A DNA stretch of 64,000 nt from Verrucomicrobiota bacterium JB023 (GTDB taxonomy: Bacteria; Verrucomicrobiota; Verrucomicrobiia; Verrucomicrobiales; Akkermansiaceae): contig JAUTCR010000075.1 of assembly GCA_030673895.1 (NCBI GenBank), positions 1 to 64,000 of the forward strand, in the 5' to 3' direction. The position numbers and the translations under genes are program-made. Positions within the stretch are counted from its first letter, which is position 1. Every line of letters starts with the position of its first letter. Shown here piece after piece: positions 1 through 64,000 of the stretch. The notes beneath the pieces are model-generated. The model did no database searches and was not told where the DNA came from. It saw nothing but the letters and a program-made list of their open reading frames with translations.

Positions 1-1
1 C

Positions 2-313
2 GACGAAAATTCTGAGCTCACGCTTAGGGTTTGGGATCCAGCCTGGAGAAAGTTTCCGGGCTGGAATCCTCCGTTTGTTGAAATCTTTAAAAACGGAAAG
101 AGGGTAAGTGGCCAACTTTTGAAGGAAGTGGGGATGGTTGAGGACGTTTGGGCGGCTCAACATCGAGGCGTATGCTACCTTTACGTGCACACGCGACATC
201 GGCATAGGCGAGCCAAAGGAACGAATGTTTATAGACTGAATGACGCCCATAATTCGTTTTCTCATGCGGGGCTTCATTTCTCAAAAGAAGAATTGGCGAA
301 GGAGACTAAGTGA
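2..313 (+). CDS. 3' end of an unrecognised protein (partial)
   Basis: The frame is open from the first bases of the window to a TAG at 311-313, giving the last 103 residues of a protein that begins upstream. I recognise no domain. The stretch is rich in Trp, His and Arg (for example VWDPAWRKFPGW, then HTRHRHRRAKG) and ends with a charged tail KEELAKETK. Base composition is noticeably less GC-rich than the housekeeping genes downstream, as it is for the toxin-antitoxin pair that follows, which suggests acquired DNA. A repeat copy begins about 50 bp after the stop. A start inside the window (TTG at 119) is possible but less likely, because the upstream reading is protein-like and uninterrupted. 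Confidence 0.55.
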   Translation, partial: DENSELTLRVWDPAWRKFPGWNPPFVEIFKNGKRVSGQLLKEVGMVEDVWAAQHRGVCYLYVHTRHRHRRAKGTNVYRLNDAHNSFSHAGLHFSKEELAKETK

Positions 314-365
314 TTTCGAGAGATTATCGAACAGCGAAGAGACTTGATAGTTAAACAAACCACGC

Positions 366-573
366 AGGCCAACTGACGAGTAATTTTCAGAAAAACCACT
401 TATTTTTTTTGGATAGACTTTTCTAATAGCCTCAGTGGTTTTCAGGCGCGAGCTTCCTGATTTTTTAAGTGCTTTCAACTCGCGTTGTTCGTCGTAAGGT
501 TCGCGGCGGCGCCAGCACCGGAAGAGGATTCGCTGCTGGTGGATTCCTGCCTCCGCCGTCACCCTTCGGGCAG
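366..573 (+). repeat. Cassette-type repeat, copy 1 (attC-like candidate, degenerate ends)
   Basis: A ~208 bp sequence that aligns with 1278-1489 over its whole length at roughly two thirds identity by eye. Shared blocks include aggccaact, cttcctgatt, gttcgcggc and ccgccgtc. It starts about 50 bp after the stop of the preceding gene and lies in the same orientation, as attC sites do in integron cassettes. Its presumed cores (AACTGAC at 371-377, GTGGATT at 539-545) are not complementary, so this copy may be decayed. A perfect 7 bp hairpin follows its end (GGCAGTC 569-575, GACTGCC 581-587). The stretch from 314 to 751 holds no convincing gene. Confidence 0.55.
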
Positions 574-751
574 TCCTGCGGACTGCCGGTGTCGCTTCGC
601 GCCGCTGCCCACGAGATGAGCTAGGTGCGCCAACTTGCAACATTCTGTTGAGTCACGCCGGCCCTTTCAGCCTCGCCAAGTTTCGCCGGCGGCCATAAGG
701 TCTCTGCCAAAAAAACTTGCGAAAACGTGCGGAATCACGCACGTTCTTCTT

Positions 752-994
752 GTGAAAACGATTTCAGCAACTTCAGCAAGGTCAGACCTCTACAATCTGA
801 TTGATTCCACGCTCATGGACCATGAGCCGGTTCAAATTACGGGTAAACGGGGAAATGCCGTGCTGTTGAGCGAGGACGATTGGCGCTCAATTCAGGAAAC
901 GCTGCACCTTCTCAACATACCAGGAATGCGAGAATCGATTATAGCAGGGATGAAAGAGACGGTTGATGATTGTTCTGAGACAATCGAGCTATGA
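752..994 (+). CDS. YefM/Phd-type antitoxin
   Basis: An 80-residue antitoxin of the Phd/YefM family. Such proteins bind and neutralise a partner toxin and, with it, repress their own operon through an N-terminal DNA-binding fold. The family pattern is visible: SDLYNLIDS near the start, VQITGKRGNAVLLSEDDW in the middle (the usual ITGKRGNAVLMSEEDW block), then an amphipathic C-terminal tail that would wrap the toxin. I chose the GTG at 752 because the family begins with this KTISATSARSDL stretch; the frame is open further upstream to 635 but that part is not protein-like. The stop overlaps the toxin start in an ATGA junction, so the two are translationally coupled. Confidence 0.88.
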   Translation: MKTISATSARSDLYNLIDSTLMDHEPVQITGKRGNAVLLSEDDWRSIQETLHLLNIPGMRESIIAGMKETVDDCSETIEL

Positions 995-1254
995 GTTATA
1001 AGCTCGTATACACATCGCAGGCTCGAAAAGACGCGAAAAAAGTTCAAGGCAGCAATTTGGCTTCGAAGGTAAAGAGCCTTCTCGAACTAATTGAAGTCGA
1101 TCCCTTTGCCGACCCACCTCCATTTGAAGCACTAGTCGGTGACTTGAAGGGTGCATATTCACGCCGAATCAATATTCAGCACAGGCTTGTGTATCAGGTC
1201 GTGGAATCCGAAAAGATTGTGAAGATTCTCAGGCTATGGACACACTATGCGTAG
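991..1254 (+). CDS. Txe/YoeB-type mRNA interferase toxin
   Basis: An 87-residue toxin of the Txe/YoeB branch of the RelE superfamily, which cleaves mRNA in the ribosomal A site. The diagnostic C-terminal half is present: YSRRINIQHRLVYQV followed by KILRLWTHYA, which matches the YoeB signature with conserved Arg, His and the terminal His-Tyr pair. The N-terminal half, YTSQARKDAKKV and PFEALVGDLKGAYSRRI, also fits (usual form ...[23 protein letters not shown]). Length is normal for the family. It overlaps the antitoxin gene by 4 bp. A second copy of the flanking repeat begins 24 bp after its stop, so the pair sits between two repeats like a cassette. Confidence 0.92.
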   Translation: MSYKLVYTSQARKDAKKVQGSNLASKVKSLLELIEVDPFADPPPFEALVGDLKGAYSRRINIQHRLVYQVVESEKIVKILRLWTHYA

Positions 1255-1277
1255 TCGGAGAGCAGAACAAATCACTG

Positions 1278-1489
1278 AGGCCAACTAACAAGTGATTTTA
1301 AATTGTTCACAGAGTTTGAGATGTGTTTTCCGACAGCCTCGATGATCTTCAGGAGCGGTCTTCCTGATTTCTCGAGTGCGTTTAGGTCGCATTTTTCATC
1401 GTAGGGTTCGCGGCATTGCCAGCAGTGGAAGATAACTTGGTGCCAGTTAGTTCTGGCCACCGCCGTCGCCCTCGGGAAGACGATGATCT
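1278..1489 (+). repeat. Cassette-type repeat, copy 2 (attC-like candidate)
   Basis: Second copy of the repeat at 366-573. Here the ends look like integron recombination cores: AACTAAC at 1283-1289, continuing as CTAACAAGTG, is the perfect inverted complement of GTTAGTT at 1446-1452, with further pairing outside (GGCC at 1279-1282 against GGCC at 1455-1458). Integron attC sites have inverted cores of the form RYYYAAC / GTTRRRY, so this one deviates at one position of each core. A span of about 170 bp between cores is long for an attC. The remainder up to 1596 has no gene that I can see. No integrase gene is in the window. Confidence 0.55.
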
Positions 1490-1596
1490 AAATGCGGAGA
1501 GACTTGGAGAGATCGAATGGCCGTGCCTTGGTCAGCTCTGGCCGAAGCCCGCGTTGTTCGCCGATTAGGGCTTTCCGCACCTTTCGTTAAGCTCCG

Positions 1597-2793
1597 CTAT
1601 TGGGAAAGGCCAGCCACGCTCTTCATCTCCTTCTCGCGACTCTTCCTGCGCCTTGACGCGTGAATCAGAAATCCAATCCCGAGGAGGAGAATGCAAACGG
1701 CGGCTCCGATCCCGGTCCAGATAATGAAATCTGCCGGTTCATACGATTCGATGAAATGCCCTGGAAGCACGAGCAAGTTCCCTACTAGGAACCACCATGC
1801 AACAAGCAAAAATAGCCAAAAAAGTTGCCGGAGCCAGCGCTGCGGAGGCACGAGGATGGCGAGCTTGGGATTCCAAGTGAAGGCAGTCGCCCGCAGACTG
1901 GCGTAAGAGTTCACATAATATTGATAAAGGGAACGGACCGGCCAGAGAAACAGGCTCCAAAGAACAAGCCCTGCGAGAGAGATTACGAGAACGACAAGAT
2001 AGACCTTGAAGAAGATGACCAGCAGAGGCGCTTTCTCCAACCATTGGATTGGTTTGGTGATCGCTCCCAGGCAGATAGCCTTTGGTGCGGACAAGAAACG
2101 CACGACCGGGTCGGTGTATTTTCTTAGGACACGCTGGATGTCGCCGCTGTCCGCCGCCTCCGGTGCCAAGGCGAGCGCACTTCTGAGACAATCCAGTCCT
2201 TCCCCCCGCCGTTGGGGATTTTTCACTAGGAGGAGCCCGAGCTCCTTGTGCGCCTCCCGGTAATTCGGGTCAGCAGTCAGCGCAGCCCGGAACCATCCCT
2301 CTGCAGCCCCACGCCAATGCTCTCCCTCTTCGGCAAAGACAACGGCCTCCCCCGCAATCAAGCGGATCACCGCATTGTCAGGATCGCGCGAGAGGACCTT
2401 GCCCACGCAGGTGAGGCAAAACTTCAAGTCATCGAACTTGGCAGATAAAGCCAAGGCCGTCCAAGCCTCGATGGAATCCGGATCGAGGGAAAGCGCCATG
2501 ATGGCATGCTTATCCCCCGCCCTCTTGAAGAGAGATTCCGAATTCAAAAGCGCGATGAACTCGTGGCTGGCTTGGTCCTCCGGCATCAGCCGGAGCGCCT
2601 CCCCGAGATGATGGTTCGCCAGTTTGCGATTGCCCTCCTCAATATAGGTCAGGCCAAGCAGCCGATGAACGAACCCAGCCTCCGGATCCATGGCAAGGAG
2701 TCGGTGAGCGAGCCCAACAACCTTGTCGGATCGCCCTCGCGATGCCCAGAAGCCGAGCTCTTGATAGATTTTCAGCCATTGATCGTCCTGCAT
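1597..2793 (-). CDS. TPR-repeat protein with C-terminal membrane segments
   Basis: A 398-residue protein starting MQDDQWLKIYQELG. The N-terminal two thirds consist of TPR-like helical pairs (for example AHRLLAMDPEAGFVHRLLG, WFRAALTADPNYREAHKELG), a protein-interaction scaffold. The C-terminal third has three hydrophobic segments at roughly residues 243-270, 300-328 and 340-362, followed by a basic tail, so it is probably an inner-membrane protein with its TPR region in the cytoplasm. I chose the ATG at 2793 because the open frame further upstream lies antisense to metG and is not protein-like. It is divergent from metG, with 180 bp between. No specific function is assigned. Confidence 0.8.
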   Translation of the reverse strand: MQDDQWLKIYQELGFWASRGRSDKVVGLAHRLLAMDPEAGFVHRLLGLTYIEEGNRKLANHHLGEALRLMPEDQASHEFIALLNSESLFKRAGDKHAIMALSLDPDSIEAWTALALSAKFDDLKFCLTCVGKVLSRDPDNAVIRLIAGEAVVFAEEGEHWRGAAEGWFRAALTADPNYREAHKELGLLLVKNPQRRGEGLDCLRSALALAPEAADSGDIQRVLRKYTDPVVRFLSAPKAICLGAITKPIQWLEKAPLLVIFFKVYLVVLVISLAGLVLWSLFLWPVRSLYQYYVNSYASLRATAFTWNPKLAILVPPQRWLRQLFWLFLLVAWWFLVGNLLVLPGHFIESYEPADFIIWTGIGAAVCILLLGIGFLIHASRRRKSREKEMKSVAGLSQ

Positions 2794-2973
2794 CGCGCGA
2801 TGGGAAAGATTGGAACCGACCTCGCACCGAAAGTCGATCCCCGACCTCGATTTCCCCGCCTTGTGAGGCGAGGAATGACGAGCCTGCAAAGCCCTCAGCG
2901 CGCGCTTCCTCACCCGCCTGCTCTCCAGACTTGCTTTCAGCGGCGGGAATATTGAGGCTGGGCGCCAAGCACC

Positions 2974-4524
2974 ATGGTTTACCTCACTACCGCTATCGAT
3001 TACCCCAACGGCTCTCCCCACATCGGCCACGCCTATGAGAAAGTCCTGACCGATGTGCTCGCGCGCTATCACCGCCTCAAGGGGGACGAGGTCTATTTCC
3101 TCACCGGCGTCGATCAGCATGGGCAGAAGATGGTGCAAACCGCTGAAAAGGAGGGCGTCAACGTGGCCACTCTTGCCAAGAAGAACACCAAGAAGTTCAT
3201 CAAGCTCCTCGATACGCTCGATATCTCCAACGATGGCTGGGTGGAGACCACCGATGAGCGTCACAAGGCCTGTGTCGCCAAAATTCTGAACGATCTGCAC
3301 GAGAAGGGTCAGCTCTACAAGAAGTCCTACCAAGGCTTCTACTCGGTGCGGCAAGAGCAGTTCCTGACCGACAAGGAGCGCGACGCGGAAGGGAACTTCG
3401 GCGAAGAATGGGGCGAAGTCGTCGAGCTGGAGGAGGAGAACTGGTACTTCAAGCTCACCGAACACGTCGAGTGGCTCAAGGGAGCCATCGAAGCGGGCAC
3501 CATCCCCATCTTTCCGGAATTTCGGAAAAGCGAAGTCCTCAATGCGCTTAAAGGCGCGGAAAACGATCTCTGCATCTCCCGGCCCAAGGAGCGACTCGCC
3601 TGGGGTATCCCCCTGCCCTTCGACCCGGAGTTTGTTACCTACGTGTGGTTCGACGCTCTCATCAACTACATCTCCTTCGCCGGCTATCTGGCCGGAGACG
3701 ACAGCGACTTGCCGGACTTCTCCAAGCTCTGGCCCGCGAAATGGCATGTGATCGGCAAGGACATCATGGTGCCAGCCCACGCTGTCTATTGGCCCTGTAT
3801 GCTCCATGCGATGGGCTTCACTGATGAGCAGATGCCGGGCCTCCTCGTCCATGGCTGGTGGAATGTCCGCGGGGAGAAGATGTCAAAATCGACCGGCAAC
3901 TTCATCGACCCGAACGAGCTTTGCGACAAGCTCGGCTCCGATGCCGTTCGCTACTATCTCGCCCGTGATATCGTGACGGGCAAGGATTCCGACTTCGACC
4001 CCACCCGGGTGGTCCTGCTATTCAATACCGAACTCGCCAATGGCTTGGGCAATCTCCTGAACCGCTCGCTCAATATGACCAAGGGCTCCCTCGGCAGCGT
4101 GCTGTGCGAATTTGCATACGATGACGAGGACTGCCAGAAGGTCCGCGACTCCCATGCGAATCTGCTCGTCACCTATCGGAACAAGATGGATGCCCTCGAC
4201 CCGCGCGGAGCACTTGAGGCCGTCGTTTCCTTCGTCACTGATGTCAATGCCTTCACCGACCGCACCGAGCCTTGGCAACTTAAGAAAGATGAGACCAAGC
4301 GCGACCAGCTGGCTGCCGTCCTCTATCACCTTTGCGAGTCCTGCGCCCAGGTGAGCGTTCTCCTTTCCCCTTTTGTCCCGGAGGCCTCTGCGAAGATGCA
4401 GACGCAGCTGAAAGCGGATCTCTCCGGACTCAAGCTCAACGATTTGTCTTGGGGCCTCCTCAAGCCGGGGCATGAAACCGGGAAGAACAAGCCGGTCTTC
4501 CCTCGCCTCGAACCCTTGGACTAG
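2974..4524 (+). CDS. metG: Methionyl-tRNA synthetase
   Basis: A 516-residue class I tRNA synthetase that charges tRNA-Met in the cytoplasm. The HIGH-type motif is PNGSPHIGH at residues 11-19, and the KMSKS loop is exact at 302-306. WFDALINYISFAGY and LLVHGWWNVRGEKMSKS are typical of MetRS. In the connective peptide, where many bacterial enzymes carry CxxC zinc knuckles, there is an acidic stretch without cysteines (YSVRQEQFLTDKERD onward), so this is a zinc-free variant. The C-terminal dimerisation and tRNA-binding domain found in E. coli is also absent; the protein ends soon after the helical anticodon-binding domain. Both features occur in known MetRS subtypes. Confidence 0.97.
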   Translation: MVYLTTAIDYPNGSPHIGHAYEKVLTDVLARYHRLKGDEVYFLTGVDQHGQKMVQTAEKEGVNVATLAKKNTKKFIKLLDTLDISNDGWVETTDERHKACVAKILNDLHEKGQLYKKSYQGFYSVRQEQFLTDKERDAEGNFGEEWGEVVELEEENWYFKLTEHVEWLKGAIEAGTIPIFPEFRKSEVLNALKGAENDLCISRPKERLAWGIPLPFDPEFVTYVWFDALINYISFAGYLAGDDSDLPDFSKLWPAKWHVIGKDIMVPAHAVYWPCMLHAMGFTDEQMPGLLVHGWWNVRGEKMSKSTGNFIDPNELCDKLGSDAVRYYLARDIVTGKDSDFDPTRVVLLFNTELANGLGNLLNRSLNMTKGSLGSVLCEFAYDDEDCQKVRDSHANLLVTYRNKMDALDPRGALEAVVSFVTDVNAFTDRTEPWQLKKDETKRDQLAAVLYHLCESCAQVSVLLSPFVPEASAKMQTQLKADLSGLKLNDLSWGLLKPGHETGKNKPVFPRLEPLD

Positions 4525-4556
4525 ACAGACAAGGGACACCAACCTCCGCCACGGAC

Positions 4557-5159
4557 ATGAAAACTTCCAGACACAAGCTTAGCGATCAGCTCTTTCTTAT
4601 CAAGACAATGCTCTGTGCGAATACGATCCTGCTGGCGGCCATCATTCTTCATCTGAATTCCGAGCGCTTCGCCCCTGCGACTAGCGAATCGGTTACGTAT
4701 AGAGGCGCAAGCGCAAGCCTCTCTAACAAGGATGCGCTCAAAGAGCTTCAAGAAGAGATCGCAAATGCCAATGCCATCGTGCTTGCAGACCGCGTCTCGC
4801 AAGACAGGAAAGTCCGAGACGTGATCACCGAGATTCTCATGAAGAATCCTGATGTCCCTTTCTATTATGGCATCGGGGAGCAGATTGGCTCGGCGACTAC
4901 GATCAAACCTGACACGAGATACGGGGACGGAAGCGTGATCTTTTGCCAAGGCTCTCCTGCCAGGCTCAAAAGAGCAGCCGCCATCTACGATGGAAGGATT
5001 CCGGCCTTTGGCCAGCTGCCAGTCACCAAGCTCAGGGAGATGGTGGCCGAGCACGCCTCTCTCACTGCTCCGGAGCAAGAAAGCGAAGAGCCCGCTCAGT
5101 CATCCAAGAACGACCATTCACCTTCCCCGGAAAGCCGACGTGCCCCCCTCCCCGGGTGA
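4557..5159 (+). CDS. Hypothetical membrane-anchored protein
   Basis: A 200-residue protein, 32 bp downstream of metG on the same strand. Residues 12-32 (LFLIKTMLCANTILLAAIIL) form one membrane segment. The rest is predicted to lie outside the membrane and includes KELQEEIANANAIVLADRV and a central ITEILMKNPDVPFYYGIGE region. I recognise no family. The last ~33 residues are low complexity (Ser, Pro, Glu rich) and overlap the convergent hydrolase gene by 98 bp, which casts some doubt on the true C-terminus. Reading through from metG seems likely given the short spacing. Confidence 0.6.
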   Translation: MKTSRHKLSDQLFLIKTMLCANTILLAAIILHLNSERFAPATSESVTYRGASASLSNKDALKELQEEIANANAIVLADRVSQDRKVRDVITEILMKNPDVPFYYGIGEQIGSATTIKPDTRYGDGSVIFCQGSPARLKRAAAIYDGRIPAFGQLPVTKLREMVAEHASLTAPEQESEEPAQSSKNDHSPSPESRRAPLPG

Positions 5160-6039
5160 TTTCGAGATGAAAGTGGTCGCTCTCTCTGGCGACCGAAACC
5201 GGATAGCAGGCAGGGCCGAGAAAGGGATCATTGTCTGCATTCACCAGCAGGGCCGGCACCCGGATTGCAGCGAGAAATTGCCTTGAGCTACTACGTGACC
5301 AGTAGTCCTCCGCATCCTCGAATCCGTGCAGAGGAGCGGTGTAACGGGTATCAAACTCGCGAAAGGTGCGAATCTTCTCCAAGCCCTCTGGACTGAGTCG
5401 CACGTCATCAGGAAAGAGTTCATGTTTCGTCCGAATCTTCTCCCGCAACGTGGTGATGAATCGCCGCATATAGACCTCCCGGTTGAAGGGTGTATCCAAG
5501 GCCCGGGCGGAGCAGGCGAGATCACAAGGAACGGAAAAGGCCACCGCCCTGCCGATACAAGTCGGCACCTTGCTACCCCGTTCGCCAAGAAATTTGAGAA
5601 TCAAATTTCCTCCGAGGCTGAAACCGATGAGATCGATCGAAGCGTCGGGACGTTGCGAACTCGCGTGCGCGATGACCTCCGCAAGATCATGGGTGGCCCC
5701 ACTATGATAGAAGCCCGGTGTCCGATTGGGCTCCCTGCTGCACCCGCGGTAACTCCAAGCCAGCACTTCCCATCCCGCATCCGCTAGAGCACCCGCCATT
5801 TCCTGAATATATGACGCTTCGGCTCCAGCTTCGAGGCCGTGGCAGACGATGGCCAGGCGAGAGGACGGCCGCCCTCGCTTCCAACACAGATCGAGAAAAT
5901 CTCCATCTGCTAGCTCAAGCCGCTCGTCCTCATCAGTCACTGCATGGGCCCGGCGGGCCAGCGCGGGGACGATCGTCTGCAAATGACCTCCCGGACACCA
6001 CCAAGGCGACCGATAAGAGGATTCGGTGATAAGGGGCAT
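5062..6039 (-). CDS. YheT-type alpha/beta hydrolase
   Basis: A 325-residue alpha/beta hydrolase of the YheT/EMB8 family, whose physiological substrate is generally unknown. Family marks are clear: PWWCPGGHLQTI at residues 12-23, the oxyanion region CHGLEAG, SYRGCSREPN, the nucleophile elbow GFSLGGN with Ser141, NADNDPFLGP carrying the acid, and GGGHVGF with the catalytic His. I chose the ATG at 6039 (MPLITESSYRSPWW); an upstream TTG at 6063 is possible. Its 3' end overlaps the convergent gene at 4557-5159 by 98 bp. Confidence 0.93.
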   Translation of the reverse strand: MPLITESSYRSPWWCPGGHLQTIVPALARRAHAVTDEDERLELADGDFLDLCWKRGRPSSRLAIVCHGLEAGAEASYIQEMAGALADAGWEVLAWSYRGCSREPNRTPGFYHSGATHDLAEVIAHASSQRPDASIDLIGFSLGGNLILKFLGERGSKVPTCIGRAVAFSVPCDLACSARALDTPFNREVYMRRFITTLREKIRTKHELFPDDVRLSPEGLEKIRTFREFDTRYTAPLHGFEDAEDYWSRSSSRQFLAAIRVPALLVNADNDPFLGPACYPVSVARESDHFHLEITRGGGHVGFPGKVNGRSWMTERALRFLAPEQ

Positions 6040-6111
6040 GAATGGGCAGTCCGATAGTCCCAACTCTCCCGCGACTCAAGACCCTTGTCCCGATACGCAT
6101 CTGCCATCGAT

Positions 6112-6148
6112 CAAAAAAAGCGTGCTGCGGAGAGGATCCACAGCACGC
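6112..6148 (-). terminator. Rho-independent terminator after the entericidin-like gene
   Basis: On the minus strand, GCGTGCTG and CAGCACGC (6141-6148 and 6120-6127 on the plus strand) form a perfect 8 bp stem around a 13-base loop, followed by a run of seven T. It lies 32 bp past the stop of the small lipoprotein gene. Confidence 0.85.
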
Positions 6149-6179
6149 CTGATTCGTTCAAAAGGTGATTGGGACGGCA

Positions 6180-6326
6180 TTAGTTGGCCGCATCAACAGC
6201 GGCTCCGCTGATGGCTTGTCCACTCTGCTGGATATCCTGTCCGGCTCCCGCAACGGTGTTGCAAGAGACCAGAGCGAGTGAACCAAGGCCAGCGACGAAT
6301 AATGCGATTAGTTTAAGCGTTTTCAT
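6180..6326 (-). CDS. Entericidin-like small lipoprotein
   Basis: A 48-residue lipoprotein resembling the entericidin A/B family (EcnA/EcnB), small cell-envelope lipoproteins described in E. coli as an antidote/toxin pair and common in stress regulons. It has a basic start (MKTLK), a hydrophobic stretch, and a lipobox LVSC with the lipid-bearing Cys at residue 20. The mature part follows the family pattern: NTVAGAGQDIQQSGQAISGAA, compared with the usual NT..G.G.DI...G.AI..AA. The start was set at the ATG at 6326, directly before the signal peptide. It is a single gene with its own terminator. Confidence 0.85.
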   Translation of the reverse strand: MKTLKLIALFVAGLGSLALVSCNTVAGAGQDIQQSGQAISGAAVDAAN

Positions 6327-6513
6327 GGTGCGGCGGAAAGTAAGCCAGATCCACTCGACTGCAAGGAACGGTCGCAGCAAGGAAGTTATGAAGTCTTTTT
6401 CGAAAGTAGGAACCTGCTTTCGGAGCTTCCTCCATGAGGGCAGACGGCCACCAGCACATTGAACCTTGGCGGCTGGGTCGAGTCTTCGCCATCAATTGTG
6501 CCGCTCGCTGCGC

Positions 6514-6870
6514 TCAATTCCGGGTCTCTTCTTCCTTCTTCACCGGGATGGCCTCACACCATTTGCGCCAGTCTTTGAAGTTCCACTCATTGGGAAAGCC
6601 CGCGCATTGTCTCGGCTTCACCTCTTGCAAGCGACAGTCTTTCCCTTCCAGCCAGACGCAAGAATGGTCGGGATTTTCCAGTAAGGAGAGGTGCTTCCGA
6701 TTCGCGCTGAGGTGGGTATGCTCTTGGATGAAGTCCTCGACGGGCATTCCGAGGAAAGCGGCAATCTTCTCCGCTTCCCCTTCCTCCAAGATGACATCCC
6801 CGGGCCAGCGGCAACAGTTCGTGCAACGCTGGCAGACGTAATACACGTCTTTTTCAATCACGCTGGCCAT
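6514..6870 (-). CDS. YkgJ-type cysteine-cluster protein
   Basis: A 118-residue protein of the YkgJ family, in which conserved cysteines are thought to bind zinc or an iron-sulfur cluster; the biochemical role is unknown. The N-terminal cluster is C13-x2-C16-x2-C19-C20 (VCQRCTNCCRWPGDV), and further cysteines come in CVWLEGKDCRLQ and KPRQCAGFP, which is the usual family arrangement. Its start overlaps the stop of the amidase gene by one base (TAATG), so the two are co-transcribed and probably translationally coupled. Confidence 0.9.
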   Translation of the reverse strand: MASVIEKDVYYVCQRCTNCCRWPGDVILEEGEAEKIAAFLGMPVEDFIQEHTHLSANRKHLSLLENPDHSCVWLEGKDCRLQEVKPRQCAGFPNEWNFKDWRKWCEAIPVKKEEETRN

Positions 6871-7634
6871 TAGCGACTTGCGTAAGCGCCAGGACGTCCC
6901 GCGACCTCATTGTAGTAGCGGCTCACCTTAGCAAGATAGGCCTGCCACTTGGCCCCCGGGCGACCATTGGTCATGAGGAAGTGTGGACAATTTTTGTTGG
7001 GAGGATTTTTGCCCCAGCGAGGCCAGTGATAATGAGGAACCACGCGGGAGAGAGGGATATTGTGCTTCACCATCAGGTAGGCGGTCAGCTTGGCAGTGCG
7101 ATCGAGGGTTTGGGCACGGCTACAGCCGGGATGCTCGCACATTTCGATACCAATGGAGTATTTGTTTCCGGGACCATTGTGATCCGCGTGATTGCCCTGC
7201 TCGTTGGTGGGCAGGTGCTGCACGGCGCGCTGATCGTCCGTGGTGTAGTGCCAAGAGATTCGCCCCAGCTTGCTGCGCTTGAGGGCCAAGGCATGGCGGA
7301 GGGAATCCGCTCCGCGACTCCAGTTCTGCGTGCTGTGAATGGTGATGTAGCGGGGGCTCATGGACCGACCGGTCCGGCCGCTGGTGCTCATGGAGATGAT
7401 GTCGCGCTTTAGGCGGACATCCGAGAGCAAGGAGTTCAAGCTCCGGGAGCCAGGCCGACCGCTGCGAGAGCTGGAAGATACATAGCTCACTGACCGTGGG
7501 GCGGACTCCGTGCGGTAGAAAGAAGCTGGCCGCTTCGACTGGATGCCGACGACTTCTTCCTCGGTTGAGCATCCGCTGGCCAGAAATCCGGCGACGGCCA
7601 GCGTGATAACGGGAAGGGAAAATTTGTGAATCAT
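6870..7634 (-). CDS. N-acetylmuramoyl-L-alanine amidase lipoprotein (Amidase_2)
   Basis: A 254-residue envelope amidase that should cut the bond between N-acetylmuramic acid and the stem peptide of peptidoglycan. The signal peptide MIHKFSLPVITLAVAGF ends in the lipobox ASGC, so it is a probable lipoprotein. A Ser/Arg-rich linker follows, then the Amidase_2 fold with YITIHSTQN (first zinc His), ISWHYTTDD, SIGIEMCEH, a VPHYHWPRWGKNPP block and NCPHFLM. I chose the ATG at 7634 because it directly precedes the signal peptide. It is divergent from mfd and forms a two-gene unit with the YkgJ-type gene. Confidence 0.92.
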   Translation of the reverse strand: MIHKFSLPVITLAVAGFLASGCSTEEEVVGIQSKRPASFYRTESAPRSVSYVSSSSRSGRPGSRSLNSLLSDVRLKRDIISMSTSGRTGRSMSPRYITIHSTQNWSRGADSLRHALALKRSKLGRISWHYTTDDQRAVQHLPTNEQGNHADHNGPGNKYSIGIEMCEHPGCSRAQTLDRTAKLTAYLMVKHNIPLSRVVPHYHWPRWGKNPPNKNCPHFLMTNGRPGAKWQAYLAKVSRYYNEVAGRPGAYASR

Positions 7635-7726
7635 AGAACGTCCGGTTTTGACCGACCTTACGGCTTTTTTCTTCAATGTGAAGTTGAGATTGCGTGCATT
7701 CCAATCAGGTTAATAGTGAATGCCCT

Positions 7727-10700
7727 ATGCGAGCTGGTGACGAGATTGTCCGGAACGCCCTTGATACGGGACTTCCGCCGCTGCCCGAGGAGGGCACGGT
7801 CGGCCCCATCGAGGAGCCGGCTCGTGGCTTTGTTTTGGCAGCGCTCGCCCGGCAAGGGCGACGGGTCTGGGTCTTGGAGAGTGCCCCACGCCAGCGGGCA
7901 CGATTGAAGGATGAGGTCGATACCTTCTCCACCCCCTGCCTCGACCTTCCCCATCCCCCGGACAAGGAGACCGAGGACCCCGAGCCGGCCGCCAATTGGC
8001 AGCTGGCCCTCCATCGCCTGCTCGATCTGCCAGCCGGAGTCATCCTTCTCTCTCCCGATGCCCTCGTCGCAGACGCCCCCTTGGCTAAGGAACTTACGGA
8101 ATCCGGCCTCCATCTGGAGCCCGACGACACCCTCGATCCGGCCGACCTCGAAAGGCAACTCGCCGACCACGACTTCGAGAAAGTCTCCAAAGTCCATGCC
8201 CGCTTCCAATTCGCCCGGCGCGGGGGCATCCTCGATTTCTTCCCTGCGAATAGCCCCCATCCCGTCCGACTCGAGTTTTTCGACGATTCCCTCGAATCCT
8301 TGCGAGAATTCGACATTCACTCGCAGACGACCATCCGGCGCCTCGATTCCCTCAATCTGCAACTCGAGTCCCCGGGCACGGCGACTACCCTGCGAGAGTG
8401 GATGGGCGAGGAGGATCTGCTCATCTCTCTTGACGAGACCGACTCCATCGCTGCGGCCCACCATTCATCCGCCGGCCCGACCCATCTCACTCTTTCGGAT
8501 GCGCCCACCTCTCACACCCTGCCCCTCCCCGCTCTTTCCCTGCCGTTTGGCAATCTTCACTCCGGCGACTTCATCCTCCACGACTTCCAGCGAGACGCGA
8601 TTCTGGATCAACTGGACACGTGGCTGACCGAGGGCTGGTCCATCCTCCTCGCGTCTCCCAATGAGGGCGAGCACGAGCGATTTCACGAGATCTCCAATCT
8701 TCGTTTCGACAAGCGGGACCGCATCCATCCATGGCACACTTGGCTGCCCCGCGGCTTCCGCCTTCCCGAGCAAAAGGTCGCCTTCGTCTCCCTTTCCGAA
8801 CTGTTCGGGCGCTTCAACAAGCCTCATCGGCTTAGCGAACTTGAGAAACAACGAGCGGCCTCCACTCGACTCGATCTGGAGGAGCTTCTTGAGAACGACC
8901 TGGTCATCCATGCCGAGTATGGCCTCGGCCAATTCGAAGGCGTCCAAGTCAACGAGGACGGCTTGGAGGAACTCATCCTCAAGTATCGCGACGGCGCCTC
9001 GCTCTCCGTGCCCCTCTCCCACGCCCACCTGGTCTCGCGCTACATTGGCACCGGAGGCTCCACTCCAGACCTTGCCAAACTCGGCTCGAACGCGTGGAAG
9101 AAGACCAAGGCGGAAGCCACGCAAGCGATCCGCGACTACGCCGCCCGTCTGCTCAAGGTCCAGGCTGAGCGCGAGAACTTGCCCGGCCACGCCCACCCGC
9201 CAGATAGCAAGTGGATGTGGGACTTTGAGAACGCCTTCCCCTATACAGAAACTCCGGATCAGCTGTCTGCCATCTCCGCGACCAAGGCGGACATGGAGGC
9301 CTCCCGCCCGATGGACCGTTTGATTTGCGGCGATGTCGGCTTTGGCAAAACCGAGGTTGCCATTCGGGCGGCGTTCAAGGCCGTGACTGGCGGCACCCAA
9401 GCTGCGATGCTTTGCCCCACCACCGTGCTGGCCGAGCAACACTTCCGCAATTTTTCCTCCCGGATGTCGGAGTTTCCCATCACGATTCGACTCCTCAATC
9501 GCTTCCGCACCCCCTCCGAAGTGCGGGAAACGTTGGCCGGACTAGCCGATGGCTCAGTCGATATCGTGATTGGCACCCACCGCTTGTTATCGAAGGACGT
9601 CTCCTTCAGCAACCTCGGGCTCGTCGTCGTCGACGAAGAACAACGCTTCGGTGTCAAACACAAGGAAGCGCTCAAGGAACGCTTCCGGCAAATTGACGTC
9701 CTCACCCTCTCGGCGACGCCCATCCCCCGCACCCTTTACTTCTCATTGATGGGAGCGCGCGACATGTCGACCATCGACACCCCGCCGCCCAACCGGAACC
9801 CCGTTAAGACCTCCATCTACCAGTATGATGAGCGGGTCATCCGCGACGCCGTCACCAACGAGCTCAACCGGGGCGGGCAAGTTTACTTTCTCCACAACCG
9901 GGTTGGCACCATCGAGCACGTTCGGGACAAGCTCCAAGAGCTTGTGCCGAAAGCCAAGATCGTGATCGGCCATGGCCAGATGGAGAAGGAGGAGCTGGAG
10001 ATCGTGATGCACAAGTTCGTGGAGGGAGAGGCTGATATTCTTCTCGCCACCACCATCATTGAGAGTGGCATTGATATCCCCAATGCCAATACCATCCTCA
10101 TTGACCGGGCGGACCGCTTTGGTCTGGCCGACCTTTACCAGCTTCGCGGCCGGGTGGGCCGCTCCGATCGCCAAGCGTACGCCCTACTCTTCCTTCCCCG
10201 CGACCTCGTCTCCGGGGGAGACTCGCGTAAGAGGCTCAACGCGATCCGCCAATACACCGCCTTGGGCTCAGGCTTCCGCATCGCGATGCGCGACTTGGAA
10301 ATTCGCGGAGCCGGCTCCCTTCTCGGCACCAAGCAGTCCGGCCACATGGCCGCGATTGGCTTCGATCTCTACTGCCAACTTCTCCGCCAGTCTGTCGAGG
10401 AGCTCCAAGGAAAGAAATCGGTCCGACCGGCAGACCTCGTGCTCCGCGCCGACATTATCTCCTTCACGGAGGGACGGCACGAGAAGCATCAGCTGCCCGC
10501 CTACTTACCGTCCGGCTACATCCCGGACGCCAAGGAACGTGTCGCCGCCTACCGTGCCCTTGCCACCCTTGCCTCGGAGGCGGAATTAAAGGCCGTGGAG
10601 ACGCAGTGGAGGGATCGCTATGGGCGACTCCCCTATCAGGCGAAGAATCTGCTTCTCACCACTCGCCTCCGCTTGGCTGGAGCCGATATCGGCGCGGACT

Positions 10701-10837
10701 TAATCGAGATCAAGCAGGGCCGCCTCATCATTCAAAAGAATGGTGGCTACCTCGCGGGTAGCACCTTCCCCCGGCTGAAGAAAAAGGGCCCGGGGGCCCA
10801 ATTGGAGGAAGCGATCTCCTTGCTCAACAATCTCTAA
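7727..10837 (+). CDS. mfd: Transcription-repair coupling factor
   Basis: A 1036-residue Mfd, which removes RNA polymerase stalled at DNA lesions and recruits UvrA. Domain order: a UvrB-like N-terminal region; a CarD/RID-type RNA-polymerase-binding domain (DLVIHAEYGLGQFEGVQ); an SF2 helicase/translocase with Walker A GDVGFGKT at 535-542 and DEEQRFGVKHKE from 636; motif VI region QLRGRVGRSDRQAYALL; then a C-terminal TRCF domain. It is about 110 residues shorter than the E. coli protein, mainly in the N-terminal part. I set the start at the ATG at 7727 (MRAGDEIVRNAL); a GTG at 7694 is also in frame. Confidence 0.96.
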   Translation: MRAGDEIVRNALDTGLPPLPEEGTVGPIEEPARGFVLAALARQGRRVWVLESAPRQRARLKDEVDTFSTPCLDLPHPPDKETEDPEPAANWQLALHRLLDLPAGVILLSPDALVADAPLAKELTESGLHLEPDDTLDPADLERQLADHDFEKVSKVHARFQFARRGGILDFFPANSPHPVRLEFFDDSLESLREFDIHSQTTIRRLDSLNLQLESPGTATTLREWMGEEDLLISLDETDSIAAAHHSSAGPTHLTLSDAPTSHTLPLPALSLPFGNLHSGDFILHDFQRDAILDQLDTWLTEGWSILLASPNEGEHERFHEISNLRFDKRDRIHPWHTWLPRGFRLPEQKVAFVSLSELFGRFNKPHRLSELEKQRAASTRLDLEELLENDLVIHAEYGLGQFEGVQVNEDGLEELILKYRDGASLSVPLSHAHLVSRYIGTGGSTPDLAKLGSNAWKKTKAEATQAIRDYAARLLKVQAERENLPGHAHPPDSKWMWDFENAFPYTETPDQLSAISATKADMEASRPMDRLICGDVGFGKTEVAIRAAFKAVTGGTQAAMLCPTTVLAEQHFRNFSSRMSEFPITIRLLNRFRTPSEVRETLAGLADGSVDIVIGTHRLLSKDVSFSNLGLVVVDEEQRFGVKHKEALKERFRQIDVLTLSATPIPRTLYFSLMGARDMSTIDTPPPNRNPVKTSIYQYDERVIRDAVTNELNRGGQVYFLHNRVGTIEHVRDKLQELVPKAKIVIGHGQMEKEELEIVMHKFVEGEADILLATTIIESGIDIPNANTILIDRADRFGLADLYQLRGRVGRSDRQAYALLFLPRDLVSGGDSRKRLNAIRQYTALGSGFRIAMRDLEIRGAGSLLGTKQSGHMAAIGFDLYCQLLRQSVEELQGKKSVRPADLVLRADIISFTEGRHEKHQLPAYLPSGYIPDAKERVAAYRALATLASEAELKAVETQWRDRYGRLPYQAKNLLLTTRLRLAGADIGADLIEIKQGRLIIQKNGGYLAGSTFPRLKKKGPGAQLEEAISLLNNL

Positions 10838-10874
10838 CAGATTCCTCCCAGATTGCCTGAGAAGCCGCCTCGAC

Positions 10875-11330
10875 TCACTTCGGTGGAAGCTTCACTACCG
10901 TGAACCAGTAATTACCGAGCACCTCGATCACCTCACGAAACTTCGCGAAGCTCACCGGCTTGGTGACGTAGGCACTGCATCGCAGGCTATACATCTTCAG
11001 CACGTCCTCCTCATTGGCCGACGTCGTCAGAATAACAACCGGAAGGTGCTTCAGATTTTCATCCTGTGAGATCTCAGCCAAAACCTCCCTCCCGTCCATA
11101 ACGGGCATATTCAGGTCGAGCAAAATCAAGTCGGGCGTCTTCGCCTTGGAGAATTCGCCTTCCTTGCGCAAGTAAGCCAAGCAATCCTTACCATTCTCAA
11201 CATGGTTCAGGTTGACTCGGAAACGAGCATTCTCGAATCCCTTGCGGGTGATGAAGACGTCATCCTCATTGTCGTCTACCAAGAGGATCTCAGCCAGGTT
11301 ACTCTCATCTACTTCCATAATGTCCGTCAC
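10875..11330 (-). CDS. CheY/Rcp1-type single-domain response regulator
   Basis: A 151-residue receiver with no output domain, like the cyanobacterial Rcp1 partners of phytochromes. Acidic pocket D19/D20 (LLVDDNEDD), phosphoacceptor Asp72 in LILLDLNMPVMDG, Thr102/Thr103 and Lys124 (YVTKPVSF) are all present, so phosphorylation should work. Its start overlaps the stop of the upstream kinase gene by 4 bp (ATGA), so the kinase is the obvious partner. Output is unknown; such proteins act by binding other proteins or pass phosphate onward. Confidence 0.93.
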   Translation of the reverse strand: MTDIMEVDESNLAEILLVDDNEDDVFITRKGFENARFRVNLNHVENGKDCLAYLRKEGEFSKAKTPDLILLDLNMPVMDGREVLAEISQDENLKHLPVVILTTSANEEDVLKMYSLRCSAYVTKPVSFAKFREVIEVLGNYWFTVVKLPPK

Positions 11331-12571
11331 TCGTTGGCATTGCCTTCCGGCGCTGCGGGCGTTTTGTCTAAAGCCACCGGCTCACCCAAAGGAAGACTAA
11401 AATGGAAGTTGCTCCCTTTGCCTTCTTCCGAATCCAACCAAATCCGTCCATGGTGCCGCTGGACGATGCGGCGGCAGACCCCCAACCCAATTCCCGTCCC
11501 GGGATACTGCTCCTGGGTATGCAGCCGCCGAAAGATCTCGAAGACGCGCTCATGATACTCCGGCGCAATGCCGATGCCATTGTCGGAGACCGAGATCACC
11601 ATCTCTCCGTCCGCCTCCGCTGCTGAGACGTGGACGATAGGAGCTTCCTTGCCCCGGTATTTTAAGGCGTTGCCGATGAGATTCTGTAATAGCTGCGCGA
11701 GCTGGGCCGGGTCACCAGTTACCGTAGGCAGATCATCGCGACCCACGATTCCCCCACTATCGATGATCGATTGCTCAAGCAATTCCGTCACTCCGTCGCA
11801 AATCTGGTTTAAGTCCACCCGCTCGAAGGGGCGGCTCGATGACTCCACTCGAGAGAAAGCCAGGAGGTCGTCGATGAGATGTTTCATCCGTGCGCTCGCG
11901 GCCACCATCCGCTCCAAATAGAGGCGACCATCCTCGTCGAGCTGGCTACGATATTCATCATCGAGAAAGTGAGCGTAACCCGCGATGGCTCGCAGGGGAG
12001 TCTGCAAATCATGGGAGGCCACATAAGCGAATTGTTGCAGCTCAAGATTGCTCTCCTCCAACGCGCGGTTGGTTGCCGCCAGCTCGTTCGTCCGTTCGAT
12101 CACCCGCAGCTCCAACTCATCCTTCAGCCTCCGCTGGGCCAGCTCCGCCGCCTCTCGCTCGGCAACTTCCCGCTGCAGGCGTTCATTGATGGATGCCAGG
12201 CCGGGCAAGGCCATGGCCCGCGGAAGGATGGGGAAAAGACAGATGACCGTCACCCATGAGACAATGGCCGTGATCGCCTTGATCACCCCCGAGAACCGAT
12301 ACCAAGGCGTCCAGAAAATAAAGGCTTCCACCAGATGACCAAAACCACAAGAGAGGATGAACGCCACGAACAGCCAAAAGATCTTCAGGAATGGCAAATC
12401 CTTTCGCCGCAAAGCGAACCAACCCAACAGGAGAGGAATGGCAAAGTAGGCACCCGCAATCGAAAGGTCCGAGACGATGTGGAGGATGCCATGACCTGTC
12501 GTCCAGTTCCCACAATTCCAGCGTGCGGGGAAATCCGAGGTGTCAAAAAGCTTGGAAAAGAAATCGACCAT
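11327..12571 (-). CDS. Sensor histidine kinase with ethylene-receptor-like membrane domain
   Basis: A 414-residue hybrid of a three-helix membrane sensor and a histidine kinase. Residues 25-115 contain three transmembrane helices that align with the ethylene-binding domain of plant ETR1: D35, Y42, I45, P46, C75 and H79 correspond to ETR1 D25, Y32, I35, P36, C65 and H69, all with a constant offset of 10. C65 and H69 are the copper ligands in ETR1. A coiled coil (about 124-180) follows, then the H box with His187 in ASHDLQTPLR, an N box NLIGNALKYR, DNGIGIAP and GTGIGLGVCRRI. It is the first gene of a coupled pair with the response regulator. Such sensors are known in cyanobacteria and some other bacteria; ligand binding here is inference. 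Confidence 0.92.
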   Translation of the reverse strand: MVDFFSKLFDTSDFPARWNCGNWTTGHGILHIVSDLSIAGAYFAIPLLLGWFALRRKDLPFLKIFWLFVAFILSCGFGHLVEAFIFWTPWYRFSGVIKAITAIVSWVTVICLFPILPRAMALPGLASINERLQREVAEREAAELAQRRLKDELELRVIERTNELAATNRALEESNLELQQFAYVASHDLQTPLRAIAGYAHFLDDEYRSQLDEDGRLYLERMVAASARMKHLIDDLLAFSRVESSSRPFERVDLNQICDGVTELLEQSIIDSGGIVGRDDLPTVTGDPAQLAQLLQNLIGNALKYRGKEAPIVHVSAAEADGEMVISVSDNGIGIAPEYHERVFEIFRRLHTQEQYPGTGIGLGVCRRIVQRHHGRIWLDSEEGKGSNFHFSLPLGEPVALDKTPAAPEGNANE

Positions 12572-12646
12572 GGCCCCTTACTCATAGGCAGAATCCAATG
12601 AGGGGGGAAAGATCAGAGTGTCGCTGCACCGAGTCAGCTCGGGCGA

Positions 12647-13951
12647 TTACTTCTTCTTGTCGAGGAGGTTTTCCTCCTGTTCCGAGGCGAGGGCACTTCG
12701 CACCTGCTTGTCGATGGTGTCATCGGCCGAAGTTTCATCCTCCGCTTCTTTCGCCAGGTGGCGTTGGGGCTTCTTCTTGTCGTTCTCTTGGACGGCTGAT
12801 TTTTCCTGCATGAGCACTCGGTAAATGGGCTCGGGCATCTCAACTCCATTGTCGTCAAAGGTGTCCTTCACCCGTCGGATGGCCTCGCTCTTCGCCTTGA
12901 GGAAGTCGCTCTCGGTCTGGTTGATCCAAGCGTAGAATCGCATGTTGACGGTGCTATCACCCAACTCTTCGATCACAATCAGCGGCGCTGGATCATCCAG
13001 AATGCCGTTCACCGATTGCAGAGTCTCCATCCCAAGCTGACGAACGGCAACCAGGTCCAACTCCACGGAAACACCAATGGCGAACTCAAATCTCCGCAGG
13101 GGGTTTCGCGAGAAATTCGTGAGAGGTGACGTCATGAGAAGGCTGTTAGGCAACCTCACATGATTGCCATCGAAGGTGATCAGAACCGTATCGCGCGAGG
13201 TCAGCCGGACCACCTTGCCGATATAATCTCCCACCTCGATGGCATCGCCCGTCTCGAAGGGGTTGCGCAAGCCGAGAAGGATACCGGCGAGGTAATTCTC
13301 AATGATATTCCGAAAGGCAAAGCCGAAGGCAATACCCGCGACGCCGGCGACACCGAGGATGGCTCCGGCAATCGCGGTCGCATCGAGAATCTCAAGAGCC
13401 ACCACCAGACCTGCGGCGGTAAAAGCCAGCCTCGCCACCCGGGCGGCCAGATTGGATGAAAGCTCCCTCATCCCCAAGGCCCGGAACCAATTCGCTCGCC
13501 CTCCTAAGAACCAGCCCGCAAGCAAGAACAAGGCGAAGATGCCAACGGAGAGAAGGATCAGCGGCAGCTTCCGAAGGAATTGGCTCCACAGCTCACTGGC
13601 TCGCTCGGAGGTTGGCCCCAATCGCTCCGAGATCGAGACGCTATCTTCCAGCCGATTCCGCACGTAAACCACTTCTTCTGTATGCTTGGCCAGAGTAACG
13701 GCCTCTTCGGCAACTTGAGAGTCCGGCACCATTCCGCTCAGCGTCACCACCCCGGCAGCCACCTCCACCTCGATCTCTTCCATTCCCTCAAGCTGGTCAA
13801 AAATCGAAGTCAGGCGCTGCTCCAGTTGCTCCTCGTTAGTCCCGGATTCAGCTTTGATAACGATATTCTCGGGGATATTTGCCTCATCCTTTTGGATCGG
13901 GTTTTGCGCAAAGACGCTAGGAAGAAAAATAATCAGAAGAAGCCACCTCAT
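12647..13951 (-). CDS. MscS-family channel with periplasmic BON domain
   Basis: A 434-residue small-conductance mechanosensitive channel, expected in the inner membrane. Domains in order: signal peptide 1-15 (cleavage after SVFA); a BON-type domain about 40-104 containing VEVAAGVVTLSGMVPD; a membrane helix 129-150; two more around 172-230 including the Gly/Ala-rich pore helix AIAGAILGVAGVAGIAFGFA and FRNIIENYLAGILL; the beta domain with DAIEVGDYIGKV and RLPNSLLMTSPLTNFSRN; the C-terminal alpha/beta domain; and a charged tail rich in Lys and Glu. The ATG at 13951 was chosen because it starts the signal peptide. BON fused to MscS is known from other bacteria. Confidence 0.92.
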   Translation of the reverse strand: MRWLLLIIFLPSVFAQNPIQKDEANIPENIVIKAESGTNEEQLEQRLTSIFDQLEGMEEIEVEVAAGVVTLSGMVPDSQVAEEAVTLAKHTEEVVYVRNRLEDSVSISERLGPTSERASELWSQFLRKLPLILLSVGIFALFLLAGWFLGGRANWFRALGMRELSSNLAARVARLAFTAAGLVVALEILDATAIAGAILGVAGVAGIAFGFAFRNIIENYLAGILLGLRNPFETGDAIEVGDYIGKVVRLTSRDTVLITFDGNHVRLPNSLLMTSPLTNFSRNPLRRFEFAIGVSVELDLVAVRQLGMETLQSVNGILDDPAPLIVIEELGDSTVNMRFYAWINQTESDFLKAKSEAIRRVKDTFDDNGVEMPEPIYRVLMQEKSAVQENDKKKPQRHLAKEAEDETSADDTIDKQVRSALASEQEENLLDKKK

Positions 13952-14227
13952 GCCCGCCTGCTCCGCAGAGGCTATTCCAAACGGCGAACAACCTCCCCAC
14001 TCTTGGATATCCTCCTTCCTTGCAATCGCCCGTAGGCATGCGTTGGCAAGCGCCTGTAAGAAGGCGAAGATCCTTCGCCGGGAAGATCTCGCTTTCTGCA
14101 CGAGCACGGCAGGTTTTCTCTAATGCAAAGTGCCCGCTTATCGCGCAGGTTCGCTCTTAGAAGAAGCTTCATTTCTTATCAGGCGGACGATCTCCCGCTC
14201 GGCATCCACCCTGCGAACAGTCATTCC

Positions 14228-14899
14228 ATGGACTATTCAGTCAAAGTTCTCGCAGTTACTCAAGATACCCACGAAACCTATAAGTTCGCGGTGGAAAAAC
14301 CCGAAGGCTATGAATTCACGCCCGGTCAAGCCACTTGCGTTAGTATCAACAAGCCCGGAGCGAGGGAGGAAAAGAGGCCCTTCACCTTCACCTCGCTTCC
14401 CGATGACCCCTGCCTTCAGTTCACCATCAAGACCTATCCCGAGCGCGACGGCGTCACTGACGAGATGCGTGATCTGCAAGTCGATGACGAGCTCCTTATC
14501 GGAGAGCCTTGGGGAGCCATCAACTACAAGGGTCCCGGCTTGTTCATCGCGGGAGGCGCCGGGATCACTCCGTTTCTCTCTATCTTCCGTCAGCTTCACC
14601 GCGAAGGCAGCCTGACCGCCAATCACCTCCTTTACTCAAACAGTCAACAGCGCGACATCATCGCCGCGGCCGAACTCAAAACCCAATTCGGCCCCAACGT
14701 CCATTTCTACCTAACAGACGAAACGGTGCCGACCTATCAGCAAGGCCACATTGACGAGGGTGTCCTGCGCGGCTTTCTCGATACCGTCAAACCCGAGTAT
14801 TGCTACGTCTGCGGCACCCCGGGAATGACGGAAGAGATTGTCTCCGACCTCAAAAAACTGGGCGTTCCCGAGGAAGCCATCATTCAAGAGGAATCCTAA
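14228..14899 (+). CDS. Ferredoxin/flavodoxin-NADP reductase-like oxidoreductase
   Basis: A 223-residue FAD- and NAD(P)-binding protein of the FNR superfamily. The flavin-binding motif is RPFTFTS at 50-56, the nucleotide-binding motif GGAGITPF at 109-116, and the C-terminal CGTPGM at 195-200 contacts the nicotinamide side. It has no fused iron-sulfur or flavodoxin domain, so it needs a separate electron partner, which I do not see nearby. The ATG at 14228 gives the normal start of the fold (MDYSVKVLAV). It is the first of four closely spaced plus-strand genes. Confidence 0.9.
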   Translation: MDYSVKVLAVTQDTHETYKFAVEKPEGYEFTPGQATCVSINKPGAREEKRPFTFTSLPDDPCLQFTIKTYPERDGVTDEMRDLQVDDELLIGEPWGAINYKGPGLFIAGGAGITPFLSIFRQLHREGSLTANHLLYSNSQQRDIIAAAELKTQFGPNVHFYLTDETVPTYQQGHIDEGVLRGFLDTVKPEYCYVCGTPGMTEEIVSDLKKLGVPEEAIIQEES

Positions 14900-14910
14900 T
14901 CGATTGACCG

Positions 14911-15261
14911 ATGTCTCGCCCCGCCAAATACAAGGATATCGATTTCTCGCCCCCTCAAGCCGTGGCCGATGCCGCGGAGAAGGGCCTGCAACTTCGCTCC
15001 GAGTTCTCGCGCGGCGGCACCCAAGTTGGTGTCGCTAGAGCTCGGGACTTGAAAAATCGCGCCAACCTTTCCCCCGATACCATCGACCGCATGGTGAGCT
15101 ACTTCAGCCGCCATGAAACCGATAAATCAGCGGATAACTTTGGCAACGAAGACGACCCCTCCGCCGGCTACATCGCCTGGCTGCTCTGGGGAGGTGACGA
15201 GGGCAAGAATTGGTGCGAGGGCGTACAAGAACAAATGAAAGAAGCCGACCAAAAATCATGA
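14911..15261 (+). CDS. Conserved hypothetical protein (SAGYIAWLLWGGDEG motif)
   Basis: A 116-residue soluble protein, 11 bp after the reductase gene. The second half has a strongly patterned segment, MVSYFSRHETDKS and then DPSAGYIAWLLWGGDEGKNW. I have seen similar segments in small bacterial proteins and as a terminal module of some phage head-related proteins, but no biochemical function is known to me. No signal peptide or membrane segment. It overlaps the next gene by 4 bp (ATGA), so it belongs to the same transcription unit. Confidence 0.8.
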   Translation: MSRPAKYKDIDFSPPQAVADAAEKGLQLRSEFSRGGTQVGVARARDLKNRANLSPDTIDRMVSYFSRHETDKSADNFGNEDDPSAGYIAWLLWGGDEGKNWCEGVQEQMKEADQKS

Positions 15262-15476
15262 GTGATACCTATCCAACCAACACCGAAGTGGCCTGGGACT
15301 GGGGAAACGGAACAGCCAAAGGCAAGGTCCGTGAAGTCTGCCGGGAGAAAGTGACCCGAAAGTCCAATGGGAAAGAAATCACCCGCACCGGATCCGACGA
15401 TGACCCGGCCTACGTCCTTGAGCAAGATGATGGGACGACCGTCTTGAAACTTCATTCGGAGGTCAGAAGAAGCTAA
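15258..15476 (+). CDS. HVA1-type (DUF2945) small protein
   Basis: A 72-residue protein matching the DUF2945/hypervirulence-associated (HVA1, Tudor-like) family: VAWDWGNGTAKGKVREV, then RTGSDDDPAYVLEQDDGTTVLKLHSEV. The family has a small beta-barrel fold and is often found next to DNA-related or stress genes; its function is unknown. The start is the ATG at 15258, inside an ATGA overlap with the preceding gene. The next gene starts at the very next base after its stop. Confidence 0.88.
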   Translation: MSDTYPTNTEVAWDWGNGTAKGKVREVCREKVTRKSNGKEITRTGSDDDPAYVLEQDDGTTVLKLHSEVRRS

Positions 15477-16253
15477 GTGGCAAACGACTTTCGGAATGAC
15501 CTCTCTGAAGGGCGTCATCTCGATCGCCCCGCGTCCTCCCAGTCGATAGCCGTCGGCATCGACGCTTGCCGGGGCGGCTGGATAGCCGCGTCCGGCGAAG
15601 AGCCGGGCTTGCGCGTCTTTGGCTCCTTCGACTCGTTAGCCGACAGCTTTCCTGAGGGCTCAATCCTCATGGTCGACATCCCGATCGGCCTGCCCGATGG
15701 GGATTCAGCCGGACGCGAGTGTGACCGCTTGGCTCGGCAAGGTCTCGCTCCCCGACGCGGTAGTAGCGTCTTTCCAGCCCCCTTACGGGCCACGCTCGCT
15801 GCCGATTCCTACGAAGAGGCCTGCCACCTCAGCTCGCAGCTCTGCGGGAAAAAACTGAGCAAGCAAACTTTCAATATCTTGCCGAAGGTCAGGGAGGTGG
15901 ACACCTATCTGAGGGGGACAGCCCGCCACCGCGTGTGGGAATGCCACCCGGAGCTCGCCTTCTGCGGGCTCAATGGAGGCACTCCCCTGCTCCACTCAAA
16001 AAAGACCGACGAGGGAAAACAAGAGCGCCTCGATCTGCTCGCCCCGATTATCCCCGGCGTCCAGGACATCTACGCAAAGACTCTCGCGGGCATCCCGAGA
16101 CTCCAGGCCGCTGCTGATGACATCCTTGATGCCCTCGTTAACTTCAGCGTGGCTTCTGCCCCACCGGAGCGATGGAGAATCCTTCCCCCCACGCCGCCTG
16201 AAGATTTGTGCGGACTCCCCATGGGGATTCTCTTCGCGGATTACTCTCCTTGA
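15477..16253 (+). CDS. DUF429 family protein (RNase H-like fold)
   Basis: A 258-residue protein of the DUF429 family, predicted to have an RNase H-like nuclease fold but not characterised. Signature segments are VGIDACRGGWIAA, MVDIPIGLPDGD, GSSVFPAPLR, LSKQTFNILPKVREVD, VWECHPELAF and DDILDALVNF; the repeated acidic positions would form the metal site. It starts with GTG immediately after the stop of the HVA1-type gene (TAAGTG). The first ~22 residues have no family counterpart, so a slightly later start is possible. The 3' end overlaps the convergent channel gene by 13 bp. Confidence 0.9.
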   Translation: MANDFRNDLSEGRHLDRPASSQSIAVGIDACRGGWIAASGEEPGLRVFGSFDSLADSFPEGSILMVDIPIGLPDGDSAGRECDRLARQGLAPRRGSSVFPAPLRATLAADSYEEACHLSSQLCGKKLSKQTFNILPKVREVDTYLRGTARHRVWECHPELAFCGLNGGTPLLHSKKTDEGKQERLDLLAPIIPGVQDIYAKTLAGIPRLQAAADDILDALVNFSVASAPPERWRILPPTPPEDLCGLPMGILFADYSP

Positions 16254-17920
16254 TGCTCAAGAATGACGGCGCTGCCCGCTTCTTCCGCCGCCGCACTCGC
16301 CGAGTGCACCGTGACTTGGGTAAAGGGAATCACCCAACCGCGCTCATTGCAGACCTCCACGCAGAGGCGCTGGATAGCGCGCTTGATCTTTTCATAGCGC
16401 TCGGCCGCCCCTCCTTTGAAGTCAGCCAGGATATCGAAATCCAGCGAGGAGGCTCCAGCCGAGGCAAATTCCACATTGACCGAATTCATCAGCTCCCGCC
16501 CGCCCAGGAAATCAGCCAAGCCTTGGTCGATGGCTGCCTTAAAGACGGACACCGCCTCATCGGTCACAATCGCCTGATGCTCGTAATCGATACCGAAACG
16601 CACTTTCACGCGGAAATTATTCGAGAGGTTAACCGGCGCCATGCCTAGAAATTCCGGAGTCGGAAAAGTCTCCCGCGCCCCACCCAGTCGTAGGATCTGC
16701 ACGTATTCCGGCGTCTGCATCACCACCTTGCCCAAGCTCCCATTGATGAGCACCCAATCTTCCGCCTTGGTGGGAAACCAAGCTTCGCGGACATCATGCG
16801 GACGCGAGCGCAGCCCCGTTAGCCGCTTGAGCGAGACCCGGATCAAGCCCCCAGTGAGCTCCCCATTGCGCAGAACCGTGTAGAAGCCGATCGTGCCGAC
16901 CTCCCAGGGAACGCCCTCGAAGTTTAACCTTTCCCCCTTCCGAACAGGCCCGAGGTTCAGAAGCATTTTCGTCTGCTCCGTCACTCTCGGGATGGTGCTC
17001 TTGGCCGTCCATCCCAGCCCCGCCAGCATGACCACGAACAGAGTCAGCAGCAGCCAATCACCACTGAAGTAAAGGACGAGGAGAGCAGCCGAAGCAGCTG
17101 ACAAGGCGATAAGAACGAGAGCGCTCAGGTCAACCAGGCGCCAGGCAAAGGCACCTTTATTCACTTTGTCAAAAATGCGAAAATCCCCCACCCGGGCCCA
17201 TAGCCAACGTAAAAGAAGCCAAGTCACCACAGCGGCACCGATCGCCTTCAAAAGATTAAGCCCCCGGCCGCGGAAAAACTCGCTGAAGGCTCGACTGACC
17301 GGCCCCAGCACGGAACGACCTTCTTCCTCACGCTGCTCCAGCAGGAGCTCCAGTGCCTCCAGCTGGAGGTCGGCGTCCTCGAGGCGCTCCCGCCATGTTA
17401 TCCTCAGATCCTCCACTTGCTGAGCTGAGGGACTCTCCAAATCCCGAAACTGACCTAACGAGCTGAGCGCCTGCGTCGCCGTTTCCTTCTGCTCCTTGAG
17501 CCGTTCCCGCCGGGTGCGTAGCTCCTCTGTCTCGCGGGGTCTCTTGGTCAGCTCTTTGAGCTCTTCGATTCCTGGTCGGAGGATTTCCTTCACCTCGTCA
17601 GCCAAGTCCAGCTCACCGCCAGCCACGCCCGAGAAGTCTTGCTCGGCGACTCCAGTGGCCAACTCATTGAACTGAAACTTCAGCTCCTCAAGCCGGCTCG
17701 ATAACTCTTCCTCACGGTCCTTCAGCTCGTCGGCGGCCTCCTCGCCGGCGCCGTTTTGATCGGAGTTCTGCAGCTGCTCGCGGACGCTCCCGAGGTTTTC
17801 GCTGGTCTCGGCAATCACCTCACCCAGTCGGGTCAATCGCTCCGCGGTCTTCTGCTCGGAAGACTGGGCCAGCAGCGGGAAGCTACAAAAAAAGAGGAGG
17901 ACAAGGAGACGACCCAACAT
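16241..17920 (-). CDS. MscS-like mechanosensitive channel with long coiled-coil N-terminus
   Basis: A 559-residue membrane protein. A signal peptide (MLGRLLVLLFFCSFPLLA) is followed by about 180 residues of Glu/Leu-rich coiled coil (for example LKDREEELSSRLEELKFQF), probably periplasmic. Three to four membrane segments lie around residues 223-320. The MscS-type beta domain (VRKGERLNFEGVPWEVGTIG, then WVLINGSLGKVV) and a C-terminal alpha/beta domain follow. Resemblance to MscS is clear in the beta domain but weak in the pore helix, so it is a divergent member. It is the second channel gene near this operon and converges with DUF429. Confidence 0.82.
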   Translation of the reverse strand: MLGRLLVLLFFCSFPLLAQSSEQKTAERLTRLGEVIAETSENLGSVREQLQNSDQNGAGEEAADELKDREEELSSRLEELKFQFNELATGVAEQDFSGVAGGELDLADEVKEILRPGIEELKELTKRPRETEELRTRRERLKEQKETATQALSSLGQFRDLESPSAQQVEDLRITWRERLEDADLQLEALELLLEQREEEGRSVLGPVSRAFSEFFRGRGLNLLKAIGAAVVTWLLLRWLWARVGDFRIFDKVNKGAFAWRLVDLSALVLIALSAASAALLVLYFSGDWLLLTLFVVMLAGLGWTAKSTIPRVTEQTKMLLNLGPVRKGERLNFEGVPWEVGTIGFYTVLRNGELTGGLIRVSLKRLTGLRSRPHDVREAWFPTKAEDWVLINGSLGKVVMQTPEYVQILRLGGARETFPTPEFLGMAPVNLSNNFRVKVRFGIDYEHQAIVTDEAVSVFKAAIDQGLADFLGGRELMNSVNVEFASAGASSLDFDILADFKGGAAERYEKIKRAIQRLCVEVCNERGWVIPFTQVTVHSASAAAEEAGSAVILEHQGE

Positions 17921-18026
17921 GCCGAAAACCCTATCTTCCTCTCTGAATGGTTGAAAGTGCCGACCCTGCCCTCACGGGTGAGTCGGTAAGTTCCGGCGCA
18001 TCGTCAGGATCCGCCGGAGGTTCGAG

Positions 18027-18461
18027 TTAGCCACAGCCGCAACCGCCGCCGCCTCCACCGCCACAGCAGCCATCGCCTTGCGCGGCAGCCATGTCTTCAC
18101 CGGTCGGCACGCGACCGAGTTCCAGCGTCATCCCCACATACCGGCCGACGGCACCTTGCAGGGCTTGCAGCGTCTGCTGGGCCTGCAGGAAGTTCGTGGC
18201 AACAGGATTGGAAAACAATTCCTCGCGGGCGGACTCGAACTCTTTGACTTCTTCCTCGGGCAGGGCAAGTCCCGCTCCCTGGCGCTGGTGGAGGTCGTCA
18301 CCCCACTCCTGGATGCGGCGGAAGCTCTCGCGGGCACTGTCGTCATTGAGGAAGACTTGCACGTCTTTCTGCAGTTCGCCAAACTCACCGTCAGCCGCGA
18401 TTGCTTCGCACAGCTCGCGGGTCTTGACCATTACGGTCGAATCATCTTCGAAGAAGCTCAT
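18027..18461 (-). CDS. YlbF/YmcA-like helical protein with Cys-Gly tail
   Basis: A 144-residue mostly helical protein resembling the YlbF/YmcA (Com_YlbF) family: VMVKTRELCEAIAADGEFGELQ at the N-terminus, then SARESFRRIQEWGDDL and SNPVATNFLQAQQTLQALQ. In Bacillus, members form a complex that guides RNase Y. The unusual part is the last 13 residues, GDGCCGGGGGGGCGCG, with four cysteines in a glycine run, a possible metal-binding or flexible tail. The start was placed at the ATG at 18461 (MSFFEDDSTV); an upstream ATG 7 codons earlier is possible. It is divergent from the helicase-nuclease pair. Confidence 0.8.
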   Translation of the reverse strand: MSFFEDDSTVMVKTRELCEAIAADGEFGELQKDVQVFLNDDSARESFRRIQEWGDDLHQRQGAGLALPEEEVKEFESAREELFSNPVATNFLQAQQTLQALQGAVGRYVGMTLELGRVPTGEDMAAAQGDGCCGGGGGGGCGCG

Positions 18462-18591
18462 GAGGGCCAAACTAGGCGGCATCGCCGTGACCCGCAACCC
18501 GTAAAAACGTCTCGTCTTCGTCCGCCCCTGCATGACCTGAAGAGATATCTCTTCCGCTGACAAAGGCGCTGAACGGCCTTTAAGTCGAGCC

Positions 18592-21450
18592 GTGTCTCTG
18601 CAACAGGACGAACTTGGTCTCGACTTCTCGCCGCCGCCGACCCGCCACTTCCTCGGCTGGGAACAGCCCCTCCTCACCCTCGCCGTAGACTATCTGGCAA
18701 AGGGCTGGCAGCAGGGCCCGCTCGACCTGAGCGATACCACCCTACTCGTTCCCACTCGTAATGCTTCCCGCCGCCTGCGGGAAGCTCTCGCGCGGAAGGC
18801 TGCCGAGCGAAATACGGGAAGCCTCCCCCCTCAAATCGCCAACCCGGACGACTTCCTCACCGAAGCCTCCCCGGCCTCTCCCCTCGCCACCCGGCTCGAT
18901 CTCCTGCTCGCTTGGGTCGAGGTCTTGCAACAGACTCGTCTCGAAGACTACCCCCATCTTTTCCCCGTGGATCCTGGCGAGCGGGGCCTCTCCTGGGCGC
19001 TGAAAACCGCTCGCGATTTCACCAAGGTTCAATCTCTCCTCGGAGAAGCCGCCCGAACAGCGGGCTCCGTTTCCCGGCAATTCGAGGGCACCGACTATGA
19101 GCCGGAGCGTTGGGCGGAATTCGCCCAGCTGGAGGACGAGACTTATCGACTCCTCCGCTCGCAAGGCAAGCTGCCGCGCGCTCTCTCGCGGCAGGAGGCC
19201 GTCGAATCCTTCCAACTCCCGCCGGAGTGCAAGCGACTCATCGTCATCGGTGTCGTCGATCCTCCCCCTGCTCTGGAGAAAGTACTCACCCGCCTCGCCG
19301 GGCAGGTCCCGACCGAGATTCTCATCAATGCGCCCGCTTCCTTGGCCGATCTCTTCGACGCCTTGGGGCGGCCAACGGAGGATTGGACGGAGCGCCCGCT
19401 ACATGTTCCCGCCGCACAGATTCATCCGACCGCTCATCCCGAGGCCCAGGGCAGGTTCGTTCACCAGCGGATGAGTCTCCATCCCCAGCCGGAGGCAGTG
19501 GTCTCGCTCGGCGTCCCCGATACCGAGGTCATCGCGCCCCTGCGGAAGTCTCTTGCCGATGCCGGCATCCAGACCTTCGACCCGGCTGGCACCCCGCTTG
19601 CCAATCAGGGCTTCTGCCATTTCCTGCGCACTTTCCAAGAGGTTCTCGCCACCCGCTCCTACCATTCCTTCCGCGAGCTTCTCCGCAGTCCGGGCGTCGC
19701 CGAAGCAGCAGGAAGACACGAGATTCCGGAGGGAGGCCAGGCCTTCTCCTCTGCGCGAGTGCTCATTCAGTTCGACCGCTTCCACGAGATGCATCTGCCG
19801 CTCACCATCGATGACGCCTTCCCGCTCCTCGAGCATCTCGCTAGCGGCCTGGACAAGGCGGTGCTCACCCGGGGCCTTCGCTGGATCCGCTCGTGGCTCA
19901 ATCAGGTCGAGCGCTCACCGCTCGCGGAAGGTTTGACCTCCTTTCTCACCGAAGTCTATGAGCAGGCCTTTCGCCGGCCGGATGAAGACTTCACCGCAGT
20001 GGTTGATCTCCTGCACAAAGTTCTCGACGACTTCATCCATCCTGCGCTCCCCCAGCTCGCCTTGGACGAACAACTGCAGCTCTTTCTTTCTCTTCTCGAA
20101 GAACAAACGCTCACAGCCAAACGCCCGCCCCGGGCCATCGACCTGCCGGGGTGGCTGGAACTCCCTTGGGAAGACGCGCCGCATCTGCTCATCACCGGCT
20201 TCAATGACGGGCTCGTCCCGGAGACCATCCAGGCTCATCCTTGGCTACCCGATCATGCCCGCCGGGCCCTGGGCCTCCGTCATAATGCAACTCGCCACGC
20301 CCGCGATGCCTATCTCCTCGCGGCCCTGATGGCCTCGAGAAAGGAAGGAGGACACCTCGACTTAATCTTCGGACGCACCAATGCTTCCGGCGACCCCCTC
20401 CGCCCTTCCCGTCTCCTGCTGGCTCTCCCTGAGGATGAGCTTGCGGAACGAGTGGAGTTCCTTTTCCGCGAGGACCCTCCTTCCCAAATGTCAGTTCCCC
20501 AGACCGTCGGCTGGCAACTCACCCCTCCCGCTCCTACCGACAACATCCTCGAGCGCCTGAGTGTGACCTCGTTCTCCGCCTACCTCGCCTGCCCCTTCCG
20601 CTTCTATCTCAGCCATGTCCTCAAGATGCGCGAACCCCAGGTGGACCTGATGGAAATGAACGCGCCCGCTTTCGGAGAATTTGCCCACCAAGTTCTCGAA
20701 GACTTCGCCAAGACCCCCGCCGCCAAATCTTCCGAGCCCGCGCAAATCACCGAATGCTTCCACGATCTTCTCACGGATAACCTTCAGCGCCGCTTTGGCT
20801 CCAACCGCGCCCTCCCCCTTCTCATTCAAGAGGAATCCCTCCGCCAGCGACTCGCTTGGTGGGCTCGTATCGAGGCCAGCCAACGGAACGAAGGCTGGTC
20901 CATCCTCGAGGCGGAAACCTCGCTGAGCGGGAACGACTCCCCCTTTACGATCGACGGCATGCGCATTACCGGACGGATCGATCGGATCGAGCAACATCCC
21001 GATGAGGGCATCCGCATCCTCGATTTCAAAACCTCGCAGAAGCCGGTTGAACCCGATACTGCTCACCTCGTTGGCTCCCGCTCGCTCGACGACTATCCCG
21101 ATTGGCGCATCGCCGCCCTAGCAAGGCCAAAGCTCTGGTCAAATCTTCAGCTCCCGCTTTATCTCCTCGCGATGGAGAAACGCTACCCCGAGCAGCGCCT
21201 CACCACTGGCTACATCAATCTCCCACCGACCCAGAAGGAGACAGGATTGAAGCTCTGGGACGAGCTTGACGAAGAGCTTCTCGCCTCCGCTGAGGATTGC
21301 GTCCGGGGAGTCATCGCGCAGATAAAGAAGCAAGTCTTCTGGCCACCTGCGGAGAAGCCTCGCTACGATGACTACCGTAGCATCCTTCTCGGCAATCCTG
21401 AGGAGGCAGTCGATCCGGTCAATCTAACTCCCTCCCCTACCCAGCCTTAA
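18592..21450 (+). CDS. AddB-like nuclease/inactivated helicase subunit
   Basis: A 952-residue protein resembling the AddB/RexB side of double-strand-break-processing helicase-nucleases. The N-terminal region is UvrD-like but without an intact Walker A motif (TTLLVPTRNASRRLREAL). The C-terminus is a PD-(D/E)XK nuclease: SVTSFSAYLACPFRFYL, GEFAHQVLEDF, GRIDRIE, ILDFKTSQ (Asp and Lys) and QLPLYLLAM. The four cysteines that hold an iron-sulfur cluster in Bacillus AddB are not there; the corresponding end reads KPRYDDYRSILLG. The start is a GTG. The AddA-like gene follows after 18 bp, so the two probably form one complex. Confidence 0.88.
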   Translation: MSLQQDELGLDFSPPPTRHFLGWEQPLLTLAVDYLAKGWQQGPLDLSDTTLLVPTRNASRRLREALARKAAERNTGSLPPQIANPDDFLTEASPASPLATRLDLLLAWVEVLQQTRLEDYPHLFPVDPGERGLSWALKTARDFTKVQSLLGEAARTAGSVSRQFEGTDYEPERWAEFAQLEDETYRLLRSQGKLPRALSRQEAVESFQLPPECKRLIVIGVVDPPPALEKVLTRLAGQVPTEILINAPASLADLFDALGRPTEDWTERPLHVPAAQIHPTAHPEAQGRFVHQRMSLHPQPEAVVSLGVPDTEVIAPLRKSLADAGIQTFDPAGTPLANQGFCHFLRTFQEVLATRSYHSFRELLRSPGVAEAAGRHEIPEGGQAFSSARVLIQFDRFHEMHLPLTIDDAFPLLEHLASGLDKAVLTRGLRWIRSWLNQVERSPLAEGLTSFLTEVYEQAFRRPDEDFTAVVDLLHKVLDDFIHPALPQLALDEQLQLFLSLLEEQTLTAKRPPRAIDLPGWLELPWEDAPHLLITGFNDGLVPETIQAHPWLPDHARRALGLRHNATRHARDAYLLAALMASRKEGGHLDLIFGRTNASGDPLRPSRLLLALPEDELAERVEFLFREDPPSQMSVPQTVGWQLTPPAPTDNILERLSVTSFSAYLACPFRFYLSHVLKMREPQVDLMEMNAPAFGEFAHQVLEDFAKTPAAKSSEPAQITECFHDLLTDNLQRRFGSNRALPLLIQEESLRQRLAWWARIEASQRNEGWSILEAETSLSGNDSPFTIDGMRITGRIDRIEQHPDEGIRILDFKTSQKPVEPDTAHLVGSRSLDDYPDWRIAALARPKLWSNLQLPLYLLAMEKRYPEQRLTTGYINLPPTQKETGLKLWDELDEELLASAEDCVRGVIAQIKKQVFWPPAEKPRYDDYRSILLGNPEEAVDPVNLTPSPTQP

Positions 21451-21468
21451 CCCCCCACCTTCCTCGCC

Positions 21469-24400
21469 ATGACCAACGAACTCATTCTCGCCTCCGCCGG
21501 CTCGGGTAAGACCTATCAGCTAACCAATCGCTACCTCGCCCTGATGGCCCGACGCTTGCGGGAAGGCAAAGAGCCCGCTCCGGAGAACATCATCGCGCTC
21601 ACCTTCACCCGCAAGGCCGCCGGAGAATTCTTTGAAGAGATTCTCAAGAAGCTCGCCAAGGCCTCCCGCTCCGAACAAGCCGCCGCAGCCATCGCCGGAA
21701 ATCCCGATGACCGGGAGAATACTCTTTATCACGAACTCAAGGATCTAACCCCGGCCGACTACCAATCCTTGCTCGCCAGCTTCGTCAAGAGCAGCCCCCG
21801 CCTCTTCCTAGGCACGCTTGACTCCTTCTTTTCTTCCATCGTCCGCAGCTACCCTGCGGAGCTCGGACTCACTGGTGATTTCGATATTCTCGACGAACAT
21901 CAGCAGACGCTGACCCGCCAGAATCTCCTCCGCGACGTCTTCACTCAAGCCGACAACGAGGAGAGCCGGGAGCAGCTCATCCAAGCCTTTCTCCTCACCG
22001 CCGCAGGCAAGGAAGAGGCAACTGTAGCCCGTCATCTTGACCAGTTTATCACCGACCATCAGGAACTCCTGCACAGCGCGGGTAAGAAGGGCGTCTGGGG
22101 GCAAGTGAAGACCATCTGGCCACAAGGCCCCTCCTGGGCCGCAAAGCAGGGCTGCTATGAGGAGGACTTCGATGAGCTCTTCGCCTCCTTCGGCGACACT
22201 CTGACGCCCAAGCAAAGGGAGACCTGGGAGGAATTCCGGGACCAGCTCCCTGCCCACCATCCCGGCACCCCCCTCAAGGATCGCCCCAAGACGCTCCTTC
22301 CCAAGATCCGTGCAGTCTGGAGCGACATCTTGAATGGAGAAGCCTCCATCACGGTGAATCGCAAACAAGTGCTTGGTGCCGACTCCTGCGCAGCCCTGGT
22401 CCGAATCATCTCCCGCTTCCTCAAAGCCGAGTTCGAGGTCCGCTTGGTCCGTACCCAGGGCATCTGGAGCATCCTCAATCTCTACGAAAAAACCTACAAC
22501 GCCCGCGTCCGCCAGCAGGGCCACCTCACCTTCGCCGACCTTCCCCTCCTCCTCGCCGGCAGCACAAGCCGGCAAGCCCCCGTCCTCACCCAGCGAGAGG
22601 GAGACGACGAGCGCCTGCGCATCGACTACCGGCTCGATGCCAAGTATTTTCACTGGCTGTTAGACGAGTTTCAGGACACCTCCTGGCAGCAGTGGAGCGC
22701 CATCTCCAACCTGGTGGATGAGGTCCTGCAGGACGATACCCAGGAGCGCTCCCTCTTCATGGTCGGCGATACCAAGCAAGCCATCTACGCATGGCGCGGA
22801 GGAGACTCCCGACTCTTCAACGACATCCACCGTCAATACAAGCACACGCTAAAGGAGCGTGGACTGAACGTCTCCTGGCGCTCGAGCCCGGCGGTCATCG
22901 AGCCCGTCAATCGCATCTTTGGCGACCGTTCTGCGCTCGGTCGGGTCGGCCTCTCACCCCGCGTTGTTGAGCGTTGGAATTGGCCAACCCACCAGGTTGC
23001 GGCACCTCATCAACAGCGTGCCGGATTCACCGCCTACTATCACCCGGAAAAGTCGATCGAGAAACCTGAAAAGGAGGACCTCCACCGCATTGTTCTCGCG
23101 ATATTGGAAGAAGCCCGACCAGTCGAACGTGGCCTGAGCTGCGCCATCCTCGTGCAACAAAACAAAGACGCGATCCCTCTCGTCGACTACATCCGGCAGC
23201 ACTCCGACATCCCCATCGTCTCGGAGTCGGACAGCTCCATCATCACAGACAATCCCATCACCCTCGCCTTCCTTTCCCTCTTCCGTCTGGCGGCCCACCC
23301 TCATGATGACTTTGCACTTGGTCATCTCCACCTCACCCCGCTCCGCGCCCTGCTGGGGGACCGCTCTCCCGGCTCAGTGGGAGCCGACGTCCGGGCGGGG
23401 ATTCATTACGATGGCTTCGAGACCACCTTACGCCGATGGGTTGAGGCAGCCGGAGAAGCCAACCTTTCTTTCGACCCCTTCTCACGTCAACGCATTGAGC
23501 AATTTCTGTTAGCAGCACGTCAGTTTGACAGCACGGGGGAACGCTCCCTGGACCGCTTCCTCGCCTTCGCGGAATCCTATACCCTGCGCGAGGAGAGTAG
23601 CCGGGCCACGGTGCAAGTGATGACCGTCCACAAGTCGAAGGGCCTCACCTTCGACATGGTCATTCTACCCGAACTGAAGGGCAAGGCCCTCACCTTCCCC
23701 CGCGGCAATGGTCTCGCCATCAAGAGAGATCCTGTCTCGCGCCACGTCCAGTGGGTCCTCGATCAGCCAAGCCGCGACATCGCCGAACTCGATCCTGTCT
23801 TTCAGCAGTTGCGCCAGGAGAATGAAGATGACGCCGCCTACGAACAACTTTGCAAATTCTACGTCGCCCTCACTCGCGCCAAATATGCCAATTATCTGGT
23901 CAGCACCTCTTACTCTGGAAGTTCGCAAAACTTTCTCAAGCTACTCAACGAGACGCTTTGCCAGGGTGAAGCTGAGGAATCCCGTGTCGGAGACCTTGAG
24001 GTCCAGCTCGCCTTCGCCGAGGGCCAGGCCCAGTGGTGGAACGAGCTCAATCTCTCTGCCCCGGCAGAGCCCGAGGCTCCCCCTCGCGATCCTGTCCCGA
24101 CGTTGGCGGGACGCCCCCGCCTGCCGCGGCGCACCCCCTCCGATCATGGCGAACAAGCCGTGCCACCTTCCCGGCTTTTTTCCCGCAAGGACAATCGTGC
24201 CCGCGAACTAGGCAATGAGGTTCATGACCTTTTTGAGAGCATCGACTGGTTCGTTCCGGGAAAGCCCCCCGCCTTGACCTCAACCTCATCAGAGGCCCTG
24301 GCGCATCTCCAGGCCGTCCTGTCCGACCCCGCCTGCCAAGAGGCTCTGGCGAAGCCCGCGCAGCCCGCCCGCCTCTGGCGCGAACAGAATTTCGAGCTTC

Positions 24401-24681
24401 TCCTCGATGGCCACTGGGTATCCGGCACCATTGATCGCGCTACTATTCTACTGGATGAGCAAGATCAGCCCGTCGCTGCCCGGATCATTGACTATAAGAC
24501 GGACAAAGTCGCCAACGAAGCCGAGGCCCTCATGCGCTCCGAGCACTATCGCTCCCAGCTCGCCATTTATCGCCGCGCCTGCGCCCTCCTCCTGGGCATC
24601 GATGAGGACACGATCACAACCGCGCTCATCTTCACCCGCCTTCCACTCTTCCTTGAGATTGAGCTTTCCGACTCACCTTGA
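21469..24681 (+). CDS. AddA-like UvrD/Rep helicase-nuclease subunit
   Basis: A 1070-residue SF1A helicase with a C-terminal nuclease, the active motor partner of the preceding AddB-like protein in repair of double-strand breaks by end resection. Walker A is ASAGSGKTYQL at residues 8-18; IALTFTRKAAGE is motif Ia; LLDEFQDTSWQQW holds Walker B; MVGDTKQAIYAWRGGDSRLF is motif III; VQVMTVHKSKGLTFDMVILPE and LYVALTRA-type (FYVALTRAKYANYLV) are motifs V and VI. The PD-(D/E)XK nuclease shows GNEVHDLFESIDW, GTIDRATI, RIIDYKTDKV and YRSQLAIYRRA. Confidence 0.94.
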   Translation: MTNELILASAGSGKTYQLTNRYLALMARRLREGKEPAPENIIALTFTRKAAGEFFEEILKKLAKASRSEQAAAAIAGNPDDRENTLYHELKDLTPADYQSLLASFVKSSPRLFLGTLDSFFSSIVRSYPAELGLTGDFDILDEHQQTLTRQNLLRDVFTQADNEESREQLIQAFLLTAAGKEEATVARHLDQFITDHQELLHSAGKKGVWGQVKTIWPQGPSWAAKQGCYEEDFDELFASFGDTLTPKQRETWEEFRDQLPAHHPGTPLKDRPKTLLPKIRAVWSDILNGEASITVNRKQVLGADSCAALVRIISRFLKAEFEVRLVRTQGIWSILNLYEKTYNARVRQQGHLTFADLPLLLAGSTSRQAPVLTQREGDDERLRIDYRLDAKYFHWLLDEFQDTSWQQWSAISNLVDEVLQDDTQERSLFMVGDTKQAIYAWRGGDSRLFNDIHRQYKHTLKERGLNVSWRSSPAVIEPVNRIFGDRSALGRVGLSPRVVERWNWPTHQVAAPHQQRAGFTAYYHPEKSIEKPEKEDLHRIVLAILEEARPVERGLSCAILVQQNKDAIPLVDYIRQHSDIPIVSESDSSIITDNPITLAFLSLFRLAAHPHDDFALGHLHLTPLRALLGDRSPGSVGADVRAGIHYDGFETTLRRWVEAAGEANLSFDPFSRQRIEQFLLAARQFDSTGERSLDRFLAFAESYTLREESSRATVQVMTVHKSKGLTFDMVILPELKGKALTFPRGNGLAIKRDPVSRHVQWVLDQPSRDIAELDPVFQQLRQENEDDAAYEQLCKFYVALTRAKYANYLVSTSYSGSSQNFLKLLNETLCQGEAEESRVGDLEVQLAFAEGQAQWWNELNLSAPAEPEAPPRDPVPTLAGRPRLPRRTPSDHGEQAVPPSRLFSRKDNRARELGNEVHDLFESIDWFVPGKPPALTSTSSEALAHLQAVLSDPACQEALAKPAQPARLWREQNFELLLDGHWVSGTIDRATILLDEQDQPVAARIIDYKTDKVANEAEALMRSEHYRSQLAIYRRACALLLGIDEDTITTALIFTRLPLFLEIELSDSP

Positions 24682-24833
24682 CCGGATTCCGACACCGGTG
24701 CCCATTCGGCTTCCTGCCAGAGAGACTCCCCTTCGCTCAAAAAACGTCCGCCTTCAGACAAAGGGCCATCTATCCGATGGGTCCTCCATCTTGTTAGGAA
24801 AGCCGTCTCGTTTGGTAGCGAAGTGTGGTCTTC

Positions 24834-27011
24834 TCAGTTTCTCACAACCTCAGGCTCGGTGAATAGGGTGTTTGCGTTCAGGACGCCGAATCCGATCGAA
24901 TTGATGCTCGTGACACTCTCGGAGAATGCGCGTTCCTTCGAGACACCGTTGATGGTGGTTCTAATGGTGCGGGCATCCATGTCCAGCTCAAGCTGACAGA
25001 CCAATTCACCATTGGGTTCGATTGGGCTCTGCGTGTCTTCAGTATGCCCGGAAACACCCTCGAAGATGGACAACTTCTTCGCTCCCGTCCAGGCTCCGGC
25101 GAAGATTGAGGACAGAGCCTGCTCATCACTGCTCAACACCACAAAACCGTTCCGTTTGCCCGCTGGGAGATTAAGGGACTTCATTTTCCAAGTGATCGTG
25201 GCCTTACCGCTTAAGATCGGCTCCGACAGTTCCTGCAAAGCGAAGGACGGCTGGCCACTCAGCCTCTTCGCAGGCTGCACCTGATAACCATAAGGGTGTG
25301 AGACAACTCGCGCAGTCCCAGCGAAGCCATTGCTCTCGACGGCCACCGGCTTGGGCTCCTCGGGAATCTTGACCGCAGGGGTGAAGTCCTCGCCCGCAGC
25401 GGGGAGATTCGGTCCTTCCAGTTTCAAGACCATCCCCGGAGCGGAAAGATCTCCCTCATCGCCTGCCGACGTGCCTATGCGGTCAATCAAGGTGCCCGGA
25501 ATAATAAGGCGATGGCCTTCGATCCGGATCTCGTTGCGGATATCCTCCGCGCTCTCGGCCAAGAGATCCTGGGCCCAAACGTGATCCACGCTTTCGATCG
25601 AACCTGCAAATTCTAGCTCCAAGTCCTGATAACGACCGACGATGCCGACCGGTTGCGAGGCATCCTTGACCATGACGCTGACGCGGGCACGCGGCTCGAA
25701 CCAGCGCTTCTCAGAAGAGACCCGTCCTTCCGTCGCAATGCCTGTTGCCCCATTCGGATAAGTGGTTGCACAGACGAAGGGAGTAGGCCCCTCGCTTTCC
25801 ACCTTTGGCAGCGGCATGTTTCTGGCCATGATAGCAGGAGCACTCTGGCTGACCATTTTACCGTAGGTCGCACTGGCCCAAGTGTCCCATTCCGTGAACT
25901 CGCATCGGTCGATGAGTTCTTCTTCCGAAGCCAGATAGACCCCCTCTCCGGCAGGAAAAGCAGGAGCGATACGTGCCCAACGTCCAAAGCGTTCCGCTTC
26001 ATTGGTTCGCTCCTGCATCCGGCGCGGACCGGAAAGCTGGTGATGCAGATCCTTGCCCTGATAGGTCCGTTCATTCCTGTTCGGATGACGTTTACTAGCG
26101 ACGAGGACACCGAGGCCAACGGCGACGTTGCAATCATCTTGCACATTCAATACCGCGCGATACTTGGATTGCTGCTGTGTCTGCTTGAGGATGTCATGGG
26201 TTCGTCGCAGAGTGGTCGACGACATTAACAAAGGTGACGCATCGTAGGTCCGGAACACATCGGTGTTCTGCACCATCTCAAGCATGGCGTTCCTCAACTT
26301 GCCGCCAAAGTCATACACCGAGGGATATGAGCTCAGCTCTTCGTTCCACTTGGGATTGATATTCCCGCCGGCTCCCGTGATGTATTCGAGCATCAACTCG
26401 GGATAAAGCTCCTCCTTGGCTCTCGTTGAGAAGTAGTTGCCCCCGTCGTTGCCGCCATCAATTTTCCAATAGGTGATGCCCGCATATCGGGACCATTCCA
26501 CAAAAGTCCGCGCCTGTTCCTCGGTGATATTGCCGCGCACCCAAAGCCCAAGCGAATTCCAACCGAGGGCTTTGATATCCTCATTAAACTGCTTTAGCCG
26601 CTCTTTGGGATGAAGCTCGGCATAAGGGGGAAAATCGCGAGGATCCGTTATCATGTTGAAGAATGCGGGTCCACCGGCAATCCGCTCCTCTTCCTGCTTG
26701 GTCTGCCAGCCGTGGTCGATGAGGAAGATATAATCCTCACGGCCTCGGGGAAGGTAGCTCGTCGCCCAGCCTTCCTTCGCATCGAAAACTGTCTGGTAGG
26801 TCAATTCCTCCCGTGCCGCCTGATTAGTGACTCCTTTGAGCGATGTCAGGTCGCTTCCACGACCAATCCAGTAATTCTGGGCATACCAAGTGCACCAATA
26901 GTTCGGCGCACTCGCTGGCTCCGATGGGACAAGATTCGGCCTCTCATCGGCGCCAGTCGGAAGCGCCAAGGCGAGAAGTGCCATTGAGATTGATAGGAGT
27001 TTTTTCTTCAT
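24834..27011 (-). CDS. Secreted GH-D-like glycoside hydrolase (alpha-galactosidase-like)
   Basis: A 725-residue secreted protein with signal peptide MKKKLLSISMALLALALPTGA. The first ~350 residues look like a TIM barrel of clan GH-D (families GH27/GH36): IFLIDHGWQTK early, LGLWVRGN, and YWKIDGGND, where Asp185 matches the nucleophile of the KxD motif. Cysteines are few. The middle and C-terminal parts are beta-rich; the last ~150 residues (ATITWKMKSLNLPAGKRNGF onward) resemble a concanavalin/LamG-like sandwich. Substrate is not predictable. ATG at 27011 chosen over the upstream TTG. A second, only distantly similar enzyme lies at 48634. Confidence 0.72.
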   Translation of the reverse strand: MKKKLLSISMALLALALPTGADERPNLVPSEPASAPNYWCTWYAQNYWIGRGSDLTSLKGVTNQAAREELTYQTVFDAKEGWATSYLPRGREDYIFLIDHGWQTKQEEERIAGGPAFFNMITDPRDFPPYAELHPKERLKQFNEDIKALGWNSLGLWVRGNITEEQARTFVEWSRYAGITYWKIDGGNDGGNYFSTRAKEELYPELMLEYITGAGGNINPKWNEELSSYPSVYDFGGKLRNAMLEMVQNTDVFRTYDASPLLMSSTTLRRTHDILKQTQQQSKYRAVLNVQDDCNVAVGLGVLVASKRHPNRNERTYQGKDLHHQLSGPRRMQERTNEAERFGRWARIAPAFPAGEGVYLASEEELIDRCEFTEWDTWASATYGKMVSQSAPAIMARNMPLPKVESEGPTPFVCATTYPNGATGIATEGRVSSEKRWFEPRARVSVMVKDASQPVGIVGRYQDLELEFAGSIESVDHVWAQDLLAESAEDIRNEIRIEGHRLIIPGTLIDRIGTSAGDEGDLSAPGMVLKLEGPNLPAAGEDFTPAVKIPEEPKPVAVESNGFAGTARVVSHPYGYQVQPAKRLSGQPSFALQELSEPILSGKATITWKMKSLNLPAGKRNGFVVLSSDEQALSSIFAGAWTGAKKLSIFEGVSGHTEDTQSPIEPNGELVCQLELDMDARTIRTTINGVSKERAFSESVTSINSIGFGVLNANTLFTEPEVVRN

Positions 27012-27164
27012 TTCCAAGGGATCTGCCGTGAACGAAAGCGGTCAAGCCTCCCTACGCTTGATCGGGGGGACACCTTCCAACGATATCGGGACAAAACCTT
27101 GGACGGTCTCACGCTGATCCCTCCCAGAGCGGGCCCCCGGAATCACCGGAGCGGAGGGTCGGAG

Positions 27165-28430
27165 TCACGAAAGACTGGATGAGAGTTCTTGGGAAAGAGC
27201 CTCTTGGAAAATGTGCCCCATCGCTTGGAGCTCCGCGCGAGTGGAGGCAAGCGGCGGCATCCAAACCACCGTATCAAGAATGGGTCGAGTAAGGAGCCCC
27301 CGTTCCCGCAGGCGCTTGCAGAGCGCTTTTCCTCCCCTACTTGAACCGTCGCCGGCCAGCTCGATTCCCGAAACCATCCCAACCCGCCTGACAGCCTTGA
27401 CTGACGGATGGCTGGAGAGCTGCTTGAGAAGCGCGCCCATCAACTCTCCCTTTTCCCTCACCGAGAGAAGGAAGCCGTCCCTTTGGCAGAGCTCGAGACT
27501 TGCGAGCGCCACCGCGCAGCCGAGCGGATTGGCCGTATAACTATGACCATAGTAGAGAGTCTTCCCCGGCCCCTTGAAATCCTCGTAGATTACCTCCCTC
27601 GTGAGTGTGGCTGCCAGCGGCATGGTGCCTCCAGTCAACCCCTTGGCGAGACAGAGGTAGTCTGGCACGACCTCCTCAAGCTCACAGGCAAAGAGTGCCC
27701 CGGTGCGGCCGAAGCCGGTCATCACCTCATCACAAATCAGATGGGCCCCGTGCTCGTCACACCAGGCGCGCACGCTCTTCAGCATCCCGGTCGGCCAAGG
27801 GGTCATCTCGTTGACTCCCTGGATGACGGGCTCGATCACGACAGCGGCCACATCATCCCCGTCCACGGCGAGGAGACCGGCCAGGCCACCAACCTGCTCC
27901 ACCTCGACGCCCAGGCCTGCGATGGCCTCAAAGAATCGTCCGACCCCGCCCAAGCTGGCCGCACCGAGCGTATCGCCGTGATAGGCATTCTCGAAGGCGA
28001 CCACTTTCCGCCGCTCTTTCTCCCCCCGCATCCAGCGCCATTGCAGTTCCATGCGCAGGGCGACCTCGAGGGCGGTCGAGCCGTTGTCCGAGAAGAAGAC
28101 CCGTTGGAGCGCGCCCCCGGAGAAACTCTTGCTGAGCGTCATGGCCAATTCACTGGCCCGGGCATTGGCCAAGCCCAGATAGGAGGAATGACATAGCGTC
28201 CCCGCCTGTTCACGGAGAGCCTCGACCAAGGCCGGATGACTATGCCCGTGGATATTCGTCCAGATGCTACTATTCCCATCGTAATAGCGACGCCCCTCGG
28301 AATCTTCCAGCCAGACGCCTTCTCCCCGCACGATCACCGGAGAGTCCACGCCTTCCCACAGGCTCTGGTCGGTGAAGGGATGCCAGGCATGCCGCCAGTC
28401 TGCTTCAAGAAGCTCGCGAGTGGATTTCAT
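27165..28430 (-). CDS. bioA: Adenosylmethionine-8-amino-7-oxononanoate aminotransferase
   Basis: A 421-residue class III PLP aminotransferase. BioA converts 7-keto-8-aminopelargonate to 7,8-diaminopelargonate in biotin synthesis, with S-adenosylmethionine as the amino donor. Matches include WHPFTDQSLWEG, DGNSSIWTNIHGHSHP, SDNGSTALEVALRM, YHGDTLGAASLGG, ICDEVMTGFGRTG (Asp234) and the PLP lysine Lys263 in LAKGLTGGTMPLA. PVIQGVNEM and SYTANPLGCA are BioA-like. No other biotin gene is nearby. A small gene lies 63 bp upstream on the same strand. Confidence 0.95.
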   Translation of the reverse strand: MKSTRELLEADWRHAWHPFTDQSLWEGVDSPVIVRGEGVWLEDSEGRRYYDGNSSIWTNIHGHSHPALVEALREQAGTLCHSSYLGLANARASELAMTLSKSFSGGALQRVFFSDNGSTALEVALRMELQWRWMRGEKERRKVVAFENAYHGDTLGAASLGGVGRFFEAIAGLGVEVEQVGGLAGLLAVDGDDVAAVVIEPVIQGVNEMTPWPTGMLKSVRAWCDEHGAHLICDEVMTGFGRTGALFACELEEVVPDYLCLAKGLTGGTMPLAATLTREVIYEDFKGPGKTLYYGHSYTANPLGCAVALASLELCQRDGFLLSVREKGELMGALLKQLSSHPSVKAVRRVGMVSGIELAGDGSSRGGKALCKRLRERGLLTRPILDTVVWMPPLASTRAELQAMGHIFQEALSQELSSSLS

Positions 28431-28493
28431 CGTCTATCGGTTCCGTGGGGGCCGGATTCCTTGGCTCTGGATGGTTCGCCTGATGTGGGACCT

Positions 28494-28760
28494 TCAGTCC
28501 TCCTCCTTCATTTTCTCGAGAACTTTGTCGATGTTCTCGATCAGCTTCCAAGGGCAACGCTTGCGCTGATACTTGCGGAAGAGGACATCGCGCATGGCCT
28601 CCCATTCTTCGCGCTTGATGGGATCGTGGGTCGTCCATTCCTCATCGCCTTTGCGCTGGCTTTCCAATGTCCATCGCCCTCCGTGATGGGTGGCCTTGAA
28701 GAAGATCAGCCCTTCCTCATCCCTATCGCGCCATGTGTGTCGGACCATGAGGGAAGCCAT
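28494..28760 (-). CDS. Small hypothetical protein upstream of bioA
   Basis: An 88-residue, strongly charged protein with many Trp, Lys, Glu and Arg (for example VRHTWRDRDEEGLIFFKA and REEWEAMRDVLFRKYQRKRCPW), ending in a helical KVLEKMKEED. No signal peptide, membrane segment or recognised domain. It is soluble and probably real, since the composition and codon use match its neighbours and it lies 63 bp before bioA on the same strand. Its role is unknown. Confidence 0.72.
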   Translation of the reverse strand: MASLMVRHTWRDRDEEGLIFFKATHHGGRWTLESQRKGDEEWTTHDPIKREEWEAMRDVLFRKYQRKRCPWKLIENIDKVLEKMKEED

Positions 28761-28857
28761 ACCGAGTAATCACGCTGGGGGGAAGTCCTGTTGCAGCGAT
28801 GTCTGCCAGCCACATTTGCCACTTGGAAAGAACCCGATTCAGGCGCAAATTCTCACC

Positions 28858-29535
28858 ATGAAAGTCGTCCTCGCTCTTTTGCTGTTCCTCAATCTCGGCC
28901 TCAGCGCCCAGCAGGTCCACGTGATCCTCTGTGGCGGCCCCGCTCTGCGCAAGTGGGAGGACCTCCGGGTGAAGCCTGACCAGCACGATCGCTATTGGGC
29001 CAACTTCGTCCACTCCACCTCCCTTCGCTCCGACGAATTGCGAAAAGCCTATGGCTATGGCAACAAGCTAATCTGGCTTGTTTACAAGGACGGTTACGTC
29101 ACCCGTGGTCGTGAGGATGGCAAGCCTTACACCACTTGGATCGCCGAGCAGGCGGCCAAGCGGAAGGCGCAACTGGTCTGGATCGACTCCGGGGATGACG
29201 TCTTCCGCCAGATGAACGCGCAACGGCGGGGCTCCATCATCACCTTCGACTTCTTCGGCCATTCCAACAAATACTGCTTCCTCCTCGATTACTCGAACGA
29301 GATCATGGCCTCCTGCAAGGCGTGGATCCACGAGAAGGAGTTGAGTAAGCTCAAGGCCTCCGTGTTTGATCGCAATGCGATCTGCCAATCCTATGGCTGC
29401 CACACGGGGGAATCGATGAGCGCTTATTGGAAGCAATCCACCGGGGTGAGCCTGATTGGGGCGCGGGGAAAGACCGACTACACCTCGCTCTCCAATGGCA
29501 AACTCCCTTTCGTCAATGGCTCTTGGGTCCGATAG
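28858..29535 (+). CDS. Secreted protein with caspase-like His/Cys arrangement
   Basis: A 225-residue secreted protein with signal peptide MKVVLALLLFLNLGLSAQ. Strand-like VHVILCGGP opens the mature part. Two motifs stand out: ITFDFFGHSNKYC with His135 and AICQSYGCHTGESM with Cys181, each directly after a hydrophobic strand, then LIGARGKTDYTS. Clan CD cysteine peptidases (caspases, gingipains, clostripain) place their catalytic His and Cys after consecutive strands with similar spacing, so it could be a small peptidase or a relative of such proteins. I did not recognise a named family. It lies 39 bp before proS on the same strand. Confidence 0.75.
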   Translation: MKVVLALLLFLNLGLSAQQVHVILCGGPALRKWEDLRVKPDQHDRYWANFVHSTSLRSDELRKAYGYGNKLIWLVYKDGYVTRGREDGKPYTTWIAEQAAKRKAQLVWIDSGDDVFRQMNAQRRGSIITFDFFGHSNKYCFLLDYSNEIMASCKAWIHEKELSKLKASVFDRNAICQSYGCHTGESMSAYWKQSTGVSLIGARGKTDYTSLSNGKLPFVNGSWVR

Positions 29536-29574
29536 TTGACTTCCTTCCCAAGCTCAGTAAACCCACCTCCCTTC

Positions 29575-31086
29575 ATGTCTCAAACCGCCATCACCCCGAC
29601 CCGTTCCGCTGACTTTCCCGAGTGGTATCAGCAAGTCATCAAGGCCGCCGACCTCGCCGAGAACTCCGAGACGCGTGGTTGCATGGTCATCAAGCCTTGG
29701 GGCTTCGCCATCTGGGAAGCGATCCAGAAGGACCTTGATGCCCGCTTCAAGGCGACCGGACACGAGAATGCCTACTTTCCGCTCCTGATTCCCTTGGCCT
29801 ACCTTGAGAAGGAAGCCGAACACGCCGAGGGATTCGCGACCGAGTGCGCGGTGGTCACCCATCACCGCCTGGAGGCGCAGAAAGACGAGGAAAGCGGCAA
29901 GACCAAGATGGTTCCCTCCGGTGAATTGACCGAGCCCTACGTCATCCGCCCCACCTCGGAGACCATCATCGGCGCAGCCTTCGCGCGCTGGGTGGAGTCC
30001 TACCGCGACCTGCCCCTCCTCATCAATCAGTGGGCCAACGTGATGCGCTGGGAGATGCGCCCCCGCCTTTTCCTCCGCACTGCGGAGTTCCTCTGGCAAG
30101 AAGGACACACCGCCCATGAGACGGCGGAAGAGGCCGTCACGGAAACCAAGACCATTCACCAGCTCTATGCCGACTTCCTCCGCGACATGCTCGCGGTGCC
30201 TGTCGTGATGGGAGAGAAGACGGAGGCCGAACGCTTCCCAGGCGCGGAGATGACGCTCACCGTCGAGGCCATGGTGCAGGACAAGAAAGCCATCCAGGCC
30301 GGCACCTCCCACTATCTGGGACAGAACTTCGCCAAGGCGCAGAACATCAGCTTCGTCGACGCCAACAATGAGCAGCAATTTGCCCACACCACTTCCTGGG
30401 GGGTCTCTACCCGCTTGGTCGGCACGCTCATCATGGCCCACTCCGATGACGACGGACTGGTCCTCCCCCCCCGCATCGCGCCTCAGCAAATTGTCATCGT
30501 TCCGGTCACCCCCAAGCCGGATACGCGCGACGCGATCATCGACGCCTGCAAGGCTCTGGCTGAAACCCTTCGCTCCCACACCTTCCATGGCGAGCCACTC
30601 CGCGTGAAAGTGGACGACCGCGACCTCGGCGGCGGCCAGAAGAAATGGGAGTGGGTCAAAAAGGGCGTGCCTATCCGGGTCGAAATCGGGCCCCGTGACC
30701 TGGAGAGCCGCAAGGTCGCACTCTCCCGCCGGGATGAGGGAGTCAAGGAGAAGCACTTCATCGACAAAGAAGAATTCATCCGCAAGGTGCAGGACATTCT
30801 GGACTCCATTCACCAGAACCTCCTCAACAATGCATCTAACTTCCGGGACGAGAACACGACTGAGTGCTCCAGCCTCGAGGAGTTCGAGAAGCATTGGAGT
30901 GGCGACAACCCCGGCTGGCTACTGACCCCATGGGCTGGCACGCGCGAGCAAGAGGAAGAGCTCTCCAAGAAGCACAAGATCACCATCCGCTGCCTTCCCC
31001 TCGATGGCCAGGACGGCGCCGAGGAACCTTGCCTGCTGACCGGAACTGCCACCAGCCAGCGAGCCCTCTGGGGCCGCAGCTACTAA
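29575..31086 (+). CDS. proS: Prolyl-tRNA synthetase, archaeal/eukaryotic-type (ProS3)
   Basis: A 503-residue class II tRNA synthetase charging tRNA-Pro. It is of the shorter type without the inserted editing domain. The motifs are YVIRPTSETIIGAAFARW, WEMRPRLFLRTAEFLWQEGH (motif 2) and GVSTRLVGTLIMAHSDD (motif 3), followed by the anticodon-binding domain and the C-terminal domain ending in Tyr (GTATSQRALWGRSY). Such enzymes occur in several bacterial lineages. The ATG at 29575 was chosen since the family starts with a short MSQTAITPTRSADFPEWY-type leader. Confidence 0.96.
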   Translation: MSQTAITPTRSADFPEWYQQVIKAADLAENSETRGCMVIKPWGFAIWEAIQKDLDARFKATGHENAYFPLLIPLAYLEKEAEHAEGFATECAVVTHHRLEAQKDEESGKTKMVPSGELTEPYVIRPTSETIIGAAFARWVESYRDLPLLINQWANVMRWEMRPRLFLRTAEFLWQEGHTAHETAEEAVTETKTIHQLYADFLRDMLAVPVVMGEKTEAERFPGAEMTLTVEAMVQDKKAIQAGTSHYLGQNFAKAQNISFVDANNEQQFAHTTSWGVSTRLVGTLIMAHSDDDGLVLPPRIAPQQIVIVPVTPKPDTRDAIIDACKALAETLRSHTFHGEPLRVKVDDRDLGGGQKKWEWVKKGVPIRVEIGPRDLESRKVALSRRDEGVKEKHFIDKEEFIRKVQDILDSIHQNLLNNASNFRDENTTECSSLEEFEKHWSGDNPGWLLTPWAGTREQEEELSKKHKITIRCLPLDGQDGAEEPCLLTGTATSQRALWGRSY

Positions 31087-31120
31087 TTCTCTCGTTCTCT
31101 CATCCTCTTCGCCCCGCCGC

Positions 31121-31711
31121 ATGAAGTTCCTCGTCTTCACCTTCCTTTCGCTTCTGCTCCTCCCTCTGGGAGCCGACCCCCGTATCGCCACCATCGATAT
31201 GGAGCGTGTCTTTAGCGAATACTTCCGGACGGTGGAGGCGAACGAGGAATTTGCGGCGAAGGAGAAGGCACTTGTTGGGAATTCCCGCTATCAGGCCGTG
31301 CAGGAGATGGATGAGCGCTTGCGGGAGCTGGCGACTCTCATTCGGGACAAGAACAGTTCCAATGAAGCCAAGGCGCAGGCGGCGGAAGAGTTCCAGAGCC
31401 TCAATCTGGAGTATCGCTCGCTGGTCAAAGAATTTCAGGAATTCCTGGAAGCCGAGCGGAAGGTGATTCGCCGAGAGCAGGTCGACAAGCTCGACGAGCT
31501 GATGAAGTCGATCCGTAAGGTGATTGAGGATTATTCCCGCGCCGAGGGGTTCGACCTGGTCTTGGAAACCTCCGGCCAAACCTCTTCGCAGATTCCAACT
31601 GTCGTCTATCTCCGCGATGGCGAGGACATCTCCGGGCCGGTCATTGAACTACTCAATCGGGAGGCTCCAAGCTCCCAGCGCGCGAGCGACGAGGAATCCA
31701 CTGCGGATTAA
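31121..31711 (+). CDS. OmpH/Skp-like periplasmic chaperone
   Basis: A 196-residue secreted protein of the OmpH (Skp) family, periplasmic chaperones that hold unfolded outer-membrane proteins. The signal peptide is MKFLVFTFLSLLLLPLGA. Family start IATIDMERVFSEYFRTVEA is followed by long coiled-coil arms from about residue 45 to 135 (for example FQSLNLEYRSLVKEFQEFLE) and the closing KVIEDYSRAEGFDLVLETSG region with a YLRDGEDISGPVI end, compared with the usual ...DITDEVIKLLN. It lies 34 bp after proS. The last 20 residues are low complexity. Confidence 0.92.
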   Translation: MKFLVFTFLSLLLLPLGADPRIATIDMERVFSEYFRTVEANEEFAAKEKALVGNSRYQAVQEMDERLRELATLIRDKNSSNEAKAQAAEEFQSLNLEYRSLVKEFQEFLEAERKVIRREQVDKLDELMKSIRKVIEDYSRAEGFDLVLETSGQTSSQIPTVVYLRDGEDISGPVIELLNREAPSSQRASDEESTAD

Positions 31712-31874
31712 AGCTCGCGCCGGCTTCTCACCGCTTGCCGGAGCGGTGCACCGAGAAGCGTGAACCTCTTCGCCAAGGAACAGGCCAGCCCATTCTTGGC
31801 CAGATTCCTCGCAGCGGAAGTGGACACATTTTCCCAGTTGGCAAATCCTCTCCTCCGATTAGATTGGCCTTCAC

Positions 31875-32375
31875 ATGGACACTCTTTGGGAAATCCTCCA
31901 ACACCCTGCGACCTGGGGTTTTGCCGCAGGTCTGGTTCTCACCTTCTTCACCTGGAAATCGTCTCTGGGGGCCAAGCGTGAGCTGAGACGCGAAAACAAG
32001 CGCCTGAATGGCGAGCTGAGGGACCTCCAGAATCACCTCAATACCCAGCTCAAGATCAATGCCTCGGGCAATGACTCCATCCAGAAGAAAGTCGATGAGC
32101 TGAAGGAGCAGAATGAGACCCTGCGCGTCAATCTCGCCGCACTTCAGAACAAGCCCGGCCGCAATGAGATGCGCCAGCTGCACACCATGGAATCAGCCGT
32201 CCGCCTGATGCGGGAGCAGGCCCCTGGCTTTGCTTCGGCCTGGGAACAAGCCGTCCGCCAAGCTGAAGCCGAGTATGAGGAATCCGCCAAAGGCCTCAAG
32301 AAGCTCGTCCGGCGAGTTATCTCCCTGCCCGGACCGAGTGAAAATTCCGACGAAAAGGATTCGGACAAGGACTAA
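31875..32375 (+). CDS. Membrane-anchored coiled-coil protein
   Basis: A 166-residue protein with one N-terminal membrane helix (TWGFAAGLVLTFFTW, residues 13-27) and a following long cytoplasmic coiled coil (ELRRENKRLNGELRDLQNHL, then KKVDELKEQNETLRVNLAAL). The C-terminal part is helical and ends in an acidic tail SENSDEKDSDKD. Topology resembles small cell-envelope or division-related coiled-coil proteins, but I recognise no family. A strong terminator follows 20 bp after the stop. Confidence 0.78.
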   Translation: MDTLWEILQHPATWGFAAGLVLTFFTWKSSLGAKRELRRENKRLNGELRDLQNHLNTQLKINASGNDSIQKKVDELKEQNETLRVNLAALQNKPGRNEMRQLHTMESAVRLMREQAPGFASAWEQAVRQAEAEYEESAKGLKKLVRRVISLPGPSENSDEKDSDKD

Positions 32376-32395
32376 TTCTTCGACACAACAATGAG

Positions 32396-32424
32396 AAAGG
32401 CGGCCCGCAAGCCGCCTTTTTTTT
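32396..32424 (+). terminator. Rho-independent terminator
   Basis: AAAGGCGGC (32396-32404) pairs perfectly with GCCGCCTTT (32411-32419) around a 6-base loop, followed by a run of T to 32424. It ends the plus-strand run proS, ompH-like gene and coiled-coil gene, and separates it from the convergent aminopeptidase gene. Confidence 0.9.
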
Positions 32425-32482
32425 GTGCCCCGGTTCCGTCGCTAGCGGGGCTGATAAGCTGAGATGAGTCGATTGCTACGGC

Positions 32483-33586
32483 TTACCAATTCAGCTTCTG
32501 CAATGACTTGGGGAGGAACTTGCCGTTCTTGCGAATCAGCTTCCCATCGAAGTGAATTTCGCCGCCACCATAGTCGGGGCGTTGGATATTGACCAAATCC
32601 CAGTGCACCTGCGAGCGGTTTCCATTATCCGCATCCTCGTAGGCTTGCCCCGGGGTGAGGTGGAAGGAGCCGGCAATCTTCTCGTCAAAGAGGATGTCGC
32701 GCATCGGCTCCTTGATCTCGGGATTGAAGCCCAGCGCGAATTCACCCACATAGCGGGCTCCCGAATCGGAATTGAGAATTGAGTTCAGCGCCTTGGTCTT
32801 CCCACCAGCAGCAGAGGCCTTCACGATTTTTCCCTTCGCGAATTCGAACTTCACTCCGTCGAAAGGAACCCCGCGATAGATGGAAGGAGCATTGTAGGAG
32901 ATGACCCCCTCGATGGAGTCCTTCACCGGAGCGGTGAAGACTTCACCGTCGGGGATGTTGTATTCTCCCCCGCAGATGATGGCGGGGATATCCTTGATGG
33001 AAAATGTAAGATCCGTGCCCGGCCCGGTGATGTGAACTTGGTCCGTGCGCTCCATCAAGCGCTTAAGCGCTCTCATCGGAGGAAGCAGTGCCTTGTAGTT
33101 GAGCAGGCAGACCTTGAAGTAGAAGTCCTCGAATGCCTCGGTGCTCATACCTGCCTGCTGGGCCATGGCGGGATGGGGCCAGCGCAACACACACCAGCGG
33201 GTCTTCTTCACCCGATGGTCGATGACCTTGCGCATGAGTCCGGAGATGAGCTGCATCTTCTTCGAGGGGACATCACTCTGCTCCGCGATGTTGTGGCTTC
33301 CCCGGATGGCGATGTAGGCATCCATATCCTTCATCTCGGTCAGGAGATGCTTGCTGATGATCCGGTATTGCTCCTCGGTGGCTCCGACGGCCATCTCCCG
33401 CGAGAGAGCGGCAGAGTGAAGGCGAACGACAGGGTTTGCCCCTTTCTTCCGGCAAGCGCGCACCAGCGCGACGCCCATCTCTTCCGGCACATCGTAAAGG
33501 TCGAGGAGAACGCTCTCGCCCTTCTTCATCGCTGTGGAGTAGCCCACCAACTGCTGGGCCAACTCATCAAATCTTGGGTCCTTCAT
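32483..33586 (-). CDS. M29 family aminopeptidase
   Basis: A 367-residue metallo-aminopeptidase of family M29 (aminopeptidase T/AmpS), cytoplasmic, releasing N-terminal amino acids. The C-terminal catalytic half carries the metal-binding pattern [13 protein letters not shown] (Glu), [10 protein letters not shown] (Glu), [17 protein letters not shown] (Glu, His, Tyr) and QVHWDLV (His, Asp). The N-terminal half has [16 protein letters not shown] started it at ATG 33586 (MKDPRFDEL), one base after the stop of the small lipoprotein gene. It is the last gene of a six-gene minus-strand run. Confidence 0.92.
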
Positions 33587-33587
33587 C

Positions 33588-33809
33588 TTACTCGCCCAGT
33601 TCCTCCATCCGACGGAGCTCCTTGTAATCCCGGATCTCATCGAAACTCCGCTCATCGTAAGATGCCGCCGGAGGTGTCGTGTTGGCATCGAGCGAGCGCC
33701 CCATGACTGAATTGTCAAATGCGCCGCCGCCTGCGGTGCGCTCATGAACGGGAGCACAAGCCATCGGAAGTAAAAGCAAGAATGCCGAGAAAAGGGTGAG
33801 ACGATTCAC
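33588..33809 (-). CDS. Small lipoprotein of unknown function
   Basis: A 73-residue protein starting with GTG at 33809. The start [20 protein letters not shown] is a lipoprotein signal with the lipobox PMAC. The mature part is polar and ends [17 protein letters not shown], probably helical. No family recognised. It lies 59 bp downstream of the thioredoxin-like lipoprotein gene and one base before the aminopeptidase start, so it sits inside the same operon. Confidence 0.72.
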
Positions 33810-33868
33810 GGACTCCTTATCCACAGAATCGGCAGATAGCACAAGCCCTGGCGGCACAAATGACAGCC

Positions 33869-34849
33869 TCAGGAGGAATTTCTCTTTGCTTTTTCCGCCT
33901 CGATCCAAGCTCGGTCCTCGGCGGAGAGGCTCGACTCCTTCGTCTTGTATCGAGCTCCATCCGGTCCGACCAAGACCAGCTCACCCTTCTGATAGGAGGC
34001 AAGCCGGGCGAAAAGGCTTACGTCGTTCTCTCCAGTCCAATGGCGATAGCCTTTCCTGGCCAGCTTGGCCTCATACTTCTGCTGCCGTTTGCTGGCCACC
34101 TGCACCGCGGTGCGGAGACGGCCCCAGATGTACTCGGAATCGCCCGATCGATACCCCCGGATATGTGTCGCGGAGGAACCATCACTCCCGAGCACGATAA
34201 GCGAGGGAAAGCCCCGCACATTGAAGCGATCCTTCAGCGACTCGAGATACTTCTCCTGCCGGATGGCCAATGTCTTCTTGGTTGGCTCTACCGAGTTCCG
34301 GTTCTCCACATTGAAGTCGAGCTTCAGCCGCAGCAAATTCTCCTCCGCCCATTCCCCGAATTCCTTGCGGGCGAAGAGCTCCCGCTCGAGCTGCATGGAG
34401 GAGGGACTGCCCACCCGTCGCTCGCCGGGGGTGTCGGTGAACCAGAGCAAGAGCGGCTTGCCCTCGGCCACGGAGAGTCGCCGCGCTTGGGTGAAGCTAC
34501 TCATCCAGACCTCGCGCTTCCCTCTCGTCAATTCCTCGAGCAAGGCCGCCGAACCCTCCAGGTCGTCGGGATCGAGGAATTCAATCTCATCCTCGGTCGG
34601 GAGACCGGTGATTCCGGTCTGGCTGGAAGAAAGGAGAGCCGGGTCCGATCCCGCTGCCACCTCGACTGACTCGAGTTCCTCCAACTCATCATTCCCGGAG
34701 CCCGACCGTAGCTGTGGCGGGATCGAGGGCGTCGCCGATCCCTCCTCTTCAGCCCCGTCGGGAGTGATCTTCGACATCATTCCACCGACCCGGCTGCATG
34801 CCGTGCCGAGGAGAAGTGAACAAAGAGCCATGAGCCAGAGCGCTTTCAT
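33869..34849 (-). CDS. Lipoprotein with thioredoxin-like and SHD1-like domains
   Basis: A 326-residue envelope lipoprotein. The signal MKALWLMALCSLLLGTAC ends in a lipobox with Cys18. An acidic low-complexity linker (to about residue 90) is followed by a thioredoxin-like domain: KPLLLWFTDTPGERRVGSPS, FARKEFGEWAEENLLRLKLD and FNVRGFPSLIVLGSDG with the cis-Pro. The usual CxxC is replaced (no cysteines in the active-site position), so it is not a standard redox enzyme. The C-terminus, YRHWTGENDVSLFARLASYQ then LVLVGPDGARYKTKESSLS, resembles the SHD1 (SLA1 homology) domain common in planctomycetes and verrucomicrobia. Start chosen at the ATG at the signal peptide. Confidence 0.85.
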   Translation of the reverse strand: MKALWLMALCSLLLGTACSRVGGMMSKITPDGAEEEGSATPSIPPQLRSGSGNDELEELESVEVAAGSDPALLSSSQTGITGLPTEDEIEFLDPDDLEGSAALLEELTRGKREVWMSSFTQARRLSVAEGKPLLLWFTDTPGERRVGSPSSMQLERELFARKEFGEWAEENLLRLKLDFNVENRNSVEPTKKTLAIRQEKYLESLKDRFNVRGFPSLIVLGSDGSSATHIRGYRSGDSEYIWGRLRTAVQVASKRQQKYEAKLARKGYRHWTGENDVSLFARLASYQKGELVLVGPDGARYKTKESSLSAEDRAWIEAEKAKRNSS

Positions 34850-34875
34850 GGCGGGAAATTTAGCAGCTTCAGGAT

Positions 34876-35664
34876 TCACCACAACCCCAGCTTGCCGGTG
34901 TTGATGGCATAGAGCCCCATGAGGAGATTCGCGATCCCATGCATCACCACGCAGGCGCCGAGGCTTTTAGTCCAGATGGCGACCAAATACGTCAGGCTGC
35001 CGTAGATAGCCGCCCCTGCGTAATCGATGGGCTGGTGGACGAACATGAACGCGACCGTCGTGACCCCGAAGGTCAGCCAACTGGGCTTTCCGAAAGGCTG
35101 CTTCCAGTAATTCCCCTCCCGATCCAACAACCAGCGCATCAAGAAACCCCGCCAAAAAATCTCCTCCACGAGAGCGACCACCACGGCAGCCCGGATGAAG
35201 CGCATGATCAGTGACGCCCAATCGGCCGCGTGATCGAATCTCGCCGGATCACCAAAGATGCGGGCATCGAAGCCATCAAGGCGCTCCTGCACCCCCAGCT
35301 TGGCCAGGATCCACGGCACCTCCTTGTCACTTGCATAGCCGAGCCACTCGTAGCTCTGGGTGGGCAAAAGCCAGAACCCGATGCCCACCGCTCCCATGAT
35401 CGTTCCGATGATGAGCGCCTTGGGAGACCAATTGAAATCGTAGCGTCGCCACCAGAAACCTAACATGGCGAGGCCGATGACCGTCTGCAGTGGATAGATC
35501 CACTGATCGGGATCCCGCCGCCACCAGGGCAAATCCGAATGATTGCGGAAGAAGACATCAAACTCGCCCACGACAATTCCCAGCACCCCCATGACGATCA
35601 TGAAACCCGCGAGGGGGACGACATGCGCCAACGTTTTATCCTTCTGCAATCTTGCCCAGTTCAT
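34876..35664 (-). CDS. CPBP-family intramembrane protease, PEP-CTERM-associated type
   Basis: A 262-residue polytopic membrane protein of the CAAX/CPBP (Abi) glutamic-protease superfamily. Active-site motifs are EEIFWRG (Glu167, Glu168, Arg172), FMFVH (His210) and MHGIANLL (His242, Asn246). The segment RGFLMRWLLDRE and the ending TKSLGACVVMHGIANLLMGLYA...GLW resemble the CAAX-protease-related proteins that accompany exosortase/PEP-CTERM systems (TIGR03008 type). Two PEP-CTERM proteins are encoded 5-8 kb away, but no exosortase is in the window. ATG at 35664 chosen; a TTG at 35703 would overlap the aminotransferase stop. Confidence 0.88.
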   Translation of the reverse strand: MNWARLQKDKTLAHVVPLAGFMIVMGVLGIVVGEFDVFFRNHSDLPWWRRDPDQWIYPLQTVIGLAMLGFWWRRYDFNWSPKALIIGTIMGAVGIGFWLLPTQSYEWLGYASDKEVPWILAKLGVQERLDGFDARIFGDPARFDHAADWASLIMRFIRAAVVVALVEEIFWRGFLMRWLLDREGNYWKQPFGKPSWLTFGVTTVAFMFVHQPIDYAGAAIYGSLTYLVAIWTKSLGACVVMHGIANLLMGLYAINTGKLGLW

Positions 35665-35699
35665 CAACTTTTCATGTTCGTGCTCCCCGGACGCCAGCC

Positions 35700-36872
35700 T
35701 CAAAGGCGCTTCACGAAAGCCTCCATCTTATCCATGGCCTGTTCTAACAAATCAAAGGCCGTCGCGTAGCAACAGCGGAGAAATCCTTCACCTCCCTCGC
35801 CAAAGGCATCACCAGGAACCGCCGCGACGTTCTCTTCCTCGAGTAGTCGCATGGCGAATTCTTTACTAGTCAGCCCGTACTTGGAGATATCAGGGAAGAC
35901 GTAGAACGCCCCGCCAGGTGAGTGACACTCGAGCCCCATCTCATTGAGGCGCCGCACCACGAAGTCCCTCCGCCTCTTATAATCAAGCCTCATCTCCTCG
36001 ACCCTCTCCATCGTGATGGGATTCTCCAAAGCCTCCAACGCGGCGGCTTGGCTGGTGATCGGAGCGCACAACATCGAATATTGATGAATCTTCATCATGG
36101 CTTCGGTCAAGGCCCTGGGTGCGCAGGAGTATCCGAGACGGAAACCGGTCATCGCGAACGCCTTCGAAAAACCATGGAGGAGCACCGTGCGCTCCCTCAT
36201 CCCCGGCAGGCTGGCGATGGAGACATGCTTCTCGTCATCATAACGAAGCTCGGAATAGATTTCATCAGTTAGAACAATCAGGTTGTTCTCCACCGCGATT
36301 TTCGCGATGCCCTCCAATTGCTCCTTCGTGCACACCGCCCCTGTCGGGTTGGTGGGAAAATTCAACATCAATACCTTGGAGCGCTCGGTGATGGCCGCTT
36401 GCACCGCCTCGGGGGTCAGTGCGAAGCCGTCTTCCTTCCTAGTGCTCACTTCGACCGCCTTGCCGTAGGCCATGACCACGCTAGGCGAATAAGAAACATA
36501 GCAAGGAGCATGATAGATCACCTCGTCGCCCGGGTTAAGCAAGGCCCGCAGCGCCAGATCAATGGCCTCGCTCACTCCGACGGTGATGAGAACCTCGTTC
36601 GATGGATCATAGTCGACGGCAAAGAAATCCTTCACGTAGCCCGCGATAGCCTGGCGAAGGCTGAGGAGCCCGAGGTTCGAAGTATAAGTCGTATTCCCCT
36701 TCTCCAAGGAGTAAATCGCGGCCTCCCTCACGTTCCAAGGCGTCGAGAAGTCCGGTTCCCCCACTCCGAGGGAGATGACGTCGTCGCGACCGATGACAAG
36801 CTCGAAGAAGTCGCGAATGCCCGAGCGCGGGACCGCCGTGACCTGCTTGGAGATGATCTCTTGATAATTCAT
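35700..36872 (-). CDS. Class I/II PLP-dependent aminotransferase
   Basis: A 390-residue fold-type I aminotransferase, similar to aspartate/aromatic aminotransferases of subgroup I-gamma. Visible motifs are VISLGVGEPDFSTP, GVSEAIDLALRALLNPGDEV, NFPTNPTGAV, LTDEIYSELRYD and the PLP lysine in HGFSKAFAMTGFRLGY. The substrate cannot be fixed from sequence. It overlaps the upstream AsnC-type regulator by 4 bp (ATGA), so expression is coupled to the regulator, and an amino acid or its keto acid is the likely effector. Confidence 0.93.
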   Translation of the reverse strand: MNYQEIISKQVTAVPRSGIRDFFELVIGRDDVISLGVGEPDFSTPWNVREAAIYSLEKGNTTYTSNLGLLSLRQAIAGYVKDFFAVDYDPSNEVLITVGVSEAIDLALRALLNPGDEVIYHAPCYVSYSPSVVMAYGKAVEVSTRKEDGFALTPEAVQAAITERSKVLMLNFPTNPTGAVCTKEQLEGIAKIAVENNLIVLTDEIYSELRYDDEKHVSIASLPGMRERTVLLHGFSKAFAMTGFRLGYSCAPRALTEAMMKIHQYSMLCAPITSQAAALEALENPITMERVEEMRLDYKRRRDFVVRRLNEMGLECHSPGGAFYVFPDISKYGLTSKEFAMRLLEEENVAAVPGDAFGEGGEGFLRCCYATAFDLLEQAMDKMEAFVKRL

Positions 36873-37354
36873 GGGGCTACCGGCAACCGTTCTTCGGGTG
36901 TCTCTCCCTCAAAGAGGAATCCATTCTCCTTATACGTCTTCAGGCGGAAGTGAGTCGCCGTCGAGAGAACCCCATCCATCGAGCTGAGCTTCTCGCTAAC
37001 AAACCGGGCCACCTCCATCAGATCGTTCCCTCGCACGAGGACCATCAGGTCGTATCCCCCACTGGCCAGGTAACAGCTCTCCACCTGCTCGAAGCGGGCA
37101 ATCCGCAGAGCCAGACGATCGAATCCGCCGCCTCGCTCGGGAGTCAACCGGACTTCAATGAAGGCCGTCACTCCGGAGTCATTGAGCTTCTCGGTATTCA
37201 CCACCGCTTGGTAGCCAAGGATGAGACCTTCCGCCTCCCACGCCGCGATTTTGGCTTTCACTTCATCTTCGGACAAAGAAAACCTCTCCGCCAAGGACGC
37301 CAACGATTGACGTCCCTCGCGCCGCAACATTTCCAGCATCGGGTCAAGCGACAT
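36869..37354 (-). CDS. Lrp/AsnC-family transcriptional regulator
   Basis: A 161-residue regulator with an N-terminal winged-helix domain (RQSLASLAERFSLSEDEVKAK) and a C-terminal RAM-type ligand domain (AFIEVRLTPERGGGFD, VESCYLASGGYDLMVLVRG, KLSSMDGVLSTATHF). Members form octamers or dimers that bind amino acids and often control neighbouring metabolic genes and themselves. ATG at 37354 chosen (MSLDPMLEML). It heads a six-gene minus-strand run, with an inverted repeat 79 bp upstream of the start as a possible operator. Confidence 0.92.
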   Translation of the reverse strand: MSLDPMLEMLRREGRQSLASLAERFSLSEDEVKAKIAAWEAEGLILGYQAVVNTEKLNDSGVTAFIEVRLTPERGGGFDRLALRIARFEQVESCYLASGGYDLMVLVRGNDLMEVARFVSEKLSSMDGVLSTATHFRLKTYKENGFLFEGETPEERLPVAP

Positions 37355-37432
37355 GGATGCGGCTGTAACCCTTGCCCAAGCCAAAGTCGAGCCCTTCCAG
37401 CGTGCACCAATCGGCTCGAGAGGACTCTTTTC

Positions 37433-37455
37433 GTCACTTTAGACAAAGAAGTGAC
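37433..37455. promoter_or_regulatory. Perfect inverted repeat, candidate AsnC-type operator
   Basis: GTCACTT (37433-37439) and AAGTGAC (37449-37455) are perfect inverted repeats with 9 bases between. The block lies 79 bp upstream of the regulator start and 175 bp upstream of the divergent metallophosphoesterase gene. Half of it recurs as TTTTCGTCACT at 37428-37438 and again, identical over 11 bp, at 37534-37544. Spaced dyads and partial copies are typical of Lrp/AsnC binding regions; binding here is inference. Confidence 0.45.
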
Positions 37456-37629
37456 TTACCGACAAATCCTGACTCCACCCCGAGGCTGGAAGCGCGTTTT
37501 CGGGTCGCGAAAGCAAGCCTTAAAACCATCACATTTTCGTCACTATTTAGATTTTTATCATTTCCGACGGAGAGATCTAGGTTCCAGCCCTCGCCTCACC
37601 CCAGTGGAGCGAGATCAAGCGCATTACCC

Positions 37630-40557
37630 ATGACTTATCAAACCATGTTAACAACCACCGGACGGTGCCGTCCACGCAGGCTGACCTTCAGCCCCGGACG
37701 CCTCGCCCTTCTCTCTCTGGCCGCACTGGCCAGCACCAGCCCAATTGCCTCCGGCATCACCATCTACCGAAACACGGCCTATGCGGCCAACCAGTCTCCC
37801 GCCCAAGCCATCGACCGCATGGGCACCAAGTATCTCAATAAGGGTGGTGCCCGCACCGGCATCCTCGTCACCCCGGCCAAGGGAGCTACCGTAGCCAACT
37901 CGATCACCTTCTATCCGGCGAGCGACAACAGCCAGCGGGATCCCGTATTCTATCAGCTCCTCGGAACCAACCAGCCTCTGGACGGTAGCGAGACAGAATT
38001 CGACTCCTATGATTTCACTCTCATCTCCCAGGGAGTGATCGACATGCCAACGGCAAGAAACCCTCAAAGCACTAACTACGAAACCAATAGTAGCGCTCCT
38101 TCCTGGACCGGAACCTTCGAAAACACGGAAGCCTACACCAGCTACATCGTCGTCACTCCGGCCCTACGGGGAAATACCGCCACTTGGACTCAGGTCTCCG
38201 ACATTCAACTCTCCGGAGACGAGGGGAACATCTTCACCCCCGGTGACCCCGTGATTGGGGTGAAGACAGCCAGACCGATCGTAGAATTCTCCCGACCAGC
38301 ACCTGCTGCCGACACGAGTGAAGAGACCTGCAGCTTCGGAGTCATCTTTATTCCTGATACCCAGTTCTACTCCCGCTACGCGATTGCGAGCTCGGGGAAA
38401 CAATTCCTTAAGCGCTTCGGCAGCGACCCTTTCGTCGTCCAAACCGAATGGATCGCGGAATTTGCCAACACGCTTGGTTGCCCCATGACGATTCATGTCG
38501 GCGATGTTGTCGACCGCGCCTCCAATACCGATGAATGGGCCCACGCTAATTCCGCCATGAAGGTGCTGGATGATGCGAATGTGCCCTACTCCGTCTTGGC
38601 CGGGAACCACGATGTGCGTAACTCCGGTCAATGGAGCGGCGACCGCACGCTCTCCAATGAGCTCTACCTCGACTACTTCGATACCGCTCGCGCCCAGCTG
38701 CAGTCCACCTATCAGGGAATGAGCCCCGATGGATTCAATCAATACCACATCTTCGAATTTCAGGGTCAGCAATTCCTCAACATCGCACTCTCCTGGCGTG
38801 CCGATAGCGACTCCCTGGCTTGGGCCCAGCAGGTAATTGATAACAACCCGACGCTCCCTGTCATCCTCTCAACCCACAACTACCTGGCTGTGGAAAGCGA
38901 CGGCAAGACGGCGGCCTCCACGGACTACGGCGACTTCCTCTGGGAAAACCTGATTCGCGGCAATGACCAGATCTTCATGGGCATCGGTGGCCACAACCAT
39001 GGCTCCGCCCACCGCGTGCGCACCAACGACTTCGGCAATGAGGTGCTGGAAGTGGTCGTCGACTACCAAATGGCCTATCAGGGTGGCAATGGCTACCTGC
39101 GCCTCTGTGAGTTCGACCTCCATGAGAACGTGATCCGTTCCCTCACTTTCTCTCCCTGGGTGCCGGAGAAACCGGAGGAGAGTCTGAATGAGTATGACCT
39201 CGCCGTCCTCGCTGACGCGAGCAACGAGTATGTGACCCCGATGAACTTCGCCCAGCGCTTCGCCGGCTTCACCAACACCTTTCCCAACGGGACCGTGAAT
39301 CGGGACGAGCCACTGATCGAGACCGTGCGTAAGATGATTCTCGATGGCTACGAGGAGCCAGAGGCAGTGACCCCGGAGGAGCCTTTTGACATTGCAGATT
39401 ACCCTCGTAATCCCGGGCAAACCGTCGCCCACTGGCGCTTTGATAACGGTAGTGAGGGTCAGGCTGTCGCCGTCGGGGAGACCATCTCCGACCTTGGCAC
39501 CGGCCAGAATCCACTGACCCACTCGGCTACCCAAGTTGGCGACACCCGGTGGAGCCGCGAGTCTCACTCCCTCACCCCGGCAACCGGCAGCGTCCACTTC
39601 TCCAATGCCTTCAGCGACGGAAACAATTTCTTCAGCACCCTCACCGAGGCCCCTCTGAATGATATGTTCTTCCGCGATGGTTATACCGTGGAGGCGGTGG
39701 TCAAGATCGATGAAAATTGGAGTGCCTCCGAGAATGCATGGATGAAGATTCTCACCCGCGATGGACAACGCGGCAGCCTCAATGGCTGGAGCGGAAGCTA
39801 CGGCACCTCCTCTCCCCTGGCCTTCGGCGTCTCCAATCTCAGAGAGATCCAATGGGAGCCAGTGATGTATCGCGCCAATGGCAACACCTACGCGAGCGCC
39901 GCATGGTCCGGCGAGATCCTGAGTGGAACCTGGATGCACATCGCCATCGTGAACGACCCCGACACGCATGACACCACCATGTATGTGGCGGGCGCACCCG
40001 TATTGCGGAACGTCAATTCGGCTGATGGGATGGCCGGATTCGAGGACCTTCCTTGGACGGTTGGCGCTCGCTCTTCCGGCGGCTCCGGAGGGAGCGGCTT
40101 CTTCGGTTACATCAGCGAAATCCGCATCTCCGAGGGAGCTCTTTCTTCTGACCAATGGCTCACCGCCCGCAAGACGCGGGTCCGGGGAACGGGCGGACGT
40201 CAGCTCATCAACGGGACCTCCGGCGATGACCAAATCTTTGGCAACATGGCCGCCGATGTTCTCAATGGAGGAGAAGGGTCCGACACCTTCGTCTTCCAAT
40301 CGACCCGGGATGGGATGGATACCATCAGCGACTTCAACCCTGCCGAAGATCTTCTGAATCTCTCCGGATTGCTCGATGAGATGCGCTATTCCGGCACCGA
40401 CCCCTTCGGTGACGGCAAACTCCGCCTCCTCGACAGCTCTCGCGGTGCTGTCCTGCAATACGAGAACCCTCGCCGCGCAGGCAGCTATCGGAACCTCATC
40501 ATCTTCTCCGGACTCGAGGCCAGCGACCTGCAGGGCCAGAGCATCCTCATCTTCTAA
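37630..40557 (+). CDS. Secreted calcineurin-like metallophosphoesterase with LamG-like and RTX-like domains
   Basis: A 975-residue extracellular phosphoesterase. A signal-peptide-like start (LALLSLAALASTSPIASG, preceded by Arg-rich residues) is followed by a beta-rich region to about 220. The metallophosphoesterase domain holds all metal motifs: Asp243 in PDTQFY, GDVVD 291-295, GNHD 325-328, His416 (STHNY) and GGHNHG with His455 and His457. A concanavalin/LamG-type sandwich follows (AHWRFDNGS, YTVEAVVKIDENW, WMHIAIVNDPDT, GYISEIRIS). The end has RTX-like calcium repeats, LINGTSGDDQIFG and VLNGGEGSDTFVF, then DTISDFNPAEDLLNLSG, as in type I secretion substrates. It has no PEP-CTERM tail. Confidence 0.93.
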   Translation: MTYQTMLTTTGRCRPRRLTFSPGRLALLSLAALASTSPIASGITIYRNTAYAANQSPAQAIDRMGTKYLNKGGARTGILVTPAKGATVANSITFYPASDNSQRDPVFYQLLGTNQPLDGSETEFDSYDFTLISQGVIDMPTARNPQSTNYETNSSAPSWTGTFENTEAYTSYIVVTPALRGNTATWTQVSDIQLSGDEGNIFTPGDPVIGVKTARPIVEFSRPAPAADTSEETCSFGVIFIPDTQFYSRYAIASSGKQFLKRFGSDPFVVQTEWIAEFANTLGCPMTIHVGDVVDRASNTDEWAHANSAMKVLDDANVPYSVLAGNHDVRNSGQWSGDRTLSNELYLDYFDTARAQLQSTYQGMSPDGFNQYHIFEFQGQQFLNIALSWRADSDSLAWAQQVIDNNPTLPVILSTHNYLAVESDGKTAASTDYGDFLWENLIRGNDQIFMGIGGHNHGSAHRVRTNDFGNEVLEVVVDYQMAYQGGNGYLRLCEFDLHENVIRSLTFSPWVPEKPEESLNEYDLAVLADASNEYVTPMNFAQRFAGFTNTFPNGTVNRDEPLIETVRKMILDGYEEPEAVTPEEPFDIADYPRNPGQTVAHWRFDNGSEGQAVAVGETISDLGTGQNPLTHSATQVGDTRWSRESHSLTPATGSVHFSNAFSDGNNFFSTLTEAPLNDMFFRDGYTVEAVVKIDENWSASENAWMKILTRDGQRGSLNGWSGSYGTSSPLAFGVSNLREIQWEPVMYRANGNTYASAAWSGEILSGTWMHIAIVNDPDTHDTTMYVAGAPVLRNVNSADGMAGFEDLPWTVGARSSGGSGGSGFFGYISEIRISEGALSSDQWLTARKTRVRGTGGRQLINGTSGDDQIFGNMAADVLNGGEGSDTFVFQSTRDGMDTISDFNPAEDLLNLSGLLDEMRYSGTDPFGDGKLRLLDSSRGAVLQYENPRRAGSYRNLIIFSGLEASDLQGQSILIF

Positions 40558-40589
40558 CAAACAGAATTAATACTAGACCTTTAGTGATT

Positions 40590-41282
40590 ATGAACACGTT
40601 CAACAACACCCTGACTCTCGTCGCCTGCGGCGCCGCCTTCGTCTCCAGCGCCGGAGCTGCCACTCTCGTTGACACCTTCGACAGTGGCTTGGGAAACTGG
40701 ACCACCTCCGGTGATGTGGCTATCCACAATGCGGGCAGCAATCCCGCCGCGGTTCTCACGACCGCTCATTCGACGCTCGAGTTCTCTCCCGATGACATCA
40801 ATGTCTCAGGAGCTGACCCTCTGGAAGCGGGAGGTGATTTGGAGACTGCCGTGGGAGTGACAGTGGGAGCCCTCGACCTCGATGCCTTCGATATGGCCAC
40901 GGAGGGTTCGGCGATGTCCCTGACGATCGTCGTCGCCGCCGGGGATACGCTGACCTTTGATTGGACCCTGGCGACTCTGGATGGCTTCGGTCTCGACTAC
41001 GGTTTCCTTGCCATCGATGGGGCCGTGGTCCAGATACTCTCCTCGGCGGATGCGACTCTCTCTACGGGAGGCGGCTTCGGCACAGAGACGGCCGTCGCTA
41101 CCGTGAGCCACGAGTTCGCCAACGCCGGGGAGGTCACCATCTCCCTAGGGGTCACCGATATTACCGACTACGCGGGCACCACCTCCCTCTTCGTCGACAA
41201 CGTGCAGGTGATTCCCGAGCCCTCCGCCGCATGGTTGGGCCTCATTGGATTCGCTAGCCTGCTCCGTCGCCGACGCGCTTAA
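40590..41282 (+). CDS. PEP-CTERM anchored secreted protein
   Basis: A 230-residue secreted protein: signal peptide (MNTFNNTLTLVACGAAFVSS, cleaved after AGA), a beta-rich body with VDTFDSGLGNWTTSGD typical of carbohydrate-binding-like folds, and a C-terminal sorting tail IPEPSAAWLGLIGFASLL-RRRR. PEP-CTERM tails are processed by exosortases and mark surface or exopolysaccharide-associated proteins. ATG at 40590 chosen; a GTG lies 2 codons upstream. 32 bp after the metallophosphoesterase gene, so probably co-transcribed; a terminator follows. Confidence 0.9.
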   Translation: MNTFNNTLTLVACGAAFVSSAGAATLVDTFDSGLGNWTTSGDVAIHNAGSNPAAVLTTAHSTLEFSPDDINVSGADPLEAGGDLETAVGVTVGALDLDAFDMATEGSAMSLTIVVAAGDTLTFDWTLATLDGFGLDYGFLAIDGAVVQILSSADATLSTGGGFGTETAVATVSHEFANAGEVTISLGVTDITDYAGTTSLFVDNVQVIPEPSAAWLGLIGFASLLRRRRA

Positions 41283-41310
41283 GACGGGACCTAACCGCGA
41301 ACCTTCTCCA

Positions 41311-41340
41311 ACGGTGGCAGAGAATCTGCCACCGTTTTTT
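41311..41340 (+). terminator. Rho-independent terminator
   Basis: ACGGTGGCAG (41311-41320) pairs perfectly with CTGCCACCGT (41326-41335) around a 5-base loop, followed by six T in all. It ends the metallophosphoesterase and first PEP-CTERM gene unit. The next ~238 bp up to 41578 hold no gene that I can support and presumably contain the promoter of the following gene. Confidence 0.9.
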
Positions 41341-41578
41341 CGTGCCCGCTCCCTGCCCAGTCTGGCCAAGGTTCAAAAGACAACCAGGTTTCCAAGAGCC
41401 TCAAAACTCGTTGCGGCACCTCTTTCCAACCCCGCACGACAGCCCGTCTGTACAAAAAGAATGAAAAATTCACTCTTCTGTCCCAATTCGAAAGACAAGT
41501 GGGAATGTGTGAAGGGGGAAGTCCATCCAAGGTCGATCTCGGGCTCGGGCTTCTCTTAACTCACTGTATAAGAAATCC

Positions 41579-42379
41579 ATGAAAAAAAACCATCTCGCTC
41601 TTGCCCTGACTGTCTGCGCCACCTCGCTTCCCGCGAGCGGAGCCATCGTTCTGTATCAGCACACCTTTGATGAAGTCGCGAATGACAGCTCCCCAAGTAT
41701 TCAGGGATTCAGCAACGGGGTCGGAGGAGCTACATCCAATCTACTCACCGGACAAATCGGTGGAGGCGGTTCCTCAGGAACTGGCTTCAATACGAGCGCT
41801 TCTCTCGATCTGAGCGCCTACGACGTCCTGATGGTCGAGTTTGTCGTTGAGAACAATGCCAGTGGCATCGCCGGAGCGGGCCTGAATGGCGCATTTTTTG
41901 GTATCACCAGCTCACCCACCTCCAACGTGACCGGGGGCACAGCCTTGTATAATAACGCAGGAAGCGCCGACGGTCCGGCCTTCGGGCTCCAGGTCGGCAC
42001 GGGTCGCGGAGCCAACAGTGCCGACTACGTATTCGACATGCAATCGGGGAACGGCCAATTCACTGACCTGAGCAATGCCTTTGTCGACGACGCTACGGAC
42101 GGTTATACAGTGATGGTCACCTATGCATTGGATTCAGGCACCGGGAACACAGCGGTTTCGATTGAGACCTCGGGCTTAGCCAGCGACATCAGCTTCTCCA
42201 CCGTGCAGGACATCGCCTACGCCGACTTCTCATCAGCTGTGACCCCTAACGTCTCGGCCCAGGGAAGCGTCATGGACTTGGCCAGCATCACCGTCTCGAC
42301 GATCCCCGAGCCGTCAGCGGCCATGCTTGGATCGCTCGCTCTCTTGGCTGCCTTGGGGCGTCGCCGACGCGGCTGTTAG
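41579..42379 (+). CDS. PEP-CTERM anchored secreted protein, paralogue of the next gene
   Basis: A 266-residue secreted protein with signal peptide MKKNHLALALTVCATSLPASGA and a beta-sandwich-like body: VLYQHTFDEVANDSSP, GFSNGVGGATSNLL, GGGGSSGTGFNT, LNGAFFGITSSP, ALYNNAGSADG, AVTPNVSAQGSVMDLASI. It ends in the sorting tail IPEPSAAMLGSLALLAAL-GRRRRG. The body is about half identical, by eye, to the first ~240 residues of the protein encoded at 42811-45228, which lacks the sorting tail. Function of the body is not known to me. Confidence 0.9.
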   Translation: MKKNHLALALTVCATSLPASGAIVLYQHTFDEVANDSSPSIQGFSNGVGGATSNLLTGQIGGGGSSGTGFNTSASLDLSAYDVLMVEFVVENNASGIAGAGLNGAFFGITSSPTSNVTGGTALYNNAGSADGPAFGLQVGTGRGANSADYVFDMQSGNGQFTDLSNAFVDDATDGYTVMVTYALDSGTGNTAVSIETSGLASDISFSTVQDIAYADFSSAVTPNVSAQGSVMDLASITVSTIPEPSAAMLGSLALLAALGRRRRGC

Positions 42380-42810
42380 ACCCTGCCGTCCACGACCTTG
42401 CTGATTGATTGACCGTTCCTTCCTCTGGGCCGGTTGATTCCTTGATCAAGCTTTACCCCTCTCTGTGAAGGCGTCTCTTTTGGGTTTTTTGGAGAACTAC
42501 CACGCAGAGAGGGGCTCCTTCCATCAGCGCCCTCCAAGTGATGGCGAGAATTGTACCACTGACCAAAAAGCCCAACCACTCCTCCCCAGACCAGAATGAG
42601 GAACGCGACGGAACCTCTTGGAGCGTCCTTGCTCTGAGATAGCCAAGACCGACGCAAGCTTCCCCTCGGGAAGAACAAACAAGCTCACCCGAAAAGAGCA
42701 ACTGGCCCGACCACCTGACAGACCAAGGGCAAATGAAAACCATCGCCCGCCGCCATGAAGAAGCGATCGCTCAGCCGACTCCACTTCAGAGCACAACTCT
42801 CAAGCAGACT
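42380..42810. other. 431 bp intergenic region with an imperfect inverted repeat
   Basis: No convincing gene on either strand. It holds CCCCTCTCTGTG (42456-42467) and CGCAGAGAGGGG (42503-42514), complementary at 11 of 12 positions with a 35-base T-rich loop, which could be a weak terminator for the preceding gene or a regulatory hairpin. The rest, including a purine-rich stretch before the next start, shows nothing I can name; it presumably carries the promoter for 42811. Confidence 0.4.
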
Positions 42811-45228
42811 ATGAAAAAAACCATCCCTACCCTAACGGCCACCGTGGCCTCCATGGCATTCCAAGCGAATGCGCAATCCGTGCTCTATGAGCACACCTTC
42901 GACGAAGTTGATAACGATAGCACCCCTGCCTTACAGGGACTCAGCAACGGGGTGGGCGGAGCAACACCCGATCTCTTAGCCGGCGTGGCTGGTGGAGGTG
43001 GCTCCTCGGCCACCGGCTTCAATACTGTTGCGCCGCTCGACCTCAGTGCGGTCTCAGGATTCACCATCGAATTTATCGTCGAGAATAGCTACGGAGCTGT
43101 TGCCAATTCGGGCTTGAACGGGACGTTCTTCGGCCTGACCAGCTCACCCTTCTCGAATCTTACTACTGGAAGCGCCCTCTATAACAATGCGGGAACAGCC
43201 AACGAAGGTGGAGGAACTAGCCTTGGCCTCCAAGTCGGTCCTGCCCGGGGAGACGCGGGGGCGGATATCGTTCTCGACGAGGTCAACGGCACAGGCACCT
43301 TTACTGCAGCGGGAGCCCCTGCCGAGGACGGAACCGATGGCTACACTCTCTTCATCACCTACACCCCGGACGAGGCTACCGGTGATACCAACGTCCAGGT
43401 CAATTCCACCGGTTTGGTCCCCGACCTCAACTTCAGCCTGGTCGTCCCGACGAACTATGCCGACTTGGCCGCTGAGGTAACCCCCAACGTCTCCAGCCAG
43501 AATGGCTCGGTCGACCTCGCCAGCATCCGCATCACGGAAGTCGACGACACGGATACGGACGAGGATGGCATGCTTGATTCCTATGAGTTGATCCATGGAC
43601 TCGATATCAACGTCGATGATTCCGACATCGATTCCGACATGGACGGATTGACCAATCTGGAAGAATTCGAGAATGTTCCCCGCTTACCAGCGAGCACGCC
43701 GGACGCAGATAACGACGGACTGTTAGATGGCGAAGAAGTCGAAGGCACCCTGAATCCTTACCAGGCGAAGGATGCAGGCACAGCGGCCACGACTGCCCCA
43801 GGCCTGCCGACCGATCCTCTCAACGACGATTCGGACGGTGACGGACTGCTGGATGGGGAAGAGCTTCTCAATAACAATGGCTCGGTAACCAACCCCTTCA
43901 CCGATGACACCGACAACGACTTGCTGCTCGATGGCTTCGAGGTAGCCAATTCCCTCGACCCGACCGACGGGACCGGGGAAAACGGAGAATTCGGTGACCC
44001 CGATGGCGACACGGTCGACAATTACAATGAGATGGAGTTTGGCCTCGATCCCAACGACCCCGATACCGATGGGGATGGTCTCAATGATGGCGGCGACTTC
44101 AGCCAGGGTCAGGTGGGAGAGCTTGACACCTCAGATTCGTTATTCCCACTCGTGATCACCGATCCGGCGGATCCTGATACGGATGATGATAGTATCCAGG
44201 ATGGCGAAGAGGTCTTCGAGGGCGATGACGGATTCGTTACCGATCCCGTCTCCGTGGATAGTGACGGGGACGGCTTCCCCGACCCCTACGAAATCCTGGC
44301 AGGGACCGATCCCTCAACGTCCACCGGAGCCAGTGAGACACCGAGCTACGCCGATGTGACTTGGTCGGTCGAGGCCATTGACGATTACGACAACAACGGA
44401 TCTCCTGTCTTGGGCGGCGGGCTTGATACCCTTCGGGTGGACGGGACCTTGCTCTATGCGGAGAACTATAACGGTTCGAGCACCGAAGTGAACGGCGTGC
44501 CCTTCACGGCCGTCGGCAACGAAAACACTCCCCGCTCCTCGGACAATGTGCTGACTTTACTCCGGAATCATTCGGGGCAGAACTTCTACACCGGGGCGAC
44601 TTCTCCATTCAACGCGTTGCTCGACACCATTTTCTTCCAAGGAGATGGTGGGGCCAGCGATCCTACGAGTGCGCTCTTCCTGCTAACGGGTCTCACCGTT
44701 GGAGAGGATTACTTTGTCCAGCTGGGCGTAGCGGATGACCGGGGAGGCTCACGTATCGACCGTTATGTTGTCGCCGGAGACTCCTTCGGAGGCAACGATG
44801 CAACAGCTCTGGTAGGCCCGGATAACACCATTTTCGGCGGACCCGATAACCCTGGTTTGATGCTGACTGGCGAGTTCACCGCCACCTCGGAGACTCAACA
44901 AATCTCTGTAGTGCAGCTGGACTCCGAAGGATTCCCGACCGCTGTCCAACTGCAGTTTCTGCAGGTTCGCATTGATGACGGCAGTGTCCCGGGAGAGGCC
45001 GGAATCTCCGTTGTGAGCTCAGGCTTTGATGGCTCGAGCTTTGCCATTGAGTTCACCAATCTAGCGATTGGGACCGAGTACGAACTGCGAAGAAGTAGTA
45101 GTTTGGATTTCAACTCTCCCGATGCGACTCCAGATTCGCTGACCGCTGGCAGCGCCACCGAGACCTTCACTGATAGCTCGCCACCATCCGGATCGTCCTT
45201 CTATCAGCTCTTCGAAGTCCAAAATTGA
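42811..45228 (+). CDS. Secreted protein with TSP3-like calcium-binding repeats
   Basis: An 805-residue secreted protein. The start MKKTIPTLTATVASMAFQAN-A is a signal peptide. Residues to about 240 are a paralogue of the preceding gene product (VLYEHTFDEVDNDSTP, GLSNGVGGATPDLL, LNGTFFGLTSSP, ALYNNAGTAN, EVTPNVSSQNGSVDLASI). Residues about 245-510 hold acidic repeats of the thrombospondin type 3 kind (DTDEDGMLDSYEL, DADNDGLLDGEEVEG, DSDGDGLLDGEELL, DSDGDGFPDPYEI) that bind calcium. The last third is beta-rich and ends in a YELRRSSSLDFN...FYQLFEV segment common at the ends of verrucomicrobial secreted proteins. No PEP-CTERM tail. ATG at 42811 fits the signal; an in-frame ATG at 42733 would mask it. 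Confidence 0.9.
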   Translation: MKKTIPTLTATVASMAFQANAQSVLYEHTFDEVDNDSTPALQGLSNGVGGATPDLLAGVAGGGGSSATGFNTVAPLDLSAVSGFTIEFIVENSYGAVANSGLNGTFFGLTSSPFSNLTTGSALYNNAGTANEGGGTSLGLQVGPARGDAGADIVLDEVNGTGTFTAAGAPAEDGTDGYTLFITYTPDEATGDTNVQVNSTGLVPDLNFSLVVPTNYADLAAEVTPNVSSQNGSVDLASIRITEVDDTDTDEDGMLDSYELIHGLDINVDDSDIDSDMDGLTNLEEFENVPRLPASTPDADNDGLLDGEEVEGTLNPYQAKDAGTAATTAPGLPTDPLNDDSDGDGLLDGEELLNNNGSVTNPFTDDTDNDLLLDGFEVANSLDPTDGTGENGEFGDPDGDTVDNYNEMEFGLDPNDPDTDGDGLNDGGDFSQGQVGELDTSDSLFPLVITDPADPDTDDDSIQDGEEVFEGDDGFVTDPVSVDSDGDGFPDPYEILAGTDPSTSTGASETPSYADVTWSVEAIDDYDNNGSPVLGGGLDTLRVDGTLLYAENYNGSSTEVNGVPFTAVGNENTPRSSDNVLTLLRNHSGQNFYTGATSPFNALLDTIFFQGDGGASDPTSALFLLTGLTVGEDYFVQLGVADDRGGSRIDRYVVAGDSFGGNDATALVGPDNTIFGGPDNPGLMLTGEFTATSETQQISVVQLDSEGFPTAVQLQFLQVRIDDGSVPGEAGISVVSSGFDGSSFAIEFTNLAIGTEYELRRSSSLDFNSPDATPDSLTAGSATETFTDSSPPSGSSFYQLFEVQN

Positions 45229-45280
45229 GCAGGCCTCAATTGACGGCAGAAGACATCTCCCTCTTCTCATTTTAAAAAGG

Positions 45281-45313
45281 CGGGCCTTTCCATCAGGAAA
45301 GGCTCGTTTTTTT
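45281..45313 (+). terminator. Rho-independent terminator
   Basis: CGGGCCTTTCC (45281-45291) pairs with GGAAAGGCTCG (45296-45306) with one G-T pair around a 4-base loop, followed by seven T. It lies 53 bp after the stop of the calcium-repeat protein gene. Confidence 0.88.
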
Positions 45314-45344
45314 CGCCGAAGACCACTCGGCAAGACCAACAGCC

Positions 45345-45698
45345 CCACCTTCCCGTCCCCGGACTGCGGCAGCCTGCTGCCGCTTCGATCAGGACCAGCC
45401 TGCTGGTCCGGCTTCCAGGCCTGATCAGCCTCACCTCAAAATCTAGAAATACCGTCCCCATCGACGACCCGCCTTCAGGCAATTAAAGCCCCTCCCCTTT
45501 CGTCCCGCCGCATCGCAGCAGGCTGCGACGCGTTCAAGCGGCAGCAGGCTGCCGCAGTCCAAGGAACGGTCTCGTGTCTCATCGCGATAGAGCAGGGAAA
45601 TCGATCATCACTCTGGAACTCAGAAATGCACAGGCCAGATTGCTTCATCTCTCCGCCTAAGCGTTCTCCAACGTCGGTTCGACCAACAAGAGTCAGCC
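45345..45698. repeat. Tandem ~355 bp repeat, unit 1, with a 200 bp palindrome-bounded core
   Basis: First of two adjacent direct repeats, about 90% identical by eye in the core and more diverged in the right part. The core 45361-45560 is exactly 200 bp and bounded by inverted copies of GGACTGCGGCAGCC / GGCTGCCGCAGTCC. It contains four short perfect hairpins: 45366-45383, 45392-45409, 45513-45528 and 45538-45555, each with a 2-base loop and GCAGCCTGCTGC or GCAGCAGGCTGC centre. The two orientations of the same palindrome at the two ends resemble a REP doublet (REPIN/BIME). No gene is credible here. Confidence 0.85.
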
Positions 45699-46055
45699 CC
45701 CACCTTCCCGTCCCCGGACTGCGGCAGCCTGCTGCCGCTTCGATCAGGACCAGCCAGCAGGTCCGGCTTTCAGGCCTGATCAGCCTCACCTCAAAACCTA
45801 AAGATACCGTCCCCATCGACGACCCGTCTTCAGTCGATTCATGCCCCTCCCCTTTCGTCCCGCCGCATCGCAGCAGGCTGCGACGCGTTTGAGCGGCAGC
45901 AGGCTGCCGCAGTCCAAGGAACGGTCTCGTGTCTCATCGCGATTAAACAGGAAATCGTATCATCACTTCGATATTCAGTAATCCGCGGGTCAGATTGCTT
46001 CCTCTTTCCGCCTGAGCGTTTTCAACGTCGACTCGACCAACAAGAGTCAGCCTCT
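45699..46055. repeat. Tandem ~355 bp repeat, unit 2, with a 200 bp palindrome-bounded core
   Basis: Second unit, directly abutting the first. Its core 45716-45915 is again exactly 200 bp with the same inverted ends. The second hairpin is decayed here (GGACC...GGTCC with a changed middle), while the outer palindromes and the TCGCAGCAGGCTGCGA hairpin are intact. The right-hand ~140 bp ends with ACCAACAAGAGTCAGCC, matching the end of unit 1. The region 45229-46117 between the two genes contains only the terminator and these repeats. Confidence 0.85.
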
Positions 46056-46117
46056 CATTCCAATATCCCCCACGGGTTGGAATCGACGTGATTCAGAAAA
46101 ACAGCTAGTTTGCCGAC

Positions 46118-46636
46118 ATGGCAACAGAGCACGGCGAAACCATCGTTTGGAAGGGGCATCCTTCCCACCTCGTTCATTTCTGGACTCATCTGGTCTGCAT
46201 TCTTCTCACCATTGGCATCGTGACAGGTGCCATCCTATCGGGCATGCCCGTGCTGGCCGCCGCGGCCGTGCTGCCCCTTGTCTATTCGCTCTGGACCTAT
46301 CTCACCGTGCGATGTCGGGTCTATGAGCTCACCACGGAGCGGGTGCGCCTCTACGATGGCGTCCTGAACCAGAACATCGACGAGGTTGAATTATACCGGG
46401 TCAAGGATACCACCATCACCCGCCCCTTCTGGCTCCGCTTGTTCGGGCTTTCTCAGATCAAGCTCGACACCTCTGATCGCAGCCATCCCGAGGTAGTCCT
46501 AGAGGCCGTTGGCGATGGGATCAACGTTCGCGAGCAGATCCGTAAACACGTGGAAATTCTGCGGGATAAGAAGCGGGTGCGCGAAGTCGACTTCGATGGT
46601 GCGGGCGAAGGCGACGAGCTTGAGTTCGAGTCCTAA
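46118..46636 (+). CDS. Bacterial PH-domain (bPH2) membrane protein
   Basis: A 172-residue protein with two adjacent membrane segments (about residues 20-60: LVCILLTIGIVTGAIL and VLAAAAVLPLVYSLWTYL) and a bacterial pleckstrin-homology domain of the bPH2 (YdbS/YdbT-like) type: RVYELTTERVRLYDGVLNQNIDEVELYRVKDT is the hallmark, followed by IKLDTSDRSHPEVVLEAV. The first residues GETIVWKGHPSH match the family start. The C-terminus is a charged helix and acidic tail. Function of such proteins is mostly unknown; they sit in the inner membrane. Confidence 0.92.
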   Translation: MATEHGETIVWKGHPSHLVHFWTHLVCILLTIGIVTGAILSGMPVLAAAAVLPLVYSLWTYLTVRCRVYELTTERVRLYDGVLNQNIDEVELYRVKDTTITRPFWLRLFGLSQIKLDTSDRSHPEVVLEAVGDGINVREQIRKHVEILRDKKRVREVDFDGAGEGDELEFES

Positions 46637-46693
46637 GCCCGCCCTGGGCAAAAGAAGCTTGCCCACGTCGGGAGGGGGTTTGAGATTAGCGGC

Positions 46694-48373
46694 ATGCGCG
46701 GTTTGCTGCTCTTTTCCCTCCTTCTTTCCAATTGGCTCATCGCCGATGACGCGGCTGAGGCCTTCGATGTCTCCAGCGTCATCTCCGCTCCCGTCGAGAA
46801 GCTTGAGCCTCCTCGTTGGTATCCCGAGATCGTCAGCTGGACGCCGGCGATCACGACCTCGGACGAGATGGCCCAGCGACATGTCGTGCAGGGGATGGCC
46901 TTGATTCATGCCGGTTGGGACTTCGAGGCCTACCGGCATTTTTGTGAAGCCGCGAAGAAGGATCCCCAATGCCTGATGGCGTTCTGGGGCATCGCCTTCT
47001 CGCTCGTTCAACCCAATTCCGAGGTCAATGAGGAACGTGCTGCAGCCTTGGAGAGAATGTTCGACCTCGTCGATGCCGGCTTTGGGACCGAGAATGAAAA
47101 GGCGCAGGTCAGGGCTTTGGCCCAACTGTTCAGCGACGAGCCGGAGTTGAGCCCGGATGTCTTTGCCACGACAGCCAGGCTGTTCCCCAATGACCTTCAG
47201 ATGAGGCTGATCGCCTCTTTTCTCAAGAAAGACGGCTACGATGTCATCCTTGGGGAAGGTCTCGGCCAGCGAACGGCGGTGGCTGAAATCACTGAAATCA
47301 CAAAGCAGCATCCTGAGAGCCAGATGGCGCGCTTGTTCTGGCTCTCCGTGCAGGCGGACCACTTGGATGGCCCCGGGTACCTTCGTAAGGAATTGCTGCC
47401 CAAGATGCGAGCTCTGGAAAAGCTCGCTCCGGACTTCCCTCCTTATCAACAGATGCTCGGGCACTTCGAATGGCGGGCAGGCAATCTCCGCCTGGCGCAA
47501 AAAGCCTTCGCCAGAGCCTCCGCTCTCTACGCGGAGTACATGAAGACGCAAGAGGTCGCCGTTGCCGACTGCCCCAATTGGGTGAGAGCGAAGCTCTATG
47601 AAGCGACCACACACCACTCGCTGGGCGAATTTGATCAAGCGCTGGCCATTGCCACCGAGCTGAAGGAGCTCCCCCTTCCTGACGAGCGCATCCAGTCTCC
47701 CGGCGGGGCGATTCTTCTTTGGGAAGGCCGCACCCTGGGAGCACGCCTCTATCAGGCGCGTGGCCAGAAAGGAGACTTTGCCAACGGTATGGACGCCCTC
47801 CCGCCCAAGCAGGAAGGCCAACGGCTTGCGAAGCGGGATGCCGTGGTCTTGGCTTGGGAAGGCTGGCGCCACTCGCTCGCGGCCCGCGATGCCATGGAGA
47901 ACGAGAAGATGCAGAAGGCGGCGGTCTTTTTGGAATTTATCGAAGGGTCCGACGAACTTCTCGGAGGAGTCACTAATGACGTCCTCGCCCGCGCCAGTCG
48001 AAGCTATTGGGCCCGCGCGCGCAATGGGCTGACTGTCAGCTGGAATGAAGGTCAGGGAATTTTCTCTAGCCTAGAGAAGGAGTCCGAGCAGTCGCGCGCG
48101 GCCTTCTGGTTCAAATCCGCGGTCGATGAGCAAAATCTCCCCTCCGGGATGATGCCTCCCATCCTTCTCCGTCCCCTGGAGCTCTCCTTGGCCGAGTGGT
48201 ATGCGGACCAGAAGGATCAGCCCAATGCCGACAGCTTTTACAAGAAAGCGATGGAGCGCCGGCCCAACGATGTCAATGTCCTCAGCTCCTACGCCTCTTG
48301 GCTGGAGGCCTCCGAGCGAGCAGAGGCCGCAGCCTCCATCCGCGAGCACATTGGCACCGTCTCATCGACCTGA
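46694..48373 (+). CDS. Secreted TPR-repeat protein
   Basis: A 559-residue exported protein with signal peptide MRGLLLFSLLLSNWLIA. It consists of helical TPR-like repeats; the first has GMALIHAGWDFEAYRHFCEA followed by KDPQCLMAFWGIAFSLV, a form (F..A...DP....A.WGIA) found in a widespread group of secreted tetratricopeptide proteins. Later repeats include FEWRAGNLRLAQKAFARA and ADSFYKKAMERRPNDVNVL. Probably periplasmic or outer-surface scaffold; no catalytic domain. It lies 57 bp after the PH-domain gene. Confidence 0.85.
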   Translation: MRGLLLFSLLLSNWLIADDAAEAFDVSSVISAPVEKLEPPRWYPEIVSWTPAITTSDEMAQRHVVQGMALIHAGWDFEAYRHFCEAAKKDPQCLMAFWGIAFSLVQPNSEVNEERAAALERMFDLVDAGFGTENEKAQVRALAQLFSDEPELSPDVFATTARLFPNDLQMRLIASFLKKDGYDVILGEGLGQRTAVAEITEITKQHPESQMARLFWLSVQADHLDGPGYLRKELLPKMRALEKLAPDFPPYQQMLGHFEWRAGNLRLAQKAFARASALYAEYMKTQEVAVADCPNWVRAKLYEATTHHSLGEFDQALAIATELKELPLPDERIQSPGGAILLWEGRTLGARLYQARGQKGDFANGMDALPPKQEGQRLAKRDAVVLAWEGWRHSLAARDAMENEKMQKAAVFLEFIEGSDELLGGVTNDVLARASRSYWARARNGLTVSWNEGQGIFSSLEKESEQSRAAFWFKSAVDEQNLPSGMMPPILLRPLELSLAEWYADQKDQPNADSFYKKAMERRPNDVNVLSSYASWLEASERAEAAASIREHIGTVSST

Positions 48374-48427
48374 CCCGAGCGGCGACTTCTCCACATCGGG
48401 GGGTCATAGGCCTGCGCTCCTTTCCCT

Positions 48428-48456
48428 CCCTCCTTCTTCTGGGTTAGGAAGGAGGG
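48428..48456. terminator. GC-rich hairpin, possible terminator
   Basis: CCCTCCTTC (48428-48436) pairs perfectly with GAAGGAGGG (48448-48456) around an 11-base loop, 54 bp after the stop of the TPR protein gene. There is no T run after it, so termination is only possible, not clear. Confidence 0.35.
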
Positions 48457-48633
48457 CGGTTCCTCCCTGCGAAACAGCTTGCCAGTGATGACGAAACGAT
48501 GGCAACGAATGGCGGACTGACTCCCAAGACACGGGACCAGCGCTCCTGTCCGCTCACCCCAGCCATGAAGCCCTTCCCCCATCATCCCCTTGGACAGAAA
48601 CCATCCAGAATCCGGCTATCTGCCTCATTATCA

Positions 48634-50880
48634 ATGAAATCACTCCTATCGATTGCCCTAACTGCTTGTTTATCCCTGAACCTCTCCGCCGAGGAGGTCT
48701 ATCCCGGAGCGGACGAGTCCTCGCCCTCCCGCGCCCACTACTTCACTTGGATCAATAATACGAATGAAGGTCCAGCCCTCGGACAGACGGAGGCCAATCT
48801 CTCCTTCTTCCAATGGCTCCATGATGAATATGGGATGAGGCTGGATATCTACGCTTTCGACGCAGGCGCCGTGGATGCGCCACGCTACTACGGCTCGCCT
48901 GATACCCGGAAGTTCCAGGAGCAATTCCCGAATGGCTTCGGGCCTCATGCTGAGCAGGCAAAAGGCTTTGGAGGACGTCTCGGCGTCTGGCTGGGGCCGG
49001 ACGGCTTTGGCGATACCGAGGAGGAGAAGCAGGCGCGGATCGACTTCCTCGTATCTCTCTGCCGTGACCATCAGGTTGAGCTCTTCAAGATGGACGCCGT
49101 GTGCGGGCAGCTGCGCGACAGCAAGCAAGGCGCGCTGATCGAGCTGATGACCGCTTGCCGGAAATTCAGCCCCAACCTCATCATGCTGAACCACCGCCTC
49201 AATCTGGGCCCGGCGGAGCCCCACGCCACCACCTTCCTCTGGCAAGGCGCGGAGACCTACATCGACGTGCACATGATCAATCGCAAGCCCGCTCCCCACA
49301 ATCGGGCCCAAGCCCTCCATCGGGGCCTCCCGCCCGAGCTGAAGCGATTGGCCGAAGATCACGGAGTCTGCCTCTCCTCCTGCCTCGATTTCTGGGAGGA
49401 CGACCTCATTCTCCAAGCCTTCAATCGCTCCATGATCCTGGCTCCCCAGCTCTATGGGAGCCCCTGGTTCCTCCGCGATGATGAGTATCCCAAGCTGGCC
49501 CGCATCTTTAATCTGCACCGCCGCTACCGCGATATCCTCGTCAAGGGGATGGTGCTGCCAGAGGACCAATACGGTCCTCATGCCGTGTCCCGGGGTGACG
49601 AGAGCACTCGCCTCATCACGCTGCGCAATCTGACTTGGGAGCCAGTCACCTACACCGTGGCCCTCGACAACAGCATTGGCCTGAAGGGCGAGGAAGCCCG
49701 CGAGGTCCGCCTCTTTCACCCCTACGAGGAGGTCCTCGGCACCGAGCTGACTGCGCAGGATACCGTGGACATCACCATCCACCCCTTCCGCGCTGCTCTC
49801 CTCCTCGCCACGACCGAGGAATGCCCCGAGCCCTCTCTTCCCTCCGGCCCTTACCGGGTAATTAAGAACGTGGAGGGCGAGGAACCCATTCTTGAGAAGC
49901 TCACGCCCCTCGACTTGAGCCAACCCTGGCACCGCAAACTCGCTGATCTCCCGGCGGGCGAGCTTTCCGACGATTGGCAGGGCTTCTATGAGGCGACCTG
50001 CTTCGCTGCCGACAATAACGCCCTGGAGCTCCGCAGCCTCGAGCGCTCGGGCTCAACCAATATCCCTGCCGTGGAAAACGCGCGCCAAGCCTTCCTCGAT
50101 CAGGCTCTCATCAAGAGCCGCGCCCTGTGGGATGACTTCATGTTCGACGGTGACCTGTCCACCGTCTTCGATGCCTACAACAACAAGGATCTGCGCATTG
50201 CGGACGGCTGCTTGCGCGTTGACTTCGGTGAGGCCATCGCCCTCGATAAGCTGGTCATCCACACCCAGGCCAATGACCGCTCACTTATCCGCAACAAGCT
50301 TCACGGAGCCCAATTCAGTAACGACCTGGTCACTTGGACTGCCGCCGATGAGGTCATCCAGCAAGGAGCTTCCCTCTTCATCTATCCGAAGAAGGGCGAC
50401 TACCGTTACTTCCGGATGCGCCATGCACCCGAGCGGGTGGCCGAGGTCGAGGCCTACATCGGGGATTCCCTGCTGCCTCGCAATGATTGGCGGGGGAACA
50501 ACCTCTTCGCCCATCCCGAGGCAGTCCCTGCCGTGCGCGCTTGGTCGACCAAGATCACGATCGATGAGGTCACGCCCACTTCCTATCTTTGCGTTGCCGT
50601 CGATGGCGAGCATGGGACCGAGGGCTGCTATGCTGCCCTGCGGATCGGTGACAAACTTATCGGCGCCGCGGACCGTGCAGCTTCATACCCGGCCAATGGC
50701 TGGGAGTATCCCGTGCGGAATGTGAAGAGTGGTTACACCTACTACTTCCCCGTCGATGAGAGTCACGTGGGCGAGGATATCGAAGTTGTCCTGCTCGGGA
50801 TGAAAGGTGGCGGCGAGGAGTTGCAGCCTTCCGTCTGGCTGACCGCCCGCGACCTGCCTTTCCAGGGCGAAAAACTTTAA
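48634..50880 (+). CDS. Secreted GH-D-like glycoside hydrolase
   Basis: A 748-residue secreted enzyme with signal peptide MKSLLSIALTACLSLNLSA. The N-terminal ~330 residues look like a GH36/GH27-type (clan GH-D) barrel: IYAFDAG near 73-78, GGRLGVWLGPDGFG at 113-126, and VELFKMDAVCG with Asp154 in the KxD nucleophile position. An all-beta domain follows, and around residues 500-610 a discoidin/F5-8-like domain (LRVDFGEAIALDKLVIHTQ). The first ~45 codons of the longer open frame are not protein-like, so ATG 48634 was chosen. Substrate unknown. A clear terminator follows. Confidence 0.8.
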   Translation: MKSLLSIALTACLSLNLSAEEVYPGADESSPSRAHYFTWINNTNEGPALGQTEANLSFFQWLHDEYGMRLDIYAFDAGAVDAPRYYGSPDTRKFQEQFPNGFGPHAEQAKGFGGRLGVWLGPDGFGDTEEEKQARIDFLVSLCRDHQVELFKMDAVCGQLRDSKQGALIELMTACRKFSPNLIMLNHRLNLGPAEPHATTFLWQGAETYIDVHMINRKPAPHNRAQALHRGLPPELKRLAEDHGVCLSSCLDFWEDDLILQAFNRSMILAPQLYGSPWFLRDDEYPKLARIFNLHRRYRDILVKGMVLPEDQYGPHAVSRGDESTRLITLRNLTWEPVTYTVALDNSIGLKGEEAREVRLFHPYEEVLGTELTAQDTVDITIHPFRAALLLATTEECPEPSLPSGPYRVIKNVEGEEPILEKLTPLDLSQPWHRKLADLPAGELSDDWQGFYEATCFAADNNALELRSLERSGSTNIPAVENARQAFLDQALIKSRALWDDFMFDGDLSTVFDAYNNKDLRIADGCLRVDFGEAIALDKLVIHTQANDRSLIRNKLHGAQFSNDLVTWTAADEVIQQGASLFIYPKKGDYRYFRMRHAPERVAEVEAYIGDSLLPRNDWRGNNLFAHPEAVPAVRAWSTKITIDEVTPTSYLCVAVDGEHGTEGCYAALRIGDKLIGAADRAASYPANGWEYPVRNVKSGYTYYFPVDESHVGEDIEVVLLGMKGGGEELQPSVWLTARDLPFQGEKL

Positions 50881-50898
50881 GCCCTACCCCACTCTAAC

Positions 50899-50942
50899 AG
50901 GCGGCCCAAAGACTCCCCGGGGGGTGTCGGGCCGCCTTTTTT
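50899..50942 (+). terminator. Rho-independent terminator
   Basis: AGGCGGCCC (50899-50907) pairs perfectly with GGGCCGCCT (50929-50937); the long loop itself contains CTCCCC/GGGGGG pairing. Six T follow. It lies 18 bp after the stop of the glycosidase gene. Confidence 0.9.
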
Positions 50943-51090
50943 ATTTCAAAGGGCAACCATTTTTTATCCGTCCGAGCTTTGTGATGTTGCCCTCTTGAGC
51001 CTCCTTCTTCTTTGGCAGCTATCCTTTGCCATCGGCGGCGCGATTATTACTCATCTCATCGCTGCGGATAAGCCACTTCATGCTAGGGTC

Positions 51091-52575
51091 ATGGAGATGC
51101 GGGATAAAAAGAAGATTGTGATCGTTGGCGCGGGGCCAGGTGGTCTGGCCGCGGCGATGATCCTCGCCCACCGGGGATACGAGGTCACCGTGGTTGAGAA
51201 GGACGGGCGCGTCGGAGGCCGGACTTCATCCATTGAGAAGAACGGCTATCGTTTCGACAAAGGGCCTACCTTTCTCCACCAAAAATATATTCTCGACGAA
51301 ATCTTCGCCGAAACCGGGCGCAAGAGCGAAGACTATCTCGACTTCGTTAAACTGGATCCCATGACTCGCCTGAGCTGGGGAGATAAAACACTTACCACCA
51401 CTCCCAATCAGGAGGAGATGGCAGCGGCCATCGAGCAGCAATTCCCCGGAGACGCGGAAGGCTTCCGCCGCTTCATGAAGGATCACGCCACCAAACTGGA
51501 GGCGATCACCCCTTGCCTCCAGCAGCCTTATCATCAGCTCAAGGCTTATTTGAACAAGGAGATGGTTCGTGTCCTTCCCTATGTCGCCACGACCAAAAGT
51601 GTCGTGGATGTTCTGGACGATTACTTCGACGACGACAGGCTCAAGCTCGCCTTCACCTTCCAAGCAAAATACCTTGGCATGAGTCCTTGGGAGTGCCCGG
51701 GACTCTTTAGTATCCTAAGCTACACGGAGTATCAGTATGGCATCTACCACACCCAGGGAGGCATCGCCGCGATTCCCTGCGCCATGGCCAAGGCGTCCGA
51801 AGAGGAAGGAGCTCGTATCCGACTCAATGCGCCCGTAAGGGAAGTAACCTTCGAGCAGCGCCGCGCCACGGGAGTCATCCTTGAGGATGGTGAGGTGCTT
51901 GCCGCGGACGAGGTCATCATCAATGCGGATTACGCCTATGCGATGACGCGGATGATGAACGGGCACAACCGGGACGAGGCTGAGCTACGGAAGAAGAAGT
52001 ATTCCTGCTCGACCTTTATGATCCATCTGGGGCTCGATCAACTCTACCCCGATGAGCCGCATCACCATGTTATCTTCGCGGATGACTATCGGAAGAACGT
52101 CGAGGAGATCGGCGGAGAAGAGACCATCTCCCAAGACATGTCCATCTACGTCCGTAATAGTAGCATCACCGATCCCACGGTCGCTCCCGAGGGCAAATCC
52201 CAGCTCTACATCCTCGTCCCGACGATCAACACCCGCCACGAGCCGGACTGGGAAACGCTCAAGCAGGGCTATCGGGATCAAGTGCTGACCCGCATTGAGG
52301 AAAGAACGGGGATGAAGGATCTGCGCCAGCATATCGTTGAGGAAATTATCCACACCCCGCAGACCTGGCGGGATGAGGGCAATATCTTCCTCGGAGCCAC
52401 CTTCAATCTCGCTCACACCTTCGACCAGATGCTTTACTTCCGCCCCCATAATCGGATGAAGGATTTCGAGCATCTCTATCTCGTCGGGGGTGGAACCCAC
52501 CCTGGGAGTGGTCTGCCGACCATCTTTGAGAGCGGCCGCATCACCGCCAATCTCATCAGCGAAGAGGACGGGTAA
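51091..52575 (+). CDS. CrtI-type phytoene desaturase family oxidoreductase
   Basis: A 494-residue FAD-dependent desaturase/isomerase of the carotenoid CrtI family. The dinucleotide-binding fold is IVIVGAGPGGLAAAMI with GxGxxG at 13-18, then VTVVEKDGRVGGRTSSIE and FDKGPTFLH. The family end is LYLVGGGTHPGSGLPTIFESGR. TQGGIAAIPCAMAKASEEEGA is also typical. Likely role is stepwise dehydrogenation of a C30 or C40 carotenoid precursor; no phytoene/squalene synthase gene is in the window, so the exact substrate is open. ATG at 51091 chosen (another at 51097); the open frame upstream to 50995 has no family counterpart. Confidence 0.92.
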   Translation: MEMRDKKKIVIVGAGPGGLAAAMILAHRGYEVTVVEKDGRVGGRTSSIEKNGYRFDKGPTFLHQKYILDEIFAETGRKSEDYLDFVKLDPMTRLSWGDKTLTTTPNQEEMAAAIEQQFPGDAEGFRRFMKDHATKLEAITPCLQQPYHQLKAYLNKEMVRVLPYVATTKSVVDVLDDYFDDDRLKLAFTFQAKYLGMSPWECPGLFSILSYTEYQYGIYHTQGGIAAIPCAMAKASEEEGARIRLNAPVREVTFEQRRATGVILEDGEVLAADEVIINADYAYAMTRMMNGHNRDEAELRKKKYSCSTFMIHLGLDQLYPDEPHHHVIFADDYRKNVEEIGGEETISQDMSIYVRNSSITDPTVAPEGKSQLYILVPTINTRHEPDWETLKQGYRDQVLTRIEERTGMKDLRQHIVEEIIHTPQTWRDEGNIFLGATFNLAHTFDQMLYFRPHNRMKDFEHLYLVGGGTHPGSGLPTIFESGRITANLISEEDG

Positions 52576-52642
52576 AGCGGGTCTCGGCGATCTGTTTGCT
52601 CGACGCCGAGGTAGCCTCTACCGAGAGGATCGTCTTCGCCGA

Positions 52643-53080
52643 CTACTCCCACAGGAAGGAGCGCTTCTCGCCGAGCAACTGGTCGTCCCGATAGACACGA
52701 GCGCGCCAAGAAGTCACCCGTCCGCTCTCACGATAGTTTTCTCCATTGATGGCGATCTCCACCACCTCACTCCCCCCGAACCCATAGTCCTTGCGAAGCC
52801 GGTGGATGCGACTGCCCGTCCCAGACTGACGGTAGTCAAAGACGACTGCCACCGGCCCTTGGGGCACACGCCAGCGAATGGAAAAATACTGCCCCAGCCG
52901 GTCCCGCCGCTCCTTTTGGCTAATCGCGCCATAGAGCCGTTTCTGCATCTCTCCTCGCACCAGGGGATCCTCCGACCAATCCACCTCGGTCTCCCGGACG
53001 GTGAATTGCTTCACCTCCACGACCTCACGCGTCCCGCAGGCAGCGAGCAACCCGGCTATAGCGACCAGCAAAAGTCTCAC
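52643..53080 (-). CDS. Putative lipoprotein of unknown function
   Basis: A 145-residue protein beginning with GTG at 53080. MRLLLVAIAGLLAACG is a lipoprotein signal with lipobox LAAC (Cys15). The mature part is beta-rich (FSIRWRVPQGPVAVVFDYRQ, EVVEIAINGENYRESGRVTSW) and ends SFLWE. I recognise no family. It is divergent from the Fur-type gene with 55 bp between the starts, so the two promoters must overlap and the regulator could act on both. Confidence 0.8.
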   Translation of the reverse strand: MRLLLVAIAGLLAACGTREVVEVKQFTVRETEVDWSEDPLVRGEMQKRLYGAISQKERRDRLGQYFSIRWRVPQGPVAVVFDYRQSGTGSRIHRLRKDYGFGGSEVVEIAINGENYRESGRVTSWRARVYRDDQLLGEKRSFLWE

Positions 53081-53135
53081 ACCCCCAATGTGCTTTCCAT
53101 TCCCTCGATCCTCAATTATTCATTCGGGCATTCCC

Positions 53136-53639
53136 ATGATGCCTCCCGCTGTCCGAGAGAAATTTGACTCCTTCATTCGCTCAAAAGGTTTACGCCAGAC
53201 CGGTCAGCGGGATTCCATTGTGGAGTTCATCTTTGAATCCGATGACCACTTCACCCCGGATGAGCTCTTCGACCGCATGTCGCGGGCCGGAATGAAGCCG
53301 TCCCGGGCGACGCTCTACCGGACCCTGGCCCTTCTCTGCGAAGCCAACTTGCTACACGAAATCGATTTGGGAGATGGTAAGACGACCTATGACCCCAACT
53401 TCCTCGATCGTCCTTCGCACAATCACTTGGTCTGCGTCGATTGTGGCAAGGTCACGGAATTCGAAGATGATCACATCGAGGTCCTGCACAAATGCGTCTC
53501 CCTTCGCCTGGGCTTCCGCCCCGTCAAGCAATCCCTCCGCATCGAGGCGGCTTGTGAGCAACTCAGGGCCAAGGGCCATTGCCCGAACCTGATCCAAGCC
53601 CGTATCGAGGGCAAACGTCTGCCCAATCGGAAGAAGTGA
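53136..53639 (+). CDS. Fur family metal-dependent regulator
   Basis: A 167-residue transcription factor of the Fur/Zur/PerR family. The N-terminal winged helix has KGLRQTGQRDSIVEFIF and PSRATLYRTLALLCEANLL. The dimerisation domain has SHNHLVCVDCGKVTEFED with His95, His97 and a structural-zinc pair C100/C103. The second cysteines (C140 and C149 in AACEQLRAKGHCP) are not spaced as the usual CxxC, so the zinc site may be atypical. Which metal or peroxide it senses cannot be told from sequence. ATG at 53136 or 53139. Confidence 0.92.
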   Translation: MMPPAVREKFDSFIRSKGLRQTGQRDSIVEFIFESDDHFTPDELFDRMSRAGMKPSRATLYRTLALLCEANLLHEIDLGDGKTTYDPNFLDRPSHNHLVCVDCGKVTEFEDDHIEVLHKCVSLRLGFRPVKQSLRIEAACEQLRAKGHCPNLIQARIEGKRLPNRKK

Positions 53640-53702
53640 GGTCCGTCACCCACCCCTTTTTCCTTTTTCCTCCCGTCCGTTTTCGTTTTTGCTGCTCCTG
53701 TT

Positions 53703-55049
53703 TTGCGCTTCCTGCCCTTCATCATTCTGCTTTCCCTCGGAATCCTCGCGGGTTGGAAGCTAATGCCTTTTGAAGCGTCGGCGGTCAGGGCCCATCTGAT
53801 AGGCTTTCCCAATGCCGATCCCCAGCTGCATGGCCTGCGGCCCTGGGCCCTGTTCGCGCTCTGCCTGGTGCCTTCGCTCGGAGCGCTTTGGTATGCTTTT
53901 GCGGGCATTCTAGATCGCTATCTTTTCCGGAAAACCCTCGGAGCCTTCCTCATCGCGACCACTGCGCTCCTCCTCCTTTACCTCCTTCTCGACCTTCAGG
54001 ATAATATTGGCGAGCTGCGCGCGGTGGAGGATCCCATGGCCTTCCTGCCGCTTTATTACGGGATCCTTCTCTCGCAGGTCTTCGTTCTCCTCGCGCCCTT
54101 CACCGTCTTGCTCGCGCTTCTCTACGCTCTGGGCCAACTCTCGGATTCGAGAGAGATTGTCGCCTTCACCCAGACAGGCCGCGGCATCTTCCGGCTCCTT
54201 CGCCCCTTGGTTGTTCTCGGCGGGCTATTGAGCTTCTCCTCCTTCCTGCTCAACTACCATCTCGCCCCGTGGGCTGAAGGCTATCGTGAGGCGCTCATCG
54301 ACTCCGCCAACCGGAGCTCGGCCTCGCAAGCTACCAATATCCTGCAATACAATCAGGAGCATCGCCGCCTCTGGTTCATCGGTCGCTTCCCTTACGACAT
54401 GACAGGTGAGGAACCACTGCGAAATGTGGAAATCACCACCGTGGCGGAGGACGGATCCCTGCTGGAGCGCTTCAAGAGCGACAGTGCCAGCTGGGACCGG
54501 GAGACCCAAACCTGGCGCTTCCGCAATCCGACCCGCTTGCTCGCCGCCACCGAACCAACCGCTTCCTACGATCTCGAGCTTCCCGCCGTCCTCGAGGTTT
54601 CCAACTGGGAGGAGACGCCCTCACAGCTCATTCAGACCGGCCTGGAAGCCCGCTATCTAGGGATTCCCGGCTTGCTTGACTGGCTTCATCAGAATCCCGA
54701 TCGCTCGACCTTTCTCTCCCGCTCCTTCGTCACCCAGCTGCACTATCGCTGGGCGCAGCCCTGGCTCTGCCTCGTGGCCGTCCTCCTTGCTGCGCCTCTC
54801 GGTATCGCCTTCTCGCGCCGAGGGAGACGGGGCTCCGTGGAAGTTGCGGTCATTCTCGCCGCGCTGATGCTCTTCTCCTCCGAGGTCTTCCTCGCTTTTG
54901 GAGACTCTGGCAACCTCCCTGCCATCCCCGCCGCATGGGCCACCAACGTCATCTTCCTGCTCATCGCCTTCGTCCTCATCCAGCGGCGACTCACCGGCCG
55001 GCCCATCTACCGCAGCTTGAAGAAATGCTTCCCTGATGCGGAGAGTTAG
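53703..55049 (+). CDS. LptF/LptG-type lipopolysaccharide export permease
   Basis: A 448-residue inner-membrane permease of the YjgP/YjgQ (LptF/LptG) family, part of the LptBFG transporter that moves LPS toward the outer membrane. ILDRYLFRKTLGAFLIATTAL is the family's normal N-terminus but lies here at about residue 69; before it come two additional hydrophobic segments (FLPFIILLSLGILAG and PWALFALCLVPSLGALW). The central periplasmic beta domain and the last membrane helices (APLGIAFSRRGRRGS, NVIFLLIAFVLIQRRLTGR) are present. The start is a TTG at 53703; a later start is possible if the extension is not translated. Confidence 0.88.
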   Translation: MRFLPFIILLSLGILAGWKLMPFEASAVRAHLIGFPNADPQLHGLRPWALFALCLVPSLGALWYAFAGILDRYLFRKTLGAFLIATTALLLLYLLLDLQDNIGELRAVEDPMAFLPLYYGILLSQVFVLLAPFTVLLALLYALGQLSDSREIVAFTQTGRGIFRLLRPLVVLGGLLSFSSFLLNYHLAPWAEGYREALIDSANRSSASQATNILQYNQEHRRLWFIGRFPYDMTGEEPLRNVEITTVAEDGSLLERFKSDSASWDRETQTWRFRNPTRLLAATEPTASYDLELPAVLEVSNWEETPSQLIQTGLEARYLGIPGLLDWLHQNPDRSTFLSRSFVTQLHYRWAQPWLCLVAVLLAAPLGIAFSRRGRRGSVEVAVILAALMLFSSEVFLAFGDSGNLPAIPAAWATNVIFLLIAFVLIQRRLTGRPIYRSLKKCFPDAES

Positions 55050-55282
55050 TCGCCTTGACCCGGTCCGCGGAAGAGCTACGGCTCGATTAATTTTCTGACC
55101 AGATTCAGGCCCGCAGACCATCTCACGACGGCCTCGAAATCGCTGTCCGTGAGCCTCTCACCCCAGTCGATTCTCCACCCGCGACAGGTTAATAATTGTT
55201 CATTTGATGCCACAGCTAGCAAAAAAAGACTTTCCCGCTCTCCCCTCTTTGGCTGAAGATGACCTTCCGTTCCACTTAATCC

Positions 55283-55978
55283 ATGGCTGAGAATTACTCC
55301 ATTCGCTCCCGCTCCCACGCCTGCTGCATCACTGCCGAGGCCTTTGTCGAAGATCAGCCGTTCATTACAGCCCTTTATCCCGACCCCGAATCCTCCAGCT
55401 ACTTGCGGCAGGATTACTCTCTCCCGGCCTGGGACGCTCGCGAGAGCGATGCCGAAGTGCCTTTCTCCTACTGGCGTTCGGTTTACAAACCGCCGCAAAA
55501 GGAGGAGAAGGTGGAGGTGACCCCTCAGGATCCGGAGGCACTCTTCAGCAAACTGGTCGAGGAGGATGAGGAGCACACCGCCAATGCCCGCTTCATCCTA
55601 GCAGCCATGCTGGAGCGGAAAAAGCTCCTTCGGGAGACCGATACCCAGCAGACAGGGTCTGGACTGCTCCGCATCTACGAACACCGGAAAACCGGCGACG
55701 TTTTCATTGTGAGAGACCCGCAAATCCCTCTCGACCAAGTCGATACTATCCAAGAGGAAGTGCACCGGCTGCTCGATCCGGAATCCTATCCAAGCCCGGA
55801 GGAAGACCAGCCGGAGGCGGAGGAAACGAAGCCAGAGACCAACGGCTCCGAAGCGACGAACGATGCACCAATGGCGGACAGCGCTCCTGTCGAGGCCGAC
55901 GCCCAGGAAACTGGCGAGGAGTCCCCCACCAATCAGCCGACCGAACCTCCATCGGAGGAAGAAATCGCTGCGGCCTGA
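55283..55978 (+). CDS. Conserved-looking hypothetical protein with acidic disordered tail
   Basis: A 231-residue soluble protein. The first ~170 residues are ordered in appearance: CCITAEAFVEDQPFITALYP, SYLRQDYSLPAWD, SYWRSVYKPP, then LVEEDEEHTANARFILAAML and LRIYEHRKTGDVFIVRDP. From about residue 172 to the end it is a disordered Glu/Pro/Ser/Thr-rich tail ending EEEIAAA. I recall similar sequences only in verrucomicrobial genomes and know no function. It stands alone, with 233 bp of featureless sequence upstream. Confidence 0.8.
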   Translation: MAENYSIRSRSHACCITAEAFVEDQPFITALYPDPESSSYLRQDYSLPAWDARESDAEVPFSYWRSVYKPPQKEEKVEVTPQDPEALFSKLVEEDEEHTANARFILAAMLERKKLLRETDTQQTGSGLLRIYEHRKTGDVFIVRDPQIPLDQVDTIQEEVHRLLDPESYPSPEEDQPEAEETKPETNGSEATNDAPMADSAPVEADAQETGEESPTNQPTEPPSEEEIAAA

Positions 55979-56095
55979 GAGCATCGACCTAACGGCGAAG
56001 TCGCCTCATCGAGTCCCTCGCACCGTTCGCTTGAGGCCAAGATTCCAAGATTCGTCGTTGATGGCGGCGGCGGGACTGGCAAAGCTCCACCCGTC

Positions 56096-57004
56096 ATGAG
56101 CAAACCGACCCTCCTCGTTCTCGCTGCCGGCATGGGCTCCCGCTACGGCGGTCTCAAGCAGATGGATCCCATGGGCCCTAATGGTGAAACCATCCTCGAC
56201 TATTCTGTCTTCGACGCCATCCGGGCCGGTTTCGGTAAGGTCGTCTTTGTTATCCGCGAAGACTTCGCTGAAGCCTTCAAGGAAGGAGTCGGCAGCCGCT
56301 TCGCCAAGCACATCGAAATTGATTACGCATTCCAGAAGCTCGATGACCTTCCCGGTGAGTTCGAAGTCCCCGCAGGTCGTGAAAAGCCTTGGGGCACCGC
56401 CCACGCCGTCCGCGCAGCCCGCGAGGTGATCAACGAGCCCTTCGCCGTGGTGAATGCTGATGATTTCTACGGAGCTGACGCCTACCAGACTGCGGCTGAT
56501 TATCTGAATACCCTCTCGGATGAATCGACCGACTACGCAATTGTCGGCTACTACCTTAAAAACACCCTCTCCGACTACGGGGGCGTCAACCGCGGCATCT
56601 GCACCGCCGACGACAAAGGCTTCCTGAGCAACGTCGAAGAAGTCATCGACATCAAACGACAAATCGACCAATCCGTTGGTGGAACCGGAATCGACGGCAA
56701 TGCGCGCACCGTCGCCGAGGACGCCATTGTCTCGATGAACTTCTGGTGCTTCTCCCCTGCTTTTTTCACCCAGACCGAGGATCACTTCAGCCGCTTTTTG
56801 GCCGAGAAGCTCGAGACTCCCAAGAGCGAGTGCTACATCCCGACGGTGGTCGATGACTTCGTTGCAAAGAATGAAGCGACCTGCAAAATCTTACCCACCA
56901 CCTCGACTTGGTTCGGGGTGACCTATCCTGATGACAAGCCCCGCGTGGTGAGCTCCATCCTGGCGCTCATCAACAATGGCGAATACCCGGAAAAGCTTTC
57001 CTGA
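56096..57004 (+). CDS. Sugar-phosphate nucleotidyltransferase-like protein
   Basis: A 302-residue nucleotidyltransferase of the GT-A-like fold that activates sugar phosphates (RmlA/GlmU-like). The N-terminal signature is LLVLAAGMGSRYGGLKQMDPMGPNGE, where the G-x-G-S-R-x-G-G-L-K block binds the nucleotide. AVVNADDFYGADAYQ carries the metal-binding aspartate, and AEDAIVSMNFWCF is a late family motif. The sugar is not predictable. No hexapeptide-repeat domain is attached. A terminator follows 31 bp after the stop. Confidence 0.9.
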   Translation: MSKPTLLVLAAGMGSRYGGLKQMDPMGPNGETILDYSVFDAIRAGFGKVVFVIREDFAEAFKEGVGSRFAKHIEIDYAFQKLDDLPGEFEVPAGREKPWGTAHAVRAAREVINEPFAVVNADDFYGADAYQTAADYLNTLSDESTDYAIVGYYLKNTLSDYGGVNRGICTADDKGFLSNVEEVIDIKRQIDQSVGGTGIDGNARTVAEDAIVSMNFWCFSPAFFTQTEDHFSRFLAEKLETPKSECYIPTVVDDFVAKNEATCKILPTTSTWFGVTYPDDKPRVVSSILALINNGEYPEKLS

Positions 57005-57035
57005 GGCAATCTTCAATCCTTCCAGTCAAGCGCAG

Positions 57036-57066
57036 GCTACAGTCAGTCGACTGTAGCTTTTTTCTT
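57036..57066 (+). terminator. Rho-independent terminator
   Basis: GCTACAGTC (57036-57044) pairs perfectly with GACTGTAGC (57049-57057) around a 4-base loop, followed by TTTTTTCTTTC. It ends the nucleotidyltransferase transcript. Confidence 0.92.
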
Positions 57067-57143
57067 TCAACCCGGAGGGTGCTGGTAAGAAGGAGAAATG
57101 AGACCTTTCGCAATCTCCAAGCTGTGGGATCGTCTCCCTAACC

Positions 57144-58061
57144 ATGATACCGTCTCAACTCGTCCGCGCCGCATTCCTTGCCGACTCCCACTGTCTGGGA
57201 CCTCACTGGGTCTATAACCAAGAGGAGCTCGCCCGCCTCTATCCGGACAGGCTCAAGTCTCTGGATGCGCCGCATTCGAAGTATCACTCTCACCGCTCGG
57301 CAGGCCAGTTCACCCACTATGGAGATCAGATGCTGATTCTCCTCAAGTCCATCGCTCTCTCAGGCACCTGGAGTGCAAAACTCTTTCGCCAGCAATGGTT
57401 TGAACTAATGAAGGACTACGACGGCTATCGGGATGGAGCAACCAAGGGAACCCTGGAGACAATTGCCGAGGGTCAGGCCACGCCTGGTTCGCAATCCAAT
57501 GATCTGGCCGGTGCGTCACGGATTTTTCCGCTCTTCCTGCTTGAGCTCCCGTTGGACGATTTGGTCAAGGCTGCCCGCGAGCAGACGGCCCTGACCCATG
57601 GTGATGCGCAGGTGGTCGATTGCGCCGAGTTTTTTGCCCGCACGGTAACTGCTCTGCAACGAGGCCAAAGCGTGCCCGAGGCGCTGGAAAAAGCCGCCTC
57701 CGCGACTTATCAAGCCTTGCCCGCAAAGCAGTGGCTGGAGCAAGCCCGAGCCCAGCTTGAGAGCGAACCCAATGCGGCCACCTCCAACTTCGGGCTCACC
57801 TGCCACCTGCCCGAGGCTTTTCCAGCGACCCTTTACTTCGCCCTCCGCTGGCACGCCCAGGGTGCTGACCGGAGAGAAGAGACCTTCCTGAAGACGCTCT
57901 CAGACAATGCTTTGGCAGGTGGGGACAATGCTGCGCGGGGCATTCCGCTCGCAGCCATGATGGCGGCGTCCGGTGCCAATCTGCCAGCGAAGCAATGGAA
58001 AGAAGTCGAGGCCGCCAAACAAATCGAGGCACTGGAGTTCCTGATTGCAGAAACTCACTAG
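57144..58061 (+). CDS. ADP-ribosylglycohydrolase-like protein
   Basis: A 305-residue all-helical protein resembling the ADP-ribosylglycohydrolase (DraG/ARH) family, which removes ADP-ribose from proteins or cleaves related linkages with two metal ions. The start (VRAAFLADSHCLGPHWVYN) and the late block LSDNALAGGDNAARGIPLAAMMAA follow the family order. Key acidic metal ligands differ from the classical enzymes: GDQ at 60-62 stands where TDDT is usual, and GGDNAARG where GGDTDTIG is usual. It may therefore have changed metal binding or another substrate. Confidence 0.8.
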   Translation: MIPSQLVRAAFLADSHCLGPHWVYNQEELARLYPDRLKSLDAPHSKYHSHRSAGQFTHYGDQMLILLKSIALSGTWSAKLFRQQWFELMKDYDGYRDGATKGTLETIAEGQATPGSQSNDLAGASRIFPLFLLELPLDDLVKAAREQTALTHGDAQVVDCAEFFARTVTALQRGQSVPEALEKAASATYQALPAKQWLEQARAQLESEPNAATSNFGLTCHLPEAFPATLYFALRWHAQGADRREETFLKTLSDNALAGGDNAARGIPLAAMMAASGANLPAKQWKEVEAAKQIEALEFLIAETH

Positions 58062-58112
58062 TGCCCTGCTTACCGCTAACCCTTCCGGAAGCCGCGGCTT
58101 GTCCGCCGGTTC

Positions 58113-59687
58113 TTAGTGGCGGAAGTGGCGGTGACCTGTGAAGACCATCGCCATATTCGCCGCGTCGGCAGCGGCAATGACTTCCTCATCCCGGATGGAG
58201 CCACCTGGCTGAATGCAGGCGGTCGCACCAGCCTCGATGGCTGCGTCGAGCCCGTCAGCAAAGGGGAACATCGCATCTGAGGCAATCACGCTTCCTTCGA
58301 GCGAGAGCCCGGCCTCTCCAGCCTTCCACACCGCGATGCGTGAGGAGTCGACGCGGCTCATCTGCCCTGCGCCGATGCCCAGAGTCCGATCACTCGCAGC
58401 GAAGACAATGGCATTGCTCTTGACGTGCTTCACGACACGCCAGCCGAATTTCATGGCGAGCATCTCTTTCTCCGTAGGTGGACGCTTGGTCACCACCTTG
58501 GTCTCAAGACTATCGAGTCCCAGCGCTTCATGGTCGCGATCCATCACCATCAAACCACCGGGGCAGGACCGGATCAGAGACGACTTCTTCTCATCCAGGT
58601 AAGCCTCCAGATTCATCTCCATCAGGCGGAGATTCTTCTTCTTCTTGAGGATAGCGCGGGCGTCAGCCTCGTAGCCGGGCGCGATGATGACGTCGGTAAA
58701 GATTTCTGAGATGACGCGGGCGAGCCCTTCATCAATGGGTCGATTGCACACGATCACGCCACCGAAGGGAGCCTGACGATCCGTCTCGAAAGCCTTGCCC
58801 CAAGCCTCTCTCAAGTCCTCGTCATGCTGCCCGATGCCGCAGGGATTGGTGTGCTTCAGAATGCCCACGGTGGGCCGCTTGAAGTCCAGGATCATGTCCG
58901 CGGCCGCTTCGATATCGAGGATGTTGGTGTAGCTCAGGTCCTTGCCCTGCAGCTGGGAGAAGAAGTCCGAAAAATTACCGTAGAGACGGGCACCCTGATG
59001 CGGGTTGTCACCGTAGCGGAGCTCGCGCTCCAGCGGCAGATTGAGCGAGAAGCATCCCGCCGTCCCCTCGTCGGTCTGGCCGAGGTAGTTGGCGATGGCC
59101 GCATCATAGTCGGCAGTCCGGCGGAAAACTTTGAGCGCAAGCTCTTCACGAAGACGCAGACTGGTCTGGCCGCGCACCGTGGTCTCTCCACCAAGCTCCT
59201 CTACCTCACCCATCTCTTCGAGAACGCGGGAATAATCATTCGGGTCGGTGACCACGGTGACTGCCGCGTAATTCTTGGCCGCGCTACGGAGCATGGAGGG
59301 TCCTCCAATGTCGATCTTCTCGATTGCTTCCTCAAGCGTCACGCCCTCCTTCTCAATGGTTTCCTCAAAGGGATAGAGATTCACGACCACCAGATCGATG
59401 GTGGGGATCTCATGCTTCTTCGCCTGAGCGACATGCTCGTCCTTGTCCCGGCGCTGGAGCAAGCCCCCGTGCACCTTGGGATGAAGAGTCTTGAGACGTC
59501 CCTCAAAAAGTTCGGGCTCACCCGTGTAATCGGAGACGTCAGTCACCTCGAGACCCGCTTCACGCAGGGCAGCTGCAGTCCCCCCCGTCGAGAGAAGTTC
59601 CACCCCAAAGTCTTCCGCCAAGCGGCGGGCAAAATTCACCAACCCCGTCTTGTCCGAAACCGAAAGTAGCGCGCGTTCAATAGCCAT
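58113..59687 (-). CDS. purH: Bifunctional AICAR transformylase / IMP cyclohydrolase
   Basis: A 524-residue PurH catalysing the last two steps of IMP synthesis. The N-terminal cyclohydrolase (MGS-like) domain has LLSVSDKTGLVNFARRL, LLSTGGTA, GRLKTLHPKVHGGLL and DLVVVNLYPFEET. The transformylase domain has RYGDNPHQGARLYG, ILKHTNPCGI, KHVKSNAIVFA and IGAGQMSRVDS, and ends PGGSIRDEEVI...FTGHRHFRH. Length is normal. ATG at 59687 chosen; an upstream ATG would add 11 residues without family support. The 204 bp upstream (59688-59891) holds no gene. Confidence 0.97.
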   Translation of the reverse strand: MAIERALLSVSDKTGLVNFARRLAEDFGVELLSTGGTAAALREAGLEVTDVSDYTGEPELFEGRLKTLHPKVHGGLLQRRDKDEHVAQAKKHEIPTIDLVVVNLYPFEETIEKEGVTLEEAIEKIDIGGPSMLRSAAKNYAAVTVVTDPNDYSRVLEEMGEVEELGGETTVRGQTSLRLREELALKVFRRTADYDAAIANYLGQTDEGTAGCFSLNLPLERELRYGDNPHQGARLYGNFSDFFSQLQGKDLSYTNILDIEAAADMILDFKRPTVGILKHTNPCGIGQHDEDLREAWGKAFETDRQAPFGGVIVCNRPIDEGLARVISEIFTDVIIAPGYEADARAILKKKKNLRLMEMNLEAYLDEKKSSLIRSCPGGLMVMDRDHEALGLDSLETKVVTKRPPTEKEMLAMKFGWRVVKHVKSNAIVFAASDRTLGIGAGQMSRVDSSRIAVWKAGEAGLSLEGSVIASDAMFPFADGLDAAIEAGATACIQPGGSIRDEEVIAAADAANMAMVFTGHRHFRH

Positions 59688-59891
59688 AGTGGATGAGGCG
59701 GAATCTCTCCGCCTCCCCACGCCCTAAGCCCCGACCCGTATCTGAACAAGCCTAATTAGGGACAGATTCGCTATCACAAGCAGCGCACGAGCGAGGACAA
59801 CTACCTCGTAATTAGCGAAATGGACTGTATTACGGCACTTGGGAATCGCGCTTCATTCTTCCGCAATCCCCAAGACAACCTCTTGCCAAAA

Positions 59892-60353
59892 CTAGTCAAG
59901 CAGCTCGACGACGAGCGCAATCTCCACACAAACATTGAGTGGCAGACTGGCCACTCCGACCGCGGTGCGTGAGTGGGAGCCAATCTCTTGTCCAAAGATT
60001 TCTACCAAGGTGTCGGAGGCCCCGTTGATCACCTGGGGAACGTCGGTGAAATCGGTTTCCGCGTTCACAAAGGCTTGCAGGGAAACGAACTTCTTAACGG
60101 CGTCGAGACTCCCCACCTCGGCCTTGATGACGGCCAGCCGGCCCAAAATGGCTTCGCGAGCCGCCTCTTTTGCCAACTCGGGAGTGACGTCGGTCGGCAC
60201 CTTGCCCCGAAACTCGGGCAAACCGAGATCTGGCAATCCTCCGGAGAGATAAAGAAGATTGCCCGAGCGTACCGCATTGAGGTAGCTGGCAACGGGCTTG
60301 GTGACTTCGGGCAGGGTGATATTGAGCTCCTTGAGCTTGGCTTCAGCTGACAT
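59892..60353 (-). CDS. RidA/YjgF-family protein
   Basis: A 153-residue Rid-family protein, likely a trimer that hydrolyses reactive enamine/imine intermediates made by PLP enzymes. The conserved arginine that binds the substrate carboxylate is present in SHSRTAVGVASLPLNVCVEI. The N-terminal part reads LNITLPEVTKPVASYLNAVR then NLLYLSGGLPD, the longer form typical of the YjgF_YER057c-like subgroup. ATG at 60353 gives MSAEAKLKELN. Divergent from cysS with 184 bp between starts. Confidence 0.92.
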   Translation of the reverse strand: MSAEAKLKELNITLPEVTKPVASYLNAVRSGNLLYLSGGLPDLGLPEFRGKVPTDVTPELAKEAAREAILGRLAVIKAEVGSLDAVKKFVSLQAFVNAETDFTDVPQVINGASDTLVEIFGQEIGSHSRTAVGVASLPLNVCVEIALVVELLD

Positions 60354-60537
60354 GCGAAGAGAAACACGCCACGGTGGCGCGGGAGGCAAGACTGAAATCC
60401 CCGCCATCGTGCCAAGGTCCCTCCTTCAAGCAGCTTCCCGAGGCAGCGCAGCCCCGGAAAGTCCGGCGAGAGCATTCGATCGCCGCTCGCGAGGTCACCC
60501 CCTTGCCCTCGCGCTTTTTTTCCGTTAAGCCCCGCCC

Positions 60538-61938
60538 GTGCGCTTGTTTGACTCCATGACCCGCGAGGTGCGGGAACTCGTTCCTGTTGATGGCGAAACT
60601 TTCCGCTTCTACTGCTGCGGCCCGACCGTCTATGGGCCGGCTCATATTGGCAACTTCCGGACTTTCGTCATGAACGACGTCCTTCGTCGCACGTTGGAAA
60701 TCGGAGGATTGAAGACGCTCCACGTGCGCAACATCACCGACGTCGACGACAAGACGATTCGCGACTCATTGAAGGCAGGCATGAGCTTGGGAGACTTCAC
60801 CCAAATGTGGCTCGATCGCTTCCATACCGACTGCCAGGCCCTGAATCTTCTCCCCCCTCACATCGAGCCCTCGGCCGTCGCGCACATCCCTCAGCAAATT
60901 GCGATGATTGAGGAACTCATCGAGAAGGGCCACGCCTATGCGCCCGGCGATGGCTCCGTCTATTTCAAGATCTCCTCCTTCCCTCAATACGGAAAGCTCT
61001 CCCGCCTGGAGAACCGTGAGCTAGAGGTCGGCAAGACCCAGAACCAACGCGCCGGTCAGCTGGCTGATGAGTATGAAAAAGACTCCGTCACCGATTTCGT
61101 CCTCTGGAAGGGGCGACGGGACGAGGATGGCGCCAATTTCTGGCAAAGCCCCTGGGGCGATGGCCGACCGGGATGGCACCTCGAGTGCTCGGCCATGATC
61201 AGGGAATACCTGGGCGAAACCTTTGATCTCCATGGCGGCGGAGAAGACCTCGCCTTCCCCCATCACGAGAATGAGATCGCGCAGAGCCAATGCTCTTGCG
61301 GCGGACGTTTTGCCCTGCACTGGTTTCACGGAGCGCATCTCTTGGTGGATGGCAAAAAGATGTCGAAGAGCGCGGGCACCGTTTACACCCTCGCGGACCT
61401 TGAGGAGAAGGGCTTCTCCCCGATGGAAGTTCGCTATGAACTGCTCAGCGCCTACTATCGCAAGCAGGCCAACTTCACCTTCGACTCCCTGCACGCCAAG
61501 AAGGAAGCCTTGGGCAAATTGGCAAAAGCCGAATCCGAGCTTCGGACCCATGTCGGGGCCGATGCCCCACCTGCCTACGAGGACTTGTGCGGACTCAGCG
61601 ACTTCGGGACCTTCACCGAGGCTTGGAATTATCTGCAGGACGATCTCAATACGGCCGCCGCGATTGGCAAGGTCTTCACCGGCCTCAAGCAAGCAGCCAA
61701 CAAGCAAGACTGGCAGGGACTTCACGCCATTCTCGCCGCACTTGGATTGACTCTCCCTGTCATCGAGGCCGCCGGAGCGGCCGATATCCCAAGCGAAGTC
61801 CAAGCCCTCGCGGATGAGCGTTGGGAGGCCCGCTCTTCCAAGGACTGGGCGAAGTCCGACGAATTGCGCGATCAGCTGAAGGAGCTTGGCTGGGTCATGA
61901 AAGACGGCCGTGAATCCTACGAGCTTGAACAGCTCTAA
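60538..61938 (+). CDS. cysS: Cysteinyl-tRNA synthetase
   Basis: A 466-residue class I synthetase charging tRNA-Cys. Zinc-binding and HIGH-type region CCGPTVYGPAHIGNF (Cys27, HIGN 36-39), GWHLECSAM and GGGEDLAFPHHENE (further zinc ligands Cys, His, Glu) and the KMSKS loop at 274-278 are intact. The C-terminal DALR-like region and the ending RSSKDWAKSDELRDQLKELGW are family-typical. The start is a GTG (60538), supported by the family start V-R-L-F-D-S-M-T-R-E. Confidence 0.97.
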   Translation: MRLFDSMTREVRELVPVDGETFRFYCCGPTVYGPAHIGNFRTFVMNDVLRRTLEIGGLKTLHVRNITDVDDKTIRDSLKAGMSLGDFTQMWLDRFHTDCQALNLLPPHIEPSAVAHIPQQIAMIEELIEKGHAYAPGDGSVYFKISSFPQYGKLSRLENRELEVGKTQNQRAGQLADEYEKDSVTDFVLWKGRRDEDGANFWQSPWGDGRPGWHLECSAMIREYLGETFDLHGGGEDLAFPHHENEIAQSQCSCGGRFALHWFHGAHLLVDGKKMSKSAGTVYTLADLEEKGFSPMEVRYELLSAYYRKQANFTFDSLHAKKEALGKLAKAESELRTHVGADAPPAYEDLCGLSDFGTFTEAWNYLQDDLNTAAAIGKVFTGLKQAANKQDWQGLHAILAALGLTLPVIEAAGAADIPSEVQALADERWEARSSKDWAKSDELRDQLKELGWVMKDGRESYELEQL

Positions 61939-61952
61939 ATAGGTTGCGCCGA

Positions 61953-62888
61953 TCAAGCCACAGAGCGCAGGTAGGCTGTCGCCTCACGCATCTCGTTGAG
62001 GAGAGGCTCCCAAAGGAGATCCCGGGAATTGTTCACCCAATTGTAAACAAAATGCCGCCACCCCAAGTCGGGACTGGCCACGCAGATGAGCAAGGAGAGG
62101 AGAATGATATTGGCTAAAAGGATCAGCATGAACGAGAAGAAGGTGTCGTTCTCCTTCAAGTCAGGCTGATCGCGCGGAATCATCCACACCGTGAATAGGA
62201 AGTGAAATACCCACGTGGCCCCCAAGACCCCGAATAGCGTCTGATTGTAGTAATCGAAGGGGAAAAAGTGGCCGACAGGGATGAGGATGAGCATCGCCAC
62301 GAGGGACCAGAAGGGCACGAAATAGGGAGAAAGGGCGATAAGGACGGTGGACTTGTTTGTGATCACATAACCGCCGTCCAAGCCGACTTGGAAGCCCGAC
62401 ACCTTGCCTAGCGACAGGTAGATGAAGAGGACATGCGTCAGCTCATGGCCCAGCACGTAGAGGTAGAGCAGAGCCTTTTTGGTGAAGCCGATAAAGAACC
62501 AGCAGATGCAGTAGACCCCACCGACGGCAAAAGAGAAGAATTCTGGCGTCTTCCAGAACTTTGAGGTGAAGTGAGGCTCGGAGACCTGCTGGAACAGGGT
62601 GATTGAGGTCACCAAACAAAGAGGGATGAGAACGAAAAGGGCGACAAGTATGCGGGAGGTCCTCTTCCAGGCGGTCAGGTCCCCTCCCTCTTCCGCCGGC
62701 ATGGGAAGCTCGAGAGAAGCTTGCACCGTCCGCATCCCCTTGCGACGGGCGATCCGACGATTCGCGCGGGTCCGGGCAACCCGATCGGCCTGGCGCAGAG
62801 CCTCCTTGAGGCCGGGACGACGAACAACATTTCGTCGGCTCCCACCTTGCAGATCCAGACGCTTGCGCTTTGTCCTCCCTCGCGGCAT
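61953..62888 (-). CDS. Polytopic membrane protein with HExxH motif (putative zinc metalloprotease)
   Basis: A 311-residue membrane protein. The first ~70 residues are strongly basic (MPRGRTKRKRLDL onward) and cytoplasmic. About six to seven hydrophobic segments follow. One of them contains YVLGHELTHVLFIYLSL, an HExxH motif inside a membrane helix as in M50-type site-2-protease relatives, but I do not see the second conserved NPDG-type motif clearly. It could be a divergent intramembrane metalloprotease or a membrane protein with a coincidental motif. ATG at 62888 chosen. It converges with cysS 14 bp away. Confidence 0.8.
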   Translation of the reverse strand: MPRGRTKRKRLDLQGGSRRNVVRRPGLKEALRQADRVARTRANRRIARRKGMRTVQASLELPMPAEEGGDLTAWKRTSRILVALFVLIPLCLVTSITLFQQVSEPHFTSKFWKTPEFFSFAVGGVYCICWFFIGFTKKALLYLYVLGHELTHVLFIYLSLGKVSGFQVGLDGGYVITNKSTVLIALSPYFVPFWSLVAMLILIPVGHFFPFDYYNQTLFGVLGATWVFHFLFTVWMIPRDQPDLKENDTFFSFMLILLANIILLSLLICVASPDLGWRHFVYNWVNNSRDLLWEPLLNEMREATAYLRSVA

Positions 62889-62985
62889 GAGGCGGGACCC
62901 TAGCGAATATTTCACAAAGGTTAAAGAATTTTGCTCCCGTGAAAAATCGCTTTTCACTCACCCGCCCCTCCTCCACGTTGCCCGC

Positions 62986-63369
62986 ATGTTTGCCGAACGC
63001 ACTGACAAAGCATCGATTGAAAATGGCGAAACGTTCATGCCGAAATTCGACGAGAACGGACTCATCCCCGCGATGGCCATCGATTCCAAAACGAAGGAGC
63101 CTCTCATGCTCGCTTACATGAATGCGGAATCTCTCGCGAAAACCTTGGAGATCGGGGAGGCGGTTTACTTCTCCCGCAGTCGGCAGGAGATTTGGCACAA
63201 GGGCGCGACTTCGGGTGAATTCCAGAAGATCATCACCATGCGCACCGATTGCGATCAGGATGCCATCATCCTTGAGGTCGAGCAGCAGGGCGGCGGATGC
63301 TGCCACACCAAACGCCCCTCTTGCTTCTATCGGGAGGTCAAATCGAAGGAGCAGCTGAGCTTCTCCTAA
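62986..63369 (+). CDS. hisI: Phosphoribosyl-AMP cyclohydrolase
   Basis: A 127-residue HisI, the third enzyme of histidine synthesis, opening the adenine ring of phosphoribosyl-AMP. The metal-binding residues are visible: RTDCDQDAI with Asp88, Cys89, Asp90 and Asp92, and GGGCCHTKRPSCFYR with Cys105/106 and Cys113. LMLAYMNAESL and VYFSRSRQEIWHKGATSG are family hallmarks. No fused HisE pyrophosphatase domain, so HisE must be elsewhere. ATG at 62986 gives the normal length. The stop overlaps the convergent next gene by 4 bp. Confidence 0.95.
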   Translation: MFAERTDKASIENGETFMPKFDENGLIPAMAIDSKTKEPLMLAYMNAESLAKTLEIGEAVYFSRSRQEIWHKGATSGEFQKIITMRTDCDQDAIILEVEQQGGGCCHTKRPSCFYREVKSKEQLSFS

Positions 63370-64000
63370 TCGCGTAACTCGGCGGCGAGAGCTCGAACGA
63401 CATCGGGAAAGCCCTCCTTGAAGCTCACCTCGGGCTGCCAGCCGAACCACATGAGCGACTTCTCGGTATCAAGAGAATAGCGGCGATCATGCCCGGGCCG
63501 ATCGTCAACATGGCTGAGAAGCGAATGCGGCTTGCGCAGAGCATCCAGGATGGAGCGCGCGATTCCGATATTCGTGCGCTCGCAATGCCCGGAGAAATGG
63601 AAGATTTGCCCCACCTTCCCTGTCTTCCAAGCCGCCAACATCCCGCGACAATGGTCGTCGACGTGGATCCAATCCCGGATTTGCAATCCATCACCATAAA
63701 GCGGGAGCGGCTCATCCCGGAGAGCCTTCTTGATAAAAAAAGGAATGAGTTTCTCCGGGTACTGCCTCGGGCCGTAATTATTTGTGCATCGGGTGATGAT
63801 GACATCCTGCCGATGGGTTCTCGCTGCAGCGAGACAGAGCAAATCGGCTCCCGCCTTCGAGGCCGCGTAGGCGGAGCTAGGGTTAAGAGGGGCATCCTCC
63901 TTCGCCTTCCCCGGAGATTCGATTGAGCCATAGACTTCGTCCGTTGAGCAGTGAAGTAATGGGACGCCTGCCGCACGAGCGACCTCGAGCAAAGTCCCCG
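63366..64000 (-). CDS. dTDP-glucose 4,6-dehydratase (C-terminal part, cut by window edge)
   Basis: The frame stays open to the window edge, giving the last 211 residues of an extended short-chain dehydrogenase of the RmlB/RfbB type, which makes dTDP-4-keto-6-deoxyglucose for surface sugars. STDEVYGSIE holds the catalytic Thr/Asp/Glu triad, AYAASKAGADLL the YxxxK pair, and TRCTNNYGPRQYPEKLIPFFI, LPLYGDGLQIRDWIHVDDHC and DRPGHDRRYSLDTEKS are diagnostic. The N-terminal nucleotide-binding part lies outside the window. Confidence 0.92.
   Translation of the reverse strand, partial: GTLLEVARAAGVPLLHCSTDEVYGSIESPGKAKEDAPLNPSSAYAASKAGADLLCLAAARTHRQDVIITRCTNNYGPRQYPEKLIPFFIKKALRDEPLPLYGDGLQIRDWIHVDDHCRGMLAAWKTGKVGQIFHFSGHCERTNIGIARSILDALRKPHSLLSHVDDRPGHDRRYSLDTEKSLMWFGWQPEVSFKEGFPDVVRALAAELRD

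Follow-up and report, generated by a model that had tools for sequence, protein, structure and literature searches.

A compact ETR1-type histidine kinase and its single-domain response regulator form a probable ethylene-sensing pair in Verrucomicrobiota bacterium JB023

The stretch of DNA analysed here (the window) comprises the first 64,000 nucleotides of contig JAUTCR010000075.1 of Verrucomicrobiota bacterium JB023. At 11327..12571, its minus strand holds a genuine open reading frame with an ATG start codon for a sensor histidine kinase of the ethylene-receptor type (414 aa, assigned by Pfam searches and a residue check). A single-domain response regulator of 151 aa follows on the same strand at 10875..11330, and its GTG start codon overlaps the TGA stop codon of the kinase by four nucleotides (GTGA). 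The kinase gene is flanked by the gene of an MscS-type channel with a BON domain just upstream (12647-14107, minus strand) and, beyond the regulator, by the convergent mfd (7694-10837), neither of which hints at its function; promoter and terminator scans stayed at chance level. A second large membrane protein, encoded at 16241-17920 (minus strand), is MscS-like by eye and has no Pfam match at 1e-8, and the adjacent genes for a PD-(D/E)XK nuclease protein and a UvrD-type helicase at 18592-24681 (plus strand) have the appearance of an AddAB-type pair. Contamination of the bin is unlikely, as the neighbouring Mfd is closest to that of a genome of the same family (55%), followed by those of named Verrucomicrobiales genomes, which also backs the verrucomicrobial origin assumed in the preliminary description.

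The kinase is built from an ETR1_N domain (residues 1-122), a helical linker (123-177), a HisKA domain (178-244) and a HATPase_c domain (286-396). The preliminary description of this locus had proposed an ETR1-like, three-helix membrane domain joined to an intact kinase, and both parts of this proposal are borne out. Residues 28-122 (12206..12490, minus strand) match the ETR1_N family (PF25487) at E = 6.2e-34, and their 116.6 bits exceed the cut-off of 27 by so much that the residue pattern described below is not a matter of chance. They are preceded by an N-terminal cap (residues 1-27; 12491..12571, minus strand) with the signature RWxCGxW, present as RWNCGNW at residues 17-23. The catalytic module is recognized with E-values of 4.5e-17 (HisKA) and 1.6e-29 (HATPase_c), and its motifs are intact: H187 lies in SHDLQTPL and is followed by NLIGNALKY, DNGIG and GTGIGLG. 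Pfam finds neither a GAF nor a PAS domain in the protein, nor any other input domain besides ETR1_N, of which the host genome has a single copy.

The same description had listed six residues as counterparts of functionally important positions in the plant ethylene receptor ETR1. All six lie where it placed them, with D35, Y42, I45, P46, C75 and H79 corresponding to D25, Y32, I35, P36, C65 and H69 of ETR1. In our alignment I72 corresponds to ETR1 I62, which completes the set of seven residues required in ETR1 (D35, Y42, I45, P46, I72, C75 and H79), and the output lysine is kept as well (K98, corresponding to ETR1 K91). Beyond the copper-site positions, the residues reported as required in a mutagenesis of ETR1 by Wang and colleagues in 2006 are Y32, I35, P36 and I62. 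Ethylene binding in ETR1 requires seven residues (PMC11819568), and its copper site consists of D25, C65 and H69 (PMC12643061). For AtETR1 and the bacterial receptor AzoEtr1, the equivalences D25/D35, C65/C75, H69/H79 and K91/K98 have been published (PMC11819568).

An AlphaFold2 model of the domain, computed from an alignment of 11 sequences, has three long helices (25-55, 62-84 and 91-120) at a mean pLDDT of 89.1. D35 and Y42 are located within helix 1, while C75 and H79 sit on one face of helix 2 in i and i+4 positions, that is, one turn apart in a single helix predicted with high confidence (pLDDT about 93-95); a prediction placing these two residues apart, which the preliminary description had named as refuting its proposal, was thus not obtained. 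A search of the PDB with the sequence of the ETR1_N domain alone gave no match even at E = 10, and Foldseek found no significant match to the predicted domain in the PDB, so that there is no solved ethylene-binding domain for superposition.

The coupled single-domain regulator that had been proposed is likewise present, with Response_reg as its only Pfam domain. It resembles RcpA (1k68, 6.6e-34) and Rcp1 (1jlk, 3.9e-29) over residues 8-149, its top match being an unnamed receiver protein (5te9), and it has acidic residues at D19/D20, a lysine at K124 and D72 as the expected phosphoacceptor. The kinase core in turn resembles those of bacteriophytochrome kinases (8avv, 5e-39). Since RcpA and Rcp1 are regulators of phytochrome kinases, the two proteins look like a matched working pair. 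Other ETR1_N kinases frequently have a receiver, either single and adjacent or fused, and in three relatives from the same family (L011, L012 and L015) no receiver was found beside the kinase within the flanking stretch covered. As the regulator has no DNA-binding domain, its output must pass via another protein.

ETR1_N domains are patchily distributed, yet common. They were found in 19 of 289 sampled genomes of Verrucomicrobiota, 25 of 246 of Planctomycetota, 16 of 247 of Bacteroidota and 18 of 249 of Pseudomonadota, which amounts to 6-10% per phylum, with each count including one genome known beforehand as positive. Fourteen control genomes yielded no such domain, and a scan of viral contigs for relatives yielded none. 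Of 106 aligned domains, 93 have D, Y, C and H together and 76 have the full set of seven. A few members are degenerate and lack the copper ligands, namely L019 (1426-1836, plus strand), L020 and L087; in L019, the positions of D, Y, C and H are occupied by N, A, S and S, and a receiver lies in the same frame. Some ETR1_N proteins must therefore function without a copper site.

Two forms of the N-terminal cap can be distinguished. PHGxC is found in Pseudomonadota, cyanobacteria and some Bacteroidota and PVC members, whereas RWxCGxW is found in PVC bacteria and some Bacteroidota, the JB023 kinase among them. A tree computed without the cap columns separates the two along a branch with an SH-aLRT support of 97%, such that one change accounts for both forms; the tree rests on 97 columns, and the branching inside each lineage is not settled. 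Within the RWxCGxW lineage (n = 42), C20, Y42, C75 and H79 are conserved in all members and D35, I45, P46 and I72 in 98%, and D, Y, C and H are jointly kept in 41 of 42. This conservation of ligands and non-ligand residues alike indicates constraint on the binding site in its entirety, and not on the copper ligands alone. C20 is invariant in both lineages, and near it lies residue 17 (12521-12523), which is always histidine in the PHG lineage and always arginine in the RW lineage. The H-x-x-C pair just ahead of helix 1 could represent an extra metal site without counterpart in the RW lineage. We found no paper on such receptors in Verrucomicrobia, Planctomycetes or Bacteroidetes, and no report of an ethylene-binding test on any RWxCGxW member, in a literature coverage that was incomplete and does not prove their absence.

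With regard to copper supply, the idea that the host is devoid of a copper ATPase was dropped, because its genome (G000) encodes a single HMA-containing P1B-type ATPase with a CPC motif (contig C5:343189-345258, L108), CcoI/FixI-like by eye. This protein scores 200.8 bits against the copper ATPase model, under the cut-off of 397 bits, so that its metal is not settled and it is a candidate, and possible, copper source only.

Taken together, we consider it likely that the 414-aa kinase serves as an ethylene receptor dependent on Cu(I), with control over its kinase module and the Rcp1-type regulator. The membrane domain would act as a three-helix dimer and hold Cu(I) via C75 and H79 of helix 2, with D35 of helix 1 positioning or sharing the copper site, at which ethylene would be bound. 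Binding may alter the helix bundle and, through the short helical linker, act directly on the HisKA/HATPase_c core, changing the autophosphorylation of H187 in a direction that we can only infer. The phosphoryl group would presumably pass to D72 of the putatively co-transcribed regulator, which may work through protein contact and not through DNA binding, on a downstream process that we likewise infer. Some observations count against an ethylene receptor: identity to AzoEtr1, a proven binder, is just 42%, the cap is unlike that of the proven type (R17/W18 compared with H17 and mostly G18 in the PHG type), a genome of the same genus (G238) has no ETR1_N copy, so that the function is dispensable, and the P1B-type ATPase falls short of the copper ATPase cut-off.

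It is conceivable, if rather unlikely, that the RWxCGxW lineage as a whole forms its own branch among gas receptors that work with copper, possibly with a preference for a ligand other than ethylene, and that it retained the copper site as its cap diverged. We likewise find it improbable that the JB023 domain holds Cu(I) but senses copper availability, carbon monoxide or another small alkene or alkyne, its ETR1-like residues then reflecting the copper site. The ETR1 site does accept other alkenes, and silver can stand in for copper. Moreover, the PHG and RW lineages have consistently different caps, and the copper site, as defined for ETR1 (PMC12643061), is among the most strictly conserved residues of the RW lineage (n = 42). 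However, I45, P46 and I72 are conserved there to 98%; none of the three is a copper ligand, yet ETR1 needs the corresponding residues to bind ethylene. Furthermore, ethylene arises from the photochemistry of dissolved organic matter and from many organisms (PMC6682694), so that a plant host is not required.

An ethylene receptor is also favoured over the notion that the membrane domain is a relic, a mere anchor for a kinase that takes its input from elsewhere. The few family members without the site illustrate that such losses do occur, but the JB023 copy has all seven residues, D, Y, C and H persist in nearly all members of its lineage, and the kinase has no second input domain, which makes this reading very improbable. 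Very improbable, too, is a redox or peroxide sensor in which C75 or C20 is oxidized with no ligand on copper: although both cysteines occur in every RWxCGxW member and a role in peroxide responses has been ascribed to ETR1 C65, such a sensor would have no need to keep H79, D35, Y42, I45, P46 and I72 alongside C75. The description of ETR1 as a disulfide-linked dimer (Schaller 1995, as cited in PMC12643061) also counts on its side.

Demonstrated bacterial ethylene receptors come from cyanobacteria and Azospirillum, and discussion of them usually centres on association with plants. The presence in Verrucomicrobiota of a complete, minimal receptor, whose lineage also extends through Planctomycetota and Bacteroidota, points to ethylene sensing as a possibly general trait of bacteria, independent of plants. 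With 414 residues, no GAF or PAS domain and a ready partner, the kinase would also be handy for reconstituting ethylene-to-kinase signalling. At the same time, the preliminary description overstated the case in presenting a verrucomicrobial receptor with a coupled regulator as unusual, given the occurrence of the domain elsewhere in the phylum and the published layout of AzoEtr1/AzoRR-etr1 (PMC11819568). The JB023 kinase adds a new, compact receptor to a type already known from bacteria, within which the RW lineage is the unexplored part.

The closest point of reference is AzoEtr1 of Azospirillum brasilense Sp7 (plasmid ABSP7_p1, L033). A yeast-expressed fragment of residues 1-130 binds ethylene, and A. 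brasilense with a disrupted AzoEtr1 gene shows no, or almost no, ethylene binding (PMC11819568). The JB023 domain aligns with it without gaps over residues 9-123 (48/115 identical), with D35, C75, H79 and K98 at identical numbers, and, as published for AzoEtr1 (PMC11819568), the gene of the JB023 histidine kinase overlaps that of a single-domain response regulator coming directly after it. By contrast, AzoEtr1 has 525 aa, a PAS domain and a PHGxC cap, whereas the JB023 kinase lacks a PAS domain and has an RWxCGxW cap, and AzoRR-etr1 (135 aa) is, by eye, not Rcp1-like. The same binding residues are found in SynEtr1 of Synechocystis PCC 6803, another bacterial receptor of the ETR1 type (PMC11819568, PMC6682694), but this protein also senses light, while Pfam finds no photosensory domain in the JB023 kinase. 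Plant ETR1 shares the ETR1_N domain and all seven ethylene-binding residues, yet it resides in the endoplasmic reticulum and has GAF and receiver domains, whereas in JB023 the membrane domain leads straight into the kinase and the regulator is a separate protein. Finally, pairs of the Cph1-Rcp1 type are alike in the sequence of their kinase core and single-domain regulator, but the JB023 kinase is free of chromophore-binding domains and has ETR1_N as its input.
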